Positions 1-64,000 of a DNA stretch of 64,000 nt are shown here, in pieces. The translations under genes were made by a program, and so were the position numbers. Each line of letters opens with the position of its first letter. Within the stretch, counting starts at the first letter, position 1. Origin of the DNA: Pantoea deleyi (GTDB taxonomy: Bacteria > Pseudomonadota > Gammaproteobacteria > Enterobacterales > Enterobacteriaceae); assembly GCF_022647325.1 (NCBI RefSeq), contig NZ_CP071405.1, forward strand, positions 2,976,001 through 3,040,000, written 5' to 3'. The notes beneath the pieces are model-generated. The model ran no database searches. It worked only from the letters and a program-made list of their open reading frames with translations, and was not told the origin of the DNA.

Positions 1-459
1 GGGGGCGACGGGTAAGGCCGTGGTGTATTTAATCTCTTCCATGGCAAAGCTGGAGGTGACATCAATCAGGCCAGGCACACCATTCACTAATCGTTTGTAG
101 AAAGCATCATAGCTCTTCATATCGGCCACCTGGATCCGCAGCAGATAGTCATACTCCCCCGCCATCCGGTAAAAGGCCATCACCTCCGGCATGCCGCTCA
201 CCACCGAGACAAAAGTCTGATACCACTCGCGGCTGTGCTGCTGGGTTTTCACAAACATAAAGGCCGTCAGTGACAGTCCGATTTTATCCCCGTCCAGCAA
301 CGCCACGCGTGCGCGAATAATGCCATCATCTTCGAGCTTTTTCAGGCGCTTCCAGCAGGGAGTGGTGGTGAGGTTGACGGCCTCCGCCAGCGATTGCAGT
401 GACAGGGTACAGTCCTGCTGCAGCAGCGCCAGTAGTTTAAGGTCAGTTTTATCTAACAT
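1..459 (-). CDS. decR: Lrp/AsnC-family cysteine-responsive regulator DecR (CcdR/YbaO), 3' end cut by window edge
   Basis: The product is an Lrp/AsnC-type DNA-binding regulator. It opens [17 protein letters not shown], followed by an N-terminal helix-turn-helix and a C-terminal RAM ligand-binding domain. There are 153 codons in frame with no stop before base 1, and the family is about 152 residues long, so only the last codon or two and the stop are missing. Known biology: DecR in E. coli and CcdR in Pantoea ananatis sense cysteine and activate a divergent or adjacent cysteine-degrading enzyme. Here the divergent neighbour is a PLP enzyme of that kind, which supports the assignment. A 15-bp palindrome lies just upstream of its start. 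Confidence 0.88.
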
Positions 460-471
460 TTGCGGCTCCGA

Positions 472-486
472 GAGAATCATTTTCTC
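472..486. promoter_or_regulatory. Palindrome in the decR-ccdA intergenic region, candidate Lrp-family operator
   Basis: The sequence reads GAGAA-TCATT-TTCTC, two perfect 5-bp inverted arms around a 5-bp centre. It lies 13 bp upstream of the decR start, in the 116-bp divergent gap before ccdA. Lrp/AsnC proteins often bind 15-bp imperfect palindromes with this arm spacing. Binding by DecR is inferred, not shown. Confidence 0.35.
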
Positions 487-575
487 CACTGGTGCGATTT
501 TAGCGGTAATTATGCAATCTCTTTTTCCTGCACGTGCCATAAAATAGCCACATCATATTTTACCGGACACCTGAG

Positions 576-1610
576 ATGCACACCTGCTGGATTCGCCACG
601 CTATCAACGAAATTAACGCTGACTTTCAACGTTCGGCGGAAACCCATCTGATCCGTTTCGACCTGGCGGACTTTCCCGGCATCTGGTTCTACCTGAAAGA
701 TGAGAGCACCCATCCCAGCGGCAGCCTTAAACATCGGCTGGCTCGTTCGCTGTTTCTCTACGGCCTCTCCAACGGCTGGATTAAGCAGAATACGCCGATT
801 ATTGAAGCCTCGTCAGGCAGCACTGCCGTTTCTGAGGCCTACTTCGCAAGGCTGCTGGGACTGCCCTTTATTGCGGTGATGCCTGCCAGTACCGCGAAGC
901 GCAAAATCGAGCAGATCACCTTTTATGGCGGCCAGTGCCACTTTGTGGAGGATCCCTGCCAGCTCTATGCAGAATCTGAACGGCTGGCGCGCGAGCTGAA
1001 TGGCCACTTTATGGATCAGTTCACCTACGCGGAACGCGCCACCGACTGGCGCGGCAATAACAATATTGCGGAAAGCATTTTCCGTCAGATGCAGCATGAG
1101 CCCTACCCGATTCCGCATACGGTGATCATGAGTGCGGGCACCGGCGGCACCTCGGCCACGCTGGGCCGCTACATCCGCTATCAGGGGCTGGAGACGAAAC
1201 TGCTGGTGGTCGATCCGCAACACTCCGTCTTTTTCGACTACTGGCAGCAGCGTGATGCCACGCTGACCAGCACGCGCGGCAGCCTGATTGAGGGCATTGG
1301 CCGTCCCCGGGTAGAGCCATCATTTATGCCGGACGTAATCGATGAAATGGTGAAAGTACCGGATGGCGCGACGCTGGCCGCGATGCTGAAGCTGGAGAGT
1401 ATTCTGGGACGCAAACCCGGCGCCTCAACCGGCACCAACTTCTGGGGCATGATGCAGGTGGCAAAACGTTTACGGGCCGCGAACCAGCGGGGATCGCTGG
1501 TCACCCTGCTGTGCGACAGCGGTGAGCGCTATCCCGACACCTACTATCAGCCTGAGTGGGTGGCAAAACATATCGGCGATATCACGCCCTGGCAGCGCGA
1601 GCTGGCGTAA
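576..1610 (+). CDS. ccdA: PLP-dependent cysteine desulfhydrase CcdA-like (cysteine synthase fold)
   Basis: This 344-residue fold-type II PLP enzyme is related to cysteine synthase. The presumed Schiff-base lysine is Lys52 in SGSLKHR, the substrate loop SSGST lies at 79-83, and a glycine-rich phosphate-binding stretch [12 protein letters not shown] lies near 186. It is divergent from an Lrp-type regulator. In Pantoea ananatis this gene pair is ccdR-ccdA, where CcdA degrades excess cysteine to pyruvate, ammonia and sulfide and gives cysteine-inducible resistance. The name is transferred from that pairing and the fold. A plain cysteine synthase homologue cannot be excluded by sequence reading alone. 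The A-tract overlapping its stop belongs to the terminator of the convergent cof gene. Confidence 0.8.
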
Positions 1611-1634
1611 AAAACCGGACATCCTGTCCGGTAC
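1609..1634 (-). terminator. Intrinsic terminator of cof
   Basis: On the minus strand the stem ACCGGACA/TGTCCGGT is followed by a run of six T. It starts about 10 bases past the cof stop. The T-tract overlaps the end of the convergent ccdA gene, so it may also limit read-through from the right. Confidence 0.7.
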
Positions 1635-1644
1635 ACGGCAAACC

Positions 1645-2466
1645 TCAGCATTCGGGGGAATACGCGAGGTGGGGTGTTGCCAGCCAGTGGTTTAAATAAT
1701 GAGACACCGCCTGTGTCTCGCAACGACCAATTACCGGCAGATGCGGCAGCGCGGCTTTCAGCTGCGCCATCGCATTGCCCATGATGAAACCCTGTCCGGC
1801 CTGCGCCAGCATCTCGCGATCGTTCATCGCATCGCCAAACGCCATACACTCCGCCATTGTCAGCGACAGATGATCACATAACTGACTCAGGGCGCTGCCT
1901 TTGTTGCAGCCTGCGGGCAGCACCTCCAGACAATCCACGGCGGAAAAACAGATATCGGCCTGCTCGCCCAGCGCCGCATCCAGCTCCGTTTTCAGCGCGC
2001 GCAGGCGCCGATGCTCGTCGATAAAGCAGATTTTTGTCACCTGATGCGCGGGCAGCGCCTTGAGATCGCAGAGCTGATAGCGGAATCCGCTCATCTGATG
2101 GGCATTCAGCAGTTCAGGCCGTGGGCGGTCGGTAAACCACCCTCGATCGTTGAAAACATGCAGGGAGGCGGACGTCCTCCAGTGGCCATGAATCACCGCT
2201 TCCGCCACGGCAGCGGGCAGATCCTGCGCAGCAATCAGCTGACCTGACGGGTCATGGATACGGGTGCCATTGCCGGTAATGAGCCACGCGGGCAGCGCCA
2301 TTTTTTCACTTAACACCTGCATTTCCAGCAGATGACGGCCCGTCGCCAGCACCAGATGAATATTGCGCTGATGCAGCGCCTGCAGAGTGTCGAGCGTCTG
2401 CTGTCCCGGTTGATGATTTGGCAGTAACAGTGTGCCATCCATATCGAACGCCGCTAAACGCACCAT
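1645..2466 (-). CDS. cof: HAD-IIB phosphatase Cof (HMP-PP phosphatase)
   Basis: This 273-residue Cof-type haloacid dehalogenase-superfamily phosphatase has the nucleophile motif DMDGTL with Asp8 and Asp10, and a C-terminal [11 protein letters not shown] metal-binding motif. In E. coli Cof hydrolyses the thiamine precursor hydroxymethylpyrimidine diphosphate and, more weakly, other phosphorylated metabolites including PLP. The order decR, cof, ybaE, queC is the same as in E. coli apart from the inserted ccdA. It is divergent from ybaE across 92 bp. The physiological substrate is inferred from orthology. Confidence 0.92.
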
Positions 2467-2558
2467 GATTGATCTCCTGATGAAAGAGGAAGTCCACTAT
2501 TGCCTGTTAATTGCGGAACTAATAGTGAATACTTTGAAAAAACTGTTCCGGGTTTAGA

Positions 2559-4289
2559 ATGCGCCAGCTTAACCGTCTCAATCAGTTTCAGCGTCTGTGG
2601 CAGCAGAGTCAGGGCGCGCCACAGCAGACCTGCGTAGCGGAGATGGCCCGCCACTGCATCTGCAGCGAGCGTCATCTGCGTACTCTACTGTCACAGTGGC
2701 AGCATGCCGGCTGGCTCAGCTGGCAGGGCGAGCCCGGCCGCGGCAAGCAGGGGCAGCTGCGGTTTCTGCGCACGCCGGAACAGTTACGTCAGCAGCTCCT
2801 GCAGCGGCAGCTTGAGGCCGGTGAGGCGGCGGATGCCCTGCAACTGCTGGACCTGCCGCCGGAGAGGCTCATCAACATGCTGCGGCCCCTGATGGGCGGC
2901 CAGTGGCAGAATGATACGCCGGTCCTGCGCATCCCCTACTACCGGCCCATGGAAAGTACCGATCCGCGTCAGATTGCCGGTCGCGCTGAACAGCATCTGG
3001 TTCGTCAGATCTATTCCGGCCTGACCCGCTTTGAGCAGGATGAGCCGGTCGGCGATCTGGCACATCACTGGCAGCACGATGAAACGGCCTGCCACTGGCT
3101 ATTCTGGCTGCGGCCGCAGCTGATGTGGCACAACGATGAGCCTGTCCAGGCCGGGCAACTGGTGACACAGTTCCGCCAGCTGGGGCAGGATCCGCGCGTC
3201 AGCCAGTTGCTGGCTGAGGTGGGCAGCGTCGATGCGCCCCATCCGCTTGCCGTGCGGTTTACCCTGAGGCAGCCAGATTTCTGGCTGCCGCATCGCCTCG
3301 CCCACCTGCTGTGTCTGCTGCCCCACCCCACGGAACCCGCCATCGGCAGCGGCCCCTGGAAACTGCGGCACTTCAGACCTGAGCTGGTCAGGATCGACAG
3401 CCATGCGCGCTGGCATCTGCAGCAGCCGCTGCTGCAGGCGGTGGAGTACTGGATCACGCCGCAGCTGTTTGATCCCAGCCTGGGCAGCAGCTGCCGTCAT
3501 CCGGTGCAGATTGCGATAGGCGAACCCGCCGCGCTCAGGACGCTGCAGCCCGTGAGCAGCAGCATCAGTCTCGGCTTCTGTTACCTGGTCTGCCGCCCGC
3601 GGGCCGGTTTTACCGCTGACCAGGCGCGCAGACTTTTTCAGCTGATCCAGCAGAGTGGCATCGTCGGCCGGTTGCCGCTGGATGAGGGATTAATCACCCC
3701 CAGCCGGGAGCTGCTACCCGGCTGGGGCGTGCCGCAATTTGATGACGCTCCGGTTGATTTACCGGCGACCCTGACGCTGCATTATCAGTTACCGGTGGAG
3801 CTGCATGAGATGTCGCAGGCGCTGGTCACGCTGCTGGACGCGCACGGCTGCGCCCTGACAGTGGTGTTTCATCCGGTTAAAAACTGGCACACCCTGGCCC
3901 CGCCTGATGAAGCGGATATCGTGATGGGCGATCGGCTGATTGGCGATGCGCCGATCTTTACCCTGGCCAGCTGGCTGCAGATTGATCCGCTGTGGCGGCC
4001 GCTGTGGTCCACCGCGCAGGGCGAAGCGGTGGCGGCGCAGCTGGAGGCTATCCGGCAGATCGCGGATGGAGAAGCCCGCAGCCGCGCGCTGCACCAGCTT
4101 TACGATGGGCTGATGCACGGCGGTATCCTGCTGCCCCTGTTCAATTATCGCTACCAGATCCACGCGCCGCCCGGCGTGGAGGGCATTGAACTGAACACGC
4201 TGGGCTGGTTCGATTTCAGCCGTGCCTGGATCCCGCCCCCTGTCGATCCTCCTGCCGCTGTTCAGCGAGGGACTGAGGCATTACCATAG
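2559..4289 (+). CDS. ybaE: SgrR-family regulator/solute-binding-like protein YbaE
   Basis: This 576-residue protein has an N-terminal winged-helix segment (about residues 1-100, with [13 protein letters not shown] as recognition region). A long SBP_bac_5-like domain, related to oligopeptide/nickel-binding proteins, fills the rest. The architecture is that of SgrR, the glucose-phosphate stress regulator, but synteny between cof and queC identifies YbaE, whose function is unknown. No signal peptide is present, so the solute-binding domain would be cytoplasmic and act as a ligand sensor. It ends 28 bp before queC on the same strand. Confidence 0.85.
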
Positions 4290-4317
4290 GCGCAAAATTC
4301 ATTACCAGGAAAATGCC

Positions 4318-5013
4318 ATGAAACGCGCGGTTGTTGTTTTCAGCGGTGGACAGGATTCCACCACCTGCCTGATCCAGGCTCTGCAGCTTTATGATGAAGT
4401 CCACTGCGTCACCTTCGACTATGGACAGCGCCACCGGGAAGAGATCGAGGTGGCACAGGCGCTGGCGATAACGCTGGGCGCGCGCGCGCACAAAGTGCTG
4501 GACGTCACCATGCTGAACGAACTCGCCGTCAGCAGTCTGACGCGGGATAACATTCCGGTGCCGGCTTACGATCCTGCGGCCAGCGGGTTGCCCAGCACCT
4601 TCGTCCCCGGACGCAACATTCTCTTCCTGACGCTGGCCTCGGTTTACGCCTATCAGGTTGAGGCGGAAGCGGTGATCACCGGCGTCTGCGAAACCGATTT
4701 TTCCGGCTATCCTGACTGCCGCGATGAGTTTGTCAAAGCTCTGAACCAGGCGGTTACGCTGGGCATGGCGCGCACCATCCGTTTCGAGACGCCGCTGATG
4801 TGGCTCAATAAAGCGGAAACCTGGGCGCTGGCGGACTACTGGCAGCAGCTCACCCTGGTGCGCGAGCAGACGCTGACCTGCTACAACGGCGTGAAAGGCG
4901 ACGGCTGTGGTGAGTGCGCAGCCTGTCATTTACGGGCCAGAGGTTTACAGGCGTATCTCGACGACCGGCCGGGCGTGATGGCCGCCATGAAGGCAAAAAG
5001 CGGCCTGAACTGA
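4318..5013 (+). CDS. queC: 7-cyano-7-deazaguanine synthase QueC
   Basis: QueC converts 7-carboxy-7-deazaguanine to preQ0 in an ATP-dependent step of queuosine biosynthesis. The 231-residue product starts [14 protein letters not shown], which places the PP-loop SGGQDST at residues 9-15. A C-terminal cysteine cluster (CGECAACH) is the zinc site. The ATG at 4318 is preferred over an in-frame upstream start at 4222 because the PP-loop then sits at its usual distance from the N terminus and the upstream residues overlap ybaE. The later queuosine genes queA and tgt lie at about 42 kb in this window. Confidence 0.96.
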
Positions 5014-5025
5014 CACCGTCCGGGC

Positions 5026-5057
5026 ACGGCGGCAGATCCTTCCTGGCTGCCGCCTTT
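5026..5057. terminator. Hairpin between convergent queC and fadM
   Basis: An inverted repeat GGCGGCAG/CTGCCGCC occupies most of the 49-bp convergent gap and is followed by a short TTT. The weak T-tract makes it a moderate terminator candidate for queC; it could also serve fadM. Confidence 0.5.
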
Positions 5058-5062
5058 CCGGC

Positions 5063-5467
5063 TCAGACCATCAGGCGCATCAGACGCTCGCGGAGTTCCC
5101 CTTCCAGCGCAACCGCCTTCTGGGTGTGCAGATCGATGCAGACAAAGGTCAGCGCAGCATCCGCCACCACGGTCTCCTGTCCTGCCAGCATCACCCGCTG
5201 CGCAATGATGCCGCTCCTGCCATTTAACTGGGTGATCTCACTCTCTATCGCCAGCACGTCGCCCAGCACGGCCGGGCGACGGTAGTTGATATTGATATTG
5301 ACCACGACGAAAGCCAGCTTCTGCTCCAGCAACCAGTGAAATGCCTCGACCTCTTCCAGCCATTGCCAGCGCGCCTCCTCAAGAAACTCAAGATAGCGCG
5401 CATTGTTGACGTGCTGATAGACATCCAGATGATAGCCGCGCACTTTTATTGTGGTCTGCATGGTCAT
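5063..5467 (-). CDS. fadM: Long-chain acyl-CoA thioesterase FadM
   Basis: This 134-residue single hot-dog-fold thioesterase of the YbgC/4HBT family has the active-site region DVYQHVNNARYLEFLEEARW near residue 15-35, containing the conserved Asp. E. coli FadM (YbaW) hydrolyses long-chain acyl-CoAs such as dienoyl-CoA during oleate beta-oxidation. Position between queC and ybaV matches E. coli. It is convergent with queC. Confidence 0.93.
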   Translation of the reverse strand: MTMQTTIKVRGYHLDVYQHVNNARYLEFLEEARWQWLEEVEAFHWLLEQKLAFVVVNININYRRPAVLGDVLAIESEITQLNGRSGIIAQRVMLAGQETVVADAALTFVCIDLHTQKAVALEGELRERLMRLMV

Positions 5468-5561
5468 GCTCTCCTGCTCGCTTAGGTTAACTGGTTGGAC
5501 CTGTTCACTTTAGCAGAGTGGTCTGGCTTCAGGAGATTAAGCATCACCGATGTGTGTTGCC

Positions 5562-5921
5562 TCACAGTTTCAGCCGGGCCGCATTGCGTTCGATAAGCGC
5601 ATTGCCAATGCCCGGTACTTCACCGAGTTGCTGAATATCGCTGAAAGGCCCGTACTGTTCGCGATAGTTCACAATCGCCTGGGCCTTTTTCAGTCCCACG
5701 CCATTCAGGGCGGCAGAGAGCTGTTCGGCTGTCGCCTGGTTGATGCTGACCTGCTCCTGCAATAGCGGCGGGGTGATCTCCCGCGGCGAAGCCGGTGAAC
5801 CACTCTGCGTAACGACGCGGGCGGCCGGTTCCGCTTCCGTGGCCACCGAGAGGCTGCTGTAGCCGAGTGCGCCGCCCAGCGCGAGGGACAGACAGAGGGT
5901 AACGAGTTGAGATTTAGCCAT
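5562..5921 (-). CDS. ybaV: ComEA-type helix-hairpin-helix protein YbaV, exported
   Basis: This is a 119-residue protein. Start at MAKSQLVTLC gives a cleavable signal peptide (hydrophobic to about residue 28) and follows a good AAGGAGAAA ribosome site; a longer in-frame start at 5984 would bury the signal. The C-terminal half has two helix-hairpin-helix motifs (VSINQATAEQL, VPGIGNALIERN) as in the competence DNA receptor ComEA. E. coli YbaV sits in the same place, downstream of ppiD, and is proposed to have a DNA-uptake role. DNA binding is inferred from the fold. Confidence 0.88.
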   Translation of the reverse strand: MAKSQLVTLCLSLALGGALGYSSLSVATEAEPAARVVTQSGSPASPREITPPLLQEQVSINQATAEQLSAALNGVGLKKAQAIVNYREQYGPFSDIQQLGEVPGIGNALIERNAARLKL

Positions 5922-6000
5922 GCTGAGTTTCTCCTTGTGTGTAATCAGCAGCGACAGCGTGTCACCGCCCGGCACAAGGCTCAAACGCCGGATAACAGAA

Positions 6001-6030
6001 ATGGAAAAGGCCGCGAGTGCGGCCTTTGAT
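6001..6030 (-). terminator. Intrinsic terminator of ppiD
   Basis: On the minus strand AAAGGCCGC/GCGGCCTTT forms a 9-bp stem with a 4-nt loop and runs into TTTTCC. It lies about 35 bp downstream of the ppiD stop and upstream of ybaV, so ybaV probably has its own promoter. Confidence 0.65.
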
Positions 6031-6061
6031 TGTTACAGTCGTTACGCTATTTCTGCGAGGC

Positions 6062-7930
6062 TTACTGCATTTGTGCGGCTGCGCCGTACTTGATTTTGGC
6101 CTCTTTACGCAGGTTCTGCAGTAAGGCTTCAAAGGTCAGCTGCGCATTGTTCTGCGTGACGCCTTTGACCATTTCGTCAATCTGCGCCTGCGGCATGCTG
6201 CCGGTTTTAACCTTATCGACCGCCACCAGCACTACGTTGCCCTGCATATCTTCGCTGACACCCCAGGACGGTTTGTTATCCGCTGGCTGAGGCAGATTGA
6301 AGGCAGCCTGAGCAACCGGATCCTGTGCATTACGATCTACGGTCTTGCTGGCGCTCAGCGTCAGGCCTGCCGCCGTCAGCGCATCCTGCTTACCGGCTTT
6401 AAGGTCGGCCAGCAGCTTATCGGCCTGAGCTTTAGCCTGCTGCGTCGCTTTGTCATGCTTCAGCGTGTCGGTGATCTGCGCCTTAACCTGATCCAGCGGT
6501 TTCACCGCTTCCGGTTTATGCTCGCTGATACGCAGCACAAAGGCACGATCGCCATCGACGGTGATGATATCGGAGTTATTGCCCGGCGCGCCGTTCTGGC
6601 CTGCCAGACCGCCATTGAAGATCGCCTGTTTCACCGCGTCGAAATTCAGCTCCGCTGGCAGCGTGTCCTGACTGAACCAGCCGGTCTCTTTGGCTTTCAG
6701 ACCTGACGCCTGCTCGGCACCCGCCAGTGACTCGTTGTCATTGCTGGCCGCTTCGCTGACCTTCTGCTGCAGTTTGTAGAAGGCATCAACCCCCTTCTCC
6801 TGCTTCACTTTGGCCGCAACGGCGCTGCGGACGTCGTCCAGCGATTTAACCTGCTCTGGCTGGATATCATCCAGGCGAACCACCAGGAAGCCCACAGAGG
6901 ATTTGATCACGCCTGACATCTGGCCTTTCTCTGTCAGACCCGCATTTTTCAGCTCGTCCGGCGTCGTTGACGGTTCCAGCCAGCCCATATCACCGCCTTT
7001 ACGGGCAGAGATCGGGTCGATCGATTTGGCTTTCGCCACGTCAGCGAAGCTGGCGCCCGCTTTCAGCTGCGCCAGAACCGCATTGGCATCGGCTTCTGTT
7101 TTGGTCTGAATAACGCTGTAGCGGTTGCGCTGCGGCTGGGTGTAGTCCGCTTTATGCTGATCGTACCAGGCCTGAATATCCGCGTCGCTGGCCGCCTGCT
7201 GCATGCTGGCCGCATCCATCAGCAGGTAGCTGACACGGAACTGCTCCGGTGCCATGAAGCTGCTTTTGTGCTGCTGATAATACTGGCTGATTTCGTCGTC
7301 GGTGGCGGTCTGTTTGGCCGCCAGCGCGTTGACATCCAGCGTGGCCTGACGGATTTCACGCTGCTGTGACACCAGGTCTACCAGTTTGCTGGCTTCACCT
7401 TTCAGCGTGAAGTCGGTGTTCGCCACCGCATTGATCAGCTGCTGGTTAGAGAGCTGCTTGCGCAGCGCTTCCGCATACTGATCCGCGCTGAAGCCCATGT
7501 TACCGATCAGGCCCAGATATTTCGCGTTGTCGAATTTGCCGTTGGTCTGGAACGCCTGCTGATTGAAGATCGCCTGCTTAACCTGATCGTCGCTGATGCT
7601 GAGGTGAAGATCTTTGATGTAGCTGTCGAGCAGCGCCTGATCGATCAGCTGCGACAGCGCCTGCTGGCGGATCTGCTGCATGTAGCCATCGTTGCTGGCC
7701 AGCTGCGAAAACTGGTCGCCCAGCATCTGCTGCTGACGGTTGCGTTCGCTGTTAAACGCCTGCTCCAGCTGTCCCCGGCTGATCTCCTGACCGTTGACCC
7801 TGGCTGCATAGTCGTTATTGCCGCCAATCAGATAGTTGCCAACGCCCGTCAGCACAAAGGAGAGGATAATCAGCCCCAAAATAATCTTGAGCACGACATG
7901 GTTCGACGCCGCGCGTAAATTGTCCATCAT
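6062..7930 (-). CDS. ppiD: Periplasmic chaperone/PPIase-like PpiD (SurA/PpiD family)
   Basis: This 622-residue inner-membrane-anchored periplasmic folding factor associates with the SecYEG exit. A single N-terminal transmembrane helix (about residues 13-35, IILGLIILSFVLTGVG) is followed by a SurA-like chaperone region. A parvulin domain lies at about 265-355 (NRYSVIQTK to SVGFLVVRLDD), then a C-terminal region. The length equals the family's (about 623). The gene follows hupB on the same strand, as in E. coli, where it is driven by heat-shock and envelope-stress regulation. Confidence 0.96.
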   Translation of the reverse strand: MMDNLRAASNHVVLKIILGLIILSFVLTGVGNYLIGGNNDYAARVNGQEISRGQLEQAFNSERNRQQQMLGDQFSQLASNDGYMQQIRQQALSQLIDQALLDSYIKDLHLSISDDQVKQAIFNQQAFQTNGKFDNAKYLGLIGNMGFSADQYAEALRKQLSNQQLINAVANTDFTLKGEASKLVDLVSQQREIRQATLDVNALAAKQTATDDEISQYYQQHKSSFMAPEQFRVSYLLMDAASMQQAASDADIQAWYDQHKADYTQPQRNRYSVIQTKTEADANAVLAQLKAGASFADVAKAKSIDPISARKGGDMGWLEPSTTPDELKNAGLTEKGQMSGVIKSSVGFLVVRLDDIQPEQVKSLDDVRSAVAAKVKQEKGVDAFYKLQQKVSEAASNDNESLAGAEQASGLKAKETGWFSQDTLPAELNFDAVKQAIFNGGLAGQNGAPGNNSDIITVDGDRAFVLRISEHKPEAVKPLDQVKAQITDTLKHDKATQQAKAQADKLLADLKAGKQDALTAAGLTLSASKTVDRNAQDPVAQAAFNLPQPADNKPSWGVSEDMQGNVVLVAVDKVKTGSMPQAQIDEMVKGVTQNNAQLTFEALLQNLRKEAKIKYGAAAQMQ

Positions 7931-8072
7931 GGTATGGCAACACTCCGCTGTAGTGTGAATGTAAAGCTCGGTCGTAATTCGCCACTGGCTGGCGTCTCAC
8001 GTAACTGCTGGCTCCGCTGGCAGTCTCAATCCGGTCCTGGCCCATTTTACGGCCCGATTCTCACCGGTTAAA

Positions 8073-8103
8073 ACAAAAAAGGCACATCTGATTGATGTGC
8101 CTG
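8073..8103 (-). terminator. Intrinsic terminator of hupB
   Basis: On the minus strand GGCACATC/GATGTGCC forms a stem with a 5-nt loop, followed by TTTTTTGTTTT. It lies 75 bp past the hupB stop. Confidence 0.85.
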
Positions 8104-8177
8104 TATGTTACATGAGAACGCGCAAAGCGTCCTCTAATCCACTGAAGAAAATGCGTCAATGAATCTATTCGTTCTTA

Positions 8178-8450
8178 TTAATTGACGGCGTCTTTCAATG
8201 CTTTACCAGCACGGAAACCGGGGACTTTACCGGCCGGGATGGTGATCTCTTTACCGGTTTGTGGGTTACGACCGGTACGTGCCGCACGGTCACGCACGGA
8301 GAAGGTGCCGAAACCGACCAGGGCCACTTCGTCGCCCTCTTTCAGCGCATCAGAAACGGAACCCATAAATGCATCTAAAACACGTCCCGCTGCCGCTTTA
8401 GAAATATCAGCATCCGCAGCAATTTTGTCGATCAATTGTGACTTATTCAC
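8178..8450 (-). CDS. hupB: DNA-binding protein HU-beta
   Basis: This 90-residue nucleoid protein has the conserved arm [14 protein letters not shown] and the family ending [12 protein letters not shown]. The GTG at 8450 is chosen over an in-frame ATG at 8459 for two reasons. It gives the canonical 90 residues (fMet-Asn-Lys-Ser-Gln), and a GAGGGG ribosome site lies 9 nt upstream of it, whereas that site would abut the ATG. HU-beta pairs with HU-alpha (gene not in the window). It lies between lon and ppiD as in E. coli. Confidence 0.96.
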
Positions 8451-8596
8451 TCTCTTCATCCCCTCTTTATTATTTCACATCGTACCGGGCTTCCGGCCGG
8501 GTACGAACGCGCAGCAAGTTATATCAAGCCTGTGGAGCCGAAACAACGGGTTTTCTCTGAGATCGTCGCGTCGGCAGCCACCTAAATTAGCGGCAC

Positions 8597-8634
8597 AAAA
8601 AAAAGCTGGCAAGCGCCAATTGCCTTGCCAGCTC
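8597..8634 (-). terminator. Intrinsic terminator of lon
   Basis: On the minus strand AGCTGGCAAG/CTTGCCAGCT forms a 10-bp stem with about a 10-nt loop, followed by at least seven T. It starts roughly 30 bp past the lon stop and separates lon from hupB. Confidence 0.88.
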
Positions 8635-8663
8635 CGCTTTTTAACGGTTTTTGCCGTTAATCA

Positions 8664-11018
8664 CTATTTTGCTGTCGCGACCTGCATGCCGTATGGCGCA
8701 TTTTCCAGGGCCAGATTCAGCACCTCTTCAATGCGTTTCACCGGGTGGATCTCCAGGTCGGCAATCACGTTCTGTGGAATATCTTCCAGATCACGCTTGT
8801 TGTCGTCCGGGATCAGCACGGTTTTGATGCCACCACGGTGTGCGGCCAGCAGTTTCTCTTTCAGTCCGCCAATCGGCAGCACCTGACCGCGCAGGGTGAT
8901 CTCACCGGTCATGGCCACATCCGCCCGCACCGGGTTCCCGGTCAGACAGGAGACCAGCGCCGTACACATGGCGATACCGGCACTCGGACCATCTTTCGGT
9001 GTGGCACCTTCAGGAACGTGAACGTGAATATCGCGTTTCTCGTAGAAGTCACCATTGATGCCCAGCTTCTCGGCACGGGCACGTACCACCGTCAGCGCAG
9101 CCTGAATCGACTCCTGCATCACCTCGCCCAGCGAACCGGTGTAGGTGAGCTTACCTTTGCCCGGCACGCAGGCGGTTTCGATGGTCAGCAGATCGCCGCC
9201 CACTTCCGTCCACGCCAGACCGGTGACCTGGCCCACGCGGTTTTCACTGTCGGCACGGCCATAGTCAAAGCGCTGAACGCCCAGGAAGTCCTTGAGGTTT
9301 TCGCCATTGATGGTGATGTGCTTTTTACTCTTGTCCATCAGCAGTGATTTCACCGCTTTACGGCACAGTTTCGACAGCTCACGCTCAAGGCTACGTACCC
9401 CGGCTTCGCGGGTGTAGTAACGGATGATGCCGATAATCGCGCTGTCCTCGACCGTAATCTCGCTGGCTTTCAGCGCGTTACGTTCGATCTGCTTGGTCAG
9501 CAGGTGCTGTTTGGCGATGTTCAGCTTCTCATCCTCGGTATAACCCGACAGACGGATGACTTCCATACGATCCAGCAGCGGTGCCGGAATGTTCATGGAG
9601 TTCGAGGTCGCCACGAACATCACATCTGAGAGGTCATAATCGACTTCCAGGTAATGGTCGTTGAACGCGATGTTCTGCTCAGGATCGAGCACTTCCAGCA
9701 GCGCAGACGCGGGATCGCCACGCATGTCGGAGGACATTTTGTCGATCTCATCCAGCAGGAACAGCGGGTTTTTCACCCCGACCTTGGCCATTTTCTGGAT
9801 CAGTTTACCCGGCATCGAGCCGATGTATGTCCGGCGGTGACCACGGATTTCTGCTTCATCACGCACGCCGCCCAGCGCCATACGCACATATTTGCGGCCA
9901 GTCGCTTTCGCGATCGACTGGCCCAGCGAGGTTTTACCGACACCTGGCGGTCCGACCAGGCACAGAATCGGGCCTTTAATTTTGCTGACGCGACTCTGCA
10001 CCGCAAGGTACTCAAGGATACGATCCTTCACGCGCTCCAGGCCGTAATGGTCGGTATCCAGAGTCTCCTGCGCCTTACGCAGATCTTTTTTCACTTTGCT
10101 GCGGGCGTTCCACGGAACCTGCACCATCCAGTCGATATAGCCGCGAACCACGGTTGCTTCCGCAGACATCGGGGACATCATTTTCAGCTTCTGCAGCTCA
10201 GCTTCCGCTTTCTCGCGCGCCTCTTCCGGCATTTTGGCCGCGTCGATTTTGCGTTTTAACGCTTCATACTCGTCAGGCGCGTCGTCCATCTCGCCCAGCT
10301 CTTTCTGAATCGCCTTCATCTGCTCATTCAGATAGTACTCGCGCTGGCTCTTCTCCATCTGCTTCTTGACGCGGTTGCGAATGCGCTTCTCAACCTGCAG
10401 CAGATCGATTTCAGATTCCATCATCGCCATCAGATATTCCAGACGCTCGTTGACGTCGGACATCTCCAGCACAGACTGTTTGTCGGCCAGCTTCAGCGGC
10501 ATATGTGCCGCAACGGTGTCGGCCAGGCGCGCCGCATCGTCAATGTTGTTCAGCGAGGTCAGAACCTCAGGGGGGATCTTTTTATTGAGTTTGATATAGC
10601 CTTCAAACTGATTGATCGCCGTGCGCACCAGGACTTCCTGCTCGCGCTCTTCGATCTCTGGCGACACCAGATATTCAGCTTGTGCCACGAAATGGTCACC
10701 GTTATCGGCCAGCGTCGTAATGTGGGCGCGCTGTAAACCTTCGACCAGAACTTTGACGGTGCCATCCGGCAGTTTCAGCATTTGCAATACAGATGCAACG
10801 GTCCCTACTGAGAAGAGATCGTTAATGCCAGGTTCATCCGTTGAAGCCTCTTTCTGTGCGACCAGCATGATTTTTTTATCATGATCCATTGCGGCTTCAA
10901 GGCACCGAATTGATTTTTCCCGGCCAACAAACAACGGAATTACCATGTGCGGATAAACCACCACGTCGCGCAGCGGCAACACGGGGATTTCAATGCGTTC
11001 AGAACGCTCAGGATTCAT
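8664..11018 (-). CDS. lon: ATP-dependent protease Lon
   Basis: This 784-residue AAA+ serine protease degrades misfolded and regulatory proteins. Domains in order are an N-terminal LON substrate domain (about 10-200), a coiled coil, an AAA+ module with Walker [10 protein letters not shown] near 356, and the protease domain. The catalytic serine is in PKDGPSAG and the catalytic lysine in [14 protein letters not shown]. Length equals E. coli Lon. A sigma-32 promoter is readable upstream (11101-11129) and a strong terminator downstream. It follows clpX as in E. coli. Confidence 0.98.
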
Positions 11019-11100
11019 AGAGCTCTCTCTTTGTTTAATGTCCGCCAGGTGATGGGAACCGCATCAGGCAGGTATGCAGTTAAACCCACAGGTATCTGAG

Positions 11101-11129
11101 TATATGGGGATGATTGTCCGACATTCAAC
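11101..11129 (-). promoter_or_regulatory. Sigma-32 (heat-shock) promoter of lon
   Basis: Minus strand: -35 GTTGAATGT and -10 CCCCATATA, about 85 bp upstream of the lon start. The arrangement closely resembles the known E. coli lon heat-shock promoter and the sigma-32 consensus (CTTGAA / CCCCATNT). Confidence 0.75.
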
Positions 11130-11148
11130 GTCACAGAGGCGAGAAAAG

Positions 11149-11177
11149 CAAAAGGGGAAAGATTTTCCCCTTTTTTA
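11149..11177 (-). terminator. Terminator-like hairpin after clpX
   Basis: A long inverted repeat AAAAGGGGAAA/TTTTCCCCTTTT lies about 30 bp past the clpX stop. Read on the minus strand it ends in TTTT-G-CTTTT. The A/T-flanked stem makes it active in either direction in principle; it separates clpX from the lon promoter just downstream. Confidence 0.65.
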
Positions 11178-11204
11178 CGAGTACAACATGGACGATCTGT
11201 TTAT

Positions 11205-12476
11205 TTATTCGCCAGATGCCTGGGCTTCATGCTTACCGTAGATCAACATCGGGTCAGACTGACCATCAATAACTGATTCATCAATCACGACTTTCTCTAC
11301 ATCGTCCATGGAAGGCAGATCATACATCGTTTCCAGCAACGCGCCTTCTACGATTGAACGCAGACCACGCGCACCGGTTTTACGTGACATCGCCTTCTTG
11401 GCGATCGCCGTTAACGCCTCGTCACGGAACTCCAGCTCAACGCCTTCCAGGTTAAACAGCGCCTGGTACTGTTTGGTCAGGGCGTTTTTCGGTTCACGCA
11501 GGATCTGAATCAGCGCTTCTTCACTGAGCTCGCTCAGGGTGGCCACCACAGGCAGACGGCCGATGAACTCCGGAATCAGACCAAATTTGATCAGATCTTC
11601 AGGTTCGCACTGTGACAGCAGCTCGCCTTCGCTGGCTTTCTGCGATTTACCTTTGACGGTTGCGCCGAAGCCGATACCGGAGCCGGTTTCAACACGCTGC
11701 GAGATCACCTTATCCAGACCGGCGAATGCGCCGCCACAGATAAACAGGATCTTAGAGGTATCGACCTGCAGGAACTCCTGCTGCGGATGTTTACGCCCGC
11801 CCTGCGGTGGAACGGCGGCCACGGTGCCTTCGATCAGTTTCAGCAGAGCCTGCTGAACACCTTCGCCTGACACGTCGCGGGTAATCGACGGGTTGTCAGA
11901 CTTACGTGAAATTTTGTCGATTTCATCGATATAGACGATGCCGCGCTGCGCTTTCTGCACGTCGTAGTCGCACTTCTGCAGCAGTTTCTGGATGATGTTT
12001 TCAACGTCTTCACCCACGTAACCCGCTTCGGTCAGCGTGGTTGCATCCGCCATAGTGAAAGGCACATCGAGCAGGCGAGCCAGCGTTTCGGCCAGCAGTG
12101 TTTTACCGCTACCGGTCGGGCCGATCAGCAGGATGTTACTTTTGCCCAGTTCAATACCGTTGCTGGTATCGCCGTTACGCAGACGCTTGTAGTGGTTGTA
12201 GACCGCCACCGCCAGCACTTTCTTCGCTCTTTCCTGACCGATGACGTAATCATCGAGGTGATGGCGGATCTCATGTGGGGTAGGCAGAGCACTACGTTCG
12301 CGGTGCGGAGCGACTTCTTTAATCTCTTCGCGAATGATGTCGTTGCACAGGTCAACACACTCATCGCAGATATACACTGACGGCCCGGCAATCAGCTTTC
12401 GCACTTCATGCTGGCTTTTGCCGCAAAAAGAGCAGTACAGCAACTTTCCTGAACCGTCTTTGCGCTTATCTGTCAT
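11205..12476 (-). CDS. clpX: ATP-dependent Clp protease ATPase subunit ClpX
   Basis: This 423-residue AAA+ unfoldase feeds ssrA-tagged and other substrates to ClpP. The N-terminal zinc domain carries CSFC and CDECVDLC. Walker A is GPTGSGKT, the pore loop GYVGEDVE follows, and the ClpP-docking IGF-type loop is visible as GIGFGA. Length is within one residue of E. coli ClpX. It is 134 bp downstream of clpP on the same strand, enough for an extra promoter. Confidence 0.98.
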
Positions 12477-12610
12477 CAGTTAACCTCTTCCTGTTCTCAG
12501 GCCATACCCGCGTATGGCGCTGGCCGTGCAGAGACGGCCGAAATTCATTCAACCCATTACAGTACCGTTGTCCCGATAACTATAGACCAGGAACAACGGC
12601 AGGTCGGGTC

Positions 12611-13234
12611 TTATTGACGATGCGTCAGAATCGAATCGACTAATCCATACTCTACCGCTTCATTTGCAGAGAGGAAACGATCGCGCTCGGTATCACGCTC
12701 AATTTCTTCCAGCGTTTTACCGGTATGCTCGGCCATCAGCTCATTCATACGCTGCTTCACTTTCAGGATTTCGCGCGCATGGATTTCGATGTCGGTCGCC
12801 TGGCCCTGATAGCCGCCCAGCGGCTGGTGGATCATGACGCGTGAGTTAGGCAGGCAGAAACGCTTGCCTTTGGTGCCCGCCGTCAGCAGGAAAGCGCCCA
12901 TGGAGCAGGCCTGACCCATACAGATGGTGCTGACATCCGGTTTGATAAATTTCATGGTGTCGTAGATCGACATACCGGCCGTGATCACACCGCCCGGTGA
13001 GTTGATGTAGAGATAGATATCTTTTTCCGGATTCTCAGCTTCCAGAAACAGCATCTGCGCCACAATCAGATTCGCCATGTGGTCTTCAACCTGGCCGGTC
13101 AGAAAAATGACGCGCTCTTTCAGCAGACGGGAGTAGATGTCGTAAGAACGCTCACCACGCGAAGTTTGTTCAACCACCATTGGCACCAGCGCATTGTGCG
13201 GTGCAGTATATTCACGATCGCCACTGTATGACAT
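12611..13234 (-). CDS. clpP: ATP-dependent Clp protease proteolytic subunit ClpP
   Basis: This 207-residue serine protease has Ser111 in CSMGAFLL, the catalytic His in MIHQPLGG, and the catalytic Asp in the region [12 protein letters not shown]. The ATG at 13234 (MSYSGDREY) is used because it reproduces the family N terminus with its propeptide; an in-frame start at 13267 adds 11 unconserved residues. It forms the double-heptamer chamber that works with ClpX. A sigma-32 promoter lies 140-170 bp upstream. Confidence 0.97.
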
Positions 13235-13376
13235 TACCGTCTCCTGGATAAATTTCATTGGCAACATTCTGTACCGATTCTACGTAAGACGCGCGGGAAA
13301 CTCCACGCCGCATCTTTTCCGACACCTTCAGGACGGTTAATCAGCCAGCCTCACTCTCATTTCTGCATACTCCCAT

Positions 13377-13406
13377 TATCTGGGGATGCTGCACGCATGT
13401 TTCAAG
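13377..13406 (-). promoter_or_regulatory. Sigma-32 (heat-shock) promoter of clpP
   Basis: Minus strand: perfect -35 CTTGAAA, a 14-nt spacer, and -10 CCCCAGATA, one or two mismatches from the sigma-32 consensus. Predicted transcripts start about 135 nt upstream of the clpP ATG. It sits in the 335-bp gap between tig and clpP, which otherwise holds only the tig terminator. Confidence 0.78.
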
Positions 13407-13514
13407 CATAACAATCTTTTGCCTGTTCGCTAACCCGGAAAAAGCGATGCGTGAATAATTTGCCGATAAATTAAACAAATAGCTGCAAAGCACCCGGCGC
13501 CGGACGCAGAAGAC

Positions 13515-13546
13515 AAAAAAGCCCGCGACTTTTCAGTCACGGGCTC
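13515..13546 (-). terminator. Intrinsic terminator of tig
   Basis: On the minus strand GCCCGTGACT/AGTCGCGGGC (one G-T wobble) forms a hairpin with a 4-nt loop, followed by six T. It lies 25 bp past the tig stop. Confidence 0.88.
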
Positions 13547-13569
13547 AGCACAGAAGGTTAACTGAGTGA

Positions 13570-14874
13570 TCAGGCCTGAGCGGTCTGGTTCATCAGATCC
13601 TGGAAGTTGGTCTCTTTCTCGGTCACTTTAGCTTTCGCCAGGACCGCTTCAACCGCCTGCTCTTCCAGCGCGACGTTGCGCATGTTGTTCATCAGCTCGT
13701 TGTTCTTGCTGTAGAACTCGATCACTTCCTGCGGATCTTCATACGCAGAAGCCATCTCTTCAATCATGGTGTTCACGCGCGCGTCGTCTGCTTTCAGCTC
13801 GTGGGTACGAATCACTTCGCCCAGCAGAAGACCGACAACCACACGGCGTTTAGCCTGCTCTTCAAACAGTTCGCGTGGCAGTTCCAGCGCCTGTTTTTCG
13901 TTGCCACCAAAGCGCTGTGCAGCCTGACGACGCAGAACGTCGATTTCGCTGTCGATCAGGGCTGCAGGAACGTCGATTTCGTTCGCTGCGACCAGGCCGT
14001 CGATAGCCTGAGACTTGATACGGTTGCGGATTGCGCCTTTCAGCTCGCGATCCATGTTTTTACGCACTTCGGTACGCAGGCCAGCGACGGAACCATCTTC
14101 AACGCCGAAACGTTTGATGAACTCTTCGGTCAGCTCTGGCAGTTCGCGCGTTTCAACTTTCTTCAGCACGATCTCGAACTTCGCATCTTTCCCTTTCAGG
14201 GTTTCTGCGTGGTAGTCGTCCGGGAATTTCACGTCGATAGTGAACGTTTCGCCCGCTTTGTGACCCACAACGCCTTCTTCGAAGCCTGGGATCATGCGGC
14301 CCTGGCCCATGGCCAGAACGAAATCAGAGGCTTTGCCGCCTTCGAACTCTTCGCCATCAACAGAACCGTTGAAATCGAGCGTTGCACGATCTTCCGGGCC
14401 TGCAGCCGCGTCGCTTTCGATCCAGTTGGCCTGCTGCTTGCGCAGGGTGTCCAGCATGGTGTCAACGTCAGCGTCGGTCACTTCAACCAGCGGTTTTTCA
14501 ACTTCGATGTTTTCCAGGCCTTTCAGCTCAACTTCCGGATAAACTTCGAACTCAACCGCGTAGGTGAAGTCCTGACCTTCTTTGTATTCGCCTGGCACGT
14601 AGTTTGGTGCGCCAGCCGGATTAATTTTTTCTTTGATGATGGCATCAACGAAGTTGCGCGTCATCAGCTCGCCCAGCACGTCCTGACGAACAGAAGCGCC
14701 GTAACGCTGTTCAACGATGTTCATCGGCACTTTGCCTTTACGGAAACCGTCGATGCGAACTTTCCTGGCAACGTCAACCAGTTCTTTTTTTACTGCGCTT
14801 GCGATGCTGTCAGCAGCGACAGTAATCGTAATGCGACGGCCCAGGCCCTGAGTGGTCTCTACAGAAACTTGCAT
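13570..14874 (-). CDS. tig: Trigger factor (ribosome-bound chaperone/PPIase)
   Basis: This 434-residue protein binds at the ribosome exit tunnel. The ribosome-binding loop is seen as [12 protein letters not shown] near residue 43-54. The FKBP-type PPIase domain spans about 150-245 ([13 protein letters not shown] to KFEIVLKKV), and the remainder is the C-terminal chaperone arms. Length is close to E. coli (432). It is flanked by bolA upstream and clpP downstream on the same strand, each separated by an intrinsic terminator. Confidence 0.97.
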
Positions 14875-15130
14875 CTTGTTACCTCAAAAAATCACGTGCT
14901 CGGTCAACTTCAGACACCACACATCGTGAAATGCGCCGTATCTAACAACCGGGACGGCTTCCGTGAAGAGAACCTGATCCCTGTTACCAGAAGCGTCCCG
15001 AAGACATTCCGGAAAAATAGACGCAGCATTATAGCGACATCACCGGAATGAGTCGAGGACGCTAACTCACCACTTTTCAGCAACTTTGCTGCTTTTTTGA
15101 GCCAGGGATCGCGTTTATCGCTAAATAAAT

Positions 15131-15156
15131 GAAAAAACGGCCCGCAGGCCGTTCAG
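15131..15156 (-). terminator. Intrinsic terminator of bolA
   Basis: On the minus strand ACGGCC/GGCCGT with a 4-nt loop is followed by TTTTTTC. It begins 14 bp past the bolA stop. The 293-bp stretch from here to tig should therefore contain the tig promoter. Confidence 0.82.
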
Positions 15157-15167
15157 GAGAAGGGAGA

Positions 15168-15482
15168 TCAGGCGAGCGTACCGGCCCCCCGGCAGTTGGG
15201 GGACGCGAGTACCGTATCCTGCAATCCTTCCCACTCTTTCAGCGTGTAGGTATGCAGGGCCAGGGCGTGAACGCTGCCCGCTAATTCCGCCGCCAGTTCG
15301 CCGTAGATGAGGCGATGACGCGCCAGAAAACGCTGGCCCGCAAAGCAGTCGCTGACAATCACCACTTTAAAGTGGCTTTCAGACCCGGCGGGCACGTTGT
15401 GACGGTAACTTTCGTCATGCACTTCCAGATGAGCTGGCTGAAACGCCACACGCAGCTTTTCTTCTATTTGTTCGCGGATCAT
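15168..15482 (-). CDS. bolA: BolA family stress/iron-sulfur regulator
   Basis: This 104-residue protein opens [14 protein letters not shown] and carries the BolA-fold segments HLEVHDES and [12 protein letters not shown], plus the helix [13 protein letters not shown]. BolA partners monothiol glutaredoxin in Fe-S homeostasis and affects cell shape and biofilm genes in stationary phase. It is divergent from yajG across 285 bp and upstream of tig, as in E. coli. Confidence 0.94.
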
Positions 15483-15767
15483 GGCTATTACTCCTCAATG
15501 GCGAGCGCAGTGCCCCATCTCATTCAATCTTAGTCGCTTTTTGTGCGCTTACCCGTCAGCAGAAGGTAAATTTTGCATTTGTGATCTGCACGTAAACCGC
15601 GCGCATCATACCCCAGCTGAAACGAACCGCAACCCCGCCGCCGGAAGCGCCGTTTAAATCGATTTCAGACACAATTTCACCTGCGACAGGGCTTTTTTCA
15701 CTGCCGGGCAATGCTATGATGGCCGCAGTTTTTGCAAACCAACCCCCTGACACCAACGAGAAAAAGT

Positions 15768-16346
15768 ATGTTGAAAAAACTGTTATTCCCACTGTTGGCT
15801 GCGTTTGTTTTGGCCGGCTGTGCAACCAGCAATACTACCCTGACTATCCAGCCTAAAATTGAGCTGCCACAGCAGGATCCGGGTCTGATGGGCGTGACCG
15901 TCAGCATCAACGGCGCCGACCAGCGTAAAGATCAGGCGCTGGCAAAAGTGAACCGTGACGGTCAGTTAGTGACCTTAACCCCATCGCGCGATCTGCGTTT
16001 CCTGCTGCAGGAAGTGCTGGAGAAGCAGATGACCGCACGCGGATATATGATCGGTCCTGATGGCGCGGTCGACCTGCAGATTGTGGTCAATAACCTCTAT
16101 GCCGATGTGACGCAGGGTAACGTGCGCTACAGCATCACCACCAAAGCGGACATCTCTATCATCGCTACCGCGAAAAACGGCAACAAGCAGGTTAAAAACT
16201 ACCGCCAGACTTACAGCGTAGAAGGCGCGTTCAACGCCAGCAACCAGAAGATTACCAACGCCGTGAATGCCACCATGAGCGACGTGATCGCCGATATGGC
16301 GCAGGACACCAGCGTCAACGACTTCATTAAACAGAACGCCCGTTAA
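15768..16346 (+). CDS. yajG: Outer-membrane lipoprotein YajG
   Basis: This 192-residue lipoprotein has signal MLKKLLFPLLAAFVLAGC with lipobox LAGC, giving acylated Cys18. The ATG at 15768 is used because an in-frame start at 15732 would put a charged tail ahead of the signal. The function of YajG is unknown; it is conserved immediately upstream of ampG, which is 54 bp further on the same strand. A small GC-rich hairpin in that gap (about 16357-16380) lacks a real T-tract, so co-transcription with ampG is likely. Confidence 0.92.
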   Translation: MLKKLLFPLLAAFVLAGCATSNTTLTIQPKIELPQQDPGLMGVTVSINGADQRKDQALAKVNRDGQLVTLTPSRDLRFLLQEVLEKQMTARGYMIGPDGAVDLQIVVNNLYADVTQGNVRYSITTKADISIIATAKNGNKQVKNYRQTYSVEGAFNASNQKITNAVNATMSDVIADMAQDTSVNDFIKQNAR

Positions 16347-16400
16347 TTTCTCCTCCCTGCCCTGCCTCGCGCAGGGCACTTTGTTATCTGCAGGATGCGC

Positions 16401-17891
16401 ATGAATCACTATCTCCGCCTCTTCCGCCAGAAAAACGCCGCCGTCCTGTTACTCCTCGGTTTTGCTTCCGGACTGCCGCTGGCACTGACTTCCGGCACGT
16501 TGCAGGCATGGATGACGGTGGACAATGTCGATCTGAAAACCATCGGTTTCTTTTCACTGGTCGGCCAGGCCTATGTCTTTAAATTTCTCTGGTCGCCGAT
16601 GATGGACCGCTACACGCCGCCGTTTCTGGGCCGGCGTCGCGGCTGGTTGCTGGTAAGCCAGCTGGCGCTGGTGGGCGGCATTCTCGCCATGGGCTTTCTG
16701 CAGCCCGGACGCGATCTGACTCTGATGGCCGCGCTGGCGGTGCTGATTGCCTTCTGTTCCGCCTCGCAGGATATCGTGTTTGACGCCTGGAAAACGGACA
16801 TCCTGCCGCCGGAGGAGCGCGGCAGCGGCGCAGCGATCACCGTGCTGGGCTACCGGCTGGCGATGCTGATTTCGGGCGGGCTGGCGCTGTGGCTGGCTGA
16901 TCGCTATCTGGGCTGGCAGGCCACCTACTGGCTGATGGCGCTGATGATGGTGCCGGGGATTATCGCGACGCTGATGGCCAGCGAGCCGGACACGCGCATT
17001 GCCACGCCCCACTCGCTGCGTCAGGCGGTCGTCGATCCGCTGAAGGATTTCTTCCAGCGCAACAATGCGTGGCTGCTGATTACCCTGATCATTCTTTACA
17101 AGCTGGGCGATGCCTTTGCCGCCTCGCTGACCACCACCTTTCTGATTCGCGGCGTCGGCTTCAACGCCGGTGACGTCGGCCTGGTCAACAAGACCCTGGG
17201 CCTGCTGGCGACGATTATCGGCGCCCTGTACGGCGGCGTGCTGATGCAGCGCCTGAGCCTGTTCCGCGCGCTGCTGATTTTTGGCGTGCTACAGGCGGTG
17301 TCCAACTTTGGCTACTGGCTGCTGGCGGTGACCGACAAACAACTGTGGAGTATGGCCAGCGCGGTCTTCGTTGAAAATCTCTGTGGCGGGATGGGCACCG
17401 CGGCCTTTGTCGCCCTGCTGATGACACTCTGTAACAAATCGTTTTCGGCAACCCAGTTTGCGCTGCTCTCGGCGCTCTCGGCGGTCGGCAGGGTCTATGT
17501 CGGCCCGGCAGCTGGCTGGCTGGTCGAGCTGTGGGGCTGGCCGACGTTTTATGCTTTCACAGTGGTAGCCGGTCTGCCGGGTCTGCTGCTGCTGCTGTTT
17601 TGCCGTCAGACGCTGAATCAGGTGGAGCGGAGTGGCAAATTCCTCACGCGCAGCTACTATCCTCATGGCTATCGCTGGACGAATCGTCTGTTTGCAACCG
17701 GGTGCGGTATTCTGGCGCTCTGGCTGGTGGCGCTGGCAATGGATGCGCTGGGCTGGACGGCACTTTCGTCATGGCTGACGCATCTGTTTGAGCTGGGCAT
17801 GACGCTCGCCCTGCTGGCGGTGCTGGCTGGCGTGCTGCTGGACTACCGGGCGCTGAAAAAAACGCCTGTGCACCCTGCATCCGACGCTTAA
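16401..17891 (+). CDS. ampG: Muropeptide MFS transporter AmpG
   Basis: This product of about 496 residues is an inner-membrane permease importing GlcNAc-anhydroMurNAc peptides for cell-wall recycling and, where present, AmpC induction. It has the family N terminus ILLGFASGLPLAL-like (LLLGFASGLPLALTSGTL) and about 14 hydrophobic segments. The ATG at 16401 has AGGA five bases upstream; an ATG six bases earlier abuts that site. Position between yajG and cyoA matches E. coli. Confidence 0.95.
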   Translation: MNHYLRLFRQKNAAVLLLLGFASGLPLALTSGTLQAWMTVDNVDLKTIGFFSLVGQAYVFKFLWSPMMDRYTPPFLGRRRGWLLVSQLALVGGILAMGFLQPGRDLTLMAALAVLIAFCSASQDIVFDAWKTDILPPEERGSGAAITVLGYRLAMLISGGLALWLADRYLGWQATYWLMALMMVPGIIATLMASEPDTRIATPHSLRQAVVDPLKDFFQRNNAWLLITLIILYKLGDAFAASLTTTFLIRGVGFNAGDVGLVNKTLGLLATIIGALYGGVLMQRLSLFRALLIFGVLQAVSNFGYWLLAVTDKQLWSMASAVFVENLCGGMGTAAFVALLMTLCNKSFSATQFALLSALSAVGRVYVGPAAGWLVELWGWPTFYAFTVVAGLPGLLLLLFCRQTLNQVERSGKFLTRSYYPHGYRWTNRLFATGCGILALWLVALAMDALGWTALSSWLTHLFELGMTLALLAVLAGVLLDYRALKKTPVHPASDA

Positions 17892-18258
17892 GCGAAATCG
17901 ATAGGTTGACGGACCGTGGCTTATTTTTTTGACAGCCGAAAAAGCCGCGGTCATTTATCATCGCGTGTTATTTTCAAAAAATAACAATATGGCCTGAGGA
18001 GACGCAGACTGAATACTAAAAACCGGTGAGCAATTACTTTAGTTAAATTTCATCACACAAATGATGCAGACTTGTTAAATATTTGGGAGTTAAAAGTAAG
18101 GGTTATTCCTTTCCCTGATTTTTTCGCGGTGGCTTCCATTGGTTTTTGTTATATTGGTGCCAACTGCTTGTCTGCGTTAATTATTTGTCACCTGGCGCAA
18201 CATCTGTGACACCCCTAGCAAAAGGTGTCAACACGTATCTGACACATTCTTAAGCTGG
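17892..18258. other. Non-coding region upstream of cyoA
   Basis: There is no credible gene in this AT-rich stretch. Seen here are a GACCGYGGCTT/AAGCCGCGGTC inverted repeat just after ampG (about 17920-17953, possible ampG terminator though without a clear T-tract) and a short perfect hairpin GTTATTTT/AAAATAAC (17967-17985). Several GTTAA-type repeats further right resemble ArcA-binding elements. The cyoA core promoter follows directly. Confidence 0.5.
18176..18190. promoter_or_regulatory. Candidate ArcA box upstream of cyoA
   Basis: GTTAATTATTTGTCA is a good match to the ArcA repeat pattern GTTAATTANNTGTTA. It lies about 70 bp upstream of the predicted cyoA -35. In E. coli cyo is repressed by ArcA-P (and Fnr) at low oxygen. 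Binding is inferred from the match and the operon. Confidence 0.45.
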
Positions 18259-18287
18259 TTTACACTGCATAAACCTTCCCGTAAAAT
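18259..18287 (+). promoter_or_regulatory. Sigma-70 promoter of cyoABCDE
   Basis: TTTACA and TAAAAT are separated by exactly 17 bp, each one mismatch from consensus. This would give a 5' leader of about 43 nt before the cyoA ATG. It is the best core promoter in the 445-bp gap. Confidence 0.7.
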
Positions 18288-18336
18288 GCGCGCACACTTA
18301 AACGACAATAGAGCCCTTTGTCATTGAGGTCGTTAA

Positions 18337-19263
18337 ATGAGACTCAGTAAATACAATAAAAGTTTGGGGATTTTGTCATTAATTGCAGGCACTTTATTAA
18401 TGAGTGGCTGCGATAGTGCATTGTTAAATCCCAAAGGACAGATTGCACTGGAGCAACGTTCGCTGATACTGACTGCCTTTGGCCTGATGTTGATCGTCGT
18501 GATTCCCGCAGTCCTGATGGCCGTGGTGTTTGCCTGGAAGTATCGGGCGTCCAACACGAATGCGAAGTACAGCCCTAACTGGTCACACTCTAACAAAGTG
18601 GAAGCCGTGGTCTGGACCATTCCGATCCTGATCATTCTCTTCCTCAGCGTGCTGACCTGGAAATCGACCCATGCACTGGAGCCCAGCAAACCGCTGCAAT
18701 CCGATGTGAAGCCGGTTGAGATCGATGTGGTTGCACTGGACTGGAAATGGTTGTTCATTTACCCGGAACAGGGTATTGCGACCGTGAACCAGATTGCCTT
18801 CCCGGCAAATACTCCGGTGAACTTCAAAATCACCTCTAACTCCGTCATGAACTCTTTCTTCATCCCAACGCTCGGCAGCCAGATCTATGCGATGGCTGGT
18901 ATGCAGACCAAGCTGCATCTGATTGCGAATGAGCCGGGAACTTTCGACGGTATCTCTGCGAACTTCAGTGGTCGTGGTTTCTCTGGCATGAAGTTCAAAG
19001 CCATTGCAACCAAAGACGATGCGGAATTCCAGCAGTGGGTGGCTAAAGTTAAAGCAGCCCCTAACACGCTGACTACCATGGATGATTTCGAGAAGGTGGC
19101 TGTGCCAAGCGAAAATCACCCGGTGGAATATTTCTCTTCAGCTGATCCGAAACTGTTCATGCAAGTCATCGACAAGTTCAAGATGAGCCACGGGAAAATG
19201 GACATGCCACAGCATGAAGGTATGGACATGAGTCACACCGCTTCCGCGGGAGCCGAGGAATAA
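18337..19263 (+). CDS. cyoA: Cytochrome bo3 ubiquinol oxidase subunit II
   Basis: This 308-residue subunit is a lipoprotein: signal ending in LMSGC (acylated Cys near 26), two transmembrane helices (about 45-70 and 90-110), and a periplasmic cupredoxin domain that lacks the CuA ligands, as in quinol oxidases. The C terminus is His/Met-rich. It is the first gene of cyoABCDE and is followed by cyoB after 4 bp. Confidence 0.97.
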
Positions 19264-19267
19264 TACG

Positions 19268-21250
19268 ATGTTCGGAAAATTAACACTGGATGCAGTGCCG
19301 TACCATGAGCCGATTATCATGGTCACGGTCGTCGCTATCATCTTAGGTGGTCTGGCGCTGGTCGCTGCGCTCACCTATTTTGGTAAGTGGAAATATCTGT
19401 GGTCTGAATGGCTGACGTCAGTCGACCACAAACGCCTGGGTATCATGTATGTCATCATGGCGTTCGTCATGCTGCTGCGTGGTTTCGCTGATGCCATCAT
19501 GATGCGTACCCAACAGGTAATGGCTTCGGCCGGTGAAGCGGGCATTCTGCCACCGCACCACTACGACCAGATCTTTACCGCGCACGGCGTGATTATGATC
19601 TTCTTCGTGGCGATGCCTTTCGTGGTTGGCCTGATGAACATCGCCGTTCCGTTGCAGATTGGTGCACGTGACGTTGCGTTCCCGTTCCTGAACAACCTGA
19701 GCTTCTGGTTTACTGCGGTCGGTGTGATCCTGGTTAACATTTCTCTGGGTGTGGGCGAGTTCGCACAGACCGGCTGGCTGGCGTATCCGCCGCTATCCGG
19801 CGCGGAGTACAGTCCCGGCGTCGGGGTCGATTACTGGATCTGGAGCCTTCAGCTCTCAGGTATTGGTACGACCTTAACCGGTATTAACTTCTTCGTGACC
19901 ATCCTGAAGATGCGTGCGCCAGGCATGAGCCTGTTCAAAATGCCGGTCTTCACCTGGACCGCACTGTGCACCAACGTCCTGATCATCGCTGCGTTCCCGG
20001 TTCTGACCGTGACCCTGGCGCTGCTGACGCTTGATCGTTATCTCGGCTTCCATTTCTTCACCAATGAAATGGGCGGGAACATGATGATGTACGTCAACCT
20101 GATCTGGGTCTGGGGCCATCCGGAAGTGTATATCCTGGTACTGCCGGTGTTTGGTGTGTTCGCAGAAATTACCGCGACCTTCTCCAAAAAACGTCTGTTC
20201 GGTTATACCTCTCTGGTCTGGGCGACCATCGCCATCACCGTTCTGTCGTTCATCGTCTGGCTGCACCACTTCTTCACCATGGGTGCGGGTGCCAACGTTA
20301 ACGCCTTCTTCGGTATCATGACGATGATCATCGCGATTCCGACCGGGGTTAAAATCTTTAACTGGCTGTTCACCATGTACCAGGGCCGCATTCAGATGCA
20401 CTCTGCCATGCTGTGGACCGTTGGCTTCCTGGTAACCTTCTCTGTCGGGGGTATGACCGGTGTTCTGCTGGCCGTTCCGGGTGCTGACTTTATTCTGCAC
20501 AACAGCCTGTTCCTGATTGCGCACTTCCATAACGTTATTATCGGTGGTGTGGTCTTCGGTTGTATGGCGGGTGTGACCTACTGGTTCCCGAAAGCGTTCG
20601 GCTTTACCCTGAACGAAACCTGGGGCAAGCGCGCATTCTGGTTCTGGATTATCGGCTTCTTCGTTGCCTTTATGCCGCTGTACGCACTGGGCTTCATGGG
20701 TATGACCCGTCGTCTGAGCCAGAACATCGATCCACAGTTCCACCCTCTGCTGGTCGTGGCTGCGGTCGGTGCAGGTCTGATTGCACTGGGTATCCTGTGT
20801 CAGCTGACCATGTTCTATGTCTCGGTACGTGATCGTCATCAGAACCGTGACCTGACCGGTGACCCGTGGGGCGGTCGTACGCTGGAGTGGGCAACCTCTT
20901 CACCACCACCGTTCTATAACTTTGCTGTTATCCCACATGTGCATGAGCGCGACGCGTTCTGGGAAATGAAAGAGAAAGGCGAAGCGTACAAACAGCCGGC
21001 ATCGTACGAAGAGATTCATATGCCGAAAAACAGCGGTGCTGCTATCGTCATCTGCGCATTCGCAACGGTAATGGGTTTCGCGCTGATCTGGCATATCTGG
21101 TGGATGGCGGGTCTTTCATTCCTCGGCATGATCGTTACCTGGATCGTGAAGAGCTTCGACGAAGACGTGGATTACTACGTTCCGGTTGCTGAAGTTCAGA
21201 AGATTGAAAACCAGCACTTTGACGAAATCAGCAAAGCAGGTCTGAAATAA
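19268..21250 (+). CDS. cyoB: Cytochrome bo3 ubiquinol oxidase subunit I
   Basis: This 660-residue heme-copper oxidase catalytic subunit (E. coli 663) has about 15 transmembrane helices. It carries the heme ligand His in [11 protein letters not shown], the CuB/cross-linked Tyr motif [12 protein letters not shown], the CuB histidine pair WLHHFF, and the heme o/b histidines in [12 protein letters not shown]. It oxidises ubiquinol, reduces O2 to water and pumps protons. Its stop overlaps the cyoC start by one base. Confidence 0.98.
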
Positions 21251-21867
21251 TGTCAACTGAAACTCTGATTAAACATCACCACGACGCCCATGCGGAGCAT
21301 GGGCATCACGATGCAGGAGCCAATAAAGTCTTTGGCTTCTGGATCTACCTGATGAGTGACTGCATTATCTTCGCAACCCTGTTTGCGACCTATGCTGTCA
21401 TGGTCAACAACACTGCCGGTGGCCCGGCAGGTAAAGATATCTTTGAGCTGCCATTTGTTCTGGTAGAAACCGCCCTGCTGCTGCTGAGTTCCATCACTTA
21501 CGGCATGGCTGTTATCTCCATGAACAAGGAGCAAAAAGGGGCCGTTATCGGCTGGCTGGCGCTGACCTTCCTGTTCGGTCTGGGCTTCATCGGGATGGAA
21601 ATCTATGAATTCCATCACCTGATTGCCGAAGGCTTTGGCCCGGATCGCAGCGGCTTCCTGTCTGGCTTCTTTACGCTGGTGGGTACCCACGGTCTGCACG
21701 TGACCTCCGGTCTGATCTGGATGCTGGTACTGATGTTCCAGATCTCCAGACGTGGCCTGAACGCGACTAACCGCACCCGTATCATGTGCCTGAGCCTGTT
21801 CTGGCACTTCCTGGACGTGGTCTGGATTTGCGTCTTCACCGTTGTTTACCTGATGGGAGCCATGTAA
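21250..21867 (+). CDS. cyoC: Cytochrome bo3 ubiquinol oxidase subunit III
   Basis: This 205-residue protein has five predicted transmembrane helices and the subunit III signature [17 protein letters not shown] near the C terminus. The N terminus is His-rich ([13 protein letters not shown]). It is translationally coupled on both sides: its start overlaps the cyoB stop by one base and its stop overlaps the cyoD start. Confidence 0.97.
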
Positions 21868-22196
21868 TGAGTCATTCTGTTAACGAACATGGCGCTTCAC
21901 ACGGTAGCGTGAAGTCCTACATGATCGGCTTCATCCTCTCTATCATCCTGACGGCGATCCCGTTCTGGATGGTAATGGATGGCAGTGCATCTCACGGTAC
22001 GATCCTTGGTGTTGTCCTGGTGTGTGCAGTGATTCAGGTGCTGGTGCACCTGGTTTACTTCCTGCACTTAGACAGCAAATCTGAGGGTGGCTGGAACATG
22101 GTAGCCATTGTCTTCTCGGCCATCATCATCCTGATTGTCGTAGTAGGCTCACTGTGGATCATGTGGAACCTCAACTACAACATGATGCCTCACTAA
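21867..22196 (+). CDS. cyoD: Cytochrome bo3 ubiquinol oxidase subunit IV
   Basis: This 109-residue protein has three transmembrane helices and the family segment [20 protein letters not shown]. The start is the ATG overlapping the cyoC stop (TAATG). A longer in-frame start at 21786 lies inside cyoC and is rejected. Subunit IV assists CuB insertion and assembly. Confidence 0.96.
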
Positions 22197-22209
22197 AGAG
22201 TCACACGTA

Positions 22210-23097
22210 ATGTTTAAGCAATACCTGCAAGTTACAAAACCAGGAATTATTTTCGGGAATTTAATTTCTGTGATCGGCGGATTCCTGTTGGCCTCCAAAG
22301 GCAACACGGATTACGCCCTGTTTCTCATCACCCTGGTGGGCGTGTCACTGGTGGTTGCATCCGGTTGTGTTTTCAACAACGTGATCGACCGCGACATCGA
22401 CATCAAGATGGAGAGAACCAGGAATCGGGTGCTGGTAAAAGGCCTTATCTCCGCGAAAGTAAGCCTGGTTTACGCCACTGTGTTGGGTATTGCTGGCTTT
22501 GCGTTGCTCTACTTCGGTGCTAATCCGCTGGCCATGTGGCTGGCGGTGATGGGCTTCGTGGTTTACGTGGGCATTTACAGCCTCTACATGAAGCGTCACT
22601 CCGTTTACGGCACGCTGATTGGCAGTCTGTCGGGCGCTGCGCCGCCGGTTATCGGCTACTGCGCTGTCTCCAACCAGTTTGATGCAGGCGCATTAATCCT
22701 GCTGGCGATCTTCAGCCTATGGCAGATGCCGCATTCGTACGCGATTGCCATCTTCCGCTTTAAAGATTACCAGGCCGCGAACATCCCGGTTCTGCCGGTG
22801 GTGAAAGGCATCTCGGTGGCTAAAAATCATATTACGCTCTATATCCTGGCGTTTATGATTGCCACGCTGATGCTGACGCTGGGCGGTTATGCGGGCTACA
22901 AATATCTGGTGGTGGCCGCTGCGGTCAGCGTCTGGTGGCTGGGCATGGCCCTGTCGGGTTATAAAACGGCAGATGACCGTGTCTGGGCGCGTAAACTGTT
23001 TGTCTTCTCTATCGTCACCATCACCGCGCTGAGCGTGATGATGTCGGTCGATTCGATGGCACCGGTGTCGAAGGACCTGCTGACTTACGTCTGGTAA
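22210..23097 (+). CDS. cyoE: Protoheme IX farnesyltransferase (heme O synthase)
   Basis: This 295-residue UbiA-family prenyltransferase has nine predicted helices and the Asp-rich motif [15 protein letters not shown] near residue 55-68. It makes heme O from heme B and farnesyl diphosphate for the high-spin site of CyoB. It is the last gene of the operon, followed by a terminator. Farnesyl diphosphate comes from IspA, whose gene lies about 6 kb away. Confidence 0.97.
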
Positions 23098-23116
23098 TCA
23101 GCACCGAAAAGGCATG

Positions 23117-23150
23117 AAAAGGGCGCGATTTTCGCGCCCTTTCTTTTTGT
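23117..23150 (+). terminator. Intrinsic terminator of cyoABCDE
   Basis: GGGCGCGA/TCGCGCCC forms an 8-bp stem with a 3-nt loop, followed by TTTCTTTTTGTT. It begins 24 bp past the cyoE stop. Confidence 0.88.
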
Positions 23151-23229
23151 TACCACTGCTTAAAAACTATTGTTTTACCCGCCCTGCCCCGCCCCCTAGA
23201 ATAAATGCAGCACATTAACAGAGGTTGGA

Positions 23230-24594
23230 ATGAACGATAATAAAATGACTCCGGTGGAGCTGCGTGCCACATGGGGCCTCGGTACGGTCTTTTCCCTGCG
23301 AATGCTGGGAATGTTTATGGTCCTGCCGGTACTGACCACTTATGGCATGGCATTACAGGGTGCGAGTGAAGCCTTGATCGGCCTGGCAATTGGCATTTAT
23401 GGCCTCGCCCAGGCGATATTTCAGATCCCTTTTGGTCTGCTTTCCGATCGCATCGGGCGTAAGCCGCTGATCGTTGGCGGGCTGTTGCTGTTTGTTCTGG
23501 GCAGCGTGATCGCTGCCAGCACCGACTCTATCTGGGGCATTATTCTGGGTCGTGCGCTCCAGGGCTCAGGCGCGATTGCTGCGGCCGTGATGGCCCTCCT
23601 CTCCGATTTAACCCGTGAGCAGAACCGCACCAAGGCGATGGCGTTTATCGGCATCAGTTTTGGCATCACCTTCGCGATCGCGATGGTCGTTGGTCCGGTG
23701 GTGACGCACGCGCTGGGTCTGCATGCGCTGTTCTGGATGATTGCGATTCTGGCCTCGCTGGGTATCGTGATCACGCTGCTGGTGGTGCCTTCCGCCTCCC
23801 ACCATGTTTTGAACCGCGAGTCCGGCATGGTGAAAGGCAGCTTCCGCAAAGTGCTGGCGAATCCGCGTCTGGTGAAGCTGAACATCGGGATTTTCTGCCT
23901 GCACGTTCTGCTGATGTCGAGCTTTGTGGCCCTGCCGGGTCAGTTTGAGCAGGCGGGCTTCCCGGCGCCCGAACACTGGAAGGTCTATCTCACCACCATG
24001 CTGATCGCCTTTGCCGGCGTGGTGCCGTTCATCATCTATGCCGAAGTGAAGCGCCGCATGAAGCGGGTCTTTGTCGGCTGCGTCGGGATGATCGTCATCG
24101 CCGAAATCGTGCTCTGGGGCGCAGAAGGCCATTTCTGGACGCTGGTGCTGGGTGTTCAGCTCTTCTTCTTCGCCTTTAACCTGATGGAGGCGATTCTGCC
24201 TTCGCTGATCAGTAAAGAGTCGCCGGCGGGCTACAAAGGCACGGCGATGGGGATCTACTCCACCAGCCAGTTCCTGGGCGTCGCGGTGGGCGGCAGCATG
24301 GGCGGCTGGGTCTTCGGGCATTTCGATGCGCAGACCGTCTTCATGGTTGGCGCGATGGTGGCGGCGGCCTGGCTGTTTGTCAGCATGACGATGCAGGAGC
24401 CGCCTTATGTCAGCAGCCTGCGCATCGTGCTGAGCGACGCGGCACTGGCCGTGCCGAATCTGGAGCAGCGTCTGAAAGCGCAGCCGGGGGTGAACGCCGT
24501 GTTTATCGTGCCGGAAGAGAAAAGCGCCTACATCAAAATTGACAGCAAGGTCACCAGCCGTCCGGAGCTGGAGGCGCTGCTGGGCAGTTGCTGA
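23230..24594 (+). CDS. yajR: MFS transporter YajR
   Basis: This 454-residue major facilitator with twelve transmembrane helices has motif A GLLSDRIGRKPLI near residue 72. A C-terminal soluble extension of about 65 residues (about 390-454) corresponds to the ferredoxin-like YAM domain known in E. coli YajR. The natural substrate is unknown. It lies downstream of cyoE as in E. coli but has its own start region after the operon terminator. Confidence 0.93.
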   Translation: MNDNKMTPVELRATWGLGTVFSLRMLGMFMVLPVLTTYGMALQGASEALIGLAIGIYGLAQAIFQIPFGLLSDRIGRKPLIVGGLLLFVLGSVIAASTDSIWGIILGRALQGSGAIAAAVMALLSDLTREQNRTKAMAFIGISFGITFAIAMVVGPVVTHALGLHALFWMIAILASLGIVITLLVVPSASHHVLNRESGMVKGSFRKVLANPRLVKLNIGIFCLHVLLMSSFVALPGQFEQAGFPAPEHWKVYLTTMLIAFAGVVPFIIYAEVKRRMKRVFVGCVGMIVIAEIVLWGAEGHFWTLVLGVQLFFFAFNLMEAILPSLISKESPAGYKGTAMGIYSTSQFLGVAVGGSMGGWVFGHFDAQTVFMVGAMVAAAWLFVSMTMQEPPYVSSLRIVLSDAALAVPNLEQRLKAQPGVNAVFIVPEEKSAYIKIDSKVTSRPELEALLGSC

Positions 24595-24686
24595 CTGCGG
24601 AACGGTATTGTGGCGATAGCCGCCCTTTTCGCTGAGCGGCCGGATCGGCAAGTCCCCCATCCCCAGAGACACGCCCCTGACGACAA

Positions 24687-24716
24687 CAAAAAACCCGGCC
24701 TGCGCCGGGTTTCTTT
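24687..24716. terminator. Bidirectional terminator between yajR and yajQ
   Basis: AACCCGGC/GCCGGGTT forms a hairpin flanked by an A-run on the left and TTTCTTT on the right, in the convergent gap. It can serve yajR (+) and yajQ (-). Confidence 0.8.
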
Positions 24717-24757
24717 ACTGCACAGCCTGCGTAGTGATCGCGCGCAGCCTTCTCCGC

Positions 24758-25249
24758 TTAATCGCGGAAGTTTTTAAACTGGAACGGCTGCCCCAGATTG
24801 CTGCCGCGCACGATAGCCATCGCACTCTGCAAATCATCACGCGCTTTACCGGTCACACGCAGCGCTTCGCCCTGAATCTGCGTCTGCACTTTCAGCTTGC
24901 TGTCTTTGATCAGCTTCACCAGCTTCTTCGCGACATCGCTTTCAATGCCTTTTTTCAGTTTCGCCTCGACCGTCCAGCTCTTACCGCTGTGCTCAATCTC
25001 TTCCGGCACCTCTAAGGCACCGCCTTCAATCCCGCGCTTCAGCAGTTTCTCACGCAGAATATCGACCAGCTGCTTAACCTGAAAGTCGGACTCGCTGGTG
25101 ATTTTAATGGTTTCATTCTTTTCGTTGAGCTCAAACTCGGCGCTCACGTTGCGGAAATCGAAGCGGGTCGACACTTCACGGTTGGCATTCTCCACCGCAT
25201 TGCGAATTTCCTGCAGATCGACTTCTGAAACGATATCGAAAGATGGCAT
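24758..25249 (-). CDS. yajQ: Nucleotide-binding protein YajQ (UPF0234)
   Basis: This 163-residue protein of the YajQ family begins [22 protein letters not shown]. It has two ferredoxin-like RNP folds and family motifs TRFDFR and [12 protein letters not shown]. Homologues bind cyclic di-GMP or nucleotides; in Xanthomonas the homologue is a c-di-GMP effector. The ATG at 25249 gives the canonical N terminus; 11 extra in-frame codons upstream are not conserved. It is divergent from panE. Confidence 0.94.
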
Positions 25250-25384
25250 CTCTTCTTCTCCTGACGCTAAAGTGACATGCATAATACGCGTCTTAGGGTG
25301 CTAAATAAAATCAGGCTGCACACAACGCTATAATAAGGGTGTGACAGCAAATAACAGATGGATAGCCCGCCAGCGGGAGGCAGT

Positions 25385-26305
25385 ATGAAAATTACCGTGT
25401 TAGGTTGCGGCGCACTGGGTCAGGTCTGGCTGACAGCGCTTGCCCGCCAGGGACATGAAGTGCAGGGATGGTTGCGGGTGCCGCAGCCCTACTGCTCGGC
25501 AAACGTGATCGATCCGCAGGGCACGATCTCAAATCGCACGTTTATCGCCAACGATCCGCTGTTTCTGGCGGAAAGCCAGCTCCTGCTGGTCACGCTTAAA
25601 GCGCCGCAGGTCTCGCCCGCCGTCAAAAACCTGGAGAGCATTCTGCCGGAGAACTGCCCGGTGCTGCTGCTGCATAACGGCATGGGCACGCTGGAGGAGC
25701 TGAAAGGGCTGACGCAGCCGCTGCTGCGCGGCGTGACGACCCATGCCGCCATGCGCGATGGCACCGTCATCAAACATATTGCCAGCGGCATCACCCACAT
25801 CGGCCCCGGCAACCGCAAGAGTGCCGCCTACAGCGACCTGGCCGATATCCTGCACCCTGCCCTGCCCGACGTGGCCTGGCATGACAATATCCGGGCGGCC
25901 TGCTGGCGTAAGCTGGCCGTTAACTGCATTATCAATCCGCTGAGCGTGGAGTATGCGTGCCAGAACGGCGCCCTGCGCGCTTATCCGGCGCAGATCGCGC
26001 AACTCTGCGAAGAGATCAGCTGGGTAATGGAGCGTGAAGGCCAGAGCATCGCCAGCGAAAGTCTGCAGGACATTATCTTCGACGTGATTGAAAGCACCGC
26101 GGCCAACACCTCTTCGATGCTGCAGGACGTGCGCGCCCAGCGGCTCACTGAAATCGACTATATCAGTGGTTTTCTGCTGCGCCGCGCCCGGACGCACGGC
26201 CTGGTGCTGACGGAAAACAGCCGTCTGTATGACATGATTAAACGCAAGGAGTCTCATTATGAGCGCGAACGCATCGGTGCTGGTCTGCCTGGCACATGGC
26301 AGTGA
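25385..26305 (+). CDS. panE: 2-dehydropantoate 2-reductase PanE
   Basis: This 306-residue NADPH-dependent ketopantoate reductase acts in the pantothenate pathway. The Rossmann motif is GCGALGQVW (about residues 7-15), and the catalytic Lys lies in [16 protein letters not shown] (about 176). The ATG at 25385 is preceded by GGGAGG; an in-frame ATG at 25358 lacks such a site. Its last 47 bp overlap the yajL start. Confidence 0.96.
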
Positions 26306-26855
26306 AGAAACCGAAGCCGTCACCACCCTCGACCTGCTGGTCCGGGCCGGAATCAGGGTCGTCACCGCCAGCGTCGAAAGCGATGGCAGCCGGGAGATCG
26401 TCTGCTCGCGCGGTGTGCGTCTGCTGGCTGACGTCACGCTGGTCGAGGTCGCCGACAACGATTTCGCCGCGATTGTCCTGCCCGGCGGCCTCAAAGGTGC
26501 TGAAACCTTTCGCGACAGCCCGCTGCTGGTCGAAACGGTGCGTCAGTTTCACCTCAACGAGAAAATCGTCGCCGCGATCTGCGCCGCCGCAGGCACGGTG
26601 CTGATCCCGCACGACCTTTTCCCGATCGGCAACATGACCGGTTTTCCTGGCTTAAAAGAGACGATTCCGGCGGAAAAGTGGATGGAGCGTCGCGTCGTCT
26701 GGGATCCGCGCGTCAACCTGCTGACCAGCCAGGGGCCGGGCACGGCGATGGATTTTGCGCTGAAGCTGATCGATCTGCTGGCGGGAAAAGAGAAAGCGCG
26801 CGAGGTTGCGGCACAGCTGGTGCTGGCCCCCGGCATTTACGACTATCAGGCCTGA
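26259..26855 (+). CDS. yajL: Protein deglycase/chaperone YajL (DJ-1 family)
   Basis: This 198-residue DJ-1/PfpI-family protein has the reactive-cysteine elbow [11 protein letters not shown] (Cys near 107) and the acidic residue in [10 protein letters not shown]. Homologues protect against oxidative and glycation damage; the deglycase activity is debated. The start at 26259 has AAGGAG seven bases upstream, so the 47-bp overlap with panE is probably real rather than a mis-called start, and suggests coupling. Confidence 0.94.
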
Positions 26856-26874
26856 ACCCGGCCGTTCCGGTGAC

Positions 26875-26906
26875 GCCAGTCAGCCCTGAGCAGGCCTGAC
26901 TGGCGA
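26875..26906. other. Inverted repeat between convergent yajL and thiI
   Basis: GCCAGTCAG/CTGACTGGC forms a 9-bp stem around a 12-nt loop, 20 bp past yajL and just before the thiI stop. There is no T-tract on either side, so it is only a possible transcript-end structure. Confidence 0.35.
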
Positions 26907-26914
26907 CGCGCCGC

Positions 26915-28363
26915 TTACGGCCGGTAGACTTTGACGTTCTTAAAGCCCTGCTCATGCAGGTAGAGCGCCTGAAGACGGCTCATCACACCGCGATCGCAAT
27001 AGAGCAGCCAGGTGCGGTTCTGATCAAGATTGCCAAACTGAGTGCTGAGTTTATAGAACGGCAGCGACTTCACTTCCGTGGCGTTCAGCTCCAGCGGATT
27101 CTCTTCCTGCTCGTCGATGGCGCGGATATCCAGCACCACATCGTTTTCACTCAGCAGGGCGACGGTTTCCACCTCTACCACTTCCTCTTCGGTCTGCTCA
27201 GCGATGGTACGGATATCGACGTTGGTCGCCTCTTCCACCACCCGATCCAGAATGGTGAAGTCGAAATTCTGCTCTTCGGCCTCAATCTTCGCCTTCACCG
27301 CTTTCACCGTCGGGCTTTTCGAGATCACGCCACAATATTCCGGCATGGTGCTGGCAAAATCTTCGGTGCCGATCTCACGGGCAATCCGGATGATGTGCTC
27401 TTTATCGTGCGAGATCAGGGGACGCAGAATCAGCGTATCGGACGCATTATCAATCAGACGCAGATTGGTCAGCGTCTGGCTCGAAACCTGACCGACCGCT
27501 TCACCGGTGACCAGCGCCTGCACGCCGTAGCGCTCTGCAATCGTCGAGGCGGCGCGCACCATCATGCGCTTCAGCACCACGCCCATCTGCCCGTCATCCA
27601 CTTTTTCCAGGATCTCGCCCACTACCGGCTCGAAATTGATGGCCACGAAGCGCACGCGGTGTGAACGGCCAAAGCGATTCCACAGATAGTGTGCCACCTG
27701 ACGGACGCCGATCTCATGCGCGGCACCGCCAAGGTTGAAGAAGCAGTAGTGTACGCGGCTGCCACGGCGCAGCAGCATGTAGCTGGAGACGCCGGAGTCA
27801 AACCCTCCGGAAATCAGCGACAGCACATCTTCCTGCGTCCCGATCGGGAAGCCGCCCAGGCCTTCGTAGCGCGCGGTAACCAGCGTCAGGCGGTTCTCTT
27901 CGACCTCAAGATGAACCGTGACTTCCGGGTTTTTTAGCTGCACGCGGGCGCTTTCAATGTGCTGATTCAGACCGCCGCCGACATAACGCTCCACATCCTG
28001 CGAACTGAAGCTATGCTTACCACGGCGTTTTACACGTACGCAGAAGCTCTTTCCTTCGAGACTGTCGCGATACTGCGCCAGCGTCTGTTCGAAGATGTGA
28101 TGGACGTCGGTGTACTCACGATCTTCGACCGCTAAAACGTGATGGATCCCCGGAATGCGCGTCAGCTCATCGGGAATAATGTCCCGCAGCGCCGGATTTT
28201 TTGACCGCACTTCAATGTGATCCCAGAAACGCACAACGGCGATATCGTCGCTCACGGTTTTCAGGACGTTACGGATATTGCTGGCAAGAATCTTGATAAA
28301 GCGCAAACGCACCGACTGACTCTTGATGGTGATTTCAGGAAATAACTTGATGATAAACTTCAT
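26915..28363 (-). CDS. thiI: tRNA 4-thiouridine sulfurtransferase ThiI
   Basis: This 482-residue enzyme is shared by s4U8 tRNA modification and thiamine thiazole synthesis. It has an NFLD/THUMP region (about 1-165), a PP-loop SGGFDS near 188, Cys near 344 in EYCGVIS, and a C-terminal rhodanese domain with Cys456 in YCDRGVMS that carries the persulfide. Both catalytic cysteines are present. It is divergent from xseB across 232 bp; thiL, another thiamine gene, is about 5 kb away. Confidence 0.97.
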
Positions 28364-28595
28364 GGCGACACAGCTTCGTTGGGCAAATAAGTGCTAAAAC
28401 AGGCAGCACTTAGCTGGTAAAATCACAAAATTGCGGGCTGCAAGGCGCAACCGCATCCGAGGCGCGGGAGTATATCACCTTTGTCAGGTGACTGCTTCTT
28501 CATCAGCCGCCGCATTGATTATTTTGCTAATCATAGGGTCTCAGCTACCATGACCGATTGCGAGATAATGTCCCAACCGTGAGTCGACACGAAAT

Positions 28596-28838
28596 ATGCC
28601 GAAAAAAGCCGAACAGCCAGCCAGCTTTGAAACGTCATTGCAGCAGCTGGAGCAGATTGTCAGCCGTCTGGAAAGTGGTGAACTGCCGCTGGAAGAAGCC
28701 CTGAATGAGTTTGAGCGCGGCGTTCAGCTGGCGCGCACCGGCCAGCAGACGCTGCAGCAGGCTGAACAGCGCGTCCGTATTCTGCTGAACGACGACAAAG
28801 ACGCCGATCTCACTGCTTTCACGCCGGAAAACAACTAA
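28596..28838 (+). CDS. xseB: Exodeoxyribonuclease VII small subunit
   Basis: This 80-residue helical protein has the family core [24 protein letters not shown]; several XseB chains wrap around the large subunit XseA. It is the first gene of the xseB-ispA-dxs operon, and its stop overlaps the ispA start (TAATG). Confidence 0.95.
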
Positions 28839-29737
28839 TGGATTTTGCCCGCTTACTCGACGATCGTCAGCAGCAGGTTAACGCCGCGCTGACGCGTTTT
28901 ATAGAGCCACTTCCTTTTCAGAGTTCTCCTCTGGTGAATGCCATGCATTATGGGGCATTATTAGGCGGTAAACGCCTGCGTCCTTTTCTGGTCTACGCTA
29001 CCGGCGAAATGCTCCACGCCGATCCGGCGAGTCTGGATGCGCCCGCTGCCGCGGTTGAATGCATTCATGCGTACTCTCTGATTCATGACGATCTCCCTGC
29101 GATGGATGATGATGCACTGCGTCGCGGGCAGCCAACCTGTCACATTAAATATGGCGAAGACACCGCGATTCTGGCGGGCGACGCCCTGCAGACGCTGGCC
29201 TTTTCTATTCTGGCCGATGAAGCGATGCCCGGTGTCAGCGTGGAATATCGTCTGAAGATGCTCTCCGAACTGGCTCAGGCCAGCGGCGTGGCCGGAATGT
29301 GTGGCGGGCAGGCACTGGATTTAGCCGCCGAAGGCAAACAGGTTGATCTCGGCCAGCTTGAGCAGATCCATCGTCACAAAACCGGCGCCCTGATCCGTTC
29401 CGCCGTGCGTCTAGGTGCCCTGGCGGCAGGCGATGCAGGCCGCGACGCACTGCCGCTGCTGGACCGCTATGCCGCAGCGATCGGTCTCGCCTTTCAGGTG
29501 CAGGACGATATTCTGGATGTGGTGGGTGACACGGCGGTGATCGGAAAACGCCAGGGTGCCGATGAGCATCTGGGAAAAAGCACCTATCCTTCATTGTTAG
29601 GCCTTGAAAATGCCCGTGCCAAAGCGCGGGATTTGTATCAGGAAGCTCTTGATGCTTTAGAAATGCTCGCTGCGCACTCTTATAACACTACAGCACTGCA
29701 GGCGCTGGCGAGCTTCATAATTGAACGCGACAAATAA
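28838..29737 (+). CDS. ispA: Farnesyl diphosphate synthase IspA
   Basis: This 299-residue E-type prenyltransferase condenses IPP with DMAPP and GPP to farnesyl diphosphate. The first Asp-rich motif [10 protein letters not shown] lies near 84-93, the second is [12 protein letters not shown] near 220, and [11 protein letters not shown] is in the N-terminal third. It overlaps xseB by one base and is followed by dxs after 19 bp. Confidence 0.97.
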
Positions 29738-29756
29738 CTTCCATAATGAGTCTCTG

Positions 29757-31622
29757 ATGAGTTTTGATATTGCTAAATACCCGACACTGGCACTGGCAAA
29801 CACGGTTCAGGAGCTGCGCGCCCTGCCCAAAGAGAAGTTGCCTGCGCTGTGTGATGAACTGCGTCAGTATCTGTTAGACAGTGTGAGCCGCTCCAGCGGC
29901 CATTTTGCGTCGGGTCTGGGCGTAGTCGAACTGACGGTCGCGCTGCATTATGTCTACAACACGCCCTTTGACCATCTGGTCTGGGATGTGGGTCATCAGG
30001 CTTATCCCCATAAAATTCTGACGGGTCGCCGCGATCGCATCGGCACCATCCGTCAGAAAAATGGCGTACACCCATTTCCGTGGCGCGGCGAAAGTGAATA
30101 TGACGTGCTGAGCGTCGGTCACTCGTCCACCTCTATCAGTGCCGGTCTGGGCATGGCGGCTGCGGCCGAACGTGAAGGTCAGGGCCGCCGCACCGCCTGC
30201 ATCATTGGCGATGGCGCCATCACCGCCGGTATGGCGTTTGAGGCGATGAACCACGCCGGTGATATCAAGCCGGATATGCTGGTGATCCTCAACGACAACG
30301 AAATGTCGATCTCCGAGAACGTCGGCGCGCTGAACAACCGCCTGGCGCAGATTCTGTCCGGCAAAACCTATTCCCGCCTGCGCGAAGGCAGCAAGCGGGT
30401 GCTGACCAGCCTGCCCCCAATCAAAGAGCTGGTCAGACGCACCGAAGAGCATCTCAAGGGCATGGTCGTGCCGGGGACGCTGTTTGAAGAGCTGGGCTTC
30501 AACTACATCGGCCCGGTTGACGGTCACGATGTTCTGACGCTGGTCAATACGCTGAGCAACATGCGCAACCTGAAAGGGCCGCAGTTCCTGCATATCATGA
30601 CCAAAAAAGGCAAAGGCTACGCGCCAGCCGAGGAAGATCCGATTGCCTGGCACGCGGTACCTAAATTCGACCCGGCGATTGGCGAACTGCCGAAAAGCGC
30701 AGAGGGCCTGCCGAGCTATTCGAAAATCTTCGGTAACTGGCTGTGCGAGATGGCCGCAGACGATCCGAAGCTGATGGCGATCACGCCGGCAATGCGTGAA
30801 GGCTCCGGCATGGTGGCCTTCTCACGCGAATTCCCGAACCAGTATTTCGATGTGGCAATTGCCGAACAACATGCGGTCACCTTCGCAGCCGGTATGGCGA
30901 TTGGCGGCTATAAGCCGGTCGTAGCTATCTACTCCACCTTCCTGCAGCGCGCCTACGATCAGCTGATCCATGACGTCGCTATCCAGAAACTGCCGGTCCT
31001 GTTTGCTATCGATCGTGGTGGTATTGTTGGCGCGGATGGCCAGACCCACCAAGGCGCCTTTGATCTCGCCTATCTGCGCTGCGTGCCGGATATGGTGATC
31101 ATGACCCCGAGCGACGAAAACGAATGCCGTCAGATGCTCTACACCGGCTATCACTATCAGGATGGCCCCAGCGCCGTGCGCTATCCGCGTGGCACCGGTG
31201 TCGGCACGCCACTGGCGCCGCTGCAGAGCCTGCCGCTGGGTAAAGCCGTGGTGAAGCGTCAGGGTGAAAAGCTGGCGATCCTGAACTTCGGCACGCTGCT
31301 GCCGGAAGCCGCGGCCACGGCGGAGGCGCTGAATGCCACCCTGGTCGATATGCGCTTTGTGAAGCCGCTGGATGAGGCGCTGATCGCCGACCTGGCCGCC
31401 ACGCACGACTCGCTGATTACGCTGGAAGAAGGCGCGATCAAAGGCGGCGCCGGCAGTGGCGTCAACGAATTTATCATGGCGAAACGCCTGGCTGTGCCAG
31501 TGCTGAACATCGGGCTGCCCGATGAGTTCATCCCGCAGGGTACGCAGGATGAAATACGCCATGACTACCAGCTGGATGCGGAGGGCATTCAGCAGCAGAT
31601 CGCCTGCTGGCTGGCGCAGTAA
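29757..31622 (+). CDS. dxs: 1-deoxy-D-xylulose-5-phosphate synthase Dxs
   Basis: This 621-residue thiamine-diphosphate enzyme performs the first step of the MEP isoprenoid pathway (pyruvate plus glyceraldehyde 3-phosphate). The ThDP motif is [18 protein letters not shown] to NDNE (about 152-181), followed by a pyrimidine-binding domain and a transketolase C-terminal domain. The start [11 protein letters not shown] at 29757 matches E. coli; an earlier in-frame start at 29721 lies in ispA. The enzyme needs thiamine diphosphate, the product of ThiL encoded 2 kb downstream. Confidence 0.97.
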
Positions 31623-31634
31623 CCGCTCTTCTCT

Positions 31635-31655
31635 GCGCTCCCCGCCGGGGAGCGC
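31635..31655 (+). terminator. Perfect hairpin after dxs, weak terminator
   Basis: GCGCTCCCC/GGGGAGCGC forms a 9-bp stem with a 3-nt loop, 12 bp past the dxs stop. No T-tract follows, so termination would be partial and yajO could receive read-through. Confidence 0.4.
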
Positions 31656-31703
31656 AACATCCTGCTATGCTAAAACCTTTGCACGTTCGCAGGAGCCTCC
31701 ACC

Positions 31704-32678
31704 ATGAAACTGATTCAACTGGGTACCACCGATCTGCAGGTTTCACGCCTCTGCCTGGGCTGTATGACCTACGGTGAGCCCACGCGCGGCAATCACGCCT
31801 GGACGCTGCCCGAAGCAAGCAGCCGGCCGCTGATCCAGCAGGCGCTGGACGCGGGCATCAACTTCTTCGACACCGCCAACAGCTACTCCGATGGCAGCAG
31901 CGAAGAGATCCTGGGCCGCGCGCTCAGGGATTTTGCCCGCCGTGAAGAGATCGTGGTTGCCACTAAAGTCTATTTTCCGCTGAGCAATCTCTCTCAGGGC
32001 CTGTCGCGCAAAAATATCCTGCAATCCATTGATGACAGCCTGCAGCGCCTCGGCATGGAGCATGTTGACCTGCTGCAGATCCACCGCTGGGATTACGACA
32101 CGCCGCTGGAGGAGACGCTGGAAGCCCTGCATGACGTTGTACAGTCGGGCAAAGCCCGCTATATCGGCGCGTCGTCAATGCACGCCAGCCAGTTTGCCCG
32201 CGCCCTGCAGATGCAGTCGGAACAGGGCTGGCACCGCTTTGTCACTATGCAGGATCAGTACAACCTGATTCAGCGTGAAGAGGAGCGCGAAATGCATCCG
32301 CTCTGTCTGAAAGAGCAGATTGCCGTGCTGCCGTGGAGCCCGCTGGCGCGCGGTAAGCTGACCCGCCCGTGGGGTGAAAACACCGCGCGTTCCGCCTCCG
32401 ATCAGGTGATGGCGAAGCTCTATGACAGTACGGAAGAGAATGATGCCGCGATCGCCGGGCAACTCGCGCAGGTTGCGGAGAGTAAAGGCGTTACCCGCGC
32501 GCAGGTGGCGCTCGCCTGGCTGCTGAGCAAACCAGCCGTCACGGCCCCGATTATCGGCGCGTCGCGTGCGGAGCAGTTTGCGGATCTGGTGAAGGCGGTC
32601 GATGTCACGCTGAGTGACGAGGAGATTACCCTGCTGGAAGAGGCTTACCAGCCGCATCAGGCGGTGGGATTCGAGTAA
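31704..32678 (+). CDS. yajO: Aldo/keto reductase YajO
   Basis: This 324-residue NADPH-dependent aldo/keto reductase of the AKR11-like group is a TIM barrel. The catalytic Asp is in FFDTANSYSDG (about 52), with Tyr57 adjacent, a Lys in VVATKVYF, and a His in LLQIHRWDYDTP. E. coli YajO is placed identically after dxs and has been linked to 1-deoxyxylulose formation from ribulose 5-phosphate, a step that could feed the same pathway. Confidence 0.93.
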   Translation: MKLIQLGTTDLQVSRLCLGCMTYGEPTRGNHAWTLPEASSRPLIQQALDAGINFFDTANSYSDGSSEEILGRALRDFARREEIVVATKVYFPLSNLSQGLSRKNILQSIDDSLQRLGMEHVDLLQIHRWDYDTPLEETLEALHDVVQSGKARYIGASSMHASQFARALQMQSEQGWHRFVTMQDQYNLIQREEEREMHPLCLKEQIAVLPWSPLARGKLTRPWGENTARSASDQVMAKLYDSTEENDAAIAGQLAQVAESKGVTRAQVALAWLLSKPAVTAPIIGASRAEQFADLVKAVDVTLSDEEITLLEEAYQPHQAVGFE

Positions 32679-32685
32679 GACCAGA

Positions 32686-32710
32686 CGTGACGCCCTGCCC
32701 GGGCGTCACG
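32686..32710. terminator. Hairpin between convergent yajO and pgpA
   Basis: CGTGACGCCC/GGGCGTCACG forms a strong stem with a short loop. There is no T-tract, so it may act as a 3'-end stabiliser rather than an intrinsic terminator. Confidence 0.4.
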
Positions 32711-32738
32711 CCCTTCCTGCAGCGATCCGGCTTAGCGG

Positions 32739-33236
32739 TCAGCCCGCCAGCCAGACCCCAAAGCCGTAAAGCATCACCGCCGCGATCACGCCGGCAATGA
32801 TGTCATCCACCATGATGCCCATTCCACCGTGCACGTTGCGGTCAAACCAGCGAATCGGCCACGGCTTCCACATATCAAGGATGCGGAACAGCACAAAGCC
32901 CCCCGCGACCCACTGCCAGCTGTTGACCGGAATCGCCATCAGCGTAATCCACATGCCGATAAACTCATCCCAGACAATACTGCCGTGATCGTGTACGCCC
33001 ATGTCTTTAGCGGTGCGATGGCACAGATAGACGCCAACGCAGATGCCCACCAGCACCACCAGCGAATAGAGATCCTGCGGCAGAAACGTCATCAGCCACC
33101 AGAAGGGGATCGCCGCCAGCGACCCCATGGTTCCGGGCACCACCGGGCTTAATCCGCTGCCAAAGCCGGTTGCCAGCAGATGCCAGGGATTGCTCATCCG
33201 CAGGCGACTTTTCGCCACGTCGTTATTTAGTCTCAA
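32739..33236 (-). CDS. pgpA: Phosphatidylglycerophosphatase A
   Basis: This 165-residue inner-membrane phosphatase acts in phosphatidylglycerol synthesis. Family motifs are [33 protein letters not shown] and [12 protein letters not shown], with about four hydrophobic segments. The ATG at 33236 gives the full family N terminus ([16 protein letters not shown]) and overlaps the end of thiL by 14 bp, as expected for coupled genes at the end of the nrdR-ribD-ribE-nusB-thiL-pgpA run. Confidence 0.95.
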
Positions 33237-34200
33237 AGTGATCGAACCCTTTATGGCGGAATGTCGCGGGCTTGCCGTTGTCCAGCAGCGTCAGGCCATC
33301 CGACTCCGGCGCTATCTGCCCGATACAGGTGTAAGGCACGCCCAGGTGACCCAGCGCCACATCGAGCGCGCCATGATTGACTTCCGGCACCGTGAAGCAG
33401 AGTTCGTAATCTTCGCCGCCACTCAGCGCCCAGCGCAGCACCTGCTCCGGGTCGAAGTGATCGCGCAGCGCCGCCGAGAGCGGCAGCGCCTCCAGATTCA
33501 GGCGTGCGCCGCAGCCGCTGGCTTTCAGCACATGGCCGAGATCGGAGATCAGGCCGTCGGAGATATCCACCGCTGAAGAGGCGAGTGAACGCAGAGCCTG
33601 CCCCTGCAGAATACGTGGCATCGGGCGCAGATGGCGTTTAATCAGCGCTTCATGCACCACCGGATCGCTGATGCGGCAGTGATGCTGCAGCAGCGCCAGC
33701 CCGGCCGCACTGTCGCCCAGCGTGCCGGTCACATAGATCCAGTCGCCGGGTTTCGCACCGGAACGTTTCAGGGCACGGCCCTGCGGCACCATACCGTGGA
33801 TCGCCAGCGTCAGGCTCAGCGGTCCGCGCGTGGTGTCGCCGCCGACCAGCTGCATATCGTAATATTCCAGCAGTTCGAACAGGCTCTCGCTGAAGGCGGA
33901 CAGCCAGCTCTCATCGACCTGCGGCAGCGTTAAGGCCAGCGTCAGCCACGCGGGATCGGCCCCCATGGCCGAGAGATCGCTGAGGTTGACCGCCAGCGCT
34001 TTGTAACCCAGATCGGCAGGATGGATATCCCGTAAGAAGTGTACGCCCGCGACCAGGGTATCGGTGCTGATCGCCAGCGTCTGTTTTTCCGGCACGCTAA
34101 GTAACGCACAATCGTCACCGATGCCGAGTTCGACATCACGGCGGCTGCGCGTTCTGCGGTTGAAGTAGCGTGCGATGAGTTCAAATTCACCACAAGACAT
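33223..34200 (-). CDS. thiL: Thiamine-monophosphate kinase ThiL
   Basis: This 325-residue AIR-synthase/PurM-fold kinase makes thiamine diphosphate from thiamine monophosphate. The N terminus [10 protein letters not shown] and the Mg/ATP motif GIGDDCALL (about 26-34) are present, along with [13 protein letters not shown] and [10 protein letters not shown]. An intrinsic terminator lies between it and nusB, so thiL-pgpA may have a separate promoter or depend on read-through. Confidence 0.96.
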
Positions 34201-34225
34201 AATTGCGTTCCGCTTAACCCTTCAT

Positions 34226-34255
34226 GAAAAAAGGCCGGCAAGCCGGCCTTTTTGA
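34226..34255 (-). terminator. Intrinsic terminator of nusB
   Basis: On the minus strand AAGGCCGGC/GCCGGCCTT forms a 9-bp stem with a 2-nt loop and a flanking T-run (TTTTTTC). It begins directly at the nusB stop. Confidence 0.82.
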
Positions 34256-34675
34256 TTATTTGCGATGGGGTCGAATTTGTGGACCGGCTTTATCCAGCAC
34301 GCCGTTGACAAATTTATGACTGTCTTCGGCACCGAAGACTTTCGCCAGCTCAATGCCTTCGTTGATGGCCACTTTATAGGGCACATCATCACGCTTGCTC
34401 AGCTCATAGAGCGAGATGCGCAGAATCGCTTTCTCTACCTGGCCCAGCTCTTCGAGCTGACGCGACAGATAAGGCTTCATCAGTCCATCCAGATACGCAC
34501 TGTTGGTCGCCACACCGGACAGCAGTTCGCGGAAGTAGGTAATGTCGACATCTTTGACGTCCTGTTCCGCCAGAAACTGGTATTCCACATCGGCAATGTC
34601 GTTGTTCGACAACTGCCAGGAGTAAAGCGCCTGAACAGCGCACTCACGGGCGCGACGACGAGCAGCAGGTTTCAC
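34256..34675 (-). CDS. nusB: Transcription antitermination factor NusB
   Basis: This 139-residue all-helical RNA-binding protein works with NusE (S10) at boxA of rRNA operons. Family motifs are [18 protein letters not shown] and [17 protein letters not shown]. The order ribE-nusB-thiL is the conserved enterobacterial arrangement. It follows ribE after 19 bp. Confidence 0.97.
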
Positions 34676-34694
34676 AAAATTCCCCTTACAAAAA

Positions 34695-35165
34695 TCAGGC
34701 TTTAATGGCTTTCAATACGTTGATCATTTCGAGCGCGGTCAGCGCCGCTTCGGCACCTTTGTTACCCGCTTTGGTACCGGCACGTTCAATGGCCTGCTCG
34801 ATGCTTTCAGTCGTCAGCACGCCGAACGCGACAGGAATATCGCTGTTCATGGCGACGCTGGCGATACCGGAGCTGGCTTCACCCGCCACATATTCGAAGT
34901 GGGCGGTGCCACCACGAATCACGGTACCGAGTGCGATAATCGCGTCGTGTTTGCCGGCGTTAGCCAGCGTGCGGGCAGCCAGAGGCAGCTCATAAGCACC
35001 CGGCACCCAGACGACGGTGATATTGTCATCTTTGACCTGGCCAATGCGTTTCAGGGCATCAACTGCGCCATCCAGCAGGCTGTCATTAATGAAGTTGTTA
35101 AAACGCGCAATGACAATGGCAACACGGGCCTCAGGCGTTGCAACAGCAGCTTCGATAACTTTCAT
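34695..35165 (-). CDS. ribE: 6,7-dimethyl-8-ribityllumazine synthase
   Basis: This 156-residue lumazine synthase (RibH family, called ribE in E. coli) has the substrate loop [14 protein letters not shown] and the catalytic His in [11 protein letters not shown]. The ATG at 35165 ([17 protein letters not shown]) matches the E. coli start; 18 further in-frame codons upstream are in the spacer. It is the penultimate step of riboflavin synthesis, using the diaminouracil produced via RibD, encoded just upstream. Confidence 0.96.
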
Positions 35166-35255
35166 ACTTATCCTTTCAGGGGTTTGGTTAGCCCCGCGCA
35201 GGGGGGCGGATTCTATCATACTCTTGGGCGGCGTGCTCTCGCTTTTCCGACCATG

Positions 35256-36356
35256 CTATTGCGGTGTCAGCGTCAGGCGTAAATCGTCACCGACCTGCCG
35301 GACATCACTGAAACGGAACGCCGGGGCGTCAGCCAGCTGGCTGAGCCCTGGCAGCTGGCACAGGCCGCGCCCTTCATGACCTAACAGTTTAGGCGCGACA
35401 TAGAGGATCAGCTCATCAACAACGCCCGCCTGCAACAGGGCACCAGCCAGCGCGGCCCCCGCTTCAACCCAGACGCTGTTAATCTGACGCTGCCCCAGCA
35501 GCATCATCGTCGCCACCAGATCCAGCTGCTGTTCGCGCAGCGGCACGGCGATTTGCGTCACGGCATCCGGCCAGTGCTGCTGATCCGGCTGATGGCGCAT
35601 CAGCCAGGTTTCACCCGGCTGTGAGATAATCCGATGCTGCGGCGTTACGCGATTCTGGCTGTCGATGATGACCCGCACCGGCTGGCGCAGTGCCTGTTCA
35701 TCCAGCAGGGCCTGGCTCTCCTCATTGAGTTCGGACCAGCGCACCGTCAGCGCGGGATCGTCGGCCAGTACTGTGGCGCTGCTGCTGAGGATCGCGGCGC
35801 TCTGCGCGCGCAGCTGCTGCACATCGCGACGGGCCGCCGCCGAGGTGATCCACTGGCTTTCGCCACTGGCCATCGCCGTCCGGCCATCCAGTGACGCGCC
35901 CAGCTTGAGCTGCACCCACGGGAAGCCGGTGCGCATCCGCTTGAGGAAGCCGCGATTCAGCGCCTCTGCTTCGGCCATCATCAGCCCGTGGCTGACGTCG
36001 ATGCCCGCCTGGTGCAGGCGGTGGAGTCCACGGCCGGCGACCTGGGGATTCGGATCCTGCATCGCGGCCACAACACGCTGCACGCCGGCGGCGATCAGCG
36101 CTTCGCAGCAGGGCGGCGTGCGGCCATGATGACTGCAGGGTTCGAGCGTGACATAGGCGGTTGCGCCTCGCGCTTTTTCGCCCGCCATGCGCAGCGCATG
36201 GACTTCCGCATGAGGTTCGCCCGCACGCTGATGCCAGCCCTCCCCGACCACGTCGCCATCGCGCACGATAACGCAGCCGACGTTGGGGTTTGGCATGGTG
36301 GTAAAGCGGCCGCGTCGCGCCAGCTCCAGCGCGCGCGCCATATAGCGTTCGTCCAT
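35256..36356 (-). CDS. ribD: Bifunctional riboflavin deaminase/reductase RibD
   Basis: This 366-residue protein has an N-terminal zinc deaminase (about 1-145, with HAEVHAL and PCSHHGRTPPC ligands) and a C-terminal DHFR-like reductase (about 150-366, with KLGASLDGRTAM). It converts the pyrimidine deaminase and reductase steps of riboflavin synthesis. Only 3 bp separate it from nrdR upstream. Confidence 0.97.
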   Translation of the reverse strand: MDERYMARALELARRGRFTTMPNPNVGCVIVRDGDVVGEGWHQRAGEPHAEVHALRMAGEKARGATAYVTLEPCSHHGRTPPCCEALIAAGVQRVVAAMQDPNPQVAGRGLHRLHQAGIDVSHGLMMAEAEALNRGFLKRMRTGFPWVQLKLGASLDGRTAMASGESQWITSAAARRDVQQLRAQSAAILSSSATVLADDPALTVRWSELNEESQALLDEQALRQPVRVIIDSQNRVTPQHRIISQPGETWLMRHQPDQQHWPDAVTQIAVPLREQQLDLVATMMLLGQRQINSVWVEAGAALAGALLQAGVVDELILYVAPKLLGHEGRGLCQLPGLSQLADAPAFRFSDVRQVGDDLRLTLTPQ

Positions 36357-36359
36357 GGT

Positions 36360-36809
36360 TTAATCCTGTAGCCGGGCGATCTCTTCGCCAAAATCACGAA
36401 TGTCTTCAAAGCTGCGGTACACCGAAGCGAAGCGAATGTAGGCGACTTTATCGAGCTTTTTCAGCTCATCCATCACCAGATTGCCAATCAGTTTACTGGG
36501 GATCTCACGTTCGCCGGTGGCGCGCAGCTGGGTTTTGATATGATTTACGGCGCTCTCGACCGCGTCGGCGCTGACCGGACGCTTCTCAAGCGCCTTCATC
36601 ATCCCGCTGGCCATTTTGTCTTCATTGAAGGGTTCGCGTACGTCATTGCTTTTCACCACGCGGGGCATCACCAGTTCCGCCACTTCAAAAGTCGTGAAGC
36701 GTTCATGACACATCAGACACTGGCGGCGGCGACGGACCGAAGATCCTTCACTAACCAGACGAGAATCAATCACTTTGGTGTCCACAGCGGAGCAGAATGG
36801 GCAATGCAT
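36360..36809 (-). CDS. nrdR: Transcriptional repressor NrdR
   Basis: This 149-residue protein has a zinc ribbon with CPFC near residue 3 and CLMC near 31, plus an ATP-cone domain (about 45-140, [16 protein letters not shown]). It represses ribonucleotide reductase operons when dATP is bound. It is the first gene of the nrdR-ribD-ribE-nusB run and has 186 bp of divergent space before kbp. Confidence 0.97.
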
Positions 36810-36995
36810 GACGTTTCCTGACGCGAGAGTGATGGGTCAGACAGTGTAACGCGAACTGCGGATCAACAAAATCTCTTCCGTGCCTTTCCTGGGATTCTCA
36901 TCGCAGGATAAACGACGCTCAATTTCGTCTGCCGCAAAACGGACTACGCTTTACAGGCGACATTAAAAATTTTCCACTCACACACTGGAGGTTAC

Positions 36996-37433
36996 ATGGG
37001 GCTGTTTAACTTTGTGAAAGAGGCCGGCGAAAAATTATGGGATGCCGTGCATGGCGGCGATGACCAGGATAAAAAGCTGCAGGATCACATCAACAAGCTC
37101 GGCTTACCCGACAGTGACAAAGTTGATGTAAAGGTCAATGGCGACACCGTGACCGTGACCGGCGATGGCCTTTCGCAGGAGCTGAAAGAGAAGATCCTGA
37201 TCGCGGCGGGTAATGTCGCAGGCATTACCAAAGTGGAAGACAAGGTTACCGTCACCGACGGCGCGACCGAGTCAGCGCTCTATACCGTGAAAAAAGGCGA
37301 TACCCTGAGCGCAATTTCTAAAGAGGTTTATGGTAACGCCAATGAATACAACAAGATTTTCGAGGCGAATAAGCCGATGCTCTCGCATCCTGATAAAATC
37401 TATCCTGGTCAGGTTTTACGTATTCCCAAATAA
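36996..37433 (+). CDS. kbp: Potassium-binding protein Kbp (BON-LysM)
   Basis: This 145-residue cytoplasmic protein has no signal peptide. It has a BON domain (about 22-90) and a C-terminal LysM domain (about 95-144, [32 protein letters not shown]). It aligns by eye throughout with E. coli Kbp (YgaU), a K+-binding protein. In E. coli the gene is elsewhere; here it lies between nrdR and yajI. A GGAGG ribosome site precedes the ATG. Confidence 0.93.
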
Positions 37434-37449
37434 CGGACAAGGATAACTT

Positions 37450-38028
37450 ATGAACAGGTTGGTTTGGGCGCCGGTGGCACTTTCGCTGGTTACGCTGAGC
37501 GGCTGCAGCACAACGGCCGGTAATCCGCAGGTCAGAGAGCTGCATCAGGAAGTCACTCAGCTGAATCAGCAGATGCAGCATCTGACCACGCAGGCCAGTG
37601 CGCTGGAGATTCAGGGACAGCTTAACAGCCACTCTGAACAGGGTGCGTGGCTGGTGCCGCAGGCGAACACGCCGGTGGCACTGCAGACCCAGCTCGGCAC
37701 GCTGCGGCTGACGCTGTCGCCGGTCACCGCCGAAGCCAGCGGCTCGCGGGCGACCCTCACCGTTCGTTCAATGGACGATCGGCCTTTGCCCGCCCTGCAT
37801 GCAACCGTCATCTGGGGTGAACTCGACCCGGCAACCGGTAAACCGCTCAACAGGGACAGTCTGAGCCAGACGGTTGCGCTGCCGGCTTCGCTGCTGCCAC
37901 AGCACTCGGCGTCCATCCCGCTGCGGCTCAGCGGTCTGACACCCGAGCAGTTAGGTTATGTCCGGGTGCATAACGTGACCGGTGACGCCCCGGCCCCGAC
38001 CACTCCTGCGGCATCCTCTACCCCTTAG
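37450..38028 (+). CDS. yajI: DUF3251 lipoprotein YajI
   Basis: This 192-residue lipoprotein has signal ending TLSGC (acylated Cys near 19), then a short coiled-coil region rich in Gln and Leu (about 28-58) and a beta-rich domain (PVALQTQLGTLRLTLSPV). The C terminus is Pro/Thr/Ala-rich. Position relative to nrdR matches yajI of E. coli, though tsx and yajD, which follow it there, are absent. Function unknown. Confidence 0.88.
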   Translation: MNRLVWAPVALSLVTLSGCSTTAGNPQVRELHQEVTQLNQQMQHLTTQASALEIQGQLNSHSEQGAWLVPQANTPVALQTQLGTLRLTLSPVTAEASGSRATLTVRSMDDRPLPALHATVIWGELDPATGKPLNRDSLSQTVALPASLLPQHSASIPLRLSGLTPEQLGYVRVHNVTGDAPAPTTPAASSTP

Positions 38029-38039
38029 GTGCGCGATGC

Positions 38040-38077
38040 AAAAAAAACGGGCAGCCCTGAGGCTGCCCGTTTTTTAG
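38040..38077. terminator. Bidirectional terminator between yajI and secF
   Basis: ACGGGCAGCC/GGCTGCCCGT forms a 10-bp stem with a 4-nt loop, flanked by at least seven A on the left and six T on the right. It lies in the 62-bp convergent gap. Confidence 0.92.
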
Positions 38078-38090
38078 TGCGCGACGCGCA

Positions 38091-39059
38091 TTACGGCAGG
38101 ATTGAAGGCTGATCGGCGCCCTCTTTCTCCACCTTCTGCACCAGCATATGTTCACGCTTCATGCCCAGCTTCAGCGCCAGCGCCGAAGAGACATAAATGG
38201 ATGAAATCGTACCGATCGTCACACCAATCAGCATGGTCAGTGAGAAGCCTTTCAGCAACGCGCCGCCAAAGATGAAGAGGATGAGGATCATTGCCAGCGT
38301 CGTCAGCGAGGTAATCAGCGTACGGCTTAAGGTCTGGGTCAGCGACACGTTCGTAATGTCGTAAGAGCTGCCGCGACGGATCTTGCGGAAGTTTTCACGA
38401 ATACGGTCCGACACCACGATTTTATCGTTAAGCGAGTAGCCGATCACTGACATCAGCGAGGCAACAATGGTCAGGTCGATTTCAATGCGGAACAGCGCCA
38501 GCAGGCCGCAGGTGATGATCACGTCATGCGCCAGCGCCAGTACCGTACCCAGCGCCAGACGCCACTCAAAGCGAAAACCGATATAGATCAGAATCGCAAT
38601 CAGTGCAGACAGCAGCGCCATCGCCCCCGCCTGCGCCAGGTCGCTGCCCACGCTCGGGCCGACGAACTCAATGCGCTTCACGGTCGCGTTCTGCTGGGTG
38701 GTCTGGTTGATCACCGACACCACTTTATTGCCTAACTCGGTTCCGGCACCGCCGGTTACCGGCGCCATACGCACCATCACGTCGCGGCTGCTGCCAAAGT
38801 TCTGCACCAGCGGCTCGTCAAAGCCCGCTTTCACCAGCTCACTGCGCAGCGCGTCGAGGTCGGCGGGTTTCTCCAGCGCGATCTCAATCACCGTACCGCC
38901 GGTGAAATCGAGACCCCAGTTGAAGCCACGCACGCTCACGATTGCAATCGCCGCGAGGATCAGCAGTCCCGAAATGATGAAGGCCAGCTTATCCCAGCGC
39001 ATAAAGTCGACGACTTTACGCCCGTGGTTTAACTGCTCAATGTTATATTCCTGTGCCAC
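38091..39059 (-). CDS. secF: Protein translocase subunit SecF
   Basis: This 322-residue RND-type subunit with six transmembrane helices pulls exported proteins across the membrane using the proton gradient, together with SecD and YajC. The GTG at 39059 starts [21 protein letters not shown], the family N terminus, with GAGGAG six bases upstream; longer in-frame starts would extend into secD. The stop is followed by a strong bidirectional terminator. Confidence 0.96.
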
Positions 39060-39069
39060 AACGCACTCC

Positions 39070-40917
39070 TCAGATAGACAGCTTGTTGATGCGTTTGCCA
39101 CCGTAAACCAGGTTAACAATGGCACGGGTACCGATAATCGCGGTGAACATTGAGGTCGCGATACCAATTGCGGTGGTAATCGCAAAACCTTTGATCGAAC
39201 CGGTGCCGACCGCGTAAAGAATGATAACTTTGATCAGGGTCGTGACGTTCGCATCGACAATACTGGAGAAGGCGCCTTTGTAGCCCTCATGAATTGCCTG
39301 CTGAACCGAGCGCCCGTTGCGCAGCTCTTCTTTAATACGTTCGTTAATCAGTACGTTAGCATCCACCGCTACCGCCAGCGTTAACACGATACCGGCAATA
39401 CCTGGCATGGTCAGGGTCGCCCCCGGCAACAGCGACATAATGCCGACAATCAGCACCAGGTTTACCAGCAGTGCGCTGGTCGCAATCAGACCAAACTTCT
39501 TATAGAAGATCACCATAAACAGGATCGACGCGAGCAGACCCCACAGGCAGGCTTCCAGACCCTGGGTAATGTTCTGCTGACCCATGGTCGGTCCGATAGT
39601 ACGCTCTTCCACAATCTGGATTGGCGCAATCAGCGCACCGGCGCGCAGCAGCAGCGAGAGCTGACGTGCTTCGTTCGGGTTGCTGATACCGGTGATGCGG
39701 AAGCTGTTGCCCAGGCGAGACTGGATGTTGGCGACGTTAATCACCTCTTCCTGTTTCACCAGAACAGAACGACCGTTGGCATCTTTTTTACCGCTGTCTT
39801 TATACTCCACAAACAGGGTCGCCATCGGCTTGCCGATGTTGTCCTTCGTGAAGTTCGACATGATGTTACCGCCCGCGCCATCCAGTGAGATGTTCACCTG
39901 TGGCTGGTTGTACTCATCCATGCTGGAGGTCGAGTCGGTGATGTGGTCACCGGTCAGGATCACGCGCTTGTAGAGCACGACCGGCTGTCCATCGCGCATC
40001 TGCTTCACTTCCGAGTCACCCGGTACACGGCCACTGGCCGCGGCACCCGGATCCACGCTGGTGTTAACCAGACGGAATTCCAGCGTTGCGGTTGCGCCCA
40101 GAATCTCTTTGGCGCGCGCCGTATCCTGAATCCCCGGCAGCTCAACCACGATGCGGTCAGCACCCTGACGCTGCACCAGCGGTTCCGCCACGCCCAGCTG
40201 GTTCACACGGTTACGCAGAATAGTAATGTTCTGCTGAACCGCATATTCACGCGCTTCGCTCAGACGGGCATCGCTCATGGTGGCACGCAGGGCATCGCTG
40301 CCGCTGCTGTTGATCACCAGATCCTGGTGACGTGGGCTCAGCCAGGAGATCGCCGCATCGCGACTGGCAGCGTCACGGAAACGAATTTCCACGCCGTAGT
40401 TCGCGATTTTGTTGACGTTGGTGTAAGGGATGTTTTTGGCGCGGAGGTCGCTACGCAGCGTGTCAGCGTTCTGCTCCTGCAGTTTGCTGAGCGCCGTGTC
40501 CATGTCCACTTCCATCAGGAAGTGCACACCGCCCCGCAGATCGAGACCGAGTTTCATCGGTTCTGCTGACAGCAGGGTCAGCCAGCGAGGCGTCGCGGGT
40601 GCGAGGTTCAGCGCGACAACATAGTTTTCACCCAGCGCTTTCATGATCGCTTCACGGGCGCGTAACTGCACATCCGTATTCGCGAAGCGCGCGGTGATCG
40701 CCCCGTTTTCCAGCGCAACGGATTTGCTCTGGATATTATCTTGTTTTAATGCGGACTGAATTTGATCCAACGTCTGCTCACTGGCGGCGCTTCCGCGCGC
40801 ACCAGTGATTTGAACGGCCGGATCCTCACCATACAGGTTGGGAAGCGCATAGAGCAGGCCGACGATAATCACGACGACCAGCATCACATACTTCCACAAA
40901 GGATAACGATTTAACAC
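39070..40917 (-). CDS. secD: Protein translocase subunit SecD
   Basis: This 615-residue protein has a first transmembrane helix at the N terminus ([21 protein letters not shown]), large periplasmic P1 domains (about 35-450, with [15 protein letters not shown]) and a five-helix C-terminal bundle. The GTG at 40917 is used because it matches the family length exactly and lies just past yajC; an in-frame ATG 34 codons upstream is inside yajC. Ten bases separate it from secF. Confidence 0.97.
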
Positions 40918-40942
40918 GGCAGTTCCCTTAGGGAAGAAAGAA

Positions 40943-41274
40943 TTACAGCGCCTTGATAGTGCCTTTAGGCAGCACGGCGGCGACGAAATCACGTTTAATG
41001 ACCACTTCGTTGGTGTCATTCAGCGCAATCGCTACGTAGCCCGTGTCAGAGACCTTTGTCACGCGACCTACCAGGCCACCGCTGGTCAGCACTTCATCAC
41101 CCTTGGAAATAGAGTCCATCAGCTTCTTGTGCTCTTTCGCACGTTTCTGCTGTGGACGCAGGATCATGAAATAGAAAATCAGACCAAACACCACCAGCAT
41201 GATCACCAGAGAATACGGACTTCCCTGAGACGGTGCGCCTGCTGCGGCCACGGCGTCAGAAATGAATAAGCTCA

Positions 41275-41275
<1 letters not shown>
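40943..41275 (-). CDS. yajC: Preprotein translocase accessory subunit YajC
   Basis: This 110-residue single-span membrane protein has a helix at about 20-40 ([21 protein letters not shown]) and a cytoplasmic tail with [21 protein letters not shown]. It forms the SecDFYajC complex. Its start overlaps the tgt stop by one base. Confidence 0.97.
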
Positions 41276-42486
<1,211 letters not shown>

Positions 42487-42501
42487 CTATCGGTTAATAA
42501 A

Positions 42502-43572
42502 TCAGTCGCCCACTTTTTCCAGCGGCGCCTGCGGATTTTTGCTGATAAACATCGCGTCTCCATAACTGAAGAAACGATACTGCTCAGCCACGGCTGCGCG
42601 GTACGCGGCCATGGTGTGCTGGTAACCGGCAAAGGCCGACACCAGCATAATCAGGGTCGATTCGGGCAGGTGGAAATTGGTGATCAGCGCATCGATCACC
42701 TGATACTCATAGCCCGGATAGATAAAAATCTGGGTATCGTCGAAGAACGGTGCAATCAGGGCATCCTGACTCGCTTTGGCGGCGCTCTCCAGCGAACGGA
42801 CGGAGGTGGTGCCAACCGCCACCACCCGGTTGCCGCGCGCTTTACAGGCCAGCACCGCATCGACCACCTCCTGCGGCACTTCGGCATATTCGGCATGCAT
42901 GTGATGCTCTTCGATGGTCTCAACGCGCACCGGCTGGAAGGTGCCCGCGCCGACATGCAGCGTCACAAAGGCCATTTCGACGCCCTTCTCTTTCAGCGCC
43001 TGCAAAAGCGGTTCGTCAAAGTGCAGCCCGGCGGTCGGGGCCGCCACGGCACCCGGACGGGCGCTGTAGACGGTCTGATAGAGCTCGCGGTCCGCCTCTT
43101 CATCCGGACGATCGATATAGGGCGGCAGCGGCATATGGCCGACGCTGCTAAGGATGTCGAGCACGGCGCGATCGTCATCGAACGCAATCTCAAACAGCGC
43201 ATCGTGGCGTGCCACCATGGTCGCTTTCACGCTCTCATCTTCACCCAGCAGCAGCTCAGCACCCGGCTTCGGCGCTTTTGAGGCGCGCACATGGGCCAGC
43301 ACGCGCTTGTCGTCCAGCATGCGCTCAACCAGCATCTCGATCTTGCCGCCGCTGGCTTTACGGCCAAAGACGCGCGCCGGAATCACCCGGGTATTGTTGA
43401 ACACCAGCAGATCACCGGGATTGAGCTTATCCAGCACATCGGTGAACACACCGTGCGACAGGTTACCGCTGGGACCCTCAAGCGACAGCAGACGACAGCC
43501 GCTGCGCTGCGCCTGGGGATAGTGAGCAATCAGGGATTCGGGCAATTCAAAAGCAAAATCGGCGACACGCAT
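42502..43572 (-). CDS. queA: S-adenosylmethionine:tRNA ribosyltransferase-isomerase QueA
   Basis: This 356-residue enzyme transfers the ribosyl of SAM to preQ1-tRNA to give epoxyqueuosine. The start [19 protein letters not shown] at 43572 reproduces the family N terminus; 35 in-frame codons upstream overlap the acpH divergent promoter region. It heads the queA-tgt-yajC-secD-secF run and is divergent from acpH. Confidence 0.97.
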
Positions 43573-43675
43573 TGAAATGTTCTTTCTCAGGCAAAAACAG
43601 GCGGCACAGTTTAGCGGAAAATCGACCAATTCTGAACAACTGGCTGCGCAAAGGCAGTTCAGCCTATAATGCGGC

Positions 43676-44257
43676 ATGAACTTTCTTGCTCATCTCCATC
43701 TGGCCCGGCTGGCCGACAGCTCTTTACTCGGCAATTTAATGGCCGACTTCGTGCGGGGTAATCCGCACCAGCAGTGGTCTGCGCCCGTCGCAGACGGCAT
43801 TCTTATGCACCGTCGTCTCGACGTCATGACCGATGCGCTGCCGGAGGTGCGCACCGCCCGCCAGCTGTTCCGGGCAGAAACGTACCGCGTGGCACCGATC
43901 ACCCTGGATGTCATCTGGGACCACTTTCTGGCCCGCCACTGGCAGCAGTTCACGCCTGACCAGACGCTGGCGCAATTTTCCGCCGCCGCCGAGCAGGAGA
44001 TCGTGCCGCAGCTGCGCGATACGCCGCCTGACTTTCAGCACCTTAACGCGGTGATGTGGCGCGAGCGCTGGTTTGAACACTATGCCCAGGCCGGACGGCT
44101 GGAGCGGGTGCTGCACGGCATGGCCAGCCGTCGTCCTCGCCTGGCGGCGCTGCGCGACTCATACCACGATTTCACCCAGCATTACGATCAGCTGGAAGCG
44201 CTGTTTTTCGATTTTTATCCGCGTTTAATGACGCTGGCGACCGATAAAACCCTGTAA
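43676..44257 (+). CDS. acpH: Acyl carrier protein phosphodiesterase AcpH
   Basis: This 193-residue HD-superfamily-like hydrolase removes the 4'-phosphopantetheine prosthetic group from holo-ACP. Family motifs are [10 protein letters not shown] at the N terminus, [10 protein letters not shown] and [13 protein letters not shown]. Position divergent from queA matches E. coli. Confidence 0.94.
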
Positions 44258-44462
44258 AACCCGATCCTCTGCTGCCGGTCTGGCGACGGTCCGTTTTTGC
44301 CCGCTGAAAAACCGTCGCCCGCCTCTGCCCCATCTTGCCATTACACCGCATCTGCGGCTTAATGAAGCCTTTCTTAACAGTAATTAAGTTAACATCACAG
44401 CCAGACTGCCTGTTCAGGCGCGCCTTCCGTTCGATAGGGCAAAAAAATCATAAGAGGAAAAG

Positions 44463-45275
44463 ATGTCATCCGCTTCGCATTCTGAAATTGACGCGCGTTA
44501 CCGTTACGCCTGCGACATCGCCCGTGCGGCGGCCAGCCGGGCCTTATCCTGGTATCAGCAGCGTCAGACACTGGTGGTGGAACATAAGAGGGATTTGCAG
44601 GACGTGGTCAGCGAGACCGATCGCAACGTGGAGGCCTTAATCCGGACCTTAATCGCCGAACGGTTTCCGGAGGATGCCGTCTATGGTGAAGAGAGCGGCG
44701 GCGAGGTGCAGGGTGCCCCTTTTATCTGGGTCGTCGATCCGATCGATGGCACCGCCTGCTTCGTCAACGGGCTGCCAAACTGGTGCGTCTCGCTGGCGGT
44801 GGTGTGCGAGGGGGAACCGGTTATCGGCGTGGTCTGCGATCCCAATCATCATGAGCTGTTTCACGCCCGCGCCGGTCAGGGTGCCTGGGTCAATGAACGT
44901 CGCATGGCGGTGCATGGCGCGACCCAGCTGAATGAAGGGCTGCTCGGCATCAGCAATGGCAGCCGGGTGGCGGGCGACGGCGTTTCGCATCTGATTAACG
45001 GGCTGATCGCCCAGGGCGGCATGTTTATCCGCGTGGGTTCCGGCGCGCTGACCAGTGCCTGGGCGGCGGCCGGACGCCTGATTGGTTACTACGAAGCGCA
45101 TATGCACGCCTGGGACGGCCTGCCGGGCATTGTTCTGATGCGCGAGGCCGGCGGTATCACCAACGATTACCTGCGTAACGAGGGGCTGAAAAACGGCAAT
45201 CCGGTGCTGCTGGCTAACGCGACGCTCTATCCACAGATTAAGGCGCTGACCGGCAACAGCGCGCTGGATGAGTAG
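44463..45275 (+). CDS. Inositol monophosphatase-family phosphatase
   Basis: This 270-residue Li+-sensitive-phosphatase-fold enzyme has metal-site motif 1 GEESGG near residue 75, motif 2 DPIDGTACFVNG near 92, and the C-terminal AWDGLPGIVLMREAGG. The last is normally WD-x-AAG, so this is a divergent member. Substrate cannot be assigned; candidates are inositol phosphate, histidinol phosphate or phosphonucleotides. A GAGGAAAAG ribosome site precedes the ATG. The stop codon TAG is directly followed by the ATG of a histidine acid phosphatase, so the two are likely coupled. E. coli has malZ, not these genes, in this gap. Confidence 0.85.
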   Translation: MSSASHSEIDARYRYACDIARAAASRALSWYQQRQTLVVEHKRDLQDVVSETDRNVEALIRTLIAERFPEDAVYGEESGGEVQGAPFIWVVDPIDGTACFVNGLPNWCVSLAVVCEGEPVIGVVCDPNHHELFHARAGQGAWVNERRMAVHGATQLNEGLLGISNGSRVAGDGVSHLINGLIAQGGMFIRVGSGALTSAWAAAGRLIGYYEAHMHAWDGLPGIVLMREAGGITNDYLRNEGLKNGNPVLLANATLYPQIKALTGNSALDE

Positions 45276-46532
45276 ATGACGCTGCCCGCGCTGTACCGCT
45301 GCGCGCTGATCCTCACCTCTCTCTGGCTGGCAAGCCCGGCGGCGCAGGCGGCGACGTATCAGCTGGAGAAAGTGGTCGAACTGAGCCGTCACGGCGTCCG
45401 CCCGCCGACGCCGGGTAACCGCAAAGAGATTGAGGCCGCCAGCGAGCAGCCCTGGACACAGTGGAGTACGGCCGATGGTGAGCTGACCGGTCATGGCTAC
45501 AGCGCGGTGGTCAATAAAGGGCGCTGGGAGGGCGATCACTATCGCCAGCTCGGCCTGCTGACACCCGGCTGTCCGGAGGCGAGCCAGGTCTACGTGCGCG
45601 CCAGTCCGCTGCAGCGCACCCGCGCCACCGGCGCGGCACTGACTGACGGGGCCTTTCCGGGCTGCGGCGTGCCGGTGCATTCCGTGGCGGGAGACGCCGA
45701 TCCGCTGTTTCAGAGCGATAAACTGGCGATCACCCACGGCGACCCGGCTCTGGAGCTGGCCGCTAAACAGCAGAAAGCGGGCGATCTGGCGCGGCTCCGG
45801 CAGCAGCTGCAACCGGCGATTCAGCAGTTGAAAGCCGCCGTCTGTGCGCCCGGCCGTGCCTGCACCTTCTTCGATCAGCCCTGGTCGATCCGGCAGACCC
45901 GCAGCGGCGGCAGTTACGTCTACGGGCTGAGCGCGATGGCGAGCATGGTAGAGACGCTGCGGCTGGGTTACAGCGAAAATCTGCCGTTCGATCAGCTCGC
46001 CTGGGGGCATATCACTTCCGCCGCGCAGATTACCGCGCTGCTGCCCCTGCTGACCGCCAACTACGATCTCAGCAATGATCTCCTCTATCTGGCTCAGCGT
46101 CGCGGCTCAATCCTGCTTAACGCCCTGCTGGAGAGCATCGCCGATGACGATTCGCCCACCCGCTGGTTCATTCTGGTCGCCCACGACACCAATATCGCGA
46201 TGGTGCGCACTCTGATGGGCTTTAGCTGGCAGCTTCCCGGCTATGCACGCGGCAACATCCCGCCCGGCAGCAGTCTGGTGCTGGAGCGCTGGCGTGATAC
46301 CCGCAGCGGCGAACGGTTTTTGCGCCTCTATTTTCAGGCGCAGAGTCTGGATGCGATCCGTCAGCTGCAGCCGGTTGATGAACAACATCCGCTGTTACGT
46401 CAGGAGTGGCATCAGCCCGACTGCAGGGTCACAGAGGTGGGCCTGCTCTGCCCTTATCAATCCACGCTGAATCAGCTGCGCAAACACCTGGATAACCGCG
46501 CTACGCTGCCGGTTTCGGTTATATTGCCCTGA
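45276..46532 (+). CDS. Periplasmic histidine acid phosphatase (AppA/Agp family)
   Basis: This 418-residue phosphatase has an N-terminal signal peptide (cleavage near residue 25, PAAQA-ATYQL). The phosphohistidine motif is SRHGVRPPT with His39, and the proton donor is in AHDTNIAM (His303-Asp304). HDTN is the form seen in AppA phytase, whereas Agp glucose-1-phosphatase has HDSN; the rest of the sequence does not decide between them. It is the second gene after an IMPase-family gene with no spacer. Substrates may be phytate or other phosphomonoesters; export would make it a scavenging enzyme. Confidence 0.88.
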   Translation: MTLPALYRCALILTSLWLASPAAQAATYQLEKVVELSRHGVRPPTPGNRKEIEAASEQPWTQWSTADGELTGHGYSAVVNKGRWEGDHYRQLGLLTPGCPEASQVYVRASPLQRTRATGAALTDGAFPGCGVPVHSVAGDADPLFQSDKLAITHGDPALELAAKQQKAGDLARLRQQLQPAIQQLKAAVCAPGRACTFFDQPWSIRQTRSGGSYVYGLSAMASMVETLRLGYSENLPFDQLAWGHITSAAQITALLPLLTANYDLSNDLLYLAQRRGSILLNALLESIADDDSPTRWFILVAHDTNIAMVRTLMGFSWQLPGYARGNIPPGSSLVLERWRDTRSGERFLRLYFQAQSLDAIRQLQPVDEQHPLLRQEWHQPDCRVTEVGLLCPYQSTLNQLRKHLDNRATLPVSVILP

Positions 46533-47044
46533 GTCTGTGGCTAATCAAATTCAGCCCCTTGCTTCGCGGCGGTCTGAATAAGGTTAACCGCCGTTAATAA
46601 CGTCATTCCGACCTTTTCTTATTTAAAACGCGCTGGCTATCAGCCCTCTCTTTTTTGTTTTACGATAAGTACGTCAATCATCCCTTTATAATTATTTTTT
46701 CCTGTAATTCTTTGAATCTTTCGGCGACTGGTTTCGCCGTTTTTTATTTTCTCTGTCCACTCCACTGCTGTTCAACTCCCGCCCGCCGCGCCCTGCCGCG
46801 CGATTACGCCTGTCCGGCTATCCGGATTCTGCGTCTGTGATAATAATCAGGTAATGAAATAAACGCTTCCGCACAGCGGCGCGAAAATACCCCGCAGATC
46901 GCGAAGCGATAATATTTCTGCGGCGTGTCGTATCGGCTAAAAAATGAAAGGCTGTGCAGGGGATCACAGAAATAACAGAGGATAACGCAGAGGCGGGAAA
47001 TAACCGGATCTGCTCCCCCGGTATCGGGAGAGCAGAACAGAGGA
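46533..47044. other. Gene-free, AT-rich gap (malZ position in E. coli)
   Basis: This stretch of about 510 bp has no convincing gene. The centre (about 46620-46770) is T-rich with a GC-rich patch around 46780-46830. Near its right end, CTGCTCTCCC/GGGGGAGCAG forms a hairpin at about 47008-47038 next to the proY stop, without a T-tract. A 61-codon open frame at 46655 has no ribosome site or recognisable motif and is not called. Confidence 0.5.
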
Positions 47045-48397
47045 TCAACGAGGCTTACGCACCAGCCTGTAGCCTGCCAGCAGCAGCACGATCCACACCA
47101 TACCGACGTAGAGCGAAACGCGGGTATCAGGGAAGTAGCCAATCAGCGCGATAATAAAGCAGAGGAAAGCGACGCCAACGCCAGCCGTCCAGCTGCCGCC
47201 AGGCAGGGCAAAGTGCAGCTTGCTGGCCGCCTCTTTGCCGATTTTGCGACGAAACGCTATCTGCGACAGCAGAATCATGATCCAGACCCACACCGTTGCG
47301 AAGGTCGCCAGGGACGCAATGACCAGGAACACTTTTTCCGGCATCAGGTAGTTAAGGTAGACGGCGATCAGCATGGCGAACATCATCACCACCACCGTCA
47401 CCCACGGAATGCCGCGCGAAGAGACTTTCATAAAGATCTTCGGCGCATGACCCTGCTGTGCCATCCCGTGCAGCATTCGGCCCACGCCAAACACATCGCT
47501 GTTAATGGCCGAGAGCGAGGCCGTCAGCACCACGAAATTGAGGATGGAAGCCGCTGCCGCGATCCCCAGATGCTGGAAGGTCAGAACAAACGGGCTGCCC
47601 GCAGTGCCAACCTGATTCCACGGATAGATCGACATAATCACAAACAGTGTGCCGACGTAGAACACCAGGATGCGCCAGGGTACGGAGTTAATCGCACGCG
47701 GAATAGACTTCTCCGGATCTTTCGCTTCACCGGCGGTGATACCGATAATCTCAATGCCGCCATAGGCAAACATCACCATCTGCAGCGACAGCAGCATCCC
47801 CACCACGCCGTGCGCGAAGAAGCCGCCGTTAGTCCAGAGATTGTGGATGCCGGTCGGCTGACCGCCATTGCCGATCCCCCAGATGATCATGCCAAAACCG
47901 GCCAGAATCATCACGATGATGGTGGCAACTTTGAAGAAGGAGAACCAGAACTCCACCTCGCCGAACACCTTCACGCTCATCAGGTTGACCGCGCCGATGA
48001 TCAGCACCACGCTCAGCACCCAAATCCAGTGCGGCACCTCAGGGAACCAGACGCCCATATAGATGCCGAAAGCGGTAACATCCGCTATCGCCACAATCAG
48101 GATTTCGAAACAGTATGTCCAGCCGGTGATGTAGCCCGCCATCGGCCCCAGGTAGTCCTGCGCGTAGCGGGAGAAGGAGCTGGCCTGGGGGTTGTTCACT
48201 GACATCTCACCCAGTGCGCGCATGATGATGTAAGCCACTGCCCCGCCGATGATATAGGCGAGCAGCACGCTCGGTCCGGCCATTTTTATCGCATCAGCGG
48301 AACCGTAAAACAGCCCGGTGCCAATCGCCGATCCCAGTGCCATAAAGCGGATATGGCGCGTGCTCAGTCCGCGTTTGAGCTTGTTGGTTTCTTGCAT
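47045..48397 (-). CDS. proY: Proline-specific permease ProY (APC family)
   Basis: This 450-residue amino-acid/polyamine/cation family permease has twelve transmembrane helices. It starts [37 protein letters not shown] and contains the substrate motif GSAIGTGLF at residues 23-31. Position downstream of brnQ identifies ProY. Specificity rests on orthology. A terminator separates it from brnQ. Confidence 0.9.
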
Positions 48398-48419
48398 AAC
48401 AACCTGTACCTGTGAAATG

Positions 48420-48447
48420 AAAAAACCACGGGCAAGCCCGTGGTTAA
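48420..48447 (-). terminator. Intrinsic terminator of brnQ
   Basis: On the minus strand CCACGGGC/GCCCGTGG with a 2-nt loop is followed by TTTTTTC. It starts about 22 bp past the brnQ stop and lies 23-50 bp upstream of the proY start, so proY likely has its own promoter or receives read-through. Confidence 0.82.
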
Positions 48448-48467
48448 AGAAGAATCAGCGCTCTCTG

Positions 48468-49787
48468 TTACGAGTGAACGGCAACCTGTTCAGGTCCCTT
48501 CACCCGGTCGACAACAGCGGCAATCAGCAGCATCACCAGCGACGGCGGCAGCCAGGCGAGACCCTGGTCGGCCAGCGGCAGATGCTGACTGAAAGCGGGC
48601 AGCATATCTTTAAACCCGGTGGTTTTAATCGCATCAACAATGCCAAACAGCAGGCTGACCAGCATCGCCGGTGCGATAATCCGGCTGCTTTTGTTCCACC
48701 AGTTCAGGGTGAAACTCAGCACGACCAGCACGATACAGGGCGGATAGATCGCCGTCAGTACCGGGATGGAGATCTGAATCAGGTGGCTCAGGCCGAGGTT
48801 CGACACCACCATTGAGAACAGACCCAGAATAAATACCAGCGTTTTATACGACAATGGCAGGTATTGCGCAAAAAATTCCGCACAGGCACAGGTCAGGCCC
48901 ACAGCGGTCACCATACAGGCGACGAAGATCAGCGCGGCCAGGAAGAAGCTGCCCATATCACCAAAGGTGTGCTGAACATAGGCATGCAGGATCGCGGCGC
49001 CGTTGGCGTTTTGATCCACCAGCGCGCCACTGCCTGCCCCCAGTTTGAACAGGCAGAGGTAGACCAGCGTCAGGCCCAGACCGGCGATCAGGCCCGCCAG
49101 CACGGTATAGCGGGTCAGCAGCGCCGCATTTTCCACGCCACGGGAGCGGGCCGCGTTCACAATCACGATGCCGAAGACCAGGGCGCCCAGGGTATCCATG
49201 GTCAGATAACCATTAACGAAACCGCTGGAGAAGGCCGCGCGCTGATAGTCGGCGGTCGCCGTAATGGTTCCGCCTGCCGGCCAGAGCAGCGCGGCCACAC
49301 CGAGCACGGTCAGGGCGATAATTTTCAGCGGTGCCAGGAAATGGCCCACGGTATCCAGCAGTTTGCCGGGATAGAGCGACACGCCAATGACCAGCACGAA
49401 GTAGATCAGGCTGTAGATAAACAGCGGCAGCGGGCCTTCACCGGTCAGCGGGGCGATCCCCATCTCAAAAGAGACCGTCGCGGTGCGCGGGGTGGCAAAC
49501 AGCGGCCCAACAGCCAGATAGCAGACGGTCGCCAGCACGATGCCCGCCACTTTGCCAATCGGGGTGCTGAGCGCATCCACGCCGCCGCCCACACGGGCCA
49601 GCGCGATCACGGTCATAACGGGCAGGCCGACAGCGGTCAGCAGGAAGCCTATTGCGGCAGTCCAGACGTGTTCACCAGACTGAATACCAACCATAGGCGG
49701 GAAAATGATGTTACCCGCGCCAACGAACAGGGCAAATGTCATAAAGCCCAGCGCGAGAATGTCCTTCGAAGTTAAACGATGTGTCAT
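48468..49787 (-). CDS. brnQ: Branched-chain amino acid:cation symporter BrnQ
   Basis: This 439-residue LIVCS-family transporter has twelve transmembrane helices and begins [31 protein letters not shown], matching E. coli BrnQ in length and sequence. It imports Leu, Ile and Val with a cation. The ATG at 49787 is chosen for this N terminus; upstream in-frame codons are unconserved. Inserted genes (pstS-like and metE-like) separate it from phoR, its immediate neighbour in E. coli. Confidence 0.96.
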
Positions 49788-50133
49788 ACGGCCTGTCACT
49801 GATGTTGCGGTGGAAGTTGAGTTTGTGTTGTCCCCCTCGCTGCGTCTGAACCGCGACGACTGACACGGGCAGAGCACGGTGTCCGTCACGGGCTGGCGCG
49901 CAGGTGGTTTAATCTGCTGTTATTCTGGTTACAGAGGGGTGATTCGACAACGGCGCTAAGTAAAACGTTTATAGCGGTGAAAGGCAATACGGGATCGGAA
50001 AACCAGAAGGTTATCCCGCCATTTTTCCAAAAGGCAGAGGATAGCGTTAATTTTTGCAGCAGGCACACCAGATGATGTGCCTGGAAAGTCGCCAGGGCGT
50101 GAGAAATCCCCGCATAAACTCCCGTTCAGATAC
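49788..50133. other. Regulatory gap upstream of brnQ
   Basis: This region of about 345 bp between brnQ and the terminator of the MetE-like gene has no gene-like open frame with a ribosome site. It should hold the brnQ promoter and leader. No leucine/isoleucine/valine-rich leader peptide or attenuator was recognised. Confidence 0.4.
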
Positions 50134-50158
50134 ACAAAAGGCGCGTTTTACGCGCCTG
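50134..50158 (-). terminator. Intrinsic terminator of the MetE-like gene
   Basis: On the minus strand GGCGCGT/ACGCGCC forms a 7-bp stem with a 3-nt loop, followed by TTTTGTG. It starts 20 bp past the stop at 50178. Confidence 0.72.
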
Positions 50159-50177
50159 TCTGCACAACGTTACAGCC

Positions 50178-51284
50178 CTACCAGACCTGTTTCGCGATAT
50201 CGACTACTAAACGGATCTTCTGCCACTGCTCGGCTTCGCTCAGGCTGTTGCCCTCCTCCGTCGAGGCAAAACCGCACTGCGGGCTGAGGCAGATCTGATC
50301 CAGACTGACATACTGCGCCGCCTCCTCCAGCCGGATTTTCACCTGCGCCGGATCCTCCAGTTCACCCACCTTGGTGGTGATCAGCCCCAGTACCACCTGC
50401 TGATGGCCGGGCCTGATAAACTGCAGTGGCTCGAAGCCGCCGGAGCGGGCGTTGTCATACTCCAGGAAGAACGCATCCACGTTGACGCGGCCGAACAGGA
50501 TCTCCGCCACCGGTCCGTAGCCCCCCTCTGAAATCCACGTGGAGCGGAAATTGCCGCGACAGACATGCAGGCCCACGGTCAGGTCGGCAGGCTTATCTTC
50601 CAGCGCGGTATTCAGCACCTGAGCATACGTCTGCGCCAGCTGCTCCGGATCGTCGCCGCGCGCCCGGATATCGCGCTTCTGATCCTCAGAACAGAGGTAA
50701 GCCCAGACGGTGTCGTCCAGCTGCAGATAGCGGCAGCCCGCGTCATAAAACGCTCTGATGGCCGCTTTGTAGGTCTGCGCCAGATCGCTGAAGTAGTCGG
50801 CCAGGTCCGGATAAACCTCCGCGTCGATGACTTTGCGGCCGCCACGGAAGTGCAGCACGCTGGGGCTGGGAATGGTCATCTTCGGCACCGCATCGCCGGC
50901 AATGCTCTGCAGGAAGCGGAAATGGTCGAGCATCGGGTGATCCGCCGGGAAGCCCAGCTTGCCGACCACTTTCACGCCGTGCGCTTTGGTCTGCACGCCA
51001 TTAAACTGAATGCCCTGCTCCGCCTCATAACGCTCAACGCCCTGCAGGCCATAGAAGAAGTCGAAGTGCCACCAGCCGCGACGAAACTCGCCATCCGTGA
51101 CCACCTTCAGGCCGTTTTCACGCTGTTTCGCGACCACATCGCGGATCGCCGCATCTTCGACCTCACGCAGCGCAGCGGCAGCGATCTCACCGGCGGCAAA
51201 CTGTTCGCGCGCCTGTTTGATGGCGGCAGGTCGCAGGAAGCTGCCGACGGTGTCGGCACGGAACGGGGCGGTTTCTCTTTGCAT
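50178..51284 (-). CDS. Short MetE-like (YxjG/YxjH-type) cobalamin-independent methyltransferase
   Basis: This 368-residue protein is related to the C-terminal catalytic half of MetE and to B. subtilis YxjG/YxjH. It has DTVGSFLRPAAI at the N terminus. Zinc-ligand motifs are LHVCRGN near residue 237 (His, Cys) and SPQCGFAST near 335 (Cys). The ATG at 51284 has AGGAG seven bases upstream; a GTG two codons earlier lacks spacing. Such short proteins lack the folate-binding N-terminal domain, so the methyl donor is uncertain. It may remake methionine from homocysteine. E. coli has no gene here. Confidence 0.88.
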   Translation of the reverse strand: MQRETAPFRADTVGSFLRPAAIKQAREQFAAGEIAAAALREVEDAAIRDVVAKQRENGLKVVTDGEFRRGWWHFDFFYGLQGVERYEAEQGIQFNGVQTKAHGVKVVGKLGFPADHPMLDHFRFLQSIAGDAVPKMTIPSPSVLHFRGGRKVIDAEVYPDLADYFSDLAQTYKAAIRAFYDAGCRYLQLDDTVWAYLCSEDQKRDIRARGDDPEQLAQTYAQVLNTALEDKPADLTVGLHVCRGNFRSTWISEGGYGPVAEILFGRVNVDAFFLEYDNARSGGFEPLQFIRPGHQQVVLGLITTKVGELEDPAQVKIRLEEAAQYVSLDQICLSPQCGFASTEEGNSLSEAEQWQKIRLVVDIAKQVW

Positions 51285-51447
51285 GATCACTCCTTTCTCG
51301 CCTGCCGGTAATGACGGCAGGAAATAGTTGCATTCTGATATAAATAGCCATCTGGATGGCTAAATGTCTGCGCACAGAGTGGCACGCACGGGACGCCGCT
51401 GCAACTGAAGAAAATTCAGCGATGATGAAATTAATTCATGTTCGGGG

Positions 51448-52368
51448 TTATTTCAGGGAGGCCTGCGCCTGAGCGATCTGACTTTCCGACAGCGGCAGAT
51501 AACCGGCCTCGCTGACGCGCCGCTGTCCCTGCACCGAGAGCACCTGCTGCAGAAAGGCCGCCACCAGCGGCGGCAGCGGTTTACCGGGCGCTTTATTGAC
51601 GTAGAGGTAGAGCGGACGCGCCCAGGGGTAACGGCCGCTGCGGATGGCGTCGGCATCCGGAACGATCGCCTGTCCCTGATCGCTGCTCACCGCCAGCATT
51701 TTTACGCCGCTGAGGTGAAAGCCGAAACTGGCGTAGCCAATGCTGCGTGGATTGCCGGCGACGGCCTGCACCACCGCGGCCGAGCCAGGAAACTCCGCGA
51801 CGTCGCTGCGGAAATCGCCCCGGCACAGCGCCTGCTGCTTGAAAAATCCCCAGGTGCCGGAGGCGGAGTTGCGGCCATAGCGCTGAATCGGGCGGCTGCG
51901 CCACTGCGCCCCGGTCAGGCCGAGATCGCCCCAGCGCAGCGGCACATCGCGTGCGCCGCACAGGCGGGTCACCGAGAAGATGGCGTCGAGCTGACGCGGC
52001 GCAATCTGCTGCAGCGGGTTGCGCTGATTGACCACCACCACCAGCGCATCCATCGCCACCGGTACGGCCAGCGGCGGATAGCCGTAGCGCGCCTCGAAGG
52101 CCTGGCGTTCATCGGCCTGCATCGGGCGGCTCATCGGCCCCAGCTGCGCCGCCCCCGCCGCCAGCGCGGTCGGGGCGGTCGAAGAGCCGGAGGCCTGCAC
52201 CTGCACGTTAACGCCCGGCACCTGACGGCTGAAATCTTCGCTCCACAGCGTCATCAGATAGCCGAGCGTATCGGAGCCCACGCTGCTGAGGTTACCGGCG
52301 AGCGGGCCGGGCTGGGCGATCGCCAGGCCCGGCAGCAGTGTCATGAACAGTAAAAGAAGGAGGCGCAT
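51448..52368 (-). CDS. PstS-like phosphate-binding protein downstream of phoR
   Basis: This 306-residue periplasmic substrate-binding protein has a signal peptide (MRLLLLLFMTLLPGLAIA) and PstS-type segments: VGSDTLGYLM, the anion-loop ASGSSTAPTAL, and RNSASGTWGFF near the middle. An in-frame start at 52401 would add 11 residues and overlap phoR by 14 bp; neither start has a strong ribosome site, so the start is uncertain. It lies 20 bp past the phoR stop on the same strand and is probably part of a phoB-phoR-pstS-like transcript. No permease genes are adjacent, so it is either an extra binding protein for Pst or a regulatory partner. Confidence 0.85.
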   Translation of the reverse strand: MRLLLLLFMTLLPGLAIAQPGPLAGNLSSVGSDTLGYLMTLWSEDFSRQVPGVNVQVQASGSSTAPTALAAGAAQLGPMSRPMQADERQAFEARYGYPPLAVPVAMDALVVVVNQRNPLQQIAPRQLDAIFSVTRLCGARDVPLRWGDLGLTGAQWRSRPIQRYGRNSASGTWGFFKQQALCRGDFRSDVAEFPGSAAVVQAVAGNPRSIGYASFGFHLSGVKMLAVSSDQGQAIVPDADAIRSGRYPWARPLYLYVNKAPGKPLPPLVAAFLQQVLSVQGQRRVSEAGYLPLSESQIAQAQASLK

Positions 52369-52387
52369 CAGCAAGATCCGGCGGCGA

Positions 52388-53701
52388 TTAATGTACGGCA
52401 TTCTCCTGCATCACGCCGCTGACAATCAACCTCGCTGGCAGCGTAAAGGTAAAACAGGTCTCGCTGTGCGGCACACTGGTGATGTCGAGCCGCGCGTTAT
52501 GGTGGCTCAGCGCATGTTTCACAATCGCCAGCCCCAGCCCGCTGCCGCCGGTGGCCCGGGAGCGCGCTTTATCGACGCGATAGAAACGCTCGGTCAGGCG
52601 CGGAATATGCTCCGGCGCGATGCCCGGCCCGTTGTCGCACACCCGCAGAGTCGCCCCCTGCTTGCTGCGCAGCCAGCTGATGTCGATCCGCGTGCCCGCT
52701 GGCGTGTGATTGACGGCGTTGTAAACCAGATTGGAGATGGCGCTGCGCAACTGCTCATCGTTGCCGAACACCTTAAGATGGGGATCGGTATGGAAATGGA
52801 TCTCGTGCCGCCCGCCGCTCAGCGTCGCCGCCTCATGCTGCAGCAGTTTCAGCATCACCGGCACATCCACCTTCTCTTTGAGATCGATGGCTGGCGCGGC
52901 CTCAATGCGCGACAGCGTCAGCAGCTGCTTAACCAGACTGTCCATCCGCCGCGTCTGCTCCGACATGGTGTGCAGCGCTTTGCTGCGCGAAGGTTCGCTC
53001 ATCACCGAATCGTTCATCATCTCCAGATAGCCCTGCAGCACCGTGAGCGGTGTGCGCAGCTCATGGCTGACGTTGGCAAAGAAGTTGCGGCGCGCGCCCT
53101 CCAGCTGGTGCATCTGCGTGACATCGCGCGCCACCAGCAGCCACTGTCCTTCGCTGTAAGGCATCACGCGAAATTCCATGTGCAGTTTGTTGTTGAGCAC
53201 CAGCGTCAGCGGCTTGTCAAAATCGCGCTGACGGAGATAGCGGGAGAACTCCGGATAGCGCAGGAGATTGAGGATATTCTGGCCATTATCTTCCGGCCAG
53301 CGCAGGCCAAGATGCTGCTGCGCCAGCCCGTTGCACCAGAAAATCGTTCCCTCTTCGGTGGTCAGGATCACCGCATCCGGCAGCGATTCGGCCCCGCTGC
53401 GGAACCGCTTGATCAGATTACCCAGTTCACGCCGCCGCCGCCGGTTTCGCAGCTGCATCTGATAGAGGCCATAAAACAGCGGTTCCCAGCTGGCGCGCCC
53501 GGTGGGTGGGGTCATGGTGCGGTCAAGCCACAGCCAGTGCGACAGCCGCATCAGATTGTGAAAGTGCCACAACAGTACCGCCAGCACGCTCAGCAACAGC
53601 CACCAGGCCAGGCCGCCGAACAGCAGGCCCAGCAGCAGCCCCGGCAGGCAGGCCAGCAGCAGTTCTGCAAGTAATCTCTTCCAGGAGAGGCGTTCCAGCA
53701 C
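52388..53701 (-). CDS. phoR: Phosphate regulon sensor kinase PhoR
   Basis: This 437-residue membrane histidine kinase has two short N-terminal hydrophobic segments (about 11-46), a PAS domain (about 100-195), and the HisKA site with His213 in VSHELRTPL. The HATPase domain carries [17 protein letters not shown] and [10 protein letters not shown]. It senses phosphate status via the Pst transporter and PhoU and phosphorylates PhoB, encoded 14 bp upstream. Length is close to E. coli (431). Confidence 0.97.
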
Positions 53702-53715
53702 GGTGAAAACTCCGT

Positions 53716-54405
53716 TCAGTAGCGGGCAGAGAAACGATACCCTGTTCCACGAACGGTTTGTACCATGCGATCGTGGCCGGAGACTTCCAGCGCTTTACGT
53801 AAACGGCGAATGTGGACATCGACCGTGCGATCTTCCACATAGACATTGGTGCCCCAGACGTGGTTGAGCAGCTGTTCGCGGCTGTAAACCCGTTCCGGGT
53901 GAGTCATAAAGAAGTGCAGCAGCTTATATTCGGTAGGGCCCATCTCCAGCGGCGTGGTTTCGGACATCACGCGATGCGAGGAGGGATCCAGACTCAGCCC
54001 CTGCATCTCAATCACCTCTTCCACGGCCATCGGCGAAATACGCCGCATCACCGCCTTGATCCGCGCCATCAGCTCTTTCGGCGAAAATGGCTTGGTGATG
54101 TAATCATCGGCGCCGACTTCCAGCCCGCGAACCCGATCTTCCTCTTCACCGCGCGCGGTCAGCATCATCACCGGAATATCGCGCGTCATCGCTTCGCGTT
54201 TCAGGTGTTTGATAAACTGAATGCCGCTGCCGCCGGGTAACATCCAGTCCAGTAAAATCAGGTCGGGCCAGGGTTCAATCAGCTTGCCCACGGCGCTGTC
54301 ATAATCTTCCGCCTCAATCGGCTGATAGTCGTTCTGCTCCAGAACAAAACACAACATTTCGCGGATGGGGGCTTCATCCTCCACAACCAGAATGCGCTTA
54401 GCCAT
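53716..54405 (-). CDS. phoB: Phosphate regulon response regulator PhoB
   Basis: This 229-residue OmpR/PhoB-family regulator has a receiver domain with phosphoacceptor Asp53 in LLDWMLPGG and acidic Glu9-Asp10. The C-terminal winged helix (about 130-229) has [24 protein letters not shown]. It activates the Pho regulon. Pho-box-like repeats occur upstream of its own start, consistent with autoregulation. It is divergent from sbcD. Confidence 0.98.
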
Positions 54406-54452
54406 TATTACTCCTGCAGATTATGACGGCTGTCACTGAGATTCGCGGCGCC

Positions 54453-54485
54453 ATTATGCGTCAGATTTGTGACACTTTTATGAAA
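54453..54485 (-). promoter_or_regulatory. Pho box upstream of phoB
   Basis: On the minus strand three consecutive 11-nt units read TTTCATAAAAG, TGTCACAAATC and TGACGCATAAT. This is the direct-repeat pattern of PhoB sites (CTGTCATAAAT). It ends about 48 bp upstream of the phoB start and resembles the E. coli phoB Pho box. Binding is inferred. Confidence 0.65.
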
Positions 54486-54517
54486 AACATAACCTGCCTG
54501 TAACCTCGTGGGTAATC

Positions 54518-54528
54518 ATTTATGACAG
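54518..54528 (-). promoter_or_regulatory. Second Pho half-site nearer sbcD
   Basis: CTGTCATAAAT on the minus strand is a perfect PhoB repeat unit, 32 bp from the first Pho box and 75 bp upstream of the sbcD start. A single unit is not a full Pho box; the following 11 bases match poorly. Confidence 0.35.
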
Positions 54529-54602
54529 GGCCACGACATTTTTTTGCTTTGGCCGCAGAGCCCGTATAATCGCCGGGCGAATCACAACGGCAGGGACTCA
54601 TC

Positions 54603-55802
54603 ATGCGCATTATTCATACTGGGGACTGGCATCTGGGGCAGTTCTTCTACAACAAAAGCCGGGCGGCGGAACATCAGGCGTTTCTCGACTGGCTGCTGAT
54701 CCAGATTGAACAGCATCAGGTGGATGCGCTGATTATTGCGGGCGATCTCTTCGACACCGGAACGCCACCCAGCTATGCCCGCGAGATGTTCAACCGCTTT
54801 GTGGTGGCGCTGCAGCCTACGGGCTGCCAGCTGATCGTGCTGGCCGGCAACCACGACTCCGTTGCCACGCTGAACGAGTCGCGTGAACTGCTGGCCTGCC
54901 TTAATACGCGGGTGATCGCCACACCGCAGGAGAACGACGACGTGCTGCTGCTCACGACCCGCCAGGGCGAACCGGGCGCGCTGCTCTGCGCCATTCCCTA
55001 CCTGCGTCCGCGCGACATCCTGCGCAGCCGGGCGGGCCAGTCGGGACGTGACAAGCAGACCTCGCTGCTGGAGGCGATCGCCGAGCACTATCAACAGCGT
55101 TTCGCCGCCGCGCAGGCGCTGGGCCATGCGCTGCCGATCATCGCGACCGGCCATCTCACCACCGTCGGCGTCAGCCAGAGCGATTCAGTGCGCGACATCT
55201 ATATCGGCACGCTGGACGCCTTCCCCGCCAGCGCCTTCCCGGCGGCTGACTATATTGCGCTGGGCCATATCCATCGCGCCCAGCGCGTCGCGGGCAGCGA
55301 GCATATCCGCTACAGCGGCTCGCCGATCCCGCTGAGTTTTGATGAACTGGGCAGCGAAAAGAGCGTCTTCCTGGTGGCGCTGGCGGCCAGCGGCCTGCAA
55401 TCTGTCACGCCGCTGGTGGTGCCGCAGACGCAGCCGATGCGAATGCTGAAAGGATCGCTGGCGCAGATCGCCGATCAGCTCAACGCCCTCAGTCCGGTTG
55501 CGCAGGCGAAGCCCACCTGGCTCGACATCGAGGTCACCACCCAGGAGTACCTCAGCGACCTGCAGCGGCAGGTTGAGAGCCTGACCGCCGCGCTGCCGGT
55601 GGAGGTTCTGCTGCTTCGCCGCAGCCGGGAACAGCGTCAGCAGAGCCTGGCGCGGCTCGATAATGAAACCCTGAACGAGCTGAAGGTGGAGGAGGTCTTC
55701 GCCCGCCGCCTGGCGCTGGATGAGGCGCTGGATGAGACGCAGATTGACGAGATGACCACCCTGTTCCGCCAGACGCTGGCCGCCATGGAAGAGACCCAAT
55801 GA
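54603..55802 (+). CDS. sbcD: Exonuclease SbcCD subunit D (Mre11-type nuclease)
   Basis: This 399-residue metallophosphoesterase has the motifs HTGDWHLGQ (about 5-13), GDLFDTG, GNHDS and GHLTT, then a C-terminal capping domain. With SbcC it cleaves hairpins and protein-blocked DNA ends. It is divergent from phoB, and its last four bases overlap the sbcC start. Confidence 0.97.
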
Positions 55803-58800
55803 AGATCCTCACGCTCCGGTTTAAAAACCTCAATGCCCTGCGCGGTGAATGGTTCATCGACTTCCGTGCCGAACCCTTTGCCAGCAACGGCCTGTTCGCC
55901 ATTACCGGTGCCACCGGGGCCGGTAAAACTACCCTGCTCGACGCCATCTGTCTGGCGCTCTATCACCAGACGCCGCGCCTGGGGGCGATATCCCAGAGCC
56001 AGAATGCGCTGATGACCCGCGACTGCGCGGAATGCCTGGCCGAAGTGGAGTTCGAAATTAAAGGCGAGGCCTGGCGCGCCTTCTGGAGCCAGAACCGCGC
56101 ACGCGGCACCGCCGACGGCAAGCTGCAGGCCCCGCGCGTGGAGCTGGCGCGCTGCGCCGACAACGTGATTGTCGCCGATAAGGTTGGCGACAAGCTTAAG
56201 CTGATCGAAACCCTCTCCGGGCTCGATTTTGAGCGTTTTACCCGCTCGATGATGCTCTCTCAGGGGCAGTTCGCCGCCTTTCTCAACGCAAAGGCCAGCG
56301 AACGCGCCGAACTGCTGGAGGAGCTGACCGGCACGGAGATCTACGGCCTGATCTCCACCGCGATCTATGAGCGCCACAAAGAGGCGAAGACCCAGCTGGA
56401 TCTGCTGCGCAGTCAGGCGGGCGCGATGGCCCTGCTGGATGACGAGGCGCGTGCGGCGCTGCAGCAGCAGCTCGCCGATCTGACCGACGCCGAACAGCGG
56501 CTCAGCACAGACTATCAGCAGGCGCAACAGCAGCAGCAGTGGCTGCAGCAGACGCAGCAGCTTGAGCAGGAACGTGAGCAGGCGGAGGCCGCGGTTCAGC
56601 AGGCACAGGCCGCCTCGCAGGCGGCAGAGGGTGACCGCCAGCGGCTGGCCCGCAGCGAACCGGCAGAAAAACTGCGCGGCATCCTGCAGCAGCGCGACAC
56701 GCTGCACGCCGATCAGCAGCAGGCGGACAGCCGCTGTCAGCAGCTCACGGCCGCCGCCGGGCAGGCGCAGCAGCAACAGCAGCAGCATCAGCAGCACTAC
56801 ACCGCCATCCAGACCGCCCGTCAGCAGGCGCTGCAGGACCAGCAGCAGCAGGAGCGTCTGCTGACAGACCAGGTGCTGCCGCTGGATCAGCAGATTGCGA
56901 CACGCCAGCAGCAGCTCTCAGAACAGCAGCAGGAGAACAGCCGCCAGCAGCAGCATCTGGACCAGACGCAGCTCGCCCTGACGGCGCAGACGCGCCAGGT
57001 CGCCGGGTGGCAGCAGGCGCTGGCTGAACAGCAGCAGTTACAACGGCAGCTGGCCGATCTGGCGCAGTGGGGTGCCTCCCTGCCCGTCTGGCAGGAGAAC
57101 TTTGCGCTGCTGGCTCAGCGTGAGACGACGCTGGCGGGCCTGGCACAGCAGGCGGAACAGCAGCAACGGCAGATCGCCGCGCAGCAGGCGCAGCAACAGC
57201 AGCAGGCTGAGCAGGCGCTGCCGCGTCAGCAGGCGGAACAGCAGGCTCGCGCGGCGCTGTCGCAGGCGGAGCAAGTACTGACTTCGCTTCAGGAGCAGCA
57301 TCCGCCGGCAGCGCTGCGCGCGGCGCTGAGCCAGCTGCAGCATAACCGTCCGGCGCATCAGCAACTGCTGCTGCTCGCCACGCAGTGGCAGCCGCTGCAC
57401 CAGCAGCTCGGTCAGCGTCAGCAGCGCCTGAGCGCGCTGGAAAAAGCACATCAGCAGAGCGAGGCGGAGCTGCAGACCCTGCGCGAGACGTGGAAACGTG
57501 AAAAGCAGCAGCTGGACGATGTCGAAAAAATCTGTGCGCTGGAGCAGCAGATCGCCGACCTCAGCGATTACCGCGCCCGCCTCACCGCCGATCAGCCCTG
57601 TCCGCTCTGCGGCTCCTGTACACATCCCGCGGTGGACGCCTACCGTTCGCTGGAAGTAAGTGCTAACCAGCAGCGTCGGGCGGCGCTGCAGCAGCAGACC
57701 GAGGCGCTGCGCGAAGCGGGCACCACCAGAGGGGAGCAGCTGAAACAGTCCGCGCTGCAGCAGCAGACCCTGCGTGAAGAGATCGCGCAGACGCAGCAGC
57801 AGCTCGACCGGCTTGAGCAGCAATGGCAGGCGCTGAGCAGTGAGCTGGCACTCACCTTCCCGATTGCCGATAGCGAGGCGCTGGCCGCGTGGCAGCAGCA
57901 GCAGAGCGAACGGGAAAGCCAGCTTGAGCAGCAGCGCCAGGCGCAGGAGGCCGCAGAACAGGCGCGGCAGGCCGCGAAAGATCACTACCTGCAGCAGGCG
58001 CAGGCCTGGCAGCAGCATCAGCAGGCGGAACAGCTCGCTCAGCAGTCGCTGGCCAGCCTGCAGCAGTCGCTGGAGGCGCTGCAACAGCGGCAGCAGCAGG
58101 AGCAGCAGGCGTGGCAGGCGCTGCAGAGCCGCCTGGCGCAGCAGTTCAGCGCCCACGATCTGACCCTGCCCGCCGCCGCCGATCGTGACGCGTGGCTGGC
58201 GACGCAGCAGAGTCGCTGGCAGCGCTGGCAGGAAAGTGAGCAACTGCTCGCTAACCTGCAGCCGCAGCTGCTTAAGGGAGAAACCCAGCTCGCCGCCCTG
58301 CAGCAGCAGGCAGCGCAGGAACAGCAGCAGCTCGCCGCCCGTCTGGAACAGCAGCAGCAGAGTCAGACGCAGCTCAGCGAAATGCGGCAGCAGCGCCAGA
58401 CGCTGTTTGGCGCTCGCGACGTCGCGCACGCGCGTCAGCAGATGCAGGCGCGGGTTCAGCAGTGCGATGACCAGCTGGCGCAGCAGCTGAATGCCCTGCA
58501 GCAGGCTCAGGCGGAGGTCAGTCGCCTGCAGGGTGAGTGCTCGGCGCTGGAAGCGCAGCGGCAGAGCCTCAGCCACAAACGGTCAGAGGCGGACACCGCG
58601 CTGCGTCAGGCCCTGGCGGACGCCGGTTTCGCGGATGAAGAGCACCTGCGCGCGGCGCTGCTGGATGAGCAGACGGCCCGGCAACTGCGTCAGCAGCTGC
58701 AGCAGCTCGACCAGCAATGTCAGCAGCAGCAGGCCCGCCTGGCGGATCTGGAGCAGCGGCTGGCGGCCCATCAGCAGGCCAGGCCCGCCGCGCTGCCGGC

Positions 58801-59473
58801 GTCGGCCGTGGGGCTGGCAGATCAGCTGGAGCAGCTGCGGCTGGCCCTGCGCGACAACGCCAGTCAGCAGGGGCAGATTCAGCAGCAGCTAAACAGCGAT
58901 GCCAGCCTGCGCGCCCGACAGCAGAGCCTGATGACGCAGATCGAACAGGAGGGGGCGACGCTGGCGCAGTGGAGCCTGCTCAACGACCTGATTGGCTCCG
59001 CCAGCGGCGATAAGTTCCGGCGTTTCGCTCAGGGACTGACGCTGGATCACCTGGTGGCGCTGGCGAACCGCCAGCTCGACCGGCTGCACGGCCGCTATCT
59101 GCTGCAGCGCCGGGCTCAGGATCAGCTGGAGCTGGACGTGGTCGATACCTGGCAGGCAGATGCGGCGCGCGATACCCGCACGCTGTCGGGTGGCGAGAGT
59201 TTCCTGGTCAGCCTGGCACTGGCGCTGGCGCTGTCCGATCTGGTCAGCCATAAAACGCGCATCGAATCGCTGTTTCTTGATGAAGGGTTTGGCACGCTGG
59301 ATGCCCGGACGCTGGACACCGCGCTGGATGCGCTGGATGCCCTCAACGCCAGCGGCAAAACGATCGGGGTGATCAGCCACGTCGAGGCGATGAAAGAGCG
59401 TATTCCGGTGCAGATTAAAGTCCGCAAAATGAACGGGCTGGGTTACAGCCAGCTGGAGCTGCCGCAGGGGTAA
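55799..59473 (+). CDS. sbcC: Exonuclease SbcCD subunit C (Rad50-type ATPase), Gln-rich coiled coil
   Basis: This 1224-residue ATPase is longer than the roughly 1050-residue E. coli SbcC. Walker [14 protein letters not shown] is near residue 38, the zinc-hook CPLCGSC near 600, the signature [17 protein letters not shown] near 1130, and Walker [12 protein letters not shown] follows. The two coiled-coil arms (about 200-580 and 640-1050) are very rich in glutamine, with runs of up to six Gln encoded mostly by CAG. The extra length lies in these arms. It is the second gene of sbcDC. Confidence 0.96.
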
Positions 59474-59502
59474 CGGGCGCGGCTGCGCCCGTTGGTCATG
59501 GA

Positions 59503-60156
59503 TCAGCGGGCGCTGACAAGCCTGTAGCGTGGGCCGGTGAGCAATCCGCCCTGCTCGTTGTGCGCCAGCAGACGATCGCTGGTCAGCCCGGCGATGGTGT
59601 GCGCCTTGTCCGTCACATTGTTGGCAATCTGCTTAATCGCCGCACTGACCAGCATCCCGACCAGACCGTTGTTGCCGTTCTGCTGATTATCGTCAGTCGC
59701 GGTGGCGGACCCCTGCCAGAGTTGTTTGCCGCTGCGCAGATCCACCAGCCGCGCGTTCGCCGACACGGTGGTCATACTGTCAATGACCCGGTAACTGCTG
59801 CCATATTCGCTGATGTCGATGTAAAGCGCGCTGTCGGCATGGAAAATCTCATTCAGACGCTTCGCGCTGACCGCCTGGGCGTCGCGGGCGCTGGTCAGGC
59901 CGTTCTGCTGAAACGTCTCTTCGACCACCGCCACCGGGAAGACGTAGTAACCGGCTTCGGCCAGCGGACGCGTGACCAGCGAGGCCAGGCTGTGTGCGGC
60001 ATTAATATCCGGAGACCGGTTCTCTGCCGGCAGCACCAGAATCGAGGCGGGCTTGCTGGCGCGGAACGCACTGTAGTCATAGCTTTTTTTCGGCTGCGCA
60101 CAGCCGGTCAGCAGCAGCACCATCAGCACGCCACTCAGGGCAATCAGTTTATTCAC
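59503..60156 (-). CDS. GNA1162/DUF799-family lipoprotein
   Basis: This 217-residue lipoprotein has lipobox LLTGC with Cys19 acylated, then YDYSAFRASKPASILVLPAENRSPD. That segment is typical of the GNA1162 (DUF799) family, whose fold resembles TolB-N/CsgG-like lipoproteins. It is the third gene of a tight minus-strand run and overlaps the DUF4810 gene by 4 bp (ATGA). Function unknown. The 30-bp gap to sbcC is convergent, with GGGCGCGGC/TGCGCCC forming a small hairpin there. Confidence 0.85.
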   Translation of the reverse strand: MNKLIALSGVLMVLLLTGCAQPKKSYDYSAFRASKPASILVLPAENRSPDINAAHSLASLVTRPLAEAGYYVFPVAVVEETFQQNGLTSARDAQAVSAKRLNEIFHADSALYIDISEYGSSYRVIDSMTTVSANARLVDLRSGKQLWQGSATATDDNQQNGNNGLVGMLVSAAIKQIANNVTDKAHTIAGLTSDRLLAHNEQGGLLTGPRYRLVSAR

Positions 60157-60512
60157 TGCACCACTCCTTGTTTTTTACTCATCAGAAAGTCCATGTAGGG
60201 GGCCGCTTCCGGAAACAGCTGCTTCTCGGTGGCGAACTGGGTGAAGGCTTTGCCGGTGTCGCCGGTTCGGGCATAGAGCAGGCCGAGCTGCGCATGCAGG
60301 CCTGGCGGCACGGGCTGGGCCGCCGCGCGCGCTTTTTCAACATCCAGATTCAGCGCATCGATCTGCTTCATCGGGTCGCCGCCCTGCTGATAAAAGTGCC
60401 AGACCTGTTCCTGATAGTCGCCCCAGTAGTAGATCGTTTTCGGCGCTTTCGGCGCACAGCCTGCCAGCAGCGTCACCGCCATCAGCGCGCCGCTCAGTGT
60501 CATCATCTTCAT
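60153..60512 (-). CDS. DUF4810 lipoprotein
   Basis: This 119-residue lipoprotein has lipobox LLAGC (Cys19), followed by the family segment TIYYWGDYQEQVWHFYQQGG and a TPR-like helical region (HAQLGLLYARTGDTGKAFTQFATEKQLFPE). It is the middle gene of the three-lipoprotein run: 11 bp after the CsgG-like gene, and its stop overlaps the DUF799 start. DUF4810 proteins recur with CsgG-like and DUF799 partners; their role is unknown. Confidence 0.83.
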   Translation of the reverse strand: MKMMTLSGALMAVTLLAGCAPKAPKTIYYWGDYQEQVWHFYQQGGDPMKQIDALNLDVEKARAAAQPVPPGLHAQLGLLYARTGDTGKAFTQFATEKQLFPEAAPYMDFLMSKKQGVVQ

Positions 60513-60523
60513 TGCCTGCTTCC

Positions 60524-61201
60524 TTATTTAACCGGGCGCCACGCGCCGCTGGTGATTCCATCCACTAAATGATCGACCGCTTCGCGAATCGCCAGATCCA
60601 TCACTTTGCCGTTCAGCGTGGAGTCATAGCTGCTGGTGCCGCCGAAGCCGATCACTTCACGCGCAGAGAGCTGGTATTCGCCCGCGCCCTGGGTGCTGTA
60701 GACCACTTCGGAGGTGGTGACATCCACCACGTTCAGATTCACTTTGGCGTAGGCGATCTGGGTTTTGCCGCGGCCCAGAATGCCCCACAGCTGCTGGTCG
60801 CCCACCTCTTTGCGGCCAAACTCGGTGATATCGCCGGTAATGATGTAGTTCGCCCCCTTGATGCTCTGCTGACCGTGCTTAAAGTCAGACTCCTGCTGCA
60901 ACGCCTTCAGGTTGCTGCGATCCAGCACGCTGAAGCGATGGGTCTGCTGCAGATGGGTGATCAGAATGGTTTTGGACTGATTGCCCAGGCGATCAACGCC
61001 ATCCGAGAAGATACCGTTCATGTAGGAGGAGCGGTTATCAAACTGACCGACCGCAATCGGGCTGAGGACGCCCTGATAGACCGGCTGGCTGGCGGCACGC
61101 ACCTGCGGCGCCTGGATAGCATGGGAGGATTCGGTAGCACAGCCGCTGGTCAGCGACGCGGTTAACAAGGAGAGTGCCGCAAAGGCATAATTTTTCTTCA
61201 T
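60524..61201 (-). CDS. CsgG/HfaB-family lipoprotein
   Basis: This 225-residue lipoprotein has lipobox LTSGC (Cys21), followed by a CsgG-type domain: VGQFDNRSSYMNG, FSVLDRSNLKALQQE, GANYIITGDITEF and the C-terminal IREAVDHLVDGI. CsgG forms the outer-membrane curli export pore in E. coli; this one is shorter (277 in E. coli) and no curli genes (csgA/B/E/F) are nearby. The ATG at 61201 begins a proper signal; an in-frame start at 61291 would precede it with unconserved residues. It is the first gene of the run and divergent from a small lipoprotein gene. Confidence 0.86.
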   Translation of the reverse strand: MKKNYAFAALSLLTASLTSGCATESSHAIQAPQVRAASQPVYQGVLSPIAVGQFDNRSSYMNGIFSDGVDRLGNQSKTILITHLQQTHRFSVLDRSNLKALQQESDFKHGQQSIKGANYIITGDITEFGRKEVGDQQLWGILGRGKTQIAYAKVNLNVVDVTTSEVVYSTQGAGEYQLSAREVIGFGGTSSYDSTLNGKVMDLAIREAVDHLVDGITSGAWRPVK

Positions 61202-61354
61202 TTCTAATCCATGAATTAAAGGAGACGTCATCCGCTCCGGGGCGGTAAATTCTGGTTCTGCCGACAGTCGGAGGAATGCCATAGCATTCATCAGGCCGGT
61301 CTGTAGACTGTCGGCAGCAGACCGCCGGATCTTTAAGGAAAATTGGCCAGTTAA

Positions 61355-61738
61355 ATGAATTTAATTAATGTAACGAAGAGAATGCTGCCTGGGGTGATGG
61401 TGGCCATGACGCTCAGCGCCTGTCAGCAAGGCGCTGTCACGCAAAAGAATAGCGTGGCCAATCTTTGTGATATCGCTCAGAACCCTGACAGCAAATCCTG
61501 TCACTGGACTAATCAAATGCAGCCGATCCTGAACCGGCAGTTCAGCGATGCGGCGCGCTATGCGGGCCAGCAATGTCTGGTCCGGATGGAGTGGCAGCCG
61601 AGTGGACGGTATGCCGTAACGCAGACCGAAGGCAACGAGGCGCTTTGCCTGCGCGCCTGGCAACTGGTGGCACAGAGCCGCGACCTGCCGCCCCCGCCGG
61701 AGCCGGATCAGCCGGCGTGGTTCGGCTTTGCGCCTTAG
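61355..61738 (+). CDS. Small lipoprotein resembling the C-terminal domain (III) of TolA
   Basis: This 127-residue protein has a lipoprotein signal with LSAC (Cys23), then a domain resembling TolA domain III by eye: YAGQQC-L-R (69-77) against TolA YAGKTC-T-L-R, and EGNEALC (92-98) against EGGDPALC. Cys74 and Cys98 would match the TolA-III disulfide pair. Another Cys pair is at 38 and 49, and a PPPPEPDQ tail follows. TolA domain III contacts TolB/Pal, colicins and phage g3p. It lacks the TolA membrane anchor and helical stalk. It is divergent from the CsgG-like gene and convergent with the AraC-type gene, whose stop is 3 bp past this stop. Possible function unknown. Confidence 0.78.
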   Translation: MNLINVTKRMLPGVMVAMTLSACQQGAVTQKNSVANLCDIAQNPDSKSCHWTNQMQPILNRQFSDAARYAGQQCLVRMEWQPSGRYAVTQTEGNEALCLRAWQLVAQSRDLPPPPEPDQPAWFGFAP

Positions 61739-61740
61739 GG

Positions 61741-62808
61741 TTAGCTGGCCAGCCCCTCCTGCCGCCACTGACGCGGACTGATGCCGAACCAGCGGCGAAA
61801 GGCGCGGGAAAACGCGCTGACTTCGGAGTAGCCCAGCAACAGGGCCATCTCCGAGATGGGCAGCTGTTTCTGCTGCAGGTAGTGCGTGGCCATTTCGCAG
61901 CGCACCTGATCCACCAGTGCGCTAAAGCTGCTGCCCTCTTCGCGCAGCCGCCGCTGCAGTGACCAGCTCGACAGGCCGAGTTTATCGGCCACCTCCTCCA
62001 GCACCGGCTCGCCCTGCATCAGCGATAAGTTAACCTGTGAGCGCGCCTGCTCGATCATGCTCTGCTGCGGCGTGCCCCGGTTGAGCCGCCGGATCGCATC
62101 CTGCATCACCATCAACAGGATCGGATCGCTTTCCGGCATCGCACGCAAAAGATCGCGCTTCGGGATCACCAGTGAGTTAAATGGCTGATCGAACCAGACC
62201 GGCGCATCGAACACTTTGCAGTGATCGTGCCACTGGCCGGGGCGCGGATGCTCAAAATGCACCTCACGCGGAGCCCAGTGGCGGCCCGCGACGTGGCGGA
62301 TCAGGTTCATAAACATGCCCAGCGTCAGCTCGGCATCCTGACGGCGAGAGAGGATGGCGCCGTGCCGCACCTGATAGTCGAGCCGCCAGCATTCGCCCTT
62401 ATCCACCAGGCGGGTCAGCGTGTCGTGCTGATGCCAGGGAAATGCGGCCACCACGTTTTGCAGCGCCTGCTCCAGGGTGCCGGAGCAGAGGCCGATATAG
62501 CCGATCAGGCCTAATGACTGCGGTTTAAACTGCCTGCCGTAGTGCAAACCGAAGTTATCAGATCCGGAGTGGCGCGCCGCCTCTTCCAGCACCCGACAGT
62601 AGTTCACCAGCCCCAGGCTCAGCGTCGGGCTGGCCAGCCGTTCCGGATCGATGCCGCTGATGCCGAAGATGCGATCGGCATCGCCGCCCTGCGTATGAAT
62701 AAATTCGCCTAATCCGGTCGCCGCCGCAGCCAGCACGCCGTGATTGCCTGCCCCTGTCGCGGCAGAGCAGGCAGCAAACGCATCGGGTTTTATCAGTGTC
62801 GGATTCAT
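61741..62808 (-). CDS. AraC-family transcriptional regulator (Arabinose_bd-type N-terminal domain)
   Basis: This 355-residue regulator has an N-terminal ligand domain of the type in OruR-like regulators (FGLHYGRQFKPQSLGLIGYIGLCSGTLEQAL) and a C-terminal double helix-turn-helix. The latter has LSSWSLQRRLREEG and the AraC signature GYSEVSAFSRAFRRWFGISPRQWR near the end. The ATG at 62808 is used; an in-frame start at 63075 would run into the kinase gene. Target genes are unknown; the adjacent kinase gene upstream, same strand, is a candidate. Confidence 0.88.
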   Translation of the reverse strand: MNPTLIKPDAFAACSAATGAGNHGVLAAAATGLGEFIHTQGGDADRIFGISGIDPERLASPTLSLGLVNYCRVLEEAARHSGSDNFGLHYGRQFKPQSLGLIGYIGLCSGTLEQALQNVVAAFPWHQHDTLTRLVDKGECWRLDYQVRHGAILSRRQDAELTLGMFMNLIRHVAGRHWAPREVHFEHPRPGQWHDHCKVFDAPVWFDQPFNSLVIPKRDLLRAMPESDPILLMVMQDAIRRLNRGTPQQSMIEQARSQVNLSLMQGEPVLEEVADKLGLSSWSLQRRLREEGSSFSALVDQVRCEMATHYLQQKQLPISEMALLLGYSEVSAFSRAFRRWFGISPRQWRQEGLAS

Positions 62809-62968
62809 GGTCGCCTCTGTCAGATTCAGGTGGATCACCTTCACCGATCTCTGAGCAAGTTCCATACTAGGTCCCCGCGGCCCTGACTGCGGCCTGCGGG
62901 CGGCCCGGTGGGAGCAGACGCCTGACATCCGGCACTGCGGCGGCGCAGGGACGCCCGCCGCTGGTGCA

Positions 62969-63976
62969 TCAGGCGCCGACCGGCAGCGCACTGCCCGCCA
63001 GATAACGGCGGCAGAGGCGCACCGAGTGGCTGGCCCATTCCGGCCCGAGGCTACGCGCCATTTCCGTTTCCGCATGCGATCCCACCCAGGCGGTGAGCTG
63101 GATACGGCGCTGGATCAGCAGCGCGGGCAGCATCGCCATCTCTGCATCACTGATATGCGCCACCTGCTCATAACCGCGGATCCAGTGTTCGATCCACTCT
63201 GGCGCGCGCGGATGGTGCTCCACAAAACTGATCGCCGCCGCCAGATCGTGCAGATACCAGCCCAGCCCGCAGTCGTCGAAGTCGATCACCCGCGTCTCCC
63301 CTTTGTGCAGCAGCAGGTTGGTCAGCCGCAGATCCGCATGGATCAGGCCGTAGCGATCCGATCCCTTGCCAAACTGCGCCAGTGCCGATCCCACCTGCGC
63401 GATCGCCTGCTCTACCACGCCGTGATCGGCGGCAGGGAGATTGGGCGCATCCTGCCAGCGTCCCCAGTGGCTGCGATCGCTGGTCATGGTGTCGTGATCC
63501 CAGATAATGCGGCGGAAACCCGCAGGCGGCTGCCACTGTTTACTGTGCTGATGCAGGCGCGCGGTGATCTGCCCGAGCTGCTGAAAAGCGCGGGGATCGA
63601 CCTCGGTCGTGGGCATCTCCCCCTCGATCCAGTGAAACAGCACGACGTAGCGCTCTCCGCCATCCGGCAGCCGCAGCGTCAGGACCTTTTCACCTGTCTT
63701 ATCGGGCACCGCTTCCGGCACCATGATGCCGGTTTCGCGCAGCGCATCAAGCCACAGCAGTTCGCTGACGATGTCTGCTTTCTGATGATAATCGCCGCGG
63801 TGCAGCCTCAGCGCATAACGGCGGCCTGCGGCCTGCAGCAGAAAGGTGGCGTTCTCCGATCGGCACAGCAGGCTGAGTGTGCCCTGCAGCGCGGCGGGAT
63901 AACAGGCCAGCGCCTGCCGGGCCATCAGGGTCAGTTGGGAATCAGTCAGATTGTCATATTGTTTAGCACTCATCAC
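62969..63976 (-). CDS. APH-fold small-molecule kinase/phosphotransferase
   Basis: This 335-residue protein of the APH/choline kinase fold has catalytic HADLRLTN (Asp215) and metal-binding IDFDD (Asp232, Asp234). The N-terminal lobe ends in VVLFHWIEGEMP. Aminoglycoside resistance is not implied: related proteins phosphorylate hydroxylysine, homoserine or other amino alcohols. It is 160 bp upstream of the AraC-type gene, on the same strand. The 24 bp before the window edge show no further gene. Confidence 0.83.
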   Translation of the reverse strand: MMSAKQYDNLTDSQLTLMARQALACYPAALQGTLSLLCRSENATFLLQAAGRRYALRLHRGDYHQKADIVSELLWLDALRETGIMVPEAVPDKTGEKVLTLRLPDGGERYVVLFHWIEGEMPTTEVDPRAFQQLGQITARLHQHSKQWQPPAGFRRIIWDHDTMTSDRSHWGRWQDAPNLPAADHGVVEQAIAQVGSALAQFGKGSDRYGLIHADLRLTNLLLHKGETRVIDFDDCGLGWYLHDLAAAISFVEHHPRAPEWIEHWIRGYEQVAHISDAEMAMLPALLIQRRIQLTAWVGSHAETEMARSLGPEWASHSVRLCRRYLAGSALPVGA

Positions 63977-64000
63977 TCCGGCTCCTGGTCACTTGCGTGA

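Follow-up and report, generated by a model that had tools for sequence, protein, structure and literature searches.

A conserved lipoprotein operon with a CsgG-family gene, in three-gene and four-gene forms, and its occurrence in Pantoea deleyi without CsgE or curlin repeats

Introduction

Operons of lipoprotein genes that include a CsgG-family member are known in outline, and the idea that they affect permeability or form a pore is not new. Such an operon was described in Acinetobacter in 2011 together with the permeability idea, and the three-lipoprotein operon of the Acinetobacter baumannii island G19 is of the same kind as the one analyzed here (PMC3224125). In Neisseria meningitidis, the counterpart is NMB1164-NMB1163-NMB1162 (GNA1162), in which NMB1162 is the gene of the 4hrv protein and NMB1163 is placed as the DUF4810 gene by its position alone. 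NMB1126/1164 have been named as CsgG family and NMB1124/1162 as lipoprotein (PMC6338130), and NMAA_0892 (DUF799), the unannotated NMAA_0893, and NMAA_0894 (CsgG) are consecutive entries in a table of meningococcal genome regions (PMC5282872).

Operons of this type encode GNA1162 and the CsgG-like NEIS1066, both of which have been investigated as neisserial vaccine antigens. GNA1162 was reported to be surface exposed (FACS) and to resemble TolB and LptE (PMC6497663), NMB1164 and NMB1163 are among the OMV lipoproteins (PMC10097807), and a CsgG-like antigen entry corresponds to NGO0834/NEIS1066 (PMC11306574). In biofilms of Haemophilus parasuis, and likewise in those of Actinobacillus pleuropneumoniae, homologues named NMB1162 and NMB1164 were upregulated (PMC4245831), and a DUF799 protein differed 3.72-fold between OMVs of normoxic and hypoxic A. 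baumannii (PMC10016710). A gonococcal neis1066 deletion was viable and kept its plasmid (PMC10212123), and recombinant NMB1126 bound proteins of endothelial cells by ELISA (PMC6168680). One study of A. baumannii states that H-NS represses both PNAG synthesis and a protein of the CsgG/HfaB family (PMC8446060); that the latter is the protein of this operon is our guess. A Pseudomonas nanopore of the CsgG/HfaB family (PMC12844561) was set aside since, judging from the loop motif printed for it, it appears to belong to the curli type rather than to this operon.

Gene content of the locus

The window, a stretch of 64,000 nucleotides from Pantoea deleyi, carries on its minus strand three consecutive lipoprotein genes in the order CsgG-like, DUF4810, and GNA1162-like:

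60524..61201 (minus): CsgG/HfaB-family lipoprotein, short form, first gene of the operon, 225 aa; PF03783, 93.6 bits (cut-off 20.8)
60513..60523: 11-bp gap between the CsgG-like and DUF4810 genes; in long-form operons an extra small gene occupies the same place
60153..60512 (minus): DUF4810 lipoprotein, predicted small TPR-like helical protein, 119 aa; PF16068, 102.1 bits (cut-off 34.7)
60153..60156 (minus): 4-bp GTGA stop/start overlap between the DUF4810 and GNA1162-like genes
59503..60156 (minus): GNA1162-like (formerly DUF799) lipoprotein, 217 aa, GTG start; PF05643, 275.8 bits (cut-off 25.9)

All three proteins score far over the curated Pfam cut-offs for these families, and the GNA1162-like protein matches the solved meningococcal homologue 4hrv over residues 26 to 186 (E value of 1.8e-56). 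The tight packing described by an initial sequence-only reading of this DNA was correct in coordinates, strand, and spacing, as was its remark that the CsgG-like protein has fewer residues than E. coli CsgG (225 versus 277 aa for the precursor). The same reading had assigned a clear lipobox to each protein, which stands for the DUF4810 protein (LAGC) and the GNA1162-like protein (LTGC), both canonical, but less so for the CsgG-like protein, whose box is TSGC with Thr at -3; in relatives the box is regular (LISGC in L076 and LLSGC in L094). All three lipoproteins have Ala at +2, a residue that under the lipoprotein +2 rule fits sorting to the outer membrane. A consensus scan, which says little, found no promoter on the minus strand.

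Relative to the neisserial and Acinetobacter operons, that of the window is a separate member, set between a gene that we take, by eye, to be sbcC and a divergent TolA-like lipoprotein gene. The closest named proteins and loci, among the matches listed, are mostly from Pantoea and Erwinia. An Acinetobacter contig has a CsgG-like gene, a small gene, and a GNA1162-like gene in the order of the window, and in a gonococcal record the three families follow one another as they do here, with DUF4810 matches in two overlapping frames (L184, about 2611 to 2983), reflecting either gene decay or a sequence error. The divergent gene (61355..61738, plus strand) encodes a small lipoprotein with TolA C-terminal (33.9 bits) and TonB_2 (23.6 bits) matches, both over the cut-offs.

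Linkage across genomes

The three genes were found on one strand and in the same order in all 137 loci collected (134 distinct, as 3 repeat a record already in the set), covering Gamma-, Beta-, and Alphaproteobacteria and, with Prevotella (L161), Bacteroidota. The sequence-only reading had proposed looking at the neighbourhood across Proteobacteria and had named the genes lying apart in most genomes as a finding against it; they were together in every locus, and its reading of a CsgG-family gene free of curli genes is borne out, in a unit that is real and conserved. In a phylum sample of 199 genomes, DUF4810 was present in 18, and the GNA1162-like and CsgG-family genes adjoined it in 18/18. 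A second draw of 398 genomes, overlapping the first, gave 39 genomes over the DUF4810 cut-off, with the three families together in 39/39 loci; this is the linkage figure free of bias from similarity to the window. The GNA frame is incomplete in two of these 39 loci (L061 and L183, the latter at a contig end), and genome G450 was left out of the count as sub-threshold (21.8 bits, in a 603-aa frame).

PF05643 was found in 27 of the 199 genomes: 18 with the trio, 1 cut by a contig end (G085), and 8 whose sole match is a remote domain within long proteins. Remote PF05643-like domains lie in open frames of 588 to 797 aa in L020-L027, L029, and L030, and none of these 3.4-kb loci has a DUF4810 gene; some of the frames look beta-helical by eye, and for L029 and L030 the trio is encoded at another place in the genome. 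For CsgG the converse fails, as a CsgG-family match occurs in 55/199 genomes and the operon in 18 of these.

A scan of named genomes found the trio in 80/80 loci, these being the best 80 of at least 585 candidates by similarity to the window protein and thus biased toward close relatives. Within these best 80, the genera include Pantoea, Erwinia, Pectobacterium, Dickeya, Photorhabdus, Proteus, Yersinia, Serratia, Pseudomonas, Aeromonas, Cupriavidus, and Azonexus, among others. The surroundings of the operon vary with lineage, and among these best 80 of at least 585 loci we found no neighbour gene kept beside the trio that would reveal a cargo. The commonest neighbour families in the same set were sbcC-like (13), AraC-type (13, of which 2 in Pseudomonas), and TolA-like (12, all in Pantoea, Erwinia, Winslowiella, or Izhakiella). 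A regulator-like family, probably paralogues joined by single linkage, lies beside 12 of these 80 in several genera.

A mobile element was considered and rejected. Among 72,556 plasmid records, 12 had a GNA1162 match, and several of these are as large as a chromosome; among 50,697 phage records, 2 had such a match, and the one that we inspected resembles an Acinetobacter chromosome. This record (L159, "Acinetobacter phage MD-2021a") has the trio among the chromosomal-type genes paaJ, aroP, and puuP and looks like mislabelled host DNA.

Absence of curli genes

The sequence-only reading had noted that no curli genes lie beside the trio, and for the families searched this extends to the whole 4.68-Mb genome. 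Whole-genome profile searches, positive for the E. coli control in each case, gave no match for CsgE (PF10627) or for the curlin repeat (PF07012), and the single PF03783 match is the gene of the window. A curli secretion system, understood as CsgG with CsgE and curlin-repeat cargo, is therefore not encoded here, and a connection with curli was rejected for this genome. In turn, E. coli has no DNA match to the operon, and the E. coli control genome has no match to PF05643 or PF16068. In a family sample of 99 genomes (one per genus over 99 genera), PF05643 was found in 16, all with the trio, and CsgE in 20; the two occur together in 3 (G200, G218, and G227) for a chance expectation of 3.2. Trio and CsgE thus co-occur about as often as by chance, and therefore the operon is not associated with curli.

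Two operon architectures

The loci fall into two architectures, and this distinction is new here; we found no published description of it in the excerpts of the literature searched, in which DUF4810 goes unmentioned. In the short form (123/137 loci), the CsgG-like protein ends 97 to 104 residues past an EFGR motif and the DUF4810 gene follows closely, giving three genes. In the long form (13/137; L055-L060, L160-L162, and L180-L183), the tail past EFGR has 184 to 190 residues in 12 loci and 136 in L181. In 13/13, the CsgG-like and DUF4810 genes are separated by an additional open frame. A profile of the extra gene matches 11 of these 13 frames, six used to build it and five independent (L055, L180, L181, L182, and L183). 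The remaining two (L160 and L162, on Polaromonas and Novosphingobium plasmids) are annotated as small hypothetical proteins in the same place. The extra protein has about 80 to 115 aa, mostly with a lipobox, and one of four scanned weakly resembles PEGA, at 15.8 bits for a cut-off of 20.8. The additional C-terminal domain of the CsgG-like protein is weakly FlgT_C-like, and the long form occurs in two phyla, as it is also found in Prevotella. Long CsgG-like proteins in L046, L048, L070, L130, L166, L167, and L169 proved to be start-finding artefacts, their tails past EFGR being those of the short form. L077 was left unclassed; in this locus of Pantoea brenneri LMG 5343, the CsgG-like frame (about 4813 to 5541) stops before the EFGR motif, through gene decay or a sequence error.

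A tree of DUF4810 and GNA1162 with CsgG excluded separates long and short forms with a split support of 1.0; it comprises 51 loci (13 long and 38 short) that we picked for spread, and its rooting gives no direction of change. The simplest reading would be that the C-terminal domain and the extra gene were lost or gained jointly in one change. Such a joint gain or loss suggests that the domain may touch the extra lipoprotein, and their co-presence yields a direct, testable prediction of contact within the complex. In a single case, that of the Novosphingobium plasmid pLA5 (L162), kdsA, KpsF/GutQ-type, and glycosyltransferase genes are found close to the long form, which may hint at a link to surface polysaccharide.

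Predicted folds and the pore question

The predicted fold classes are CsgG/PelC-like for the CsgG-like protein, TPR-like for DUF4810, and TolB-N-like for the GNA1162-like protein. The DUF4810 model is all helical (mean pLDDT of 84.9) and its structure matches are mostly TPR proteins, although weak (best Foldseek E value of 0.11). The CsgG-like protein shares the PF03783 family and the fold with E. coli CsgG, which scores 278.3 bits against the 93.6 of the window protein, at 23% identity in the alignment. The likeness to PelC, the ring lipoprotein of Pel polysaccharide export, comes from fold comparison alone, and no pel genes were noticed among recurrent neighbours of the 80 named loci (best of at least 585). 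Similarity to the flagellar H-ring protein FlgT is sub-threshold.

CsgG-type barrels are oligomeric, with two membrane-spanning hairpins per subunit. A pore of this type, a membrane-spanning ring passing non-curli cargo with the other two lipoproteins as gate and adaptor, has in its favor that the CsgG-like protein best matches the structures of the pre-pore and pore states of CsgG, that one long hairpin (119-137/144-160) is present in the monomer model (mean pLDDT of 67), and that an F/W-G-I at the tip of this hairpin aligns with the F-G-I of E. coli CsgG. However, at the position of the second membrane hairpin the same model has a strand (166-177) followed by a helix, so that the hairpin present in CsgG is not formed. 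The first region is charge-rich (8 to 10 of 31 residues over 46 family members versus 5/34 in E. coli CsgG), whereas the second is no more charged than that of CsgG (5 to 7 of 33 versus 7/32). Both regions are also more conserved (0.91 and 0.92) than residues 46 to 225 overall (0.85), which speaks against a pore. The hydrophobic alternation score of the four strands is 0.84 to 1.88 versus 2.04 to 3.1 in CsgG, and the first hairpin of the long-form L057 scores like that of CsgG; this score was dropped as pore evidence, since the soluble GNA1162 control is equally high (mean of 1.95, standard deviation of 0.96). Taken together, we consider a secretion pore somewhat unlikely.

The sequence-only reading had also raised an LpoB-like alternative, which came out weak, as the protein narrowly misses the PF13036 cut-off (21.6 versus 22.3 bits). 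More broadly, the fold could belong to a periplasmic accessory akin to LpoB, PqiC, or LptE, binding a peptidoglycan synthase, a lipid transporter, or an outer membrane assembly factor and forming no pore. CsgG and PelC rank higher in the structure comparison, the PF03783 score is far over its cut-off, and such a partner gene was not seen kept beside the trio in the 80 named loci (best of at least 585), all of which makes this explanation unlikely. That the three genes are unrelated and together by lineage history alone would fit their patchy presence (16/99 genera of the family) and nothing else, and it is refuted, within the samples examined, by an identical order in 137/137 loci across four lineages with changing surroundings; we regard it as extremely improbable.

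Discussion

The explanation we prefer, tentatively and at somewhat less than an even chance, is that the three genes form one operon for an outer membrane lipoprotein complex, in which a CsgG-like ring, a TPR adaptor, and a GNA1162-like partner would handle a component other than curli. From the conserved linkage and the two architectures, a joint complex of the three proteins appears likely. By analogy with its fold relatives CsgG (a pore) and PelC (a dodecamer ring), the CsgG-like protein would most likely be an outer membrane ring, probably facing the periplasm. The DUF4810 protein would act as a small TPR-type adaptor and the GNA1162-like protein, of the TolB-N/CsgG fold class, as a second lipoprotein, and together they may export, assemble, or stabilize an envelope or surface component. 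A bolder version, which we hold to be doubtful, is an unnamed, widespread outer membrane export or assembly machine moving non-curli cargo, with a four-lipoprotein form, in which the C-terminal domain docks a PEGA-like lipoprotein, and a three-lipoprotein form lacking both, changed together in one step.

The operon of the window is thus a member of a known operon, in three-gene and four-gene forms, whose genes stay together across distant bacterial groups, curli producers and others alike. The CsgG family is named after curli, and genomes may receive credit for curli export from that name alone. In the phylum sample, CsgG proteins of the trio occur in 18/199 genomes, about as commonly as those of at least 172 bits (17 genomes), which are presumed to be of the curli type by score alone.
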